From assembly GCA_028351415.1 (NCBI GenBank), contig JAOMJV010000011.1, positions 1 to 37,846 of the forward strand: a stretch of DNA of 37,846 nt, given 5' to 3'. Under the pieces are notes generated by a model. The model was given only the letters and a program-made list of their open reading frames with translations. It made no database searches and had not been told where the DNA came from. This document shows, one piece after another, positions 1-37,846 of this stretch. The DNA is from Candidatus Nitrosopumilus sp. Lineage in GTDB: Archaea; Thermoproteota; Nitrososphaeria; Nitrososphaerales; Nitrosopumilaceae. The position numbers and the translations under genes are program-made. Each line of letters opens with the position of its first letter. Position 1 is the first letter of the stretch.

Positions 1-672
1 ATTCATCATTCCAACTCTAATCATAAAGTCTTCTGGAATTTCTGAAACTGTATTTACTAATGTTGGTAAGTCCGTTCCAATATCCAAACCATAACATCCG
101 TTATCTGTTGATGTTAGCCATACTTCTTTACACCCTTCTTTGATTTCTGTTTGAACTTGTCTTACAATATCTCCTAATCTGTAACTTGTGAGATCTCCTT
201 TGGCCAATTTAGTCTGACAAAATGTACATTCGCTCATACACCCACTTGCAATTTCTACAATCCCTACTGCTGAATTTAGTCGAACTTTTGGCAGTCCTAC
301 TTTTGATAAATCTGAATCTTCTAAAGCAATTTGTTTTTTACCCATTAATGTTGAGTTAATCACATCAAGTGTTTTGCCAAGTGAATTTGGTCCAAGTAAA
401 CTTGCATTTTCTATAAATTTTTCAACAGTACTTTGCTCTGCTTTTGGTAAACACCCTGCTACGATTAACGGTTTTGTTTTTAATGATTTTATTCTGTGCA
501 TCATTTTGTTTGCAGTAGTATCTTTAACTGAACATGTTACGATAAGATTAAGATCTGATTCTGATGAATCAGTTGCTAACGTATGTCCGCCATTTACAAT
601 TAATCCTGAAATCATCTCTGAATCTGCAAAACTAGCAGAACATCCGTATGCTTCTACAAAAATTTTTGCCAT
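1..672 (-). CDS. tRNA N6-threonylcarbamoyladenosine methylthiotransferase (CDKAL1/MtaB type), 3' part missing
   Basis: A reading frame of 224 codons starts at the ATG at 672 and runs off the left window edge, so only the N-terminal half is visible. The N-terminal domain has the three cysteines of methylthiotransferases (C11 in YGCSAS, C47 in VTCSV, C74 in AGCLPK). A radical-SAM motif CxxxCxxC follows at C145, C149 and C152 (GCMSECTFCQ). The family inserts a methylthio group at C2 of t6A37 in tRNA using two [4Fe-4S] clusters. The GCMSECTFCQ context matches the archaeal/eukaryotic e-MtaB branch rather than MiaB. It starts 3 bases after the stop of the upstream lyase gene, so the two are probably co-transcribed. 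The C-terminal TRAM domain cannot be checked. Confidence 0.88.
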   Translation of the reverse strand, partial: MAKIFVEAYGCSASFADSEMISGLIVNGGHTLATDSSESDLNLIVTCSVKDTTANKMMHRIKSLKTKPLIVAGCLPKAEQSTVEKFIENASLLGPNSLGKTLDVINSTLMGKKQIALEDSDLSKVGLPKVRLNSAVGIVEIASGCMSECTFCQTKLAKGDLTSYRLGDIVRQVQTEIKEGCKEVWLTSTDNGCYGLDIGTDLPTLVNTVSEIPEDFMIRVGMMN

Positions 673-675
673 GAT

Positions 676-2037
676 TTATTTGAATAAAGAATCGATTTCT
701 TTGTTACTCATTATTTTTTTTGAAACTACTAAATCTCTAATTGTTTTTCCCGTTTTTAGTGACTCTTTGAAAAGTTCTGCTGACTTCAAATATCCTATTT
801 TTGGAGTTAGCAGTGTTACTATAACTGGACTATTTTCAATATTTTCTTGTAGTTTTTGTTTATTTGCTGTAAGTCCGTCAATTAGATTTGCAGAAAATAT
901 TGGTAAGAAATTTTTTAGCATATCTGTTGACTCTAATACGCACTTTAGCATTCCTGGTAACATTACATTGAGCTCAAACTGTCCTCCTTGCGCTGCATAT
1001 GAAACCGCTGTATCGTTTCCAATAATGTTGAAACAAATCATATTCATGCATTCAGCTAATGATGGATTTACTTTTCCTGGCATGATTGATGAACCTGCAT
1101 GAACTGCTGGAATTCCTATTTCTGCTAACCCTGCAATTGGACCTGATGCCATTAGTCTGACATCATTGGCAATTTTTCCAATTTCTAATGCCAAGTTTTT
1201 CAATGCACTTGATGCATTTGCAACTGGGAATTTACTTTGTAAACTAAATTGCATATCTGGTTCTGGTTTTAATGTTAATTTGGAAATTTTTCCAAGTTCT
1301 GTTATTGCAATTTTTCTATACCCTTTTGGTGTGTTTGCCCCATTGCCTACTGCAGTGCCTCCAAGTGCTACATTTTGTAATTCTTTTTGTGCTAAAATGA
1401 TGCTATTTTTGGCTTTTGTAATTGATGTGGCATAAGCTGCAAATTCACTACCTAGTGTAATTGGCAATGCGTCCATCAAATGTGTTCTTCCAATTTTTTT
1501 AAATGATGAAAATTCTTTTGCTTTTCTGGATAATGATTTAATTAAAATTTCAATTGCAGGAATAGTTTCTTTAAGATTCATCAAAATTGCAACATGCATT
1601 GCAGTTGGATATGTATCGTTACTTGATTGTGACATGTTTACATGATCATTTGGATGTAGGAATTCGTGCTGTCCTTTTTTCTTGTGTAGGACTTCTAATG
1701 CTACATTTGATACCACTTCATTAGTATTCATGTTAAATGCAGTTCCTGCACCTGAATTTATCATGTCTACGACAAATTGATCAATAAATTTTCCTGCCAA
1801 TATTTTATCGCATGCTGAAACTATTGCTTTTCCACGTTTTACGTCGATAGCTTTTGTTTTCATGTTGGCTACTGCTGCAGATCTTTTTATCATAACAAAT
1901 GCATTAATCAAATTCCTGTGGGATTTATTTCCTGTAACGTGATATTGCTTAATGGCCCTTCCTGTAAATGCTCCATAATATGCGTCTGCTGGAATTTTGA
2001 CCTTTCCTAGAGAATCCTGATCTAATCTAAATTCCAT
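676..2037 (-). CDS. Class II fumarase / aspartase superfamily lyase, probably fumarate hydratase
   Basis: This 453-residue protein is full length for the family. It has the superfamily signature GSSIMPGKVNP at about 315-325, the mobile loop with the catalytic serine. It also has the substrate-site motif SQSSNDTYPTAMH near 136-148 and GRTHLMDALPITLG near 183-196, with a His in the GRTH position. The GKVNP form and SSND favour fumarase, which hydrates fumarate to malate. The stretch NMNTNEV and the HPNDHVN segment are also close to aspartases, so aspartate ammonia-lyase is the main alternative. Fumarase is a required step of the thaumarchaeal hydroxypropionate/hydroxybutyrate carbon cycle, which supports that reading. 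It lies upstream of the methylthiotransferase gene with a 3-base gap. Confidence 0.82.
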   Translation of the reverse strand: MEFRLDQDSLGKVKIPADAYYGAFTGRAIKQYHVTGNKSHRNLINAFVMIKRSAAVANMKTKAIDVKRGKAIVSACDKILAGKFIDQFVVDMINSGAGTAFNMNTNEVVSNVALEVLHKKKGQHEFLHPNDHVNMSQSSNDTYPTAMHVAILMNLKETIPAIEILIKSLSRKAKEFSSFKKIGRTHLMDALPITLGSEFAAYATSITKAKNSIILAQKELQNVALGGTAVGNGANTPKGYRKIAITELGKISKLTLKPEPDMQFSLQSKFPVANASSALKNLALEIGKIANDVRLMASGPIAGLAEIGIPAVHAGSSIMPGKVNPSLAECMNMICFNIIGNDTAVSYAAQGGQFELNVMLPGMLKCVLESTDMLKNFLPIFSANLIDGLTANKQKLQENIENSPVIVTLLTPKIGYLKSAELFKESLKTGKTIRDLVVSKKIMSNKEIDSLFK

Positions 2038-2123
2038 GTTGACTATATCATTTCACTTCTATTATTCATTCCTTTTCCACATACATGTTCTATAGATCTA
2101 GAATGAATTCCATGACATAATAT

Positions 2124-2147
2124 CGATCTTAACTCTAGATTAGATCG
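2124..2147. promoter_or_regulatory. Imperfect palindrome upstream of nirK, possible operator
   Basis: The 24-base stretch begins CGATCT and ends AGATCG, with a partly symmetric AT-rich core. It sits about 30 bases upstream of the nirK TATA-like box. A second perfect 8-base palindrome, TAGATCTA, is at 2093-2100. Position and symmetry suggest a regulator site, but no regulator is identified. Confidence 0.3.
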
Positions 2148-2175
2148 TTAGCACCATGAAAATACTGGCTTGATA

Positions 2176-2183
2176 TTTATATT
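2176..2183 (+). promoter_or_regulatory. TATA-like box of nirK
   Basis: TTTATATT is centred about 23 bases before the nirK ATG. This is the spacing expected for an archaeal TATA box serving a nearly leaderless transcript. No strong Shine-Dalgarno sequence is visible between it and the start. Confidence 0.55.
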
Positions 2184-2202
2184 ACATTTCTAAACTTGTA
2201 CC

Positions 2203-3615
2203 ATGAATAAGCAAACTAGTATGCTCTTTACTATTGCAGCAGTAGCTGTAATGGGAGCAACCTTATTCGGAAGCACATACACACAAACCCAAATTAGTGG
2301 ACAAGGACTTGACGTCAGCAAATTAGATGCCAACGTACTTGAACAAATCCACCAAATGGGCGGTTTACAACTCGTAATGCCTCAGGCATTCGCAGAAACT
2401 GATTGTGGTGCACTTGCAGATACTGGACGCACTGTCGTTGAGTTTAATCTAACTGGTGAAAGTGTCGAACTTCCAATTATGGGAGGAAAAACCTACAACG
2501 CAATGACCTTTAATGGACAAGTCCCAGGACCAACATTAAGAGTTACACAAGGTGATGTAGTTCACATGACATTAGAAATTCCAGCAGATGAAGTTACTGG
2601 TCACGGTAACGATATGCACGCATCACAAATGTCAGCAACTTACTTTGATTCTGTTAACCCAGGAGAGACAAGTGAATATTGCTACATTGCTGAATCAGCT
2701 GGTGTTTTCAAATACCATTGTTCTGGTGTTCACTTAGCAGGTATGGATCAACACGTTCTTTCCGGCATGTACGGAATTGCAATCGTTGACCCAGCTAACG
2801 GATACAAGAAATTAATGGTAGAGAAAACTAGCGGCAGCGGTGAATTAGACAGAGTTTTCTATGATGCAGATGCACTAGAGTTCACACTCCAATACAATCA
2901 ATTGTACCTTACCGCAGACGGTAATTATGACGCAACAGCAATGTTTGGTCATCAAAACACCGCAACTGTAGTTAACGGAATGCAATTTGGTTATGTACCA
3001 AACATGGCACACAACTTACTTGTAAATGGTGATACCAACAAAAATATTTTTGTTGCACAACCATGGAATGGACTTGAGCACGAGCAATACCAATCACAAC
3101 TCTTGTTTGTTGAAAATGATCAACACGTGAGACTCTTTATTGAAAACCAAGGTAACGAACCAGTTTTCTTCCACATTGTTGGAGAAATCTTGGATAGAGT
3201 TGTCCAAGGCAATAGAGTACAATCCGCAGCAACTGAAACATGGTTACTCGGTGGCTCACAAAACATGATTGTTGATTTAGTCTTTGATGAACCAGGTGTA
3301 TACGCAGCAGTAAACCATGATTATGCAGCAATTTACACTGGCGCAGCAACAATCTTTGTTGCAGGTGATCCATTCGGCTTGAACCCAGTTCTAGTCGGAG
3401 CTGAGATTATCCCAGCACCAGTCGCATCTTATGCATATGTTTTAGGCAATCCAAGTGATGCCGTTCCTCCAACTGGAGTCAACAGTATTGCCCACCCTGC
3501 AGTAAACATTCACGGTTTATACACTGATGAAGTAGCTTCTGAAATGAAAGACAATGGTGTAATTCCACTCTGGGAAGTAATTCCTGTAGTAGCTGGAATC
3601 CTCACTGGTCAATAA
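2203..3615 (+). CDS. nirK: Copper nitrite reductase-type multicopper oxidase
   Basis: This 470-residue exported protein is a two-domain cupredoxin of the NirK type. A hydrophobic N-terminal segment (about 8-24) is followed by a possible processing site after AFA near 64. The first domain shows the NirK pattern HGNDMH: H134 as type 1 ligand, D137 as the catalytic Asp, H139 as type 2 ligand. YHC follows at 171-173 (H172 type 2, C173 type 1), then H184 and M189 complete the type 1 site. H324 in PVFFHIVGE fits the third type 2 ligand, from the second domain. NirK is very common in marine ammonia oxidisers; proposed roles are nitrite reduction to NO or NO handling during ammonia oxidation. It has its own promoter and a T-rich 3' end. 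Confidence 0.88.
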   Translation: MNKQTSMLFTIAAVAVMGATLFGSTYTQTQISGQGLDVSKLDANVLEQIHQMGGLQLVMPQAFAETDCGALADTGRTVVEFNLTGESVELPIMGGKTYNAMTFNGQVPGPTLRVTQGDVVHMTLEIPADEVTGHGNDMHASQMSATYFDSVNPGETSEYCYIAESAGVFKYHCSGVHLAGMDQHVLSGMYGIAIVDPANGYKKLMVEKTSGSGELDRVFYDADALEFTLQYNQLYLTADGNYDATAMFGHQNTATVVNGMQFGYVPNMAHNLLVNGDTNKNIFVAQPWNGLEHEQYQSQLLFVENDQHVRLFIENQGNEPVFFHIVGEILDRVVQGNRVQSAATETWLLGGSQNMIVDLVFDEPGVYAAVNHDYAAIYTGAATIFVAGDPFGLNPVLVGAEIIPAPVASYAYVLGNPSDAVPPTGVNSIAHPAVNIHGLYTDEVASEMKDNGVIPLWEVIPVVAGILTGQ

Positions 3616-3620
3616 ACTAT

Positions 3621-3650
3621 AATATTTTTTTATTTTTTTAATTTTTTAAT
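3621..3650 (+). terminator. T-rich terminator after nirK
   Basis: Three successive T-runs of 6-7 bases directly follow the nirK stop. This is typical of oligo-T archaeal termination without a required hairpin. It separates nirK from serA. Confidence 0.5.
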
Positions 3651-3682
3651 GAATTATATGCCGCATTTTATTTTACTGTGTT

Positions 3683-4615
3683 ATGAGTTTTCAAGATTCA
3701 GTATTGATTTGTGATGAAGTAGATGCTGTATTAAATAAAATCTTGATAGATAATGGTCTAAAGGTTTCTTATGAGCCTGAAATTACACCTGAACAAATTT
3801 TAGAAAAAATTTCTAATTTTAATATCGTTATTGTAAGAAGCAGAACTACCATCACAAAAGAAATGATTGACAAAGCTGATAATTGTAAAATAATTGCACG
3901 TGTTGGTGTTGGACTTGACAATGTTGATCAAGTATCTGCTAAGGAAAAAAATATTCGTGTAATTAACGCTGTAGAGGGTGCAATGAATGCTGTTGCAGAA
4001 TTAGTTTTAGGTTTGATGCTTTCTCTTGCAAGACAAACAGCTAGAGGCGATCGAGCAATTCGTGATGGTAAATGGCTCAAAAAAGAACTAAAGGGAACTG
4101 AACTTCGTGGAAAATATTTGGGAATTATTGGTTTAGGTAACATTGGAAAAAGATTGGCACGACTTGCACGTGCACTTAACATGAATATTATTGGATATGA
4201 TGTGATGCCAATTGATGAAGAATTTGCAAAAGAAGTTGGTTTAATGAAAGCTGACTTGAATACTCTTTTACAAAGTTCTGATTACATTTCAATTCACGTT
4301 CCACTTTTAGATTCTACTTACCATCTTTTGGATGCACAAAAAATGTCTACAATGAAAAAAACAGCAAAGATCATCAATACATCTAGAGGCGGTGTCGTTG
4401 ATGAGGGTGCATTGTATGAAGCAATTAAAAATGGAACTTTGGGTGGTGCAGCTTTGGATGTGTTTGAAAAAGAACCTGCCACTGGAAACAAGTTAGCAGA
4501 ACTTGATAATGTTATTTTAACTCCTCATATTGGTGCTCAAACAAAAGAGGCCCAATCTTTAGCTGCAAACGTGATTGGTGAAAAGATTATTCAAATTCTT
4601 CGTGGTGTAGTTTAG
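3683..4615 (+). CDS. serA: D-3-phosphoglycerate dehydrogenase, short form
   Basis: This 310-residue NAD-dependent 2-hydroxyacid dehydrogenase would oxidise 3-phosphoglycerate, the first step of serine synthesis. It has the dinucleotide-binding motif GIIGLGNIGKRLARLA near 149-164, the signature NTSRGGVVDE near 232-241, and the catalytic His in TPHIGAQTKEAQ near the C-terminus. An Arg-containing substrate segment VVRSRTTI lies near 50. It lacks the C-terminal ACT/ASB regulatory domains of long SerA proteins, so feedback by serine through ACT is unlikely. Other hydroxyacid dehydrogenases (glyoxylate or hydroxypyruvate reductase) share these motifs, but SerA is the best fit. Confidence 0.82.
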   Translation: MSFQDSVLICDEVDAVLNKILIDNGLKVSYEPEITPEQILEKISNFNIVIVRSRTTITKEMIDKADNCKIIARVGVGLDNVDQVSAKEKNIRVINAVEGAMNAVAELVLGLMLSLARQTARGDRAIRDGKWLKKELKGTELRGKYLGIIGLGNIGKRLARLARALNMNIIGYDVMPIDEEFAKEVGLMKADLNTLLQSSDYISIHVPLLDSTYHLLDAQKMSTMKKTAKIINTSRGGVVDEGALYEAIKNGTLGGAALDVFEKEPATGNKLAELDNVILTPHIGAQTKEAQSLAANVIGEKIIQILRGVV

Positions 4616-4744
4616 ATTTTTTAGTGATTCTTTCAGCCTAAATTTTAAAAATATATAAAAAAATTGACCTATGCGTGATTAATTATCGTCTCTTTGTTTT
4701 TAAGACCTTTTTTACGATTGAAATTTGTGTTGGAGAATAAAAAT

Positions 4745-5533
4745 ATGAATAATTTGAAATCTGAACTTATTGCATATTCTCCTAATGTAAATTCATTAAT
4801 GAAAATATCCCTTGTATTGATCTTCTTTACTATACTTTCTACGGCATTTGTTTATGCTGATGACTCTTCTTTTGATGTTCCATATACTACAACTGGTATG
4901 ACTATTACTGAAATTGAATCTGATACTGAATCCATGTCTTTGATATTTTCTGTTGATGTCCATGACTTGAATGGCACATTAAATGTTGTATTGGACCGCT
5001 CTTTCTTTGACTCTGTTTACAATAAAATTTACACTGATTTTATTATTTTAGCTGATGGGGATTATGCTTTGTTTGAAGAAACTGAGATAAATTCCAACAC
5101 TCGAACTTTGAGCATTACTGTTCCTTCTGGAACTGAAGATATAGAAATTATTGGTTCTATTCTTGATGCTTCTCTTCCAATAATTTTAGTTGATTCTGAT
5201 GAAAATAAATCACCATCTCATGTGATAGACAAAGCAGCAGCAGACAAAGCAGCAGCAGACAAAGCAGCAGCAGACAAAGCAGCACAAACACAATGTGGTC
5301 CTGGAACTATTTTGGAAGGCAATGCGTGTGTTCTTGATGATAGATGTGGTCCTGGAACTATTTTGGAAGGCAATGCGTGTGTTCTTGATTCAACTCTCGC
5401 AAAATCTTCAGCACCAATGGGATATACTAAAGAATTAATCATGAGTGTTACAATTACTTTAGGAATTGCAGGAATTGTTGGTATTATTCTTGCACTAGTT
5501 GCAAGAGCCAATAAAAATAAAAATAAAAACTAG
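4745..5533 (+). CDS. Secreted, C-terminally anchored protein with DKAAA and CGPGTILEGNACVLD repeats
   Basis: The family is not recognised. I place the start at the ATG at 4745; an upstream TTG at 4694 is in frame but lies too close to a TATA-like stretch (about 4648-4658) to be likely. An N-terminal hydrophobic segment ending in AYAD-like VYAD indicates export. A beta-rich domain of about 120 residues follows. Then come three Ala-rich DKAAA units, two exact copies of a 15-residue motif CGPGTILEGNACVLD, and a C-terminal membrane helix ending in a Lys/Asn-rich tail. This suggests a cell-surface protein held by its C-terminal helix, with disulfide-forming mini-motifs near the membrane. It converges on and overlaps the next gene by 4 bases. 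Confidence 0.7.
   Translation: MNNLKSELIAYSPNVNSLMKISLVLIFFTILSTAFVYADDSSFDVPYTTTGMTITEIESDTESMSLIFSVDVHDLNGTLNVVLDRSFFDSVYNKIYTDFIILADGDYALFEETEINSNTRTLSITVPSGTEDIEIIGSILDASLPIILVDSDENKSPSHVIDKAAADKAAADKAAADKAAQTQCGPGTILEGNACVLDDRCGPGTILEGNACVLDSTLAKSSAPMGYTKELIMSVTITLGIAGIVGIILALVARANKNKNKN
5233..5277 (+). repeat. Three tandem 15-bp units encoding DKAAA
   Basis: The unit gacaaagcagcagca is repeated in tandem inside the secreted protein gene, giving a short Ala/Lys/Asp linker. It is likely a slippage-prone microsatellite in a spacer. Confidence 0.7.
5294..5389 (+). repeat. Two identical 45-bp repeats (5294-5338 and 5345-5389)
   Basis: The two copies are base-for-base identical with a 51-base period. 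Each encodes the 15-residue Cys motif CGPGTILEGNACVLD. The 6-base spacer encodes Asp-Arg. Lack of any silent difference indicates a recent duplication. Confidence 0.85.
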
Positions 5534-6045
5534 TTACAGGATAATTCTTTATTTTTCATAATTTGATCCAATTCAAATCCTGACATTTGTATTGTATTTG
5601 AATATGGGATTATACCCATTATTGGAGTTTGAATCGTTACTAATACTATGAATTTGTTAGGATCTACTCTAATTGCACCTCCATCAAACTCATAATCTAA
5701 TGTCATGAACATATGTTGAGTTGCTTGAAATTCTTCAGTTGAAAAATTACCCTTTTCCACAATCGATGATTTTGGAGCAATATTTAATGAATTAGTTTCA
5801 AATTCTCCTATGTTTTTTTCATCATAAAATGATATTATTTTAAATTCTTGAAAACTTGTGGGAAATGGCATTGGATTACAAAATTCCACTTCTCCATTAT
5901 TTGACATTTCAAAAAATGAAAATTCTTCTACACTACTCCAATTATACTCCAATTGATTAGCTCCGATAATATTTAATCCTGAATATGCGAATGGGATGAT
6001 GATTGCAATTATTGCAATCAATGTAATTGCTGAATATCTATTCAT
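5530..6045 (-). CDS. Membrane-anchored extracellular protein of unknown function
   Basis: This 171-residue protein has one N-terminal hydrophobic helix (about 6-28) followed by a soluble, probably beta-rich domain with two cysteines (in EFCNP and the C-terminal LSCN). I do not recognise a family. Its ATG overlaps the stop of the upstream secreted protein gene (ATGA at 6042-6045), so the two are co-translated. Its 3' end overlaps the convergent repeat-protein gene by 4 bases. The arrangement suggests surface proteins that act together, but no role can be assigned. Confidence 0.65.
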   Translation of the reverse strand: MNRYSAITLIAIIAIIIPFAYSGLNIIGANQLEYNWSSVEEFSFFEMSNNGEVEFCNPMPFPTSFQEFKIISFYDEKNIGEFETNSLNIAPKSSIVEKGNFSTEEFQATQHMFMTLDYEFDGGAIRVDPNKFIVLVTIQTPIMGIIPYSNTIQMSGFELDQIMKNKELSCN

Positions 6046-6707
6046 ATTTCATTCTCTTTTTCTATTGGAAATGAGATGATTTTTTCATCTATTAAATATT
6101 GTAAATTTTGAACAAACATTTTGTCTGATATTATTCCCATCACCCATCCTTTTGCAATACTCTTAACCCATTCTGGAATATTTAATTTATCTATATTTTT
6201 TTCTGTAAATTCAAATGGTATGACGATTAGTTTTTTATCTACAATATTTTGAAATCCACTAATTAACATTCCATCTGTGAATTCTCCATTTATCCATTTT
6301 ACTACAACTGGTTGCATTGCTTCAGAAATACACATGTTGTCTGAATCTATTAAATTAAATTCTGCGGAAGTCTCTATTCCTAAATACTGAACATCAATGA
6401 AATATTGCCCTAATGGAAAAATATCTTTTTCAAATGCATGTAAAGATGGAATAGGATTTGATAATTTTTCTATTGGAATTGGTATGGCACTACTTGACCC
6501 ACCTGCACCATCTCTGATGTGAATAATTGCGGGATCTCCTGTTATTTCTGAAACTTCAATTGAATAAACTAATTTTTCACAATAGGTGTATGTTGTTTTT
6601 TCCATTATGATTGCAACTGATGGTTCTGCATATGCTGATGTTAAAACACCTGTAGTTCCCATTAACACCATGAAAAATATGAGTTTTTTTGAAATCATTA
6701 ATTCCAC
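6042..6707 (-). CDS. Exported protein with a C-terminal IPEWVKSIAKGW-type domain
   Basis: This 221-residue protein has a signal peptide (hydrophobic core near 8-25, AYAE at its end). A beta-sandwich-like domain follows, with two cysteines (TYCEK, NMCIS). The last 45 residues (IPEWVKSIAKGW...FVQNLQYLIDEKII) match a short helical module seen repeatedly in thaumarchaeal secreted proteins, where the usual form is IPxWIKNNAGWWA with SFVQGIQYLI. Here the module is diverged. It is translationally coupled to the downstream gene. The specific function is unknown. Confidence 0.68.
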   Translation of the reverse strand: MELMISKKLIFFMVLMGTTGVLTSAYAEPSVAIIMEKTTYTYCEKLVYSIEVSEITGDPAIIHIRDGAGGSSSAIPIPIEKLSNPIPSLHAFEKDIFPLGQYFIDVQYLGIETSAEFNLIDSDNMCISEAMQPVVVKWINGEFTDGMLISGFQNIVDKKLIVIPFEFTEKNIDKLNIPEWVKSIAKGWVMGIISDKMFVQNLQYLIDEKIISFPIEKENEI

Positions 6708-6779
6708 ATTTTACTTGATCAATAAAAATCTGAAATTTTTACTAAGGAATCTTTTTTAATCACTTTATTTCATTCAGAT

Positions 6780-6845
6780 TATCGCGTTCTCTGTGGAAAC
6801 AGATCTTTGAGTTGATGACTATGTTCATCACTCAAAGATGTTTTG
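6780..6845 (+). ncRNA. Candidate small structured RNA with two consecutive hairpins
   Basis: Hairpin 1 is 6790-6803: a 5-bp stem TCTGT/ACAGA closed by a GGAA (GNRA-type) tetraloop. Hairpin 2 is 6803-6839: 9 bp (ATCTTTGAG/CTCAAAGAT), one bulged T, 6 bp (TGATGA/TCATCA) and a 6-base loop; it shares one base with hairpin 1. A TATA-like TTTTTTAAT at 6752-6760 would place the transcript start near 6780, and a T-rich stretch follows hairpin 2. The downstream L15e gene has its own TATA-like box at 6924-6930, so this is unlikely to be its leader. It has no D box, so it is not a plain C/D sRNA. Confidence 0.42.
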
Positions 6846-6850
6846 ATTAA

Positions 6851-6884
6851 TTAGAATATTGATTGTTTTTTGTGTATATTCTAA
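6851..6884. repeat. Inverted repeat TTAGAATAT/ATATTCTAA upstream of L15e
   Basis: Two perfect 9-base arms (6851-6859 and 6876-6884) are separated by 16 T-rich bases. It lies between the candidate small RNA and the L15e promoter. It could be a terminator stem or a protein-binding site. Confidence 0.4.
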
Positions 6885-6923
6885 AGTTTACTGCTAGATT
6901 GTGAATAAAGACTCTGAAATCAG

Positions 6924-6930
6924 TTATTAA
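6924..6930 (+). promoter_or_regulatory. TATA-like box of the L15e gene
   Basis: TTATTAA is centred about 25 bases before the ATG at 6952, predicting a leaderless transcript. Confidence 0.45.
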
Positions 6931-6951
6931 AGGGGATTTTTTATTCTTGAT

Positions 6952-7407
6952 ATGCCTAGTTATCAAGATCAAACATGGATCAGACTCTGGAAAGAAAATG
7001 CACCAGAGTTACGTGAACGTGTAATTAGATGGCGTAAACAAAATGCAATTCTTCGTATTGATAGACCAAGTCGAATAGACAGGGCCAGAAGATTAGGCTA
7101 CAAAGCAAAACAAGGAATTGTTGTTGTTAGAATGAGAGTTGGAACTGGTGGTATGAGAAAACAAAGACCAACTGGTGGTAGAAGACCAAAACATCTTGGT
7201 GTTCTTAGAATTAAAGCTGATGACGATATGAAAACTGTTGCAGAAAGAAGAGTTCTTGAGCGTTATCCTAACATGAAACTTTTAGGTTCTTACTACATCT
7301 ATAAAGATGGAAAACACTATTGGTTTGAAGTTATTTTAGCAGATCCTGATCATCCTAGAATTGCTCAGGATAAAGAATTAAACAAACGAGTACCACGATC
7401 CGCATAG
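6952..7407 (+). CDS. rpl15e: 50S ribosomal protein L15e
   Basis: This is a 151-residue, strongly basic protein. Its N-terminal stretch WIRLWKENAPELRERVIRWRKQ, the core RPSRIDRARRLGYKAKQG, and GGRRPKHLG match the archaeal/eukaryotic L15e family, a large-subunit protein that binds 23S rRNA. Length is normal, allowing for a shorter C-terminus than eukaryotic eL15. The ATG start directly follows a TATA-like box by about 25 bases. The next gene begins one base after the stop. Confidence 0.95.
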   Translation: MPSYQDQTWIRLWKENAPELRERVIRWRKQNAILRIDRPSRIDRARRLGYKAKQGIVVVRMRVGTGGMRKQRPTGGRRPKHLGVLRIKADDDMKTVAERRVLERYPNMKLLGSYYIYKDGKHYWFEVILADPDHPRIAQDKELNKRVPRSA

Positions 7408-7408
7408 A

Positions 7409-7954
7409 TTGAAATTTGTTATTTTTATTTTAGTTGCATTATTTTTTGTAATTATTCCTGTATCTGGACAACCATTATCTGATGCAACTGGAATTATCGA
7501 TAGGCTTGATATTCAAACTTCTGGTTATTCATTTGAAATAAAATTAACTTCTAATTTTGATCTTACTGATTATGCGTTTGATAAGGATCAAAAACAAATT
7601 ACTCTCTATTTTGATAGTGAATTGGAAGATAATTTGGCTGAAATAATTATTCCTAAAGATCTTTTGAGTGGAAATTTTATGTTTTATCTAAATGATCAAG
7701 AATTTTTACCTCGAGTTGAATCTAATCAAAACATAAGTTTTATCACTCTAAGTTTTACTGGTTCTGGAAGTAATGTTGTAAAAATTATTGGTTCTGAATA
7801 TCTTGCTGGCTTAGACCCGATTATCCCTAACGCTGCTTTACCTGTGAACTCTGAATCTATTTTTGATGATTATTTTATTTGGATAGTTTTGGGTTCTGCT
7901 TTGATTGTTATAGTTCCATGTATTGTAATTATAGTTAGAAAAATGAAAAATTAA
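7409..7954 (+). CDS. Exported protein with C-terminal membrane helix, unknown function
   Basis: This 181-residue protein begins with TTG one base after the L15e stop and is probably read from the same transcript. It has a signal peptide (VIFILVALFFVIIPVSG, about 3-20), a beta-rich extracellular part, and a C-terminal helix (about 154-175) followed by RKMKN as a cytoplasmic stop. There is no recognised domain. The architecture resembles small cell-surface proteins elsewhere in the window. Its stop is one base from the convergent redoxin gene. Confidence 0.7.
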   Translation: MKFVIFILVALFFVIIPVSGQPLSDATGIIDRLDIQTSGYSFEIKLTSNFDLTDYAFDKDQKQITLYFDSELEDNLAEIIIPKDLLSGNFMFYLNDQEFLPRVESNQNISFITLSFTGSGSNVVKIIGSEYLAGLDPIIPNAALPVNSESIFDDYFIWIVLGSALIVIVPCIVIIVRKMKN

Positions 7955-7955
7955 T

Positions 7956-8621
7956 TTAATCTTCACTAAGTAATTTCTGTATCATTCCATCAATGTGACC
8001 TGTTTGACCAAATGACACATCTCTTAGAATTCCTTTTCTATCTACTAGAATTGCTGATGGTGTACCTTGCAGTGAAAAATTCTCAAATGTTTCAGCAGAG
8101 TATTCTTTTGATCTCATATGATCTTTGACTCTTTGGATTATGTCCTTTCTATAATTTTCTGGTTTTGAATCAAAATCTGGAATTTGTGGATAAATGAATT
8201 CTAATATTTTTTCTTGAGTTATTTCATCTGCACTTTTTGTTAAATTATCCATTCCTAACGGAAATGGAATTTTAAAAGATAATCTATTTCCTTCTTGTAA
8301 TTGACCGTACTGTGCTAATGCACTTTTTGTTTCACCTACTACTTCTCCTGTCTCTACAAGCATTTTCAAATTATCTAAATTATTTTTATCAAAATCTTCA
8401 AATGCTGTTGCAAGACCTAACACTCTTACCCCTTCGTTCTTATATTTTTCATAAATTTTAATTGCATCTGGAATTGCACCCATGAAACATCCTGGACAAT
8501 TTACTTGAAATACTTCTAATAATACGATATGATCTTTTTCCTGATCAAAATTTGTTGGAGCCCCTTGCACCCATTCTGAAACTCCAAAGTTTGGTGCTTT
8601 TTCACCTATTTTTACAGTCAT
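7956..8621 (-). CDS. Redoxin / peroxiredoxin-like thioredoxin-fold protein
   Basis: This 221-residue protein has an AhpC/TSA-redoxin start (KIGEKAPNFGVSEW) and a thioredoxin-like CxxC in VNCPGCFMGAIPD near 45-50. A cis-Pro region, GTPSAILVDRKGILR, lies near 187-201. It carries a longer central helical insertion (about 80-175) than minimal TlpA proteins. No signal peptide is evident, so it probably acts in the cytoplasm as a thiol reductase or peroxidase. The exact substrate cannot be read from the sequence. Confidence 0.75.
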   Translation of the reverse strand: MTVKIGEKAPNFGVSEWVQGAPTNFDQEKDHIVLLEVFQVNCPGCFMGAIPDAIKIYEKYKNEGVRVLGLATAFEDFDKNNLDNLKMLVETGEVVGETKSALAQYGQLQEGNRLSFKIPFPLGMDNLTKSADEITQEKILEFIYPQIPDFDSKPENYRKDIIQRVKDHMRSKEYSAETFENFSLQGTPSAILVDRKGILRDVSFGQTGHIDGMIQKLLSED

Positions 8622-8721
8622 ATCATTGTGTTATTTTTTTTTACGATAAATACATACCGCTATATTTTTTTCATATTTTTTCAAGTAGGCTAATATAGAC
8701 CGCAGGATTTTTTAAAATAAA

Positions 8722-9210
8722 TTGCAGACTGTAACTCCAGAACGATTAGCACTTTTTGCAGAGATGGAATTAAAATATGAACAAAAGGATACAGAATATT
8801 TTGTTTCTCTCTTAGAACATTCAGATTATGTTGTTAGAACAAGGGTTGCATGTATTTTAGTTGATTTTGGTGGAGAAGATAAAATTGCTCATATTGCTAA
8901 AGTTTTAAAAAATGATGACAATGAATTGGTACGACATGAGGCAGCATTCGCATTAGGCCAAATGTCCTATTCTAGCGCTATTCCGCCTTTAATTGATTCT
9001 ACTTTGAATGATTCTAGTATGTTTGTTCGACATGAAGCCGCAATCGCTTTGGGTGTGGTTGGAAATAAAGAGGCTAAAGAGGCTCTACAAAAGGCATTAA
9101 ACGATCCAGACAAACCTGTAGTTGAATCTGCTGTAGTCGCATTATCTAATATTGAATTTATGGAAACATTAAGTAAGAATGACAAATTTGCTAAATTAAC
9201 AGGTGGATGA
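8722..9210 (+). CDS. HEAT-repeat (PBS lyase-type) protein
   Basis: This 162-residue helical-repeat protein starts at a TTG (8722) that follows a TATA-like TTTTTTAAAATA. At least four HEAT units are visible, with the recurring pattern VRHEAAxALG (units beginning near 39, 69, 101 and 132). Such proteins are scaffolds for protein-protein contacts. Its stop overlaps the region before the cupredoxin gene, and the GGTGG inside its last codons serves as that gene's ribosome-binding site. This coupling suggests a shared process, but there is no direct clue to a partner. Confidence 0.78.
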   Translation: MQTVTPERLALFAEMELKYEQKDTEYFVSLLEHSDYVVRTRVACILVDFGGEDKIAHIAKVLKNDDNELVRHEAAFALGQMSYSSAIPPLIDSTLNDSSMFVRHEAAIALGVVGNKEAKEALQKALNDPDKPVVESAVVALSNIEFMETLSKNDKFAKLTGG

Positions 9211-9211
9211 G

Positions 9212-10012
9212 ATGAACTTTACATATGGATTAATAGCAATTGTTGGATTATTGGTTGCAGCATCCCTTGTTCTAATATCTCTTGATCCTCAAGAAACACC
9301 TGAATCAAATGCAATAGTAATTCCTGAAACTAAAATTGCTCAAATTGAAGAAGACCTAAATCAGCTTTCAGTTAACCCTAGTCTTTTACCAAGTATTACG
9401 AATGTAGGTGATGCTTTAGTTCTTGAAGTTGAATTTAGAGATGATGATGGAAATATTGTTGATCATGTTAATTATGATATTTTTGCAAGTCAAGATTCTG
9501 ATTCAATTCTTTCAGATCCTGCAGCACATCGCCACCCTGGAAAATACCCCGTACATGAAAGTACTACGTTAACTGATTCTTCAATTGACATTACAGTTGT
9601 TGTTCAAGGTTTAGGTCATGGAGATGATATTTTTGGTCCTAAAGGAGTTGAAACTGCATTTACTTTAACTCCAGTAGTTGCAGCACAAACTGCAACTAAT
9701 ACTGAAATTAGAACTGCTGATAATTCTGGAATGAGTATGGATTGTCAGGAATATTTAGATTGTTACACCCCAAGTGTTGTTACAGTAAGTGTTGGTGATG
9801 TAGTAACTATGATAAATTCTGATTCTACGGCTGCAATGCATTCCTTTACAGCAGGCACAGTTGATGGTTTTACTCCTTCACCAAGTGGAACATTTGATAC
9901 TGGAATCATGAGCGCAGATGACACTTTTGAATGGGTTCCAGAAAGTACTGGTGAAGTGCCATACTATTGTTTACTTCACACTTGGATGCAAGGTACTATT
10001 ATTGTAGAATAA
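9212..10012 (+). CDS. Membrane-anchored plastocyanin-like copper protein
   Basis: I place the start at the ATG at 9212, preceded by GGTGG with 6-base spacing; an in-frame GTG at 9203 is the alternative. One N-terminal helix (about 4-24) anchors the protein outside the membrane. A middle beta domain contains His-rich HRHPGKYPVHES and GLGHGDD. The C-terminal cupredoxin domain has type 1 copper ligands: His in AAMHSF and Cys-His-Met in YYCLLHTWMQG. Such blue copper proteins replace cytochrome c as electron carriers in thaumarchaeal respiration. The middle domain's His residues might bind a second metal, which is inference. Confidence 0.8.
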   Translation: MNFTYGLIAIVGLLVAASLVLISLDPQETPESNAIVIPETKIAQIEEDLNQLSVNPSLLPSITNVGDALVLEVEFRDDDGNIVDHVNYDIFASQDSDSILSDPAAHRHPGKYPVHESTTLTDSSIDITVVVQGLGHGDDIFGPKGVETAFTLTPVVAAQTATNTEIRTADNSGMSMDCQEYLDCYTPSVVTVSVGDVVTMINSDSTAAMHSFTAGTVDGFTPSPSGTFDTGIMSADDTFEWVPESTGEVPYYCLLHTWMQGTIIVE

Positions 10013-10023
10013 TTTTTTACACA

Positions 10024-10030
10024 TTTAATA
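10024..10030 (+). promoter_or_regulatory. TATA-like box of the YkgJ-family gene
   Basis: TTTAATA is centred about 26 bases before the ATG at 10053, implying a leaderless transcript. Confidence 0.4.
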
Positions 10031-10052
10031 CTTAAAATTTATTTTACAATAC

Positions 10053-10601
10053 ATGACATCAGTTATAGATAATTCTACTAAGTTCCCATGTGTTTCATGT
10101 CATACTGATTGTTGTAAAGAATACACGATATTTGTTAACGCTCATGATGTGCATCGACTTTCAAATGGATTAAATTTGAAACCTGAAAGTTTTTTAGAAT
10201 TAATTGGTGCAAAGGACTATTCTCTTGGAATTAAAGTGGAAGAAGGCTTGATAGATCTTGCTTTAAAACAAAAAAATGGTGCATGTGAATTCCTTGAAGA
10301 AACTGATGAAGTCTTTAGATGTACAGTTAATGATTTCAAGCCAGGTGTGTGTAGGTCATATCCTTTTGAAATGAAGGATGGAAAATTATCTCAGATGACT
10401 GATATAATGTGCCCAACTGATTGGAATCTTGATGCATTTGAGAAAATGATGATACCGCATCTCAAAGAAGATAAATCTGAATGGGAATTCTATGATAGAC
10501 TTGTTAAAGAATGGAATTTGAAATATGATGGAAAAAAGTCGTTATCTGAATTTTTAAAATTCATGATGGATAAAGTAAAATTATTCCCTAAAGTGCTGTA
10601 A
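10053..10601 (+). CDS. YkgJ-family Cys-cluster protein
   Basis: This 182-residue protein has the YkgJ/UPF0153 layout: CVSCHTDCC near 13-21, an internal Cys (NGACEFL), then a C-terminal pair with CTVNDFKPGVCRSYPF around 92-108, and MCPTDW. The family is thought to bind a zinc or iron-sulfur centre; its biochemical role is poorly defined. It has its own promoter. Its last 14 bases overlap the 3' end of the convergent rad50 gene. Confidence 0.78.
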   Translation: MTSVIDNSTKFPCVSCHTDCCKEYTIFVNAHDVHRLSNGLNLKPESFLELIGAKDYSLGIKVEEGLIDLALKQKNGACEFLEETDEVFRCTVNDFKPGVCRSYPFEMKDGKLSQMTDIMCPTDWNLDAFEKMMIPHLKEDKSEWEFYDRLVKEWNLKYDGKKSLSEFLKFMMDKVKLFPKVL

Positions 10602-12978
10602 CTTTACTTCCTTCTTCCCTAGATTCAAATTTGTATATTTGTTCGACATTTGAATTCTCAAATATTTCTGCATCGTGAGTGATGATTAAAAATTGCATTG
10701 GTAATTGTGATTTTTCAATTCTTGATAATTGTGATAATACGTCTACCAGTGATTTTTTTCTTTCAGTATCTAGATGTGTTGTTGGTTCATCAAGTATCAT
10801 TAAATTTAGATTTGATGCTCCAAGTAAACTTGCCATCCCTAATCGCAAAGCCAACGCCACACTTACTTTTTCTCCGCCGCTTAGAGATTCTAATTCTAAA
10901 ACTTCTGTTTTTGAATGACATGCAATAGATACATCTCTGGCTTTTTCTGATAATGCAATTCTTTGAATTTTTGTATTCAAAATTGATAGATAGTCTGAAG
11001 CTTTAATTGAAATTGAATTTAATGCCCATGATCTTAAACTTGTTGCAACCGAGCCATCTCTACTGAAAACACTACTCTGAATTTTATCTAACCTTGACAT
11101 GTATTTTTTAACTTTTTCAAGTTCTAGAATTGATTTTTCAATAACTTCTGATTGTTTTTTTGCTTTCTCTATTTTCTCTAAGACTCCTCCCATCTGTTGA
11201 TCAATTCGAGATAGACTGCCTCGTTTTTCCACTATTCTTTCCTTGAGATTTTTAAATTCCCCTTCATCAAATCCTTTGGTTTCTAATTCTAATTTCAAAA
11301 TATTGCTAAAAATTAATTTTGTATGATCATCTATTTGTGATATTTCTTCTAAATTTTCATTATTTGCTAATGATAGTTTTCCTTTTTTAATTTCTGTATT
11401 GTTTTTAATTGCGACTAATTCTTCTTTAGTCTTAATTGAATGTGCCCTGAGTGTTGCTTCTGCATCTCTTATTTTTTGTAATTCCCCTGCAAACCTATCT
11501 CTTTCCTGAGAATACATAATGCGTTCTTTTTCTTTTAAATCCACACCTTGTTTTAGTTTAATTATTTCCCCTTCTATTTCCCCTTCATCAAATCCTTTGG
11601 TTTCTAATTCTAATTTCAAAATATTGCTAAAAATTAATTTTGTATGATCATCTATTTGTGATATTTCTTCTAAATTTTCATTATTTGCTAATGATAGTTT
11701 TCCTTTTTTAATTTCTGTATTGTTTTTAATTGCGACTAATTCTTCTTTAGTCTTAATTGAATGTGCCCTGAGTGTTGCTTCTGCATCTCTTATTTTTTGT
11801 AATTCCCCTGCAAACCTATCTCTTTCCTGAGAATACATAATGCGTTCTTTTTCTTTTAAATCCACACCTTGTTTTAGTTTAATTATTTCTTCTTTGATGT
11901 GCTTCTCTTGAAAAAATGGATTTAATTTTTCAACAATTGAATCACATACTGGACATTTGTTATCTTTTAATTGTAATTTTTCTGCAAGTTTTTCTTTTTC
12001 TTTTAGCGATACTATTTGAGTTGTTATTTCTTGTATTTTTTTAATTACCTCCTTATCTTCTTCTTCAACTTTTTCTAGTTTCCTCTCAAAATCTGTTTTC
12101 AGTTTTAGTTCTTCAAAACAATTTTTACAATCATCTATTTTACGCTCGTTTTCTTGAATTTCTTGCTGAATTCCTTGGATTGTTTCTTTTACATATCTTA
12201 AAAGTTCTTTTTTCTGTAATTCTAATTGATTTATCTTATCTCTTTTTGGTGTTTCTATTTCCTCTTTTTTCTGTAATTCTTCTAGTTCTTTATGTATCTC
12301 TTTTTTCTGTAATTCTAATTGATTTTTTTCAGGTTCTGCTTCCTTTATTTCGTATTGATTTTTTTCAAAATCTTTTGTTAAAATATCTATGTGTGTATCA
12401 TCATACCCTAAATCTGTTCTAATTTTTTCACGAAATTCTTTTGTAACTTTTTTCATAGATTCTGATGCGATATCTAGTTTGTCTATCCCGATTATTGCAT
12501 TAAGTAATTCTTTGAATTCTTTTGGTTTTGCATTAATTATTGCATTTAATTCCCCCTGTTGAACAATTGATGCTATTTTTAATTTTTCAAAATTCATTCC
12601 TATTGTTTTTTCAACTTGCTCTGTCATTGATTCTCCAAACTGCTTTCTTTCTCCTGCTGCAATTTCTACTCTATTGTTGTTTGTTGTTTCAGAAAATATC
12701 GCAGATAAGCTACCTTTAGTATCTATTTTTCTTACTGTTTCGTATTGTTTATCTTTTATTGAAAATTCTATTTTTGCATAACCTTGATTTGTTCCTCTTC
12801 TGATTAATCCTTTATTTGATTTTCTTGTATGTTGACCAAATAATGAAAATGTAATTGCGTCGATAATACTTGATTTTCCTGCACCGTTATCCCCTACAAA
12901 AATAGTTACACCCTCTTCAAATTTTAATTTTGTATCTGAATGTGATAAAAAGTCTACTAATTCAATTGATGTTATCAT
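10588..12978 (-). CDS. rad50: DNA double-strand break repair ATPase Rad50, with internal duplication
   Basis: This 796-residue SMC-like ATPase partners Mre11 in DNA end processing. Walker A GDNGAGKSS is at 29-37, the zinc hook CPVC at 342-345, signature LSGGEK at 699-704 and Walker B LNLMILDEP near 724-732. Coiled-coil arms run about 165-340 and 346-635. Residues about 364-467 and 471-574 are the same 104-residue segment repeated, from a perfect DNA repeat. Without one copy the arms are nearly equal (about 180 residues each); with it, only the C-terminal arm is about 107 residues longer. The frame stays open. The gene overlaps mre11 by 4 bases (ATGA) and is the last gene of the operon. Confidence 0.93.
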   Translation of the reverse strand: MITSIELVDFLSHSDTKLKFEEGVTIFVGDNGAGKSSIIDAITFSLFGQHTRKSNKGLIRRGTNQGYAKIEFSIKDKQYETVRKIDTKGSLSAIFSETTNNNRVEIAAGERKQFGESMTEQVEKTIGMNFEKLKIASIVQQGELNAIINAKPKEFKELLNAIIGIDKLDIASESMKKVTKEFREKIRTDLGYDDTHIDILTKDFEKNQYEIKEAEPEKNQLELQKKEIHKELEELQKKEEIETPKRDKINQLELQKKELLRYVKETIQGIQQEIQENERKIDDCKNCFEELKLKTDFERKLEKVEEEDKEVIKKIQEITTQIVSLKEKEKLAEKLQLKDNKCPVCDSIVEKLNPFFQEKHIKEEIIKLKQGVDLKEKERIMYSQERDRFAGELQKIRDAEATLRAHSIKTKEELVAIKNNTEIKKGKLSLANNENLEEISQIDDHTKLIFSNILKLELETKGFDEGEIEGEIIKLKQGVDLKEKERIMYSQERDRFAGELQKIRDAEATLRAHSIKTKEELVAIKNNTEIKKGKLSLANNENLEEISQIDDHTKLIFSNILKLELETKGFDEGEFKNLKERIVEKRGSLSRIDQQMGGVLEKIEKAKKQSEVIEKSILELEKVKKYMSRLDKIQSSVFSRDGSVATSLRSWALNSISIKASDYLSILNTKIQRIALSEKARDVSIACHSKTEVLELESLSGGEKVSVALALRLGMASLLGASNLNLMILDEPTTHLDTERKKSLVDVLSQLSRIEKSQLPMQFLIITHDAEIFENSNVEQIYKFESREEGSKVTAL
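11257..11889 (-). repeat. Perfect direct repeat, 2 x 312 bp, within rad50
   Basis: Copies at 11257-11568 and 11578-11889 appear identical by eye, with a 321-base (107-codon) period. The 9-base spacer matches neither outer flank. At the junction the 12-mer TATTTCCCCTTC occurs twice in tandem (11563-11574 and 11575-11586). The repeat lies in the coiled-coil arm after the zinc hook. Confidence 0.9.
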
Positions 12979-14117
12979 TGGTTTTCTTCCTTTTTAAATT
13001 TCTCATAATTTTCTAAAATTATTTGTAGTGCTTGATCTGTTCCGTCTGTTGATAGTACTGGAAGAAGTTCTTTTATTACAAAATTTGCATCCTGTTCTGA
13101 ACCTAATGCATCTGTTGAAAGTCTAAACATTTCATCTTCAATTACACTTGGTCTGTCTAAAAATACTGATGAATCTGATATTTGTTTTGTAGTGATTTTC
13201 CATTTACATTCAAGTGTAAGTGCGTTTAATTTTGCAATTTGTGCCTGAACATAGTCTGTATCTATGTCCTTACCTTGTATTTTTACTTCAATTATTGGTT
13301 TTTTTGTAAAATTACTAATTTTCTCTATAATTTCATCAATTATTTTTGTTAACTCTTTGTAATCCACGTTAACTGAAAACTGAGGTCTGGTATCTAGTTC
13401 AATCCACTTTGGCATTGCTTCACTTCCGGAAATATCTACTTCAAAAAACCCTTTTTTAACATCCTTAATTCCTTCACTATTTGTTAGTTCAATTGATCCT
13501 GGATATGCAATTGGACCCTTCAGATGATTAAATTGTTTGATGTCCTTATCATGTAAATGCCCCATTGCATAATATGTAAAATTTTTTGGTAAATCTGTTG
13601 ATTGTAATTCCCCCGCAAACTTGTTAAACTCTGTAATGCCTTGATGTAGTACCAATATTTTATGCCCTGAAAATTTTTCAACAATTTTATCTAAATTTGA
13701 AAATGTTTCTTCATATTGTGACATTTCTGTTTTTCTTATTTTATCTAGCCCTGCTAACATTACTCCTTTGTATTCTATTGGTTTGCCATTTCCTATGTAT
13801 TTTGAAAATTCTAAATTATGATATATGAATGGAATTGGAGTTCCTCTAATTCTACTTATATCATGATCACCTAGAATAAAAAATGAATCAATGTTATTTT
13901 GTTTTAGACGTTTTAATGCATTTGCCATCTGTATTATTGCTGCGCCATTTGGATTAGGTACATGAAAAATATCTCCTGCAAATATTACAAAATCTACATG
14001 ATCTTTAATTGATATGTCTATTGCTTGATTGAAGACATCATACACATCTTGTTCTCTTTCATTAGATCCGTACTGAACTAATCCCAAATGTGTATCTGCA
14101 ATATGTGAAAATAACAT
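12975..14117 (-). CDS. mre11: DNA repair nuclease Mre11
   Basis: This 380-residue metallophosphoesterase-type nuclease would trim DNA ends with Rad50. Motifs are D8-x-H10 (ADTHLG), GDIFH with D49, HQG near 160, and GHLH near 190. The usual GNHD motif is GDHD here (83-86), replacing the metal-binding Asn with Asp. The remaining ligands look intact, so activity is likely kept. The C-terminal cap region is present. Its ATG shares one base with the herA stop (TAATG), and its 3' end overlaps rad50, so translation is coupled on both sides. Confidence 0.92.
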   Translation of the reverse strand: MLFSHIADTHLGLVQYGSNEREQDVYDVFNQAIDISIKDHVDFVIFAGDIFHVPNPNGAAIIQMANALKRLKQNNIDSFFILGDHDISRIRGTPIPFIYHNLEFSKYIGNGKPIEYKGVMLAGLDKIRKTEMSQYEETFSNLDKIVEKFSGHKILVLHQGITEFNKFAGELQSTDLPKNFTYYAMGHLHDKDIKQFNHLKGPIAYPGSIELTNSEGIKDVKKGFFEVDISGSEAMPKWIELDTRPQFSVNVDYKELTKIIDEIIEKISNFTKKPIIEVKIQGKDIDTDYVQAQIAKLNALTLECKWKITTKQISDSSVFLDRPSVIEDEMFRLSTDALGSEQDANFVIKELLPVLSTDGTDQALQIILENYEKFKKEENQ

Positions 14118-15649
14118 TAGTCTAACAACAAATCTTTTTGAACTAATCCTTGTGTATGTTCTACTCCGACATTTTTCATTTTATCTGCCTTTATCCAAGC
14201 TTTAGTTGCACTTTGATCTGCTCCCATTTTCTTTTCCTTAACTTCCTCAACGTGAACCATTGATGGCAAGTTTGTCCACTGTCCGACAAGAACTGCATCA
14301 CCCACATTCAATGACGTCAATTGTGATATTAATTCACGACTGGTGGACTCTGTTGCTGAGGCTATCTGTCTTTGATCATCTTCTTGTATGATTTTCATTA
14401 TTGCAAATGAGCCCATCTGACTGAGGATGTTCAAGTCTACACTGCGTGGTCTTTGAGATACTATTGCTAGACCTACTCCGAATTTTCTTCCTTCCCTGGC
14501 AATTTTTGCAGCCCAATATTTTGCTGCTGTATCATGATCTTTTGGAATGAACACGTGTGCCTCTTCAAGAATTATGAAGACTGGTTCAAAGAATTTATAA
14601 TCTTTTTGTTTTTTTGATTTTCCATGTTTTGCTATTGTTGCATTTTTTCTATCTTTTAGTAACTGTTGTAAATAAAATCCCATTGCTACGTTTGCTTGTT
14701 TTTCTGATAATTCTGAAATGTTAATGATGTTTGTACATCCTTCTTTTATGTAGTCCATAGGATTTCCAACTTCTGGATCCAAAATATCGTCAAATCTTCT
14801 TTGTGCATCCTCTATGATGTCTTGTACTCTATACGCTGATGTTCTAATTTCCTTTAATTTTTTATCTTCCGAATTTACAAGTAAATCTACTTCATACTCT
14901 AACTTATTCCAAAATTCACCTGCTTCTTTTACTTCTTGTGTGAATGACATTCTTAAAACACGTTGTTGGACATCTGCATTTTCTCTAATTTCTAAAACTT
15001 CTGAAAATTGATCTGCTTCAAGTAACCTTGGATTAATTTTTGCATCAATTACGTTTACGTTTGGAATGTTTAATGTTGTGTAATCGTTGTGATAATCAAA
15101 AATTATTACTGTTCCTTTTACTTCTGATATTTTTTTTGTAATTAGTGAAACTAGATTACTTTTACCCATTCCTGTCATAGCTAATATCCCTAAATGTCTT
15201 GAAACAATTTTATCTAAATTTATTTTAGCTTCAATTTTTTCATTTCGTAGCAAATTTCCAATTTTTAACCAGCCCTCTTTTTTTGGACTAAAGATCTCTT
15301 CTAGATCTTGATTAGTTGGTTGTGTAATTTCTGTGCCTGGAATTGGTGGAATTGCTGGAATAATTGATTGACCTCTACGTAAATTCTCTAAGAATCCTAA
15401 AATTCCTATGTGTGCTGTGAATGTTTTATCCCTTTTATTGATGTCTGCAATTTCTGTACTTTCTTCTGCTTCATGAAAATTTTTGACATCTGTAAATGCT
15501 GCACTTGAGACCGATGATCTTTCAACTAATCCTAAAATATCTCCTTCGTCGATACTGATTTTGATATATTCGCCAACTGATAATGATCTTGATGTAATTG
15601 CTGTTACTGATGTGGGCTTTGATTCTCCTACAACAAAACCTAGACTCAA
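14117..15649 (-). CDS. herA: Bipolar DNA helicase/translocase HerA
   Basis: This 510-residue protein has an N-terminal HAS-barrel region, Walker A GMGKSN near 178-183 (AMTGMGKSNLVSLI) and Walker B FIILEEAHVFIP near 355-366. It also has the conserved SQRPRSVD segment and a downstream Arg-containing finger region. HerA is a hexameric translocase that drives NurA nuclease to make 3' overhangs after Mre11-Rad50. It starts at TTG (15649), whose TTGA overlaps the nurA stop. A good Shine-Dalgarno, GGGAGGT, lies 6 bases upstream, inside the nurA coding sequence. Confidence 0.92.
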   Translation of the reverse strand: MSLGFVVGESKPTSVTAITSRSLSVGEYIKISIDEGDILGLVERSSVSSAAFTDVKNFHEAEESTEIADINKRDKTFTAHIGILGFLENLRRGQSIIPAIPPIPGTEITQPTNQDLEEIFSPKKEGWLKIGNLLRNEKIEAKINLDKIVSRHLGILAMTGMGKSNLVSLITKKISEVKGTVIIFDYHNDYTTLNIPNVNVIDAKINPRLLEADQFSEVLEIRENADVQQRVLRMSFTQEVKEAGEFWNKLEYEVDLLVNSEDKKLKEIRTSAYRVQDIIEDAQRRFDDILDPEVGNPMDYIKEGCTNIINISELSEKQANVAMGFYLQQLLKDRKNATIAKHGKSKKQKDYKFFEPVFIILEEAHVFIPKDHDTAAKYWAAKIAREGRKFGVGLAIVSQRPRSVDLNILSQMGSFAIMKIIQEDDQRQIASATESTSRELISQLTSLNVGDAVLVGQWTNLPSMVHVEEVKEKKMGADQSATKAWIKADKMKNVGVEHTQGLVQKDLLLD

Positions 15650-16482
15650 CCTAGTACCTCCCTTGAACCAATTTCATTACTTAATCCTAACAAACTAACC
15701 ATTTTTCCAAGTTCTTTGTCTGATATTTTACAGTTGTTGTGTGCAAGTTTTAATGAGTATGGATACCCTCCTACACTAGTTTTGAATAGTTTATTCATAA
15801 TTGATTTGATTTCGTCATTATCGTGTTTTCCACCTAAAAATTCTAATTTAATAATTGGTGTTGAATCACTTAATCTTACAAATGTTGACGAGATTATTTT
15901 ATCAAAACCATAGTTTTTTTCTACAAATATTTCACTAAATCCTGGACCGTTTGTAACATGATTATAATAAAATATGTCCCCCGCAAGAGAACCTAGATTT
16001 TCAAATTGTTTTTTGGTGTTTGATGTTTTTGCAATAAATATCACATTCTTTTTTTTATTCATTATTTTTACAACCTGTGCATCTAGTGCTGATTGTCTTG
16101 TCATAAATTGTGAATGAAGTGAGCCATCCATTAATACTAAATCCACCTCATCAACTGTTTTTTCACAAGCATCAATTTCCATTTTACTTGCAATTCTTGA
16201 AAGATCTATTTCTGATCCTAATCCTGAATCATGTAAATCTACAAGAACTTCTCCATTTGTTTTTATTGAAACTGCTGTGGTTGCCCATAATTCAATTCCT
16301 TGAAATTTAGTGTTGTTGAAACTACTATCAATTCCTGCAGTTACAACTTCTTCTTTAGTTGGTGTAAATGTATTCCAATTTCCTCTTGCTTTTTGTAAAA
16401 TCTGCTCAAATTTTGGACCTTTTAGAACTGATAGTATTTTCTCTCTATTGATAATTGCGTCTTTGTATACTGTATTGAGCAC
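15646..16482 (-). CDS. nurA: DNA end-resection nuclease NurA
   Basis: This 278-residue protein has the NurA RNase H-like fold motifs: TAGIDSSF near 49-56 with the first catalytic Asp, VLMDGSLHS near 116-124 with another acidic residue, and C-terminal YPYSLKLAHNNCKIS with a conserved His. NurA is a 5'-3' nuclease that works inside the HerA ring. The start is GTG at 16482, and a TATA-like AT stretch lies just upstream. It is the first gene of nurA-herA-mre11-rad50. Confidence 0.88.
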   Translation of the reverse strand: MLNTVYKDAIINREKILSVLKGPKFEQILQKARGNWNTFTPTKEEVVTAGIDSSFNNTKFQGIELWATTAVSIKTNGEVLVDLHDSGLGSEIDLSRIASKMEIDACEKTVDEVDLVLMDGSLHSQFMTRQSALDAQVVKIMNKKKNVIFIAKTSNTKKQFENLGSLAGDIFYYNHVTNGPGFSEIFVEKNYGFDKIISSTFVRLSDSTPIIKLEFLGGKHDNDEIKSIMNKLFKTSVGGYPYSLKLAHNNCKISDKELGKMVSLLGLSNEIGSREVLG

Positions 16483-16557
16483 AACAATAGTTAGTTGGTT
16501 TGAATAAAATCTTTAGGTTGTGCTAAGTTTTGACAAATATGTGGATCTTTACAATTT

Positions 16558-16609
16558 ATTTTAATAGAAATTAAAATTGTCTAGGCACACCGTGAGAATC
16601 TACCTAGAC
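16558..16609. repeat. Two adjacent hairpins between a small zinc-protein gene and nurA
   Basis: 16558-16577 is a perfect AT stem (ATTTTAAT/ATTAAAAT, 4-base loop). 16579-16609 has 7-bp arms GTCTAGG/CCTAGAC with a 17-base loop. No gene is seen in 16483-16670. The pair could end the small minus-strand gene at 16671 or be part of a small RNA. Confidence 0.4.
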
Positions 16610-16670
16610 GTTAATTTACTGTTTTTTGAAATAGTAAACTGATTATCCTAATTATTTAGTTTCGTATAAA

Positions 16671-16811
16671 TCATGAATTATTTTTATGCCTATGATTGTA
16701 ATGACATCTCTTGTTACAGAACCATTCTAGACCTGCTAGATATTCTACATTGTCACATTTACCGCAAAATGTACATTTTATGAAATGTTTCATTTTTTTC
16801 TCATTGGTCAT
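16671..16811 (-). CDS. 46-residue zinc-binding protein
   Basis: This short frame begins with ATG at 16811 and ends with TGA. It encodes a basic protein with CTFCGKC at 13-19, then CNKRCHYNH at 32-40 and a final His at 42. The CxxCxxC and CxxxCH spacing is that of a small treble-clef or zinc-ribbon domain. No family is assigned, but the ordered Cys/His pairs in so short a frame make chance unlikely. It is followed by a paired hairpin region and then nurA on the same strand. Confidence 0.6.
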   Translation of the reverse strand: MTNEKKMKHFIKCTFCGKCDNVEYLAGLEWFCNKRCHYNHRHKNNS

Positions 16812-16952
16812 ATTAAAAAAAAGTTTTTCAACCATTAGAGTGTCGTTATGTCTAAATGTTCTTTTTTAAAATACACCTAAATTTTAAAATCTGTTGATTT
16901 TGGTCAATTTTTAGACTAGAATTAATTAAGAGATCTTTTCTAATATGGTTAC

Positions 16953-17771
16953 TTGAAAAAAATTGGTTTATTGGGATGTGGTGTAATTGGTACTCAAATT
17001 GCACTTGCAATTGACACTGGTAGAATTCCTGGAGTTTTAACTCATGTTTACGATGATTCTAAAGATGCTTCAAGTTTACTTGTTTCAAAATTAAATAATA
17101 AACCTGAAATTGTTGAGAATTCTCATTTACTTTCTTCACATTCTGTTAATATTGTAGTTGAGGCAGCTTCTCAAAATGCTGTAAGGGATGATGGGTTGAG
17201 TATTTTACAAAATAAACGTGATTTTATGATTATGAGTGTTGGTGCATTGCTGGATGAATCGATTTATGATATTCTGTACGATGCATGTGAACATTTTAAA
17301 AAAACAATTTATCTTCCTTCTGGTGCCATTGCTGGCTTGGATGGAATTAAGTCCATTAAAGATGAATTAGAATCTGTATCCATTACCACTACAAAACATC
17401 CTCGTTCGTTAAAGGGTGCAAAGTTTTTTGAAAATTCTACTATTGATTTAGATTCTATTGACTCTTCAACAATTATTTTTGAAGGTAATGCTCGTGACGC
17501 TGTTTCTTTATTTCCTGCAAACATCAATGTGGCTGCACTTGTATCTTTATCTGGAATTGGCAGTGATAAAACAAATGTAAAAATTATTGCAGATCCTAAT
17601 ACTGACAAAAATACTCATCACATTGAAGCCATCGGAAAATCAGGAAAAATGACATTTACTATTGAAAATATGCCCGATTCTGAAAATCCTAAAACTAGCA
17701 GATTAGCTATTTTATCTGCAATTGAAACGTTGAGGCAATATTGTTCAGATGATATTCAAATTGGTACTTGA
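16953..17771 (+). CDS. nadX: L-aspartate dehydrogenase
   Basis: This 272-residue enzyme would oxidise L-aspartate to iminoaspartate with NAD(P), the first step of quinolinate synthesis. It has an N-terminal nucleotide-binding fold, IGLLGCGVIGTQIA near 3-16. The sugar/active-site region PSGAIAGLDGIKS lies near 121-133, and VAALVSLSGIGSDKT with IADPNTDKNTHHIEA near 190-230 fits the C-terminal domain with the catalytic His. The start is TTG with no clear Shine-Dalgarno. Being next to nadA, with nadC nearby, makes this assignment strong and indicates that oxygen-dependent NadB is not used. Confidence 0.9.
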   Translation: MKKIGLLGCGVIGTQIALAIDTGRIPGVLTHVYDDSKDASSLLVSKLNNKPEIVENSHLLSSHSVNIVVEAASQNAVRDDGLSILQNKRDFMIMSVGALLDESIYDILYDACEHFKKTIYLPSGAIAGLDGIKSIKDELESVSITTTKHPRSLKGAKFFENSTIDLDSIDSSTIIFEGNARDAVSLFPANINVAALVSLSGIGSDKTNVKIIADPNTDKNTHHIEAIGKSGKMTFTIENMPDSENPKTSRLAILSAIETLRQYCSDDIQIGT

Positions 17772-17772
17772 T

Positions 17773-17835
17773 ATGGCAAAACTTGCCACCTTTACGGACT
17801 TTTTGGAAAATTCTGGACTATTCCATATTCTTTAA
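17773..17835 (+). other. 20-codon open frame between nadX and nadA
   Basis: ATG at 17773 directly follows the nadX stop and reads 20 codons to TAA, ending inside the nadA TATA-like box. It contains the palindrome at 17774-17788. It might be a leader peptide, but chance is equally likely at this length. Confidence 0.2.
17774..17788. promoter_or_regulatory. Palindrome TGGCAA-N3-TTGCCA upstream of nadA
   Basis: This is a perfect 6-3-6 inverted repeat, GC-richer than its surroundings. It lies about 45 bases upstream of the nadA TATA-like TTTAAAT (17831-17837). It is a good candidate operator for an NAD-synthesis regulator or a short RNA stem at the end of nadX. Confidence 0.45.
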
Positions 17836-17837
17836 AT
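17831..17837 (+). promoter_or_regulatory. TATA-like box of nadA
   Basis: TTTAAAT is centred about 31 bases before the ATG at 17865, giving nadA its own promoter separate from nadX. Confidence 0.4.
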
Positions 17838-17864
17838 CTTCATCAGTTCAATTTTTGATGAATT

Positions 17865-18821
17865 ATGTTGGTTCAGGATACTTCATTTTTAAAAAATGAA
17901 ATTATGCGACTTAAAAAAGAAAAGGATGTAGTAATTTTGGCTCATAATTATGAAATTCCTGATGTGCAGGATGTAGCTGATTTTACGGGTGATTCCCTAG
18001 GATTATCAAAACTGGCTGCAACAGTTCATCAAAAAACAATTCTGTTTTGTGGTGTTCATTTTATGGCTGAAACAGCTGCCATCATTAGTCCTGAGAAACG
18101 GGTACTACTACCTGCTTTAGAAGCTGGTTGTTCTTTATCTGATTCAATTACTGCTGATGAATTGCGTAATTGGAAAAAACAACATCCTAATGCTATTTCT
18201 GTTGGCTATGTCAATACAACTGCTGAAATTAAATCTGAACTTGATTATTGTTGCACTTCATCAAATGCTGTAAATGTTGTAAACGCAATTCCTAAAGACA
18301 AGGAAATTTTATTTTTACCTGATATGTTTCTTGGTTCTTATGTTGCAAAAATGACTGGAAGAAACAATATGCATATTTGGGCAGGTGAATGTCATGTGCA
18401 TGCAGGAATTACTCCTGAAGATGTTACAAAAAAATTAAATTCAATGAATGATACTGAATTTCTTATTCATCCTGAATGCAGTTGTACAACACCTATGATG
18501 TATGATGTTGCTGATGGTAGTTATGAAAATAACAAAGTTTCAATTCTTTCAACTGAAGGGATGTTAAATTACGCTAGTGAATCTAAATCGAAAAATTTTG
18601 TTGTTGCAACTGAAACTGGAATATTATATAAAATGAAAAAAGACAATCCTGATAAGACATTCATTCCTGCATCCGAAAAAGCTGAATGTGAGTATATGAA
18701 AATGATTACTCTTGAAAAAGTATACGATGCTTTAGTACATGAGAAAAATGTTATTACTGTTCCAAAGAAAATTGCAGACAAGGCTCGTTTAGCAATTAAC
18801 CGAATGCTTGAAATTAGTTAG
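17865..18821 (+). CDS. nadA: Quinolinate synthase NadA
   Basis: This 318-residue iron-sulfur enzyme condenses iminoaspartate with dihydroxyacetone phosphate to quinolinate. It begins with the typical LKKEKDVVILAHNYEIPDVQDVADFTGDSL. Three cysteines match the [4Fe-4S] ligands: EAGCSLS near 88, WAGECHVHAGI near 175 and EKAECEYMK near 270. HPECSCTT and TEGM sites are also present. Length is normal. The TPR gene starts 3 bases after its stop and is probably in the same transcript. Confidence 0.95.
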   Translation: MLVQDTSFLKNEIMRLKKEKDVVILAHNYEIPDVQDVADFTGDSLGLSKLAATVHQKTILFCGVHFMAETAAIISPEKRVLLPALEAGCSLSDSITADELRNWKKQHPNAISVGYVNTTAEIKSELDYCCTSSNAVNVVNAIPKDKEILFLPDMFLGSYVAKMTGRNNMHIWAGECHVHAGITPEDVTKKLNSMNDTEFLIHPECSCTTPMMYDVADGSYENNKVSILSTEGMLNYASESKSKNFVVATETGILYKMKKDNPDKTFIPASEKAECEYMKMITLEKVYDALVHEKNVITVPKKIADKARLAINRMLEIS

Positions 18822-18824
18822 CAT

Positions 18825-19226
18825 GTGATTATTTTGGTTGGATTGTTTAACCGAATTGCTAAAGATCCTCAATTAAAAATAAATGCTGAAAAATTTAAAA
18901 AATTTAAAAAACTTGTGAAAGCAAAAAAATACCCTGAAGCCTTGAAATTGGGGTTAGATTACCTAGAAAAAGTTCCTTATAATCACGATGTTTTGTTTAC
19001 TCTTGGCGGGATACATTACCTGAAAAACAATTATCCTGATGCAATTTCTTTTTTTGACAGGGCTCTTGAGACTGGAGATTCTGATGTTGAGGTTTTACTT
19101 TTGAAGGCATATTCCCATCAAAAATTACAGGAAAATCAACTTGCAATTGATTGTTGTAAGAAAATTCAAGTACTTGATCCAAAAAATAAATCTGTACCTG
19201 ATTTACTATCTAAATTAAATTTTTAA
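18825..19226 (+). CDS. Small tetratricopeptide-repeat protein
   Basis: This protein is up to 133 residues long and shows two or three TPR units: the segments around YPEALKLGLDYLEKVPYNHDVL, YPDAISFFDRALETGDSDVEVL and QLAIDCCKKIQVLDPKNKSV show the expected helix pairs. The start is uncertain: GTG at 18825 is used here, and TTG at 18843 (before FNRIAKD) is plausible. It lies between nadA and nadC, so a role as a scaffold for NAD synthesis is possible but unproven. Its stop overlaps the convergent nadC stop by 4 bases. Confidence 0.75.
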   Translation: MIILVGLFNRIAKDPQLKINAEKFKKFKKLVKAKKYPEALKLGLDYLEKVPYNHDVLFTLGGIHYLKNNYPDAISFFDRALETGDSDVEVLLLKAYSHQKLQENQLAIDCCKKIQVLDPKNKSVPDLLSKLNF

Positions 19227-20038
19227 ATTTCTAAACTAACATCAATTCCTTTCACTGAATTAGTTATACTTCCAATTGATATGATGTCTACCCCTGTTTT
19301 ACCATATGCTGATATGTTTTTAGAATTAATTCCTCCTGATGCTTCTAGTAGAACTTTATCTCGTAATTTTTTATCTTTGAGAATTATTATTGTTTTTTTA
19401 ATCTGAGATGGTGTAAAATTATCTAACATAATTATTGACGCACCTTCATTTGCTGCAAGAACTGCATCTTTTGTATTTTCAACTTCAACTTCAAATTTTT
19501 TATATTTTTTTTTTGCTTTTTTTATTAATGATGTTATTGAATTTTCAACTGCTATGTGATTATCTTTGATCATTACCATTTCATCTAATCGTAATCTGTG
19601 TTTTTCACCTCCTCCTATCTCTACAGCTTCTTTGTCAAAATATCTTAGTCCTGGGGCTGTTTTCCTTGTTGCATATAGTTTTGTTTTATTTGGAATTTTT
19701 TTCACAAGTTGATTTGTTTGTGTTGCAATACCGCTCATTCTTGTTATGATGTTTAATGCAGTTCTTTCACATGTTAGAATTTTATCTGCATCTCCTGTTA
19801 CTGTCATTATAGTTTGATTCGGTCTTATTTTTGATCCATCTTTAATTATAATTTTTGTTTTACACCCTTTTAATTTGAAAATCTCTTTTGCATATGCTGC
19901 TCCTGCGATGATTGCTTTTTCTCTTGAAATTATTTTTACTAATATTTTCTTTTTTTCTAATAATGCACTTGTAATGTCCCCTTTACCTATATCTTCGGCA
20001 AGAAATTGCACTAATTGTTTTTTGGAATTAAATGACAA
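19223..20038 (-). CDS. nadC: Quinolinate phosphoribosyltransferase
   Basis: This 271-residue enzyme joins quinolinate and PRPP to form nicotinate mononucleotide, completing the de novo branch begun by NadX and NadA. It has AEDIGKGDITSALL near the N-terminus, RMSGIATQTNQLV, the substrate site TRKTAPGLRYFDKEAVEIGGG near 128-148 and HRLRLDEMVMIKDNH near 150-164. The C-terminus has LEASGGINSKNI and GVDIISIGSIT, all family hallmarks. It is transcribed toward nadA with its own upstream region. Confidence 0.95.
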   Translation of the reverse strand: MSFNSKKQLVQFLAEDIGKGDITSALLEKKKILVKIISREKAIIAGAAYAKEIFKLKGCKTKIIIKDGSKIRPNQTIMTVTGDADKILTCERTALNIITRMSGIATQTNQLVKKIPNKTKLYATRKTAPGLRYFDKEAVEIGGGEKHRLRLDEMVMIKDNHIAVENSITSLIKKAKKKYKKFEVEVENTKDAVLAANEGASIIMLDNFTPSQIKKTIIILKDKKLRDKVLLEASGGINSKNISAYGKTGVDIISIGSITNSVKGIDVSLEI

Positions 20039-20083
20039 TATTATGATTAAATATTAATTTGATTTTAAAGATTTATAATTTTT

Positions 20084-20272
20084 TTATGTTACTTTAATTG
20101 CATATTTGCCGCTAGCTGTAATTTTTAATGTATCTGCAATTTTTGAATTTGAAGGATCAACAATTAGTACAACTCCACTCCAATCTGGTGTTAAATCTGA
20201 TGATTTACAAGCTGGACAAACTTTTTCTGTTGTTACGTGTTTACATTTTCTACATGCCATTTCTCGTGCCAT
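20084..20272 (-). CDS. spt4: RNA polymerase subunit E'' / transcription elongation factor Spt4
   Basis: This 62-residue zinc protein has CRKCKHVTTEKVCPACKSSDLTPDWSG: two CxxC pairs near 7-10 and 19-22, then the Spt4 core that pairs with the Spt5 NGN domain. Spt4-Spt5 clamps RNA polymerase for processive elongation. It lies one base downstream of the Rpo7 gene, the usual archaeal pairing. Confidence 0.93.
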   Translation of the reverse strand: MAREMACRKCKHVTTEKVCPACKSSDLTPDWSGVVLIVDPSNSKIADTLKITASGKYAIKVT

Positions 20273-20273
20273 C

Positions 20274-20867
20274 TTAACTTGCCTCTACTTTTGCTTCTTT
20301 TGTTGGCTCACCTGAACCATCAGCTTTTTTAATTTCTTCAGTAATCCATTCGTCTGCACCCAAGAATGGTTGTCTACATGTAATGCCGATTTTACCCATT
20401 GCTGCTGCTTTTCCGAGTGATACTGCTGTAATTCTTGCACGAAGTGTTGAACCTACTTTTAATGTTCTTCCACTTTGATTAGCTAAAATCATTCCAGATT
20501 TTACATCACTCTTAAGATAATCATCCATAACTTGTGATAAGTGGAGTAATGCGTCAGTTGGACCTATTCTTACAAATGCTCCAAAGTCTGTAATGTCTAC
20601 GATTTCCCCTTGAACTATTTCTTGTAATTTTGGATAAAATGTTAATGCCTCAAATTGTACTTTATGGAATGTTCCACCATCTCCTGCAATCATTTTCCCC
20701 ATTTCATCTACTTTAGCATCTAAAATCATGATAATGTAACCTAATTCTGCATTAATCATACTCTCGTACTTTTCTTTAAGAATATCTCTTGCTGCCTTTT
20801 TGAGTGTGGTTCCAAATAATCGTGGAGGAATCCTAACAACATCAACTAGGGTGGATATAGAAAACAC
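20274..20867 (-). CDS. rpo7: DNA-directed RNA polymerase subunit E' (Rpo7)
   Basis: This 197-residue protein has the N-terminal RNP-like tip domain (VVRIPPRLFGTTLKKAARDILKEKYE near 10-35) and a C-terminal S1 domain (GEIVDITDFGAFVRIGPTDALLHLSQVMDDY near 87-117). Rpo7 with Rpo4 forms the stalk that aids open-complex formation and binds nascent RNA. A low-complexity, charged tail (KKADGSGEPTKEAKVEAS) extends past the S1 domain. Spt4 follows directly. Confidence 0.94.
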   Translation of the reverse strand: MFSISTLVDVVRIPPRLFGTTLKKAARDILKEKYESMINAELGYIIMILDAKVDEMGKMIAGDGGTFHKVQFEALTFYPKLQEIVQGEIVDITDFGAFVRIGPTDALLHLSQVMDDYLKSDVKSGMILANQSGRTLKVGSTLRARITAVSLGKAAAMGKIGITCRQPFLGADEWITEEIKKADGSGEPTKEAKVEAS

Positions 20868-20981
20868 TGTTATTTTTGCATAAATTTGAATTTATGAATC
20901 TTTGGGTTAATTATGTTGAATTTCTAAAGATTTTGACTATTTTTCAAATAAAACCCAAATTTTTCCTATCTCTAACTTATC

Positions 20982-20989
20982 TTTAAATA
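20982..20989 (+). promoter_or_regulatory. TATA-like box of the Mrp gene
   Basis: TTTAAATA lies about 28 bases before the ATG at 21014. It overlaps the vicinity of an in-frame TTG at 20990, which argues that 21014 is the true start. Confidence 0.45.
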
Positions 20990-21013
20990 TTGTATTTGAA
21001 TTTTTCATTTCAT

Positions 21014-22159
21014 ATGGTTGGAATCGATCAAGTTTTAGAAAAACTTAGCACTGTCATTGATCCTGATTTAAAAAAAGATATTGTTTCCATGGGCATGATA
21101 AAAAATTTAGAACTTAATGATGGCGATCTTAAATTTACTTTAGAATTAACTACTCCTGCATGTCCTTTCAATGTAGAGATTGAAGATGATGTAAGAAAAG
21201 TAATTGCTGAACTCTCCGATTTAAAGAATTTTGATTTGAACGTAACTGCAAAAGTAATGGAAGGTCGTTCACTTGAAGCTGATACTCAAATGGCAACTGT
21301 CAAAAATATCATTGGTGTTGCTAGTGGAAAAGGTGGAGTTGGTAAATCCACTGTTTCATTAAATTTAGCATTGGCTTTATCTCAAACAGGAGCTAAGGTT
21401 GGCTTACTTGATGCTGATATCTATGGTCCAAGTATTCCTTTGATGTTGGGAATGAAAGATGGTTCTATGGAAGTTGAAGATAATAAACTTCAACCTGCTG
21501 ATTCTAATGGATTAAAGGTTGTTTCATTTGGTTTTTTTGCAGACCAATCTAATCAAGCTGCAATTTACCGTGGTCCAATTATTTCTGGAATTTTAAAACA
21601 ATTTTTAGTTGATACCAATTGGTCTGAATTAGATTATCTAATAGTTGATCTTCCACCTGGTACTGGTGACATACCGTTGACTCTTGCACAAACAATTCCT
21701 ATCACTGGTATTCTTGTAATTACAACTCCACAAGATGTTGCAAGTAATGTTGCAGTCAAAGCAGTTTCTATGTTTGAAAAATTGAATGTTCCTATTATTG
21801 GAGTAATTGAAAATATGAGTCATTTTATTTGTCCAAACTGTGATGAAAAACATTACATCTTTGGTGATGGCGGAGCAAAGAAAATTAGTGAACAATTTAA
21901 CATACCATTTTTAGGTGAAATCCCATTAAATTATGGAATTATGTCTGGTTCTGATTTGGGTAAGCCTATCATGATTACCGATGTTGACTCTCCTAGTGCT
22001 ACTGCTTTTAGAGTAAGTGCAAAAAATGTTGCAGCCCAATGTAGTATTATCGCATCTAATTTACAAGCTGAGATGGAATCTGAAGCATCTGGTGAAGCAT
22101 CTGGTGAAGCATCTGGTGAAGCATCTGGTGAAGCATCTCCTAATAGCACCTCTACTTAA
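21014..22159 (+). CDS. Mrp/NBP35-family iron-sulfur cluster carrier ATPase
   Basis: This 381-residue P-loop protein has an N-terminal MIP18-like (DUF59) domain of about 90 residues with TTPACPFN. The deviant Walker A GKGGVGKST is near 105-113 and DADIYGPSIP follows. A C-terminal CPNC pair (FICPNCDEKH) would hold a shared [4Fe-4S] cluster between two subunits. The family stores and delivers clusters to apo-proteins; clients here could include NadA and the radical-SAM enzyme. The tail carries five GEAS-type repeats, which are unusual and likely disordered. Confidence 0.9.
   Translation: MVGIDQVLEKLSTVIDPDLKKDIVSMGMIKNLELNDGDLKFTLELTTPACPFNVEIEDDVRKVIAELSDLKNFDLNVTAKVMEGRSLEADTQMATVKNIIGVASGKGGVGKSTVSLNLALALSQTGAKVGLLDADIYGPSIPLMLGMKDGSMEVEDNKLQPADSNGLKVVSFGFFADQSNQAAIYRGPIISGILKQFLVDTNWSELDYLIVDLPPGTGDIPLTLAQTIPITGILVITTPQDVASNVAVKAVSMFEKLNVPIIGVIENMSHFICPNCDEKHYIFGDGGAKKISEQFNIPFLGEIPLNYGIMSGSDLGKPIMITDVDSPSATAFRVSAKNVAAQCSIIASNLQAEMESEASGEASGEASGEASGEASPNSTST
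22079..22138 (+). repeat. Five tandem 12-bp units encoding a GEAS tail in Mrp
   Basis: Four exact ggtgaagcatct units follow a variant first unit (tctgaagcatct). They extend the Mrp C-terminus by a Gly-Glu-Ala-Ser linker. Copy number is probably variable by slippage. Confidence 0.8.
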
Positions 22160-22170
22160 TTCCGATTCCT

Positions 22171-22665
22171 GTGAAATTACCTGATTCTTTAAGAGATCAA
22201 TTGAAAATTCCTTTGGGGATATTATTGCCAATTGGTCAAGACAATAAAAGAAATATTCAAAAATATCTTTCAGATAATTCTTACATAATTACAGTTGGAG
22301 ATAGAACTACTGAGAAACTAATTGATTTTGATTTAATTCCATCATTGCAAATTATTGATGGTTTAGAAAAAAGAATAAAACGAGATATTATCAAACTTGG
22401 AGATGCATTTGAATTAAAGATTGATAATCCTGCAGCTGAAATTACTTTGCAAAGTATTGAAATAATTAAAAAAGCATTTACTATGAATTCTCCTATTCGA
22501 TTAACTGTTAATGGTGAAGAAGATTTACTTGTACTGCCTGTTTGTATACATGCTCCAGAAAATTCCGTTATTTTGTATGGTCAACCCAATAAAGGACTAG
22601 TTTTAATACAAATTACTGCAGAAATTAGAAATAAAGCACAAGCATTACTTAATCTAATGAAGTAA
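22171..22665 (+). CDS. GTP-dependent dephospho-CoA kinase (DUF359)
   Basis: This 164-residue protein matches the archaeal DUF359 family, shown in Thermococcus to phosphorylate dephospho-CoA with GTP, the last step of CoA synthesis. Visible motifs are LGILLPIG near 17-24, VGDRTTEKL near 42-50, NPAAEIT near 86-92, VNGEEDLLVLP near 114-124 and YGQPNKG near 138-144. The family's VDGKTxR motif appears as IDGLEKR. The start is GTG 11 bases after the Mrp stop, so the two are likely co-transcribed. Confidence 0.86.
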   Translation: MKLPDSLRDQLKIPLGILLPIGQDNKRNIQKYLSDNSYIITVGDRTTEKLIDFDLIPSLQIIDGLEKRIKRDIIKLGDAFELKIDNPAAEITLQSIEIIKKAFTMNSPIRLTVNGEEDLLVLPVCIHAPENSVILYGQPNKGLVLIQITAEIRNKAQALLNLMK

Positions 22666-22667
22666 TT

Positions 22668-22725
22668 GGGATGTGATGAGACGGTGGCTGTATGATTGAT
22701 GATTACCCCACATAACTTCTGACCC
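22668..22725 (+). ncRNA. Candidate C/D box sRNA
   Basis: In order: GGG (22668-22670), a perfect C box GTGATGA (22673-22679), a weak D' box CTGT (22688-22691), a C' box TTGATGA (22696-22702), a D box CTGA (22719-22722), CCC (22723-22725) and then TTTT. GGG/CCC can form the terminal stem. The overall size of about 58 bases fits archaeal guides for 2'-O-methylation. The D' box is degenerate, and the spacers (8 and 16 bases) depart from the usual 10-12. Confidence 0.5.
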
Positions 22726-22797
22726 TTTTATTACTCATTTTGTAGAATCAAAATCAACTAAACATCTTACAACAATTGACATTTCAAGATAAACATG

Positions 22798-22816
22798 AAT
22801 TATTTCATAAATAATT
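22798..22816. promoter_or_regulatory. Perfect inverted repeat abutting the metalloprotease start
   Basis: AATTATTT-CAT-AAATAATT ends at the base before the ATG at 22817. It may be an operator over the promoter/start region or an mRNA stem controlling initiation. Confidence 0.4.
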
Positions 22817-23194
22817 ATGAAACTTGATCCTGAACTTAAATTAAAAATTTTAGAGAAAGTTGGAGTTTACTCACAAAGGTTTTCAATTTCTGAACCTGTG
22901 ATTTTGTTAGCAACTAAAGAAGTACTTGATGCTCCTAAGGAGATGACTGAAGGTAGACGTACATCTGCTTACAAATACTATGGTGTCTCATATCTTCAGC
23001 ATAATTTAGTTTTTATAAATGTCCGAAAAATTCCTGATGAAAAAACGCTTGAAAACACTATTGTTCATGAATTGATTCATATGCGATTTCCTTACCTTGC
23101 TCATGGAAAAAGATTTAATAAATTAGTCCGACAAGGGCTTCGCGGTAAAACTTTTTCACCATATGCAAAAAGAAGTAAAACTTCGTCTTTTTGA
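22817..23194 (+). CDS. Small zinc metalloprotease, YgjP/SprT-like
   Basis: This 125-residue protein has the zinc motif HELIHMRF (HExxH near 87-91) followed by YLAHGKRFNKLVRQGL, where the second His (about 97) fits the third zinc ligand in the WSS/YgjP/SprT group. The upstream part has YKYYGVSYLQHNLVFIN, a beta-sheet region typical of these minimal gluzincins. It could act on DNA-protein crosslinks or stress proteins; the sequence does not say which. The ATG directly follows a perfect inverted repeat. Confidence 0.75.
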   Translation: MKLDPELKLKILEKVGVYSQRFSISEPVILLATKEVLDAPKEMTEGRRTSAYKYYGVSYLQHNLVFINVRKIPDEKTLENTIVHELIHMRFPYLAHGKRFNKLVRQGLRGKTFSPYAKRSKTSSF

Positions 23195-23317
23195 TTTATA
23201 TTTTTAAGAATTTGTAAACCCTGCAATTGTTGACAGATTATTAATTTGCCTAGTTTCTATTGCCATTTTACTTGACAAATACTATGATGTGTTATTTCTT
23301 AGAATGCTTGACGTATT

Positions 23318-23506
23318 CTATTTCTTTTCTTCAATTACTAAGGTCATATCTAAATCATCTATTTTATCTTGAATTGCTTTTTGTAAAATTTTACTGTGCG
23401 TGTTACAAAATTTAAAATAATTATCTGATGTTTGACAACATCCACAATTCCATTCTGTTTTTTTATCTCCTTCAACTGTCCACTTTGCATATTTTTGTTC
23501 ATCCAT
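23318..23506 (-). CDS. 62-residue Cys-rich protein, unknown
   Basis: This is a small acidic/polar protein with NCGCCQTSD near 20-28 and FCNTHS near 33-38, suggesting a bound metal through CxCC plus CxxH. No family is recognised. It lies downstream of the DUF2024 gene on the same strand with a 56-base gap. A weak 6-bp inverted repeat (23300-23320) overlaps its stop. Confidence 0.6.
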   Translation of the reverse strand: MDEQKYAKWTVEGDKKTEWNCGCCQTSDNYFKFCNTHSKILQKAIQDKIDDLDMTLVIEEKK

Positions 23507-23562
23507 AAAGTTTGTATGTTATTTTAGCCTAAAAACCATTTCTTAAGAAAGAAAAAAAATGT

Positions 23563-23820
23563 TTAAGGACAGCCTTCCATCTTTTGAATGAAATAACCTT
23601 TTGCCTTAATTGCATCTTCTACGGGTTGTGGACAAGTTTGTGAGTGACAGAATGTACATTCATTTGTTGTCATTTCTGCATCTCCTTCTCCTACTTCTTT
23701 TAACCATTCCTTGCCAAATTCAATGGCTTTAGGATGATCTTTTTCACCAGTAATTACATCAAAGTGCATGGTGTGACCATCAGCTGCTTTGACATAAGTG
23801 TCGTATACGTGGATTTCCAT
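23563..23820 (-). CDS. DUF2024 family protein
   Basis: This 85-residue protein starts MEIHVYDTYVKAADG, followed by HTMHFDVIT, which is the DUF2024 pattern. It ends with a Cys cluster (NECTFCHSQTCPQP and final GCP). The family is small, widespread in bacteria and some archaea, and has no firm biochemical role. The CxxC-x4-C arrangement suggests metal binding or redox. Its neighbours, a JAMM peptidase and another Cys-rich small protein, hint at sulfur or metal chemistry without proof. Confidence 0.75.
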   Translation of the reverse strand: MEIHVYDTYVKAADGHTMHFDVITGEKDHPKAIEFGKEWLKEVGEGDAEMTTNECTFCHSQTCPQPVEDAIKAKGYFIQKMEGCP

Positions 23821-23886
23821 GTCTTTACTAAAAAAAGGGGATATTTAATCCAAAAGATGATTCTCTATTATTGTATTTACGCGATA

Positions 23887-24279
23887 TTATTGTTCAGCAA
23901 TTTGAATTTCCACGCTGTCTGATTCAAGAATATGTGCTCTGAAGTTTTTGTTAATTCCTGAATAAATTATCCATACCACTGGATTACTTTGCATAAATTT
24001 TTTATCTGTACTTGAAGGAAATGCGTCTGAATTAGGATGTGAATGAAATATTCCTATGACCTCCATTTTTTTTTCTTCTGCAATTTTATACCCCTCTATT
24101 AATTGCTCATTTGAAATTGTAAAATTTACTGGTGATTCATCAATATTTTCAGTTAAAAATATGTCTAGAACTTGGTTATTTTTACCAAATAATATCCCGC
24201 ACGCTTCATTGGGTTTTTGATTTTCTGAATATTGCGATAGAATTTTTTTATCTGATTGTTTTAAAATAATTTTCTGCAA
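23887..24279 (-). CDS. JAMM/MPN-domain metallopeptidase
   Basis: This 130-residue single-domain protein carries the full JAMM motif: Glu in NEACGILFG near 24-31 and HSHPNSDAFPSSTD near 79-92 (HxH-x7-S-x2-D). Archaeal JAMM enzymes remove ubiquitin-like SAMP proteins or process sulfur-carrier proteins. It starts at TTG 2 bases after the stop of the upstream cupredoxin gene, so it is probably co-transcribed with it. No ubiquitin-like gene is in this window, so the substrate is unknown. Confidence 0.85.
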   Translation of the reverse strand: MQKIILKQSDKKILSQYSENQKPNEACGILFGKNNQVLDIFLTENIDESPVNFTISNEQLIEGYKIAEEKKMEVIGIFHSHPNSDAFPSSTDKKFMQSNPVVWIIYSGINKNFRAHILESDSVEIQIAEQ

Positions 24280-24281
24280 AT

Positions 24282-25373
24282 CTATTCTACGTTAACAGTT
24301 CCAATCATCCATGGATGTAAAATACAATAATAATCATAACTGCCTACATCTGTAAATGTAAATTGATACTCATCTCCAAGATTTAATATTCCTGAATCAA
24401 ACACTCCATCAGATCCACTTGCTGGAATTCCTGATGTTGCTGTATGCATTGCTGGATCTTCATTTACCCATTCAACTGTTGTTCCACTTGAAACGTTGAT
24501 TGTTTCTGGATTGTAAAATATTTTTCCATCTTCTGGAATTGCTGCTCCTTCTGGAATTATAATTTTGGTTGCTTCTTTTGGAGCCTCAATTACTAATGTT
24601 GCAATCATCCATGGATGTACTATGCACAAGTACTCGTGCTCTCCAATTTCTAAATTAGTTGTATCTAAAGTAAATTTTTCTCCTGCACTGATTAAACTAG
24701 AATCAAATGTTTCTCCATAATCTATTGAACTAGTAACTGTATGTGGTGCTGCATCTACATTTGTCCATTCAATTGTATGTCCTTGTGTTACTATTGCTGT
24801 ATCTGGACTATAATCTGGATTGCCTTCTTGAGCTGAATCTTTGAGAATCTCAATTGCAAAAATTGGTCCTACCGCTAATCCTTCAGCTACTTCCTCATCT
24901 ATTAGCTCTTCAGCAATTTCTACGTCCTCTGAATTCATTGATCCAGCTGTAACCCAAATCACCAATGCACTGGCCACTGCAAGTCCAAGTACCAGTCCTA
25001 TAGGTTTGATACTGCCTGGTTTTTTCATTGCAAGGTATCCTATAACTAATGCTGGAAGTGCAACTGCTAATAAAATTAGTACTACTGTTAGTGTAAAGTC
25101 TGAAGTATTCATGGTGGCTAATGCATAAAATCCGAATCCTAATGAAATTGCTACAATTACTAAAGTTGTTATTTTTGCCCTCTTACTTGTTGAAATTCCT
25201 CCGTCTAAGATGCCTGCTGCTGTAAAAATTAATCCTACAAACATGGTTAAACCTGTTAATGCATGCATTCCATCGATGAATGTGTGTGCAATTCCTGCAT
25301 ATGACAGTATGAGGCCTGCTAATCCAATGCCTGTGAGGCCCATTCCTGGCATCAATAAGTCCCAATTACTCAT
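24282..25373 (-). CDS. Polytopic membrane protein with two plastocyanin-like copper domains
   Basis: This 363-residue protein has about five membrane helices in residues 8-165, then two tandem cupredoxin domains facing outside. Each has a full type 1 copper set: His in APHTVTS with YLCIVHPWM (domain 1), and His in AMHTATS with YYCILHPWM (domain 2). It is likely a membrane-bound electron carrier that passes electrons between copper centres at the terminal-oxidase end of respiration. It is divergent from the haem O synthase gene with 95 bases between, consistent with co-regulation with oxidase assembly. Confidence 0.85.
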   Translation of the reverse strand: MSNWDLLMPGMGLTGIGLAGLILSYAGIAHTFIDGMHALTGLTMFVGLIFTAAGILDGGISTSKRAKITTLVIVAISLGFGFYALATMNTSDFTLTVVLILLAVALPALVIGYLAMKKPGSIKPIGLVLGLAVASALVIWVTAGSMNSEDVEIAEELIDEEVAEGLAVGPIFAIEILKDSAQEGNPDYSPDTAIVTQGHTIEWTNVDAAPHTVTSSIDYGETFDSSLISAGEKFTLDTTNLEIGEHEYLCIVHPWMIATLVIEAPKEATKIIIPEGAAIPEDGKIFYNPETINVSSGTTVEWVNEDPAMHTATSGIPASGSDGVFDSGILNLGDEYQFTFTDVGSYDYYCILHPWMIGTVNVE

Positions 25374-25468
25374 TAAAATTAGCTGGTAAGAGTGAGATAC
25401 TTATTCCTTTTGAAATATTGTGGATCTACAACAAGGAATAAAACGGCTTTACAACCCTATCAAGTAAC

Positions 25469-26371
25469 TTGGGAATTAATGAAATAATAGAAATATCTAA
25501 ACCTCGCATTGTTGTACTTCTAGTAATTACTGCAGTTACATCCATGTTTGCTGCAAGTAAACTGGTTTCTGGTACACCTTCTCTTGATTATATTGATTAT
25601 TTACACATTATAGTGGCAGGGGCTTTAGCATCTGCTGGATCTAGTGCATTAAATCATTATTATGATAAAGACATTGATCCTAAAATGACTCGAACTAGTA
25701 CTAGGCCTATTCCATCTGGAAGAATGTCCGCATCACATGTTTTGCTATATGGTTTGGCTGTAAGTTCTATTTCTGTAATTTATGGATTCTTTGCATTAAA
25801 CCCATTATCTGCTTTCTTCATTGCTGTAGGAATATTTTCTTATGTGATAATTTACACAGTTTGGCTCAAACGTCGATATACCTCTAACATTGTAATTGGT
25901 GGAATTGCTGGTAGTGCTGCTGCTTGGGCTGGGTGGTCAGCTGCAACTGGCAGTATGGATTTGCTAGGATTTCTAGTTGGCTTTTTAGTATTTGTCTGGA
26001 CTCCTTCTCACTTTTGGTGTCTTGCAATGAAAATTAAAGATGAATATGCACAAGCTGGAGTTCCTATGTTACCTGTTGTGATTGGAATGCAAAAAACATC
26101 TAAATTTATTTTAGGAAATACTTTGATCTTAATCCCGTATTCTTTGTTACTTGTATTAATTCCTGATGGACTGGGAGTTGTTTATACTATAATTGCATCT
26201 GTATCTGGCGGCTTGATGCTTGTGTATCATTATAAATTAACAAAAACTCCTACATCTGCATTTGCTTGGAAGGCATACAAAGTAACTGCGCCTTATCTAA
26301 CTATAATTTTCGTTGCAGTAGCATTGGATGCTGCATTTCATTTTCCTTTAAATGAATTATTTATTTTTTAA
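25469..26371 (+). CDS. ctaB: Protohaem IX farnesyltransferase (haem O synthase)
   Basis: This 300-residue membrane prenyltransferase has about eight or nine helices. The Asp-rich site NHYYDKDIDPKMTRTSTRPIP is near 62-82, and the second loop VWLKRRYTSNIVIGGIAGSAAAWAGW near 131-156. It adds a farnesyl chain to haem B for haem-copper oxidase. The start is TTG; conserved ISKPRIVVLLV begins 8 residues later, so the start fits the family. Its last codons are part of a 15-bp tandem repeat. Confidence 0.93.
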   Translation: MGINEIIEISKPRIVVLLVITAVTSMFAASKLVSGTPSLDYIDYLHIIVAGALASAGSSALNHYYDKDIDPKMTRTSTRPIPSGRMSASHVLLYGLAVSSISVIYGFFALNPLSAFFIAVGIFSYVIIYTVWLKRRYTSNIVIGGIAGSAAAWAGWSAATGSMDLLGFLVGFLVFVWTPSHFWCLAMKIKDEYAQAGVPMLPVVIGMQKTSKFILGNTLILIPYSLLLVLIPDGLGVVYTIIASVSGGLMLVYHYKLTKTPTSAFAWKAYKVTAPYLTIIFVAVALDAAFHFPLNELFIF

Positions 26372-26409
26372 TTATTTATTTTTTAATTATTTATTTTTTA
26401 ATTATTTAT
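26355..26409. repeat. 15-bp AT tandem repeat, about 3.7 copies, between convergent genes
   Basis: The unit aattatttatttttt occurs at 26355, 26370 and 26385 with a partial fourth copy to 26409. It covers the ctaB stop and the stop of the opposite 98-residue protein gene. The T6 runs give strong plus-strand termination signals. Confidence 0.85.
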
Positions 26410-26698
26410 CTAATCCTGGGAAACTTGCTTCATAATCTTTTTCCATTACTTCTTTATTTTGCTTTTTAATTGGATCTTCTTCTTTTGCAATCACCACCAC
26501 TTCAATTCGGCGTTCATCTTTTGTAAACCATGCTACCTTGATGAGTCCTAGTATTTCTAAATCTAAAAGTAATTTGTTAAATTTATCTTCTGGAACGTTT
26601 AACCCATCTTTTGTTATACTTTTGTAAAGTTCCGTATCCGTTAGTGAGTTAACTTCTTTAATTTTCTCGTATATTGTATTTCGTAGTGGGATTGCCAT
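26402..26698 (-). CDS. Small winged-helix-like protein after Cdc48
   Basis: This 98-residue protein has a predicted helix-rich N-terminal part (IYEKIKEVNSLTDTELYKSI) and a LLLDLEILGLIKVAWFTKDERRIEVVVI helix-turn-strand-strand pattern that resembles a winged helix. A charged tail follows. No family is firmly recognised. It begins 2 bases after the cdc48 stop, so it is probably translated with it and might be an adaptor or regulator. That role is inference from position only. Confidence 0.65.
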   Translation of the reverse strand: MAIPLRNTIYEKIKEVNSLTDTELYKSITKDGLNVPEDKFNKLLLDLEILGLIKVAWFTKDERRIEVVVIAKEEDPIKKQNKEVMEKDYEASFPGLDK

Positions 26699-26700
26699 GA

Positions 26701-28869
26701 TTAACCGTAAAATGTATTCTCACCTTTTTTAGGCACCACGTTAGATATACTTTCTCTTATGCTATTATACCATTGATCTACTTCTTTGGTAATTGATGGT
26801 TTTACTTGTTTTAAACTCGTTGCAAAATCGTGACTAGAAATTTTTGATGAATCATTTCTCATTGCATGCACTGCTGCTTCTCTACATAATGCTGCTAAAT
26901 CTGCACCTGTGTAACTATGTGTTGCAATTGCAATTTCTTGTAATTTCACATCATTTGATAATGGCATTTTTTTTGTTAAAATTTTAATTATTTCTAACCT
27001 TCCTTTTTCATCTGGTGGTGAGACATATAGAACCAAGTCTAACCTGCCTGTTCTTAATAATGAATTATCTATGATGTCTGGTCTATTTGTAATTCCAATT
27101 ACTACAACTCGTGAAGATGCACCTTCTTCTATTTCTGTTAATAGTTGACTCAGAATTGTTTCACCTGCGCCTCCTTCACCTGATTTTAATTTCGCTAATG
27201 CATCTAATTCATCAAAAATTACTACACACGGTGAAGATGCTTTTGCTTTTCTAAATATTTCTCTTACTGCTTTTTCTGACTCTCCCATCCATTTGGAAAG
27301 AATTTCTGGACCTCTAACTAAAATCATATTTGCACCTGTTTCTGTTGCAACTGCTCTTGCAAGTAATGTTTTTCCGCATCCTGGTGGACCATAAATTAAA
27401 GCTCCCTTTGGTGGTTTAACCCCCATTTTTGTAAATTTACCTGGTTCTTTTATTGCTGTGATCAAATTATCTGTTAATGATTTTTTAACTTCCTCTAAAC
27501 CTCCTACATCCTGCCACCAAACTTTTGGTCTTTCTACATAGAACTCCCTCATTGCAGTGGGAACTACTTCGTGCATTGCATCGTAAAAATCAACTAATTT
27601 AATTTCCATTGATTGTAAAACTGCGGATGAAATTTTTTCAGTTTCAAGATCAATTTCTGGCAAGTATCTTCTGATTGATTTCATAGCTGCCTCTCTACAT
27701 AGTGATTTAATGTCTGCACCTGTATACCCGTGTAGTTCTGATGATAAGTTTTTTAGATCTACGTCTTTACTAATTGGCATTCCTCGTGTATGAATTTGTA
27801 AAATTTCGTATCTTTCGTCTTCATTTGGTACGGTAATTTCAAATTCTCTATCAAATCTTCCTGGCCTTCTGAGAGCCGGATCCATGCTATCTGGTCTATT
27901 TGTTGCACCTAACACGATAACGTTTCCTCTATCTGTAAGTCCATCCATCAATGCTAACAGTTGAGCAACTACTCTTTTTTCCACATCACCATAAGCCTCT
28001 TCTCTTTTTGGTGCAATTGCATCAATTTCATCAATGAATATTATGCTTGGAGAGTTATCTTTAGCTTCTTTGAAAATCTCTCTTAGTTTAGCTTCTGTTT
28101 CCCCATAATACTTATTCATAATTTCTGGTCCGTTAATTGGATACATGTTAGCTTCTGATTCACTTGCAAGAACTTTTGCAAGTAATGTTTTCCCGCATCC
28201 TGGTGGACCATAAAGTAAAATTCCGCTATGTGGTTCAACTCCTAATCTTGCAAATAATTCTGGATGTCTTAATGGTAATTCTACTATCTCTCTCATTGCT
28301 TTAGTTTTTTCTTTTAACCCTCCAACTTCTTCGTATGTGACTCGAACTTTTCTATCAATTGATATTTCTGATGAAATATTCACCTCTGTTGTTTTATCAA
28401 TTTCAATTACTCCTTTTGGAACTGTTTTTGTAATTTTGAAATCCATGGAATTTCCTAAAATCATCACCGCAATTTCATCTCCATGTGTAATTGGTAATCC
28501 TTTTAGTCTATTTTTTACAAAATCTGTGTATTCTTTATCTACTGTAACTGAATCATTTAATGGAGTTAATGTTATTATTTTTGCAATCTTTGATGTAACT
28601 TTTCTAATTTTTACAATGTCGTTCAATGTCCCTCCTACATTTTTTCTTGTTTGCCCATCTACTCTGATTATGTCTGGAAACTTTTCATCTTCATCCACTG
28701 GCCAAATAACCGCACAACTGGTTCTTGAACCCATTATTTCAATAATATCTCCTGGTGCTGCTTTTAGGAAATCCATTGCTTGCGGACCTACTCTGGCACG
28801 TTTCTTGCCTATGTCTCTTTGTTTTGCTTCGCCAATCCTCATTTGCAAAGGTTCTTCTTTGCGGACCAA
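26701..28869 (-). CDS. cdc48: Cdc48/p97-type AAA ATPase
   Basis: This 722-residue protein has the N-terminal double-psi barrel domain (about 1-180) and two AAA modules. D1 has GPPGCGKT at 221-228, FIDEID near 278-283 and GATNRPD. D2 has GPPGCGKT at 494-501, VIFDELDAL near 553-561 and GITNRPD. It unfolds proteins by pulling them through its central pore. The C-terminus TFYG fits the HbYX (hydrophobic-Tyr-any) motif that docks on the 20S proteasome. The start is TTG at 28869 (MVRKEEPLQ); an ATG at 28842 is in frame. It follows the aEF1B gene on the same strand. Confidence 0.94.
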
Positions 28870-28892
28870 AAAATCACTTACTTCCTGTTATG

Positions 28893-29159
28893 CTAATTGC
28901 GGCTCATGCTTAGTACTTCAAATTCACTAACACCTTCTACGGCTCTTACTGTGTCTTCTAGTGAATCCATTTGACCATCTTTGTCTTCTAATACAAATTC
29001 TGCTTTTAGACATTCTAATCCAAAAGCTAATGGTTCTTTTGCATGTCGCTTTAAGGTAATTCCGTCTTTTAGTGATGTTTTTACATTTTCTGCTAATTTA
29101 TCTAAATCTACATCCATACCTGTTGGAAGAATTTTTGCTATCAATACTACATCTGTCAT
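28893..29159 (-). CDS. Translation elongation factor 1 beta (aEF1B)
   Basis: This 88-residue nucleotide-exchange factor reloads aEF1A with GTP. I place the start at the ATG at 29159 ([22 protein letters not shown]), which gives the family's normal length; longer in-frame starts to 29240 lie inside the upstream gene. The C-terminal part [17 protein letters not shown] and [24 protein letters not shown] match aEF1B. It begins 4 bases after the zinc-ribbon gene, a known archaeal pairing. Confidence 0.92.
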
Positions 29160-29163
29160 TTTT

Positions 29164-29343
29164 TTAAGGTCCTGTGAAATTACATGAAGAACATGTGTAA
29201 TTTCTTGCTGCATCTCTGCAACTTTGGCATCTCCAAACAAGATCTACACCACAATTTGGACAATTAAATTTCACAGATTTATCTCCTGGCATAATTGATC
29301 TATTACAACAACTACATGTCGGTAAGGATATGGTAGATGACAT
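29164..29343 (-). CDS. Small four-CxxC zinc-ribbon protein
   Basis: With the ATG at 29343 the protein has 59 residues; an upstream in-frame start at 29367 would add 8. Four CxxC knuckles are visible: CSCC, CPNC, CQSC and CSSC, enough for two zinc sites. This matches the archaeal COG2888/HVO_2753-type zinc-finger family, usually encoded beside aEF1B and thought to act in translation or RNA binding. Confidence 0.85.
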
Positions 29344-29384
29344 GTTCAAATTTTCTGTAAACATCATTTATACCTTGCTTAGAA

Positions 29385-30533
29385 TTAATGTGTAATTGAA
29401 CTTAATATTTTTTTGAGTTCTCCTGTGATTAATGTTTTAGATATTTTTAGTGAACTTTTCACTCCCAGTAGTTTTATGATTGAACTTGTATGAAAATCAA
29501 AATCATCTTTTTCTGAAATCTCATTAGTGATTTCTGGAGTTATTGTTTCAAATAATTTATTGATTGTTTGATTATCTATTCTTTCTAATATTTTTCTTAC
29601 AAGTAACTGTTTTTCAAATTCTTTTCCAAATCTTTCTGTCCATTTTTTTTGATACTCTTGAAGATCTGAAATTTTATTTGTTTTTAAAAATTTAGATATG
29701 GCTTGTCCTGCATACACTCCTCCCATGCCACTTGTAAAAATTCCACCAGCTGTGGTAGGTTTTGCTTGTCCTGCTGCATCCCCTATGATTACTGTTTTAC
29801 CTTCAACAAATTTTTCAATTGGACCTTTGATCCAAATTGGTGCATATATTTTTCTAATAGTTGAAAATTTTCCTTTTTCCTTAAGAATTGAATCTAATGC
29901 TTCTACGACGTTGATTCCTTTTCCTGCTACTCCTACTTTTCCTTTTCCCTCGTTTGATGGAATTATCCATGCAAAAAATCCTGGATATTTTTCTTGATCA
30001 AACATTACTTCTACTTTCCCTTTTTTTATCCAATCTGCATAAATTTCATATTGCGCAGATGATAAAATTCCCGTTCTGTCTTTTTGTACTAATGATGACA
30101 CTCCTCTTGCATCGACAAAAATTTTACAATCTACTATTCCTTCATTGGTTCTTATCCCTGCATCTGTAGTTTCTTGAAAACTCGTTCTAACTTTAATCAC
30201 TGTTCCATTTTTTTGAGCTTGAAATGCAATTTGTTTATCTAGCTCTCTTCTACTGATTTCTACTACTTTTTGTTTTTTTGAATTAATTGTAAAATTATTT
30301 CCATTTGCTGATGTAATCTTTGCAGACTCTATCATATGATCAAATGTTTTTCTAAACGGTATTATTCCTAATTCTTCTAAACCTGCCATGCTAACTAATC
30401 CTCCACAATGTTCTGGTGTACCTATTTCATAATCTTCTTCAATTACTAATACCGAAAATCCTTTTGAGGATATTTCTCTAGCGCATAGTAAACCTGCAAC
30501 GCTTCCTCCTGCAACTATTGTATCGTAGTACAT
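29385..30533 (-). CDS. Geranylgeranyl reductase-family FAD oxidoreductase
   Basis: This 382-residue flavoprotein has an N-terminal FAD fold (DTIVAGGSVAGLLCAREISSKG near 4-25, a GxGxxG variant), a substrate/FAD segment PEHCGGLVS near 40-48, and the conserved GDAAGQAKPTTAGGI near 251-265. The family saturates geranylgeranyl chains of archaeal membrane lipids, using C-C double bonds as substrate. It is divergent from pth2 with a short shared promoter region. Exact lipid substrate is not defined by sequence. Confidence 0.85.
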   Translation of the reverse strand: MYYDTIVAGGSVAGLLCAREISSKGFSVLVIEEDYEIGTPEHCGGLVSMAGLEELGIIPFRKTFDHMIESAKITSANGNNFTINSKKQKVVEISRRELDKQIAFQAQKNGTVIKVRTSFQETTDAGIRTNEGIVDCKIFVDARGVSSLVQKDRTGILSSAQYEIYADWIKKGKVEVMFDQEKYPGFFAWIIPSNEGKGKVGVAGKGINVVEALDSILKEKGKFSTIRKIYAPIWIKGPIEKFVEGKTVIIGDAAGQAKPTTAGGIFTSGMGGVYAGQAISKFLKTNKISDLQEYQKKWTERFGKEFEKQLLVRKILERIDNQTINKLFETITPEITNEISEKDDFDFHTSSIIKLLGVKSSLKISKTLITGELKKILSSITH

Positions 30534-30599
30534 AGATTTTGGTTCTTTGTCAATTATTTAATTCCAAAGTTTTTCATTGTGCCTATTATGCATAATGTC

Positions 30600-30953
30600 A
30601 TGGGAGACATTAAGCAGGTAATTGTAGTTAGAACTGATCTTGGTATGGGAAAAGGTAAGATCGCCGCACAAGTAGGTCATGCATGTGTCCTTGGTGCTGA
30701 ACATGTGAGAAAATCTCATCCTGAATGGTGGTCTGAATGGTGGCGTGGTCAAGAAAAAGTGGTTGTAAGGGTTTCTGGAATTAAGGAATTACAAGAAGTA
30801 AAAAGACATGCTATTGATTTGAATCTTCCATGGTCTGAAGTATCTGATGCTGGACATACACAATTAACCCCTGGAACAACAACGTGTATTTCCATTGGGC
30901 CTGCTCCTGAAAATTTAATTGATAAAATCACTGGCGATTTTAAATTACTATAG
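30600..30953 (+). CDS. pth2: Peptidyl-tRNA hydrolase, archaeal/eukaryotic type (Pth2)
   Basis: With the ATG at 30600 the protein has 117 residues. It has KQVIVVRTDLGMGKGKIAAQVGHA near 5-28, KVVVRVSGIKEL, and the DAGHTQLTPGTTTCISIGPAP segment of the active site. It releases tRNA from prematurely dropped peptidyl-tRNA. In-frame starts at 30579 (GTG) and 30588 (ATG) would add a few residues. A TATA-like TTATTTAAT near 30555 favours 30588 or 30600. Confidence 0.94.
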   Translation: MGDIKQVIVVRTDLGMGKGKIAAQVGHACVLGAEHVRKSHPEWWSEWWRGQEKVVVRVSGIKELQEVKRHAIDLNLPWSEVSDAGHTQLTPGTTTCISIGPAPENLIDKITGDFKLL

Positions 30954-31001
30954 ATATTTTTCTTGGAATGAGATATAACCGTGTTAGATATTTTTTGAAA
31001 T

Positions 31002-32600
31002 ATGAAGAAAAAGGGCTTACTGGTAGTTTTCTTTTTTGGTGGAATAATGCTAACCTCCGGATTTGGATTATCTAGTATGATAGCCCCTCCTGAAGATAAC
31101 TCCGATATCATACTAACTGGAACTCCATCTGATAATTTCCCTGAAGATCAAAGAACTACATTTTGTAGTTCTGGCGGGGATGCCAAATCCACTAAGTATG
31201 TTCAAGAATATTTAATTCCAACAGAATGTAGTAATCCTTTAGCTATTGTATCTGATTATGATGGTAATGTTTGGTTTGCTCAAACCAATACTGGTAATCT
31301 TGCAAAATTTGATCCTACAACTGAAACATTTACTGAATATGACAACCCTACATGGCCTGATGGTGCTCGTTCAATGATGTGGGGAATGGATTATGCTCCT
31401 GATGGTTCTATTTGGTTTACTGATGAAACCTATGATTCTGTTTGGAAGTTTTCAACTCTTACTGAAGAATATGACCGACTATCTTATCCTTCTGATGATA
31501 ATTCCTTACCTCAAAAATTACTTGTAGATGGCTCTCAAATTATTATTAATGATTTTACTGGCAACAAGCTTACAATCTTAAACATTAATTTCTCTGATGA
31601 AGAAGTTAACTATCTTAGTATTCCATCTGCACTTGATGATTCTGTAACTGCTGACTTTGCATTAGATGAAAATAATAACATATGGTATACCAATTGGCTA
31701 TATCAACAAGGTGGATTTTTAGTCAAATTTGATCAAAATGGTTATCTTAATGCTGTATCTATCTCTGGCGAGCAATTTTTACCTCTAGTTGATTTTATTA
31801 ATGCATACGCATTACCTGTTCAATTACTTACCCCCAATGGCATAACTTTCTCAGATGATGGACTTCTTTGGATTGTAGATACCACTTCTTCGTCTTTCTT
31901 TAGTTTTGATCCTTTATCTGAAAAATTTATCCAATATGTTACGGCGGACCCTACGCTTCAAACCTATGGTAACCAGACAGGCGTGATTCAATCTCCTATA
32001 TCCAGACCTTATTGGATTGAAAATAATGATCAAGGACAACTTGTATTCAATGAACAAACTGCAAATAATATTTCTATAATGGATCCAAAAAAACAATCTC
32101 TTGTGGAATACCATGTACCTTCAAAAAATCCTAATTGGGGTGATTGTGATTCTGGTATTGCAATTTTAGATGATTGTGGTATTGCACAAATATTTGATTT
32201 TGCAATCTCTGGTGAAAAAATCTGGTTTACTGAATGGGTTGAAAATAAAATTGGTGTTGTAGATACTTCTGTATCTTTACCTCTTGAAATTCAACTTGAA
32301 TATGATACATTAAATTTACTTCCTGGCGATTCTGCTAATCTCCATTTTATAATATCCCCACAATTTAACAATGGGAACTTGGAACTTTCATCTATTGTAT
32401 CCACAACACATGATTTTCTAAATGTTAATTTCATTCATGATTCTGTTGAGACTTTTCAACTAAATTCTGATGAATCTGTTCCAATTCATGTTGATGTTTC
32501 TGCTTCTGATGATGCATTACCTGGAACATACAAAATTTTACTTGGTGTAGAATCTGATGATGTTGCAATTAGTAAATTTCTTACAGTGATAATAGAGTGA
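31002..32600 (+). CDS. Secreted Vgb/NHL-like beta-propeller protein with C-terminal beta domain
   Basis: This 532-residue exported protein has an N-terminal hydrophobic helix (about 5-27). It then carries repeats of the type DGNVWFAQTNTGNLAKFDPTTETFTEY, GSIWFTDETYDSVWKF and KIWFTEWVENKIGVVD, as in virginiamycin B lyase-type propellers. The last about 100 residues form an immunoglobulin-like domain (LLPGDSANLHFIISPQFNNG...GTYKILLGVES). Enzyme activity cannot be assumed; many such thaumarchaeal proteins are surface binding modules. Its end overlaps truD by 4 bases. Confidence 0.8.
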   Translation: MKKKGLLVVFFFGGIMLTSGFGLSSMIAPPEDNSDIILTGTPSDNFPEDQRTTFCSSGGDAKSTKYVQEYLIPTECSNPLAIVSDYDGNVWFAQTNTGNLAKFDPTTETFTEYDNPTWPDGARSMMWGMDYAPDGSIWFTDETYDSVWKFSTLTEEYDRLSYPSDDNSLPQKLLVDGSQIIINDFTGNKLTILNINFSDEEVNYLSIPSALDDSVTADFALDENNNIWYTNWLYQQGGFLVKFDQNGYLNAVSISGEQFLPLVDFINAYALPVQLLTPNGITFSDDGLLWIVDTTSSSFFSFDPLSEKFIQYVTADPTLQTYGNQTGVIQSPISRPYWIENNDQGQLVFNEQTANNISIMDPKKQSLVEYHVPSKNPNWGDCDSGIAILDDCGIAQIFDFAISGEKIWFTEWVENKIGVVDTSVSLPLEIQLEYDTLNLLPGDSANLHFIISPQFNNGNLELSSIVSTTHDFLNVNFIHDSVETFQLNSDESVPIHVDVSASDDALPGTYKILLGVESDDVAISKFLTVIIE

Positions 32601-33793
32601 TACCTGACATTGACTCTCAAATAGGAATTTCTCTTTACACTACTAAGTTTTCTGGGATTGGTGGAAAAATTAGAATTACTCCTGAAGATTTTGAGGTATC
32701 TGAATTAATTTCTAAGCGTGCAACAAATTCCATTACTGGTGAGAGTGGTTATGCTGTTTACAAATTAAAAAAGAAAAAAATTGACACTAATCATGCCTTA
32801 TCTGGCGTGTTTAGAAAAACAGGTGTTCGGCTAAAATCCCTAGGCTTAAAAGATGCATCTGCTATAACTGAACAATTCGTTGGCTCACCTCATAAGGGTA
32901 AGCCTATCGAAGATTTTTCTACTGAGAAATACTCTCTTACAAAAATTGGATTTACAAAAAAACCGTTGTCTAAAAAAGAGATGATTGGTAATAATTTTAA
33001 AATACACATTTCTGATTGCTCTGATAATCTATCTTCTTTTGCTGAACATAATCGGATTTTAAATTTTTATGGTTATCAAAGATTTGGCTCAAAAAGACCT
33101 GTAACTCATTTAATTGGTAAAGCTATTCTGCAAAGAGATTTTGATATGGCTGTAGATCTAATTTTATCATTTACCTCTACATATGATTCTGCAGAAAATA
33201 CTGAAATTCGTGAAAAACTTTCTGATAAAACAAATTATGTAAAATATTATGATCAAGTTCCATCTCAAATGGATATTGAACGAATTGTTCTAAAAGAAAT
33301 GATAGATCATGATGATTCCATACGTGCTATACGTGCAATCCCATTATCTTTAAGGCGATTTTACATACAAGCTTATCAGTCCTTTATTTTTAATCAATCT
33401 CTTAGTGCTGCATTTTTGGATGGTGAGAATTTATTTGAATCTCAATCTGGCGATGTTTGTTATGATTCTAAAAGTATAATTGGTAAATTCAAAGATGGTG
33501 TTGAACAATATCTTTCATTACCTTTTGTTGGTTATTCTTATTATAAAAAAACAAGATTTGATCACCAAATTTCTAAAATTTTAAGTCAAGAGGAGATTAC
33601 TCCTAAAGATTTTTTCATTAAAGAAATGCAGGAAGTCAGTAGTGAGGGTGGATTTAGACAGGCTGCAATTAATTGTTCTGATTATTCATCTGAAAACAAT
33701 GATGTCCAGTTTTCTTTATCCCGTGGTTCTTTTGCAACTATTTTGCTGCGAGAAATTATGAAACCTAGTGATCCTCTTACCGCTGGTTTTTAA
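32597..33793 (+). CDS. truD: tRNA pseudouridine-13 synthase TruD
   Basis: This 398-residue enzyme isomerises U13 of tRNA. The catalytic Asp is D86 in SLGLKDASAITEQFV, and NFYGYQRFGSKRPVTHLIGKAIL near 154-176 is the TruD signature. The N-terminal part GGKIRITPEDFEVSEL is also typical. It starts at GTG within the preceding gene's stop (GTGA), so it is translationally coupled. Its 3' end overlaps the convergent small membrane protein gene by 17 bases. Confidence 0.94.
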   Translation: MIPDIDSQIGISLYTTKFSGIGGKIRITPEDFEVSELISKRATNSITGESGYAVYKLKKKKIDTNHALSGVFRKTGVRLKSLGLKDASAITEQFVGSPHKGKPIEDFSTEKYSLTKIGFTKKPLSKKEMIGNNFKIHISDCSDNLSSFAEHNRILNFYGYQRFGSKRPVTHLIGKAILQRDFDMAVDLILSFTSTYDSAENTEIREKLSDKTNYVKYYDQVPSQMDIERIVLKEMIDHDDSIRAIRAIPLSLRRFYIQAYQSFIFNQSLSAAFLDGENLFESQSGDVCYDSKSIIGKFKDGVEQYLSLPFVGYSYYKKTRFDHQISKILSQEEITPKDFFIKEMQEVSSEGGFRQAAINCSDYSSENNDVQFSLSRGSFATILLREIMKPSDPLTAGF

Positions 33794-34004
33794 TTTTTTT
33801 AATTTTTAAAATTTCTGATATGATGCCTATTCCAATTATTATGGTTCCCACAATCATAATTTCAATTCCATAAGTAATCCAATTCGGATTGGCATACATG
33901 AAAGATGATTCTGGACCTATCACTGATTGCCCTTGAAGATGAAAAATTAACCCAAAAATCAATGTAATACTACCTATTCCAATTACTGGGTAAGTTTTTC
34001 CCAT
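33777..34004 (-). CDS. Small two-helix membrane protein
   Basis: This 75-residue protein has two hydrophobic helices (about 6-24 and 44-65) joined by a polar loop with VIGPESSFMYANPNW, and a Lys-rich tail (KIKKIKNQR). No family is recognised. It overlaps the truD 3' end by 17 bases on the opposite strand. The Lys-rich tail indicates that the C-terminus is cytoplasmic. Confidence 0.6.
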   Translation of the reverse strand: MGKTYPVIGIGSITLIFGLIFHLQGQSVIGPESSFMYANPNWITYGIEIMIVGTIIIGIGIISEILKIKKIKNQR

Positions 34005-34098
34005 AACTTCTTGATATTATTTCTATTAAAAAGGGTAAACAGAATTGATACTTTAAGCAAATCATTTTCTGATTCTATTTTTAATGATTTTCTAATGA

Positions 34099-34794
34099 TT
34101 GAATGGAGTGTACGACTGGAATGGTGATTCTGAATCATCTCATCACAAATATTTGGGTTTGATATTGTTTGTATCATCAGCACTTTTAGCCGTAATCTTA
34201 TTTCTTATTTTTTATCCTCAAATTGAGGCAATCAATGAAAAATCTCCTGTTTTAATTAATTTGATGTTTCTTCCTGCTATGGCTGTAGGATTCCTTTATG
34301 GGACTAAAATTACGCAACGTGCTGTTAACCCCTCTGAAATTCATAGTCCAATTAAAAGATCTATTGTAAAAATATTCTTATTCTTTTTTGTAATTGGTGG
34401 TATGTTTAGTTCTGTTAATTTTGCAATTAACGGGGGAAGTGTAATGCCTCAAGTTTCTATTTTTGAAGATGGATTATTGACATGGCTACATACTTTTATT
34501 GTGGCAAACGGTGGTGCTACTTTTCTTATTATTACTAGTATTGGATTAATGGCCGCAGCAACAAAAAGAATTGTAGGGTTGGACTCTGGATTTTTAAATA
34601 GACTTGTTTCTTCTGTCGGTACTTTTGTTTTTGTTACTATTCTTGTTCTAAGTTTTACAAAATCTGATCCTACTTCCTCTGGTGTATTTTTGTATACTTT
34701 TTATCAGGCTGGAATTGTTGGTGGTGCATTTTATGCCATGAATAAATTGACTAAAGACAAAAACATGATGTCTGATTTTTCAAATGGATATTAA
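34099..34794 (+). CDS. Polytopic membrane protein, unknown
   Basis: This protein is up to 231 residues long, with about six membrane helices (near 19-41, 50-67, 87-107, 120-150, 165-186 and 192-210). The start is uncertain: TTG at 34099 gives the full frame; GTG at 34108 is next. Polar loops carry TKITQRAVNPSEIHSP. I do not recognise a family. It is preceded by a 94-base region shared with the divergent small membrane protein. Confidence 0.65.
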   Translation: MNGVYDWNGDSESSHHKYLGLILFVSSALLAVILFLIFYPQIEAINEKSPVLINLMFLPAMAVGFLYGTKITQRAVNPSEIHSPIKRSIVKIFLFFFVIGGMFSSVNFAINGGSVMPQVSIFEDGLLTWLHTFIVANGGATFLIITSIGLMAAATKRIVGLDSGFLNRLVSSVGTFVFVTILVLSFTKSDPTSSGVFLYTFYQAGIVGGAFYAMNKLTKDKNMMSDFSNGY

Positions 34795-34861
34795 TTTTTT
34801 AATTTATTTCTCTCTTAATTTGACACATATTCTTAATTTCTAGTGTTAGTATACATTTTCT

Positions 34862-35200
34862 ATGGGATTTCTAGATAAAATCAAAAAAAGTATTGAATTA
34901 AAACAGCATATGCCTAATGATGAATCTATTAAAAAAGTTGAGAATAAAATCATAGAATTAAAAAAGACATTAGAAAAAAACCCTGATGATAATAAAATTA
35001 TTACTAAATTATACATGTGCTATGTTGAAATGTCTGACACTGAAAAAAAAATTGAATGTCTAAAAAAACTATCACAACTTTTGCCTAATGATTTTTATTC
35101 ATTTCAACAACTTGCCGATATCTATCTAAATGAACTTGAAGATGTTAAACAAGCAAAAATTTATCAAAATCAAGCTAATGATATCAAAAATTCTTTCTAG
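34862..35200 (+). CDS. Small TPR-like helical protein
   Basis: This 112-residue soluble protein starts MGFLDKIKKSIELK and shows helix pairs of TPR type (DNKIITKLYMCYVEMSDTEKKIECLKKLSQLLPNDFYSFQQLADIYL). Its beginning resembles the other TPR gene in this window (at 18825), and similar short TPR proteins are common in this lineage. Partner and role are unknown. Confidence 0.72.
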   Translation: MGFLDKIKKSIELKQHMPNDESIKKVENKIIELKKTLEKNPDDNKIITKLYMCYVEMSDTEKKIECLKKLSQLLPNDFYSFQQLADIYLNELEDVKQAKIYQNQANDIKNSF

Positions 35201-35225
35201 TTTTTTAATTAATTATGCGTATGAC

Positions 35226-35474
35226 TTAGTTCTCTAAATCTACGTATATTCCTGAAATTTCAGTGTTGATTCTATCCCAGTATATCTCACATCCGTCTGT
35301 TTTGAAATCATTTGCCTTGCATTCATTGAAATGTGCCGTGCTGTCTCTGGACATATTATCTGCAAATAAAACATCCTCGCCTATTGCTAAACCCATTATT
35401 AGAACTCCCACTAAACTAGCTGAAACAAGAATCATAGAATACCCTACGCCTCTCATGTTTTTAGGATCTTTCAT
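35226..35474 (-). CDS. Small anchored extracellular protein
   Basis: This 82-residue protein has one helix (about 11-31) after a short basic N-terminus (KDPKNMRGVG). A 50-residue outer part with two cysteines (NECKAND, DGCEIYW) could form a disulfide. No family is recognised. Confidence 0.6.
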   Translation of the reverse strand: MKDPKNMRGVGYSMILVSASLVGVLIMGLAIGEDVLFADNMSRDSTAHFNECKANDFKTDGCEIYWDRINTEISGIYVDLEN

Positions 35475-35593
35475 TTATGTGGAATCGAAAACCCTTGAAT
35501 TTAATCTTTTCAAGTCTGTGTTTTACTCTTCGATCTTTGACACTAGTATGTTTTTTCCGATAAAAAGAAAAGAGAGTACTTTGAAATAGATTT

Positions 35594-36094
35594 GTGAGTA
35601 TTCAAATTCTACAATATGAGTTTCTTGGTCCCATACCACTTACTGAATGGGGCCCTCCAATGGAAAAATTGGTCTACTTGATTTTATCTCGGAACAAGGA
35701 TAAATTTGATATAATTTATGCTGGAGATTGTCAAAAAACTGATGATAAATCGTTTTTTACTGATCATGATAAATTCGAATGCTGGCTTAAACAATCTGGA
35801 TCTGAACAATCTTTGCACCTTGCAATTTTACCACTGTTTGACTCTAGTGATAAAAAAAGATTAAATATAATTCAAAAAATACTGTCTCAATACAGACCCC
35901 ATTGTAATTCTGATGATCTTGTTAAACCAAAACCTGATTATGTTGTAAGGGTTTCAGATGAACCTGCTGTAAATTCCGATAAGATAATTTGTGCATGTTG
36001 TGGTTCTGAAATGAATTTGGAAAAAACTCTTGAAAAATCTAATCTTTATCGTTGTACTGGTTGTGGGTTAAGCGATACTAGACTTAATTCTTAA
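35594..36094 (+). CDS. Conserved-looking protein with C-terminal zinc ribbon, possible GIY-YIG-like fold
   Basis: This 166-residue protein starts at GTG. The C-terminal 40 residues form a zinc ribbon (CACCGSE near 135-141 and CTGCG near 153-157). The first 105 residues carry LVYLILSRNKDKFDIIYAGD, a long helix region, then a closing SQYRPHCN. This order of strand, YxG-like turn and final P-x-x-N recalls GIY-YIG nuclease domains, but the usual catalytic Arg and Glu are not clearly present. Treat the resemblance as a hypothesis. It overlaps the next convergent gene by 11 bases. Confidence 0.6.
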   Translation: MSIQILQYEFLGPIPLTEWGPPMEKLVYLILSRNKDKFDIIYAGDCQKTDDKSFFTDHDKFECWLKQSGSEQSLHLAILPLFDSSDKKRLNIIQKILSQYRPHCNSDDLVKPKPDYVVRVSDEPAVNSDKIICACCGSEMNLEKTLEKSNLYRCTGCGLSDTRLNS

Positions 36095-36317
36095 CTTTAT
36101 TTTGTACATCAAATAATTGCAATGTTAGCAAGTCTATTGCTTTTTTTAAATGCTGAAATTCATTAATTGAATGCATTTGTCCTTCTACTAATGCTCTCAT
36201 GACTTTTACTGAACTTTTTTGATGTTCATCTGATGCGACAATTTCCATAGCGTTTAATTTTGATAACAAGTTATCTAAATCTTTTATCATTTCATCTGAT
36301 GGTTTGTGTTTATCCAT
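36084..36317 (-). CDS. Small helical protein, unknown
   Basis: This 77-residue, all-helical protein has heptad-like hydrophobic spacing (MIKDLDNLLSKLNAMEIVAS and LKKAIDLLTLQLFDVQNKV), suggesting a helical hairpin or coiled coil that dimerises. There are no cysteines and no membrane helix. Its 3' end overlaps the convergent zinc-ribbon gene. Confidence 0.6.
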   Translation of the reverse strand: MDKHKPSDEMIKDLDNLLSKLNAMEIVASDEHQKSSVKVMRALVEGQMHSINEFQHLKKAIDLLTLQLFDVQNKVKN

Positions 36318-36407
36318 GATTATTCTATTTTTTTTTCGTATATGAATTCTTACAACTGCATTTCATTAATACAAAATACATAAAACTTGTATAATTTACT
36401 AAGAGAT

Positions 36408-36560
36408 ATGGGATTCAAAAAAGGTATTAACAAATGTGTAGAATGTGAAAAAAAGCTTTCTGAGGATCCAAATGAAACAGGCATGTGTAGTAAATGTGGT
36501 TCAGGTGCTAGAATTGATTCAGAAATACAAAAAGAGTTAAGCGATTTGGGAATAATCTAA
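36408..36560 (+). CDS. 50-residue zinc-ribbon protein
   Basis: This short frame starts with ATG at 36408, about 14 bases after a TATA-like TATAATTTA stretch. It encodes CVECEKKL at 10-17 and CSKCGSG at 27-33, two CxxC pairs forming one zinc site, then a helical tail (SEIQKELSDLGII). No specific family is assigned. The clear knuckles support a real gene. Confidence 0.65.
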   Translation: MGFKKGINKCVECEKKLSEDPNETGMCSKCGSGARIDSEIQKELSDLGII

Positions 36561-36584
36561 AAAAAATCTGTATATTGAGAATTA

Positions 36585-36737
36585 TTATAATAAATCTTCA
36601 TCAATTTCTTCAATTGGATTGATAAATTGCTTACATGTGCAATCTGGAATTTTACATTCTCCTAATTTTATCATTAAATTACTTTTTTCATCTGGAACAT
36701 GAACTTCATCTGTATGGTGACATTTTTTACAATTCAT
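36585..36737 (-). CDS. 50-residue Cys-rich protein
   Basis: ATG at 36737 opens a 50-codon frame with CKKCHH at 3-8 and CKIPDCTC at 28-35, enough for one metal site, and an acidic C-terminal tail (EEIDEDLL). There is no signal peptide, so the CxxCH is more likely a zinc site than a haem site. It lies 47 bases downstream of the start of nothing else on its strand and faces the 36408 gene across a 24-base AT gap. Confidence 0.6.
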   Translation of the reverse strand: MNCKKCHHTDEVHVPDEKSNLMIKLGECKIPDCTCKQFINPIEEIDEDLL

Positions 36738-36764
36738 TCTGATTTCCTTATTGTATCCCTAAAT

Positions 36765-37799
36765 CTATGGAATTAAAACTGCACGTGCATCTATTTTTGA
36801 ATCTTTTAATTTTTGTAGTGCTTCATTTGCCTTCTCTAAAGGAAATGTTTCATAAATTACTTCAATATCATTTTCATCGCATATTTTGATTACTTGCTCC
36901 ATGTCTTTTGTTGATCCTATCAATGTACCTCTAATTGTTTTTTCTTCAAATGCACTAAATTCTGGATTTTTACCTATTGTTGCAATTACAATTATTCCCC
37001 CTTTCTTTACTGATTTTATTGCAGTATCTGTAACAATATCTGCTGGGGCAAATACAATTGCTGCATCTAACAATCCGTGTTTTTCTTTTACTTTACCTAG
37101 AAAACTTTCTTGATCTTTACTAAATACAATTGTGTCTATTGCACCTAATCTTTTTGCAACATCTAGATGATTTTGTGTTCTTGAGAATGCAACAACCTTA
37201 CATTTTTCTATTTTGGCAAATTGTATTGCCATGTGACCTACTCCTCCGATTCCAAATATTCCTATTTTTTTATCTAATTTTGGGTCTGCAGCTTTTACTG
37301 CTTTGTACGCTGTTATTCCTGCACAAAATAATGGTGCTGCGTATTCTGATTTCATATTATCTGGAACTTTTGTTGCAAAATCTTCTATAACTGTGATATA
37401 TTCTGAGTAACCTCCTTTCAGTGTCTCTCCTGTAATTTTTGATGATTCACAAAGATACTCTTTTCCTTCCTCGCAATATTGACATTTTTTACATGCTTCA
37501 AGTAATGGTGTTATTCCTGCTCTATCCCCTATTTTGAATTTTGTAACTTGTTTTCCAATTTCAATAACTTTTCCAACTAATTCATGTCCTGGAACAATTG
37601 GCAATGTATCTGGAATTCCAACATGCTTCCAATCTCCTTCAATCCCATGAAGTTGTGAATGACAAACACCGCAGGCTTCTATTTTCAGTAAAATTTCATT
37701 TGGTCTTTCAATTTGATGTCTATCAATATTAGTTGGTTTCAAAGGATTTGTTTCAATTTTGGCACATTCTGAAAGTACCATTGCACGCATTTTTTCCAT
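36765..37799 (-). CDS. Zinc-dependent alcohol dehydrogenase
   Basis: This 344-residue medium-chain dehydrogenase has catalytic zinc ligands in CGVCHSQLHG (about 39-48) and GHELVG (about 72-77). Structural zinc cysteines are in CKKCQYCEEGKEYLC (about 109-123). The NAD(P) fold is IGIFGIGGVGHMAIQFAK near 174-191. It oxidises alcohols or reduces aldehydes; the natural substrate is not readable. The start has a strong Shine-Dalgarno (GAGGA) and a TATA-like AT stretch upstream, at 37815-37830. Confidence 0.9.
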   Translation of the reverse strand: MEKMRAMVLSECAKIETNPLKPTNIDRHQIERPNEILLKIEACGVCHSQLHGIEGDWKHVGIPDTLPIVPGHELVGKVIEIGKQVTKFKIGDRAGITPLLEACKKCQYCEEGKEYLCESSKITGETLKGGYSEYITVIEDFATKVPDNMKSEYAAPLFCAGITAYKAVKAADPKLDKKIGIFGIGGVGHMAIQFAKIEKCKVVAFSRTQNHLDVAKRLGAIDTIVFSKDQESFLGKVKEKHGLLDAAIVFAPADIVTDTAIKSVKKGGIIVIATIGKNPEFSAFEEKTIRGTLIGSTKDMEQVIKICDENDIEVIYETFPLEKANEALQKLKDSKIDARAVLIP

Positions 37800-37814
37800 A
37801 AGTCCTCTTTTTCA

Positions 37815-37830
37815 TTATTATATTTAAAAC
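37815..37830 (-). promoter_or_regulatory. TATA-like region of the alcohol dehydrogenase gene
   Basis: On the minus strand the stretch reads TTTTAAATATAATAAT, ending 15 bases before the ATG at 37799, with GAGGA between. The short distance allows a brief leader containing the Shine-Dalgarno. Confidence 0.4.
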
Positions 37831-37846
37831 ACTGTACTGATTTTAT

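Follow-up and report, generated by a model that had tools for sequence, protein, structure and literature searches.

A small-RNA gene conserved in four genera of Nitrosopumilaceae with near-perfect complementarity to the S-layer protein mRNA

Organization of the locus

The window (the whole stretch of 37,846 nt of Candidatus Nitrosopumilus sp. DNA that was analysed) carries a putative small-RNA gene at 6779–6847 on the plus strand, as bounded by covariance model R1 (61.7 bits, E 8e-11 in its own genome). On one side lies a divergent gene for a secreted protein (6042–6698, minus strand), a constant neighbour of the RNA without Pfam or NCBIfam match; on the other, the gene for ribosomal protein L15e (6952–7407, plus strand; PF00827) stands outside the RNA unit. 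Elsewhere in the window, an ORF at 4694–5533 contains AADK repeats and a duplicated CGPGTILEGNACVLD unit.

The RNA gene is preceded by a TATA box, TTTTTTAA (6752–6759, plus strand), whose spacing to the RNA is fixed across relatives. From this spacing and a downstream T-run we infer a transcript extending from about 6781/6784 to about 6845. Its 5′ third is an antisense segment, GCGUUCUCUGUGGAAACAGAU (6784–6804, plus strand), complementary to the mRNA for this genome's own S-layer protein (SLP); a hairpin with a GGAA loop (6790–6803, plus strand; TCTGT-GGAA-ACAGA in the window sequence) lies inside it. Then comes a 15 bp 3′ hairpin (6803–6839, plus strand) made of arms 6803–6812/6830–6839 and 6814–6818/6825–6829, with bulge T6813 and loop 6819–6824, and finally TTTT (6841–6844, plus strand), kept in homologue alignments and probably marking the transcription end. 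An earlier note, which had seen only the letters, had proposed a new small RNA here, made of a GNRA-type hairpin and an adjoining 15 bp stem with one bulge, with a TATA-like box upstream and a T-rich stretch behind. For the window sequence all of these features held, and the proposal of a small RNA is now supported by comparative evidence, the transcript itself being inferred.

The divergent gene has a TATA-like box of its own (CAATAAAAAT on the plus strand; 6720–6729, minus strand) at a near-constant distance from that of the RNA. This spacing (6720–6759) is maintained in four genera and a conserved CTNAGNAATC lies between the two boxes, possibly a shared regulatory site. Separately, the C-terminal 40–70 residues of the divergent protein (IPEWVKSIAKGWVMGIISDKMFVQNLQYLIDEKII) match about 5–30 other places per Nitrosopumilaceae genome; this highly repeated domain is undescribed and has no Pfam or NCBIfam match.

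Conservation of the RNA gene and its promoter

When 95 genomes of the genus were searched at the DNA level, the block from about 6715 to 6812 proved conserved by itself and did not always lie beside L15e. Alignment of the homologues gave the consensus WUAUCGAGUUUUCUGCGGANRCAAACUC, followed by the hairpin CUCUUUGAGUG...CACUCAAGAG and the T-run. A covariance search across Nitrosopumilaceae, the check suggested by the earlier note, was run with model R1 and detected the RNA in 97 of 250 genomes, with one strong copy each: 68 Nitrosopumilus and the remainder in three further genera (g5 Nitrosarchaeum, g11 and g13). A second, weak match in one genome (G008, 27.8 bits) looks like chance. The same model found no small RNA outside these four genera in a 300-genome sample of the class, and no RNA-like element was present upstream of the best divergent-gene homologues in genera lacking the RNA. 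Two near-complete genomes of the same genus (G065 and G075) gave no match to the RNA, pattern matches there being unlike the RNA locus, and matched the divergent gene only weakly; they reflect either loss or an assembly gap. Viral mimics were also considered and rejected: 11 IMG/VR sequences match a 16-base core, none with the remainder of the RNA.

The promoter is part of the conserved unit: in 88 of 96 homologous loci, TTTTTA starts exactly 31 nt 5′ of RNA position 6 (RNA positions 6–25 correspond to window positions 6784–6803). Because promoter, 5′ segment and hairpin are kept as a single unit in relatives, the RNA can be assigned to the plus strand, which folding alone does not fix. Fixed TATA spacing, the T-run and persistence despite differing neighbours support an intergenic transcription unit of its own, although the transcript remains inferred. 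The gene does not appear to code for protein: no listed ORF of at least 60 aa runs across 6779–6847, the consensus lacks an ATG, and variation tracks pairing, not codons. As had been supposed, no known RNA family fits, since no Rfam 15 family scored above its gathering cut-off, even in a permissive search. The comparative evidence thus supports 6781–6845 as a new small-RNA gene that has a promoter of its own, does not depend on L15e and belongs to no Rfam family, with transcription inferred.

Independence from L15e was observed in synteny. Of 130 scanned loci, 122 have the divergent gene as a neighbour of the RNA, and 89 have L15e on the RNA's strand downstream, within the stretch read (some genomes being counted twice in both figures). 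Many genomes have unrelated genes, some on the opposite strand, between the RNA and L15e. In G007, L15e is 7 kb away without a second RNA copy, and the only copy stays with the divergent gene. G050 (loci L053/L071) retains the RNA with its TATA box, and the divergent gene was not found beside them. A leader or riboswitch of L15e therefore fails the test of a 5′ UTR position moving with the gene, and the earlier view that the structure is not needed for L15e held. As a side observation, locus L071 carries two opposite-strand ORFs between the RNA and L15e, one integrase/recombinase-like by eye, and integration beside the small-RNA gene is possible.

Secondary structure of the RNA

The window element folds better than its shuffles (z −3.0; 1 of 200 equally good), and so does its complement strand (z −3.5). 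Analysis of the homologues gave a mean z of −3.8 for the 3′ hairpin over 58 sequences and only −0.66, a weak fold, for the 5′ part. The base of the 3′ hairpin is paired in 88.7% of cells, against 33–57% when the arms are slid by 1–3 columns, and its apical part varies in sequence yet usually still pairs. Changes in this hairpin are mostly U-A/U-G, with two-sided changes at two pairs, and in a chimera test the native arms were only modestly better than swapped arms. The 3′ stem is kept in form, with few strictly two-sided changes at its base; the most telling compensatory changes are found not within stems but where the RNA faces the SLP mRNA.

The GNRA hairpin failed as a conserved structure. 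Its outer pairs are not conserved: only 2 of the 55 sequences form pair 13–24, and base 20 of the loop is variable. Most sequences can form a 3-bp core (14–16/21–23, UGC(GGAN)GCA), in which one pair is changed from C-G to U-A in five sequences. Two other 5′ helices, GAGUUU:AAACUC and GUUUUC:GGAAGC, are compatible with the alignment, but their covariation did not exceed that of shuffles and they were discarded. We conclude that the 5′ GGAA-loop segment is mainly an antisense segment and not a conserved stem.

Complementarity to the S-layer protein mRNA

A 14-nt reverse complement of the RNA (at most one mismatch) hit one further site in most RNA-bearing genomes, while the reversed-pattern control was almost empty. 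Of these second sites, 20 were read out, and every one lies in a sequence encoding the N-terminus of an S-layer protein. The frame opens with MNNEIGRKxTSLTLMTIM... and the site falls at F/Y-V-S-A-E-N-S/A. A site-bearing protein matched the solved chain 8c8k over 531 residues (E 2e-196), as did the product of the SLP gene of the window's genome (E 2e-62); 8c8k belongs to the N. maritimus S-layer depositions (PMC11153153), and we assign the target to the NmSLP, Nmar_1547 type. N. maritimus has two near-identical S-layer genes (PMC11153153); genome G006 also has two such genes, with the site in both. The site occupies nt 121–143 of the SLP coding sequence, directly after the signal peptide and over the first codons of the mature protein.

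In the window's own genome the SLP site lies on another contig, outside the window (C45:43275–43294, plus strand), and pairs with 19 of the 20 RNA positions 6–25, the sole mismatch being at 6798. The window RNA deviates from the consensus (GUUCUCUG); when the genome it comes from was searched, the SLP gene proved to contain the partner TCCGCAGAGAACGC, with a compensating G opposite the odd base C6789. The predicted duplex (−34.5 kcal/mol) is the best along the stretch of this mRNA scanned, where the median is −9.9 kcal/mol; RNA/SLP duplexes generally reach about −30 kcal/mol. Similarly, clades match their targets: RNAs with GCG... go with ...CGC (alanine) and those with GAG... with ...CTC (serine).

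Over 59 RNA/SLP pairs from four genera, 1129 of 1180 positions (6–25) pair, 1062 by Watson-Crick and 67 by G.U, leaving 51 mismatches. G.U combinations outnumber A.C (67 versus 14), as expected for RNA pairing. When the mRNAs were folded, the site came out somewhat more accessible than average in 27 of the 31 and did not pair with the SLP start region.

The target set of the genus was gathered with a pattern near the expected site, which favours matches; the broader pattern set and the near-complete assemblies are free of that bias. Among RNA-bearing assemblies of at most 10 contigs, the site is present in 25 of 26, the sole exception (G119) having a divergent RNA and no S-layer gene found in the assembly. 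Several near-complete RNA-bearing genomes lack a full SLP gene in the assembly and have no bearing on pairing. The divergent gene was rejected as a target: its 11-nt complement to the RNA consensus occurs only in the window's genome, whose RNA itself differs from the consensus, and is attributed to chance.

Joint changes in the RNA and its target

Two-sided changes between RNA and SLP were observed at positions 7 (A-U/C-G), 9 (U-A/C-G, in G035), 11 (U-A/C-G, in the window), 20 (A-U/G-C/U-A) and 24 (A-U/U-A). Position 20 faces the third base of the valine codon: among the 59 pairs, A stands opposite GTT in 23, G opposite GTC in 8 and U opposite GTA in 8, with mismatches in 20. Position 25 is mismatched in 20 of 59 pairs, which, like the mismatches at position 20, counts against the antisense reading.

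With all genomes, true partners paired better than swapped ones in 20000 of 20000 permutations, and likewise when only distinct combinations were used. Within one Nitrosopumilus clade, swapped targets reached the observed pairing in 2 of 20000 permutations. The 16 genomes of other genera alone gave a weaker result: swaps reached the observed value in 1407 of 20000 permutations for all pairs and in 187 of 20000 for Watson-Crick pairs. Relatedness was ignored in all these permutations. Independent pairs at position 20, taken on the divergent-protein tree, followed the predicted direction (3.1 versus 0.3, 3.9 versus 0.6 and 2.3 versus 0) but are too few for significance.

Codon usage at the target site

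In RNA-bearing genomes the site reads TCC GCA GAA/GAG AAC and only the valine and flanking codons vary; this set was chosen by pattern, the broader set being the fairer witness. In g14, g15, g16 and g18, where no RNA was detected, the same peptide is encoded with TCA/TCG/TCT/TCC and GCT/GCC/GCA. Further sites for the same peptide in RNA-bearing genomes also use other codons, for example TCA GCT GAA AAT; where identified, they belong to a shorter paralogue of about 1,060–1,130 residues. The contrast between RNA-bearing and RNA-less genera shows an RNA-target pair constraining synonymous codons. Independently of the RNA, SLP codons 2–8 (NNEIGRK; loci L167 and L196, for example) show almost no synonymous variation whether it is present or absent, a further constraint close to the start codon.

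Discussion

The conserved gene with its promoter, the near-perfect complementarity to SLP and the joint changes of both partners are shown by sequence comparison. Besides an intergenic transcription unit of its own and the lack of protein coding, conserved complementarity to an mRNA encoded elsewhere and joint changes are criteria of a trans-encoded base-pairing sRNA that the locus fulfils; a change in target output is inferred. We consider it likely (probability about 0.82) that the locus specifies a trans-acting antisense sRNA of about 65 nt that tunes SLP synthesis; transcription, the duplex in the cell, and the effect and its direction are inferred. In the proposed scheme, the TATA box at 6752 would drive a transcript carrying a 5′ antisense segment of 20 nt, ended and protected by the 3′ hairpin and T-run, and the antisense segment would pair with SLP mRNA at nt 121–143. 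The duplex would most likely lower SLP output by blocking elongating ribosomes, by exposing the mRNA to an endonuclease, or both. A direct block of initiation is unlikely because the site lies too far downstream of the start codon and is not paired with the start region. Within the pairing hypothesis the balance tips modestly towards repression, by analogy with MicC-ompD, the effect itself being inferred.

The main alternative keeps the same RNA and pairing but supposes that the duplex protects or activates SLP mRNA by masking a nuclease site. It is supported by pairing deep in the coding sequence, which gives no obvious initiation block, and by nuclease-site masking proposed for Methanosarcina mazei sRNA154 on nifH/nrpA (PMC5867862). 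Against it, every ribosome would need to remove a 20-bp duplex (about −30 kcal/mol), and MicC-ompD is a known case in which pairing within a coding sequence lowers expression (PMC11347162). We thus hold protection to be a serious possibility but the lesser of the two. A bolder version of the repression model, in which a dedicated sRNA co-evolved with SLP mRNA and slows ribosomes just past the signal peptide, is unlikely on present evidence; if true, it would tie S-layer synthesis to membrane targeting or to nutrient state, a level of gene control for which Thaumarchaeota offer no known example.

That the RNA acts mainly through protein binding or on another target, SLP complementarity being a by-product, is very improbable: the 3-bp core and the conserved 3′ hairpin are compatible with it, but in four genera the RNA is almost perfectly complementary to one and the same set of codons in one gene, changes on the two sides match, and the outer GGAA-hairpin pairs are not kept, all of which speaks against it. 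We also give very little credit to a DNA-level element without functional RNA (a regulator site, inverted repeat or double terminator). The hairpin is indeed nearly symmetrical and folds on both strands, but promoter spacing is fixed on one side, and departures from complementarity are mostly G.U, which pairs only as RNA. A cis-acting leader or autoregulatory element of L15e, suggested by the downstream same-strand L15e in the window and most loci, is refuted as a general role by the intervening genes and the distant L15e of G007, and is all but excluded. An archaeal C/D-box sRNA (C RUGAUGA, D CUGA) can be dismissed: the boxes are not conserved, UGAUGA occurring only in the window's clade, within a stem, where most homologues have GUGUGG, and Rfam snoCD11 scored 19.9 bits against a cut-off of 60.

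Marine ammonia-oxidising archaea, whose S-layer channels ammonium towards the cell (PMC11153153), are among the ocean's most abundant cells. The open-access literature searched contained no base-pairing sRNA with a target in ammonia-oxidising archaea and no sRNA acting on an archaeal S-layer mRNA. The result names one RNA and one mRNA and makes base-level predictions that can be tested in cultured Nitrosopumilus.

Trans-acting base-pairing sRNAs occur in bacteria and in a few archaea. M. mazei sRNA162 and sRNA154 are archaeal examples (PMC3510493, PMC5867862), and the present RNA resembles them in being intergenic, with its own promoter, and in pairing with mRNA encoded elsewhere. It differs in belonging to another phylum, without known sequence relation, in having one main mRNA target, and in near-perfect pairing over about 20 nt deep in the coding sequence, without masking of a ribosome-binding site. 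Haloferax volcanii sRNA132 and s479 are likewise archaeal regulatory RNAs from intergenic regions whose targets are known (PMC6560208, PMC8155600), but of another lineage and with other targets. Tan1 RNA of marine group II Euryarchaeota is also a conserved ncRNA of a marine planktonic archaeon (PMC5069720), but is 229 nt long, of unknown function and from another phylum. Salmonella MicC is comparable in that it targets the mRNA of an abundant surface protein (ompD) within the coding sequence, which there leads to RNase E cleavage (PMC3469820, PMC11347162); MicC, however, is bacterial, depends on Hfq and RNase E and pairs imperfectly, and there is no evidence of homology. Trans-acting sRNAs being a known kind, what is new here is a previously undescribed RNA with an unusually well-resolved partner.
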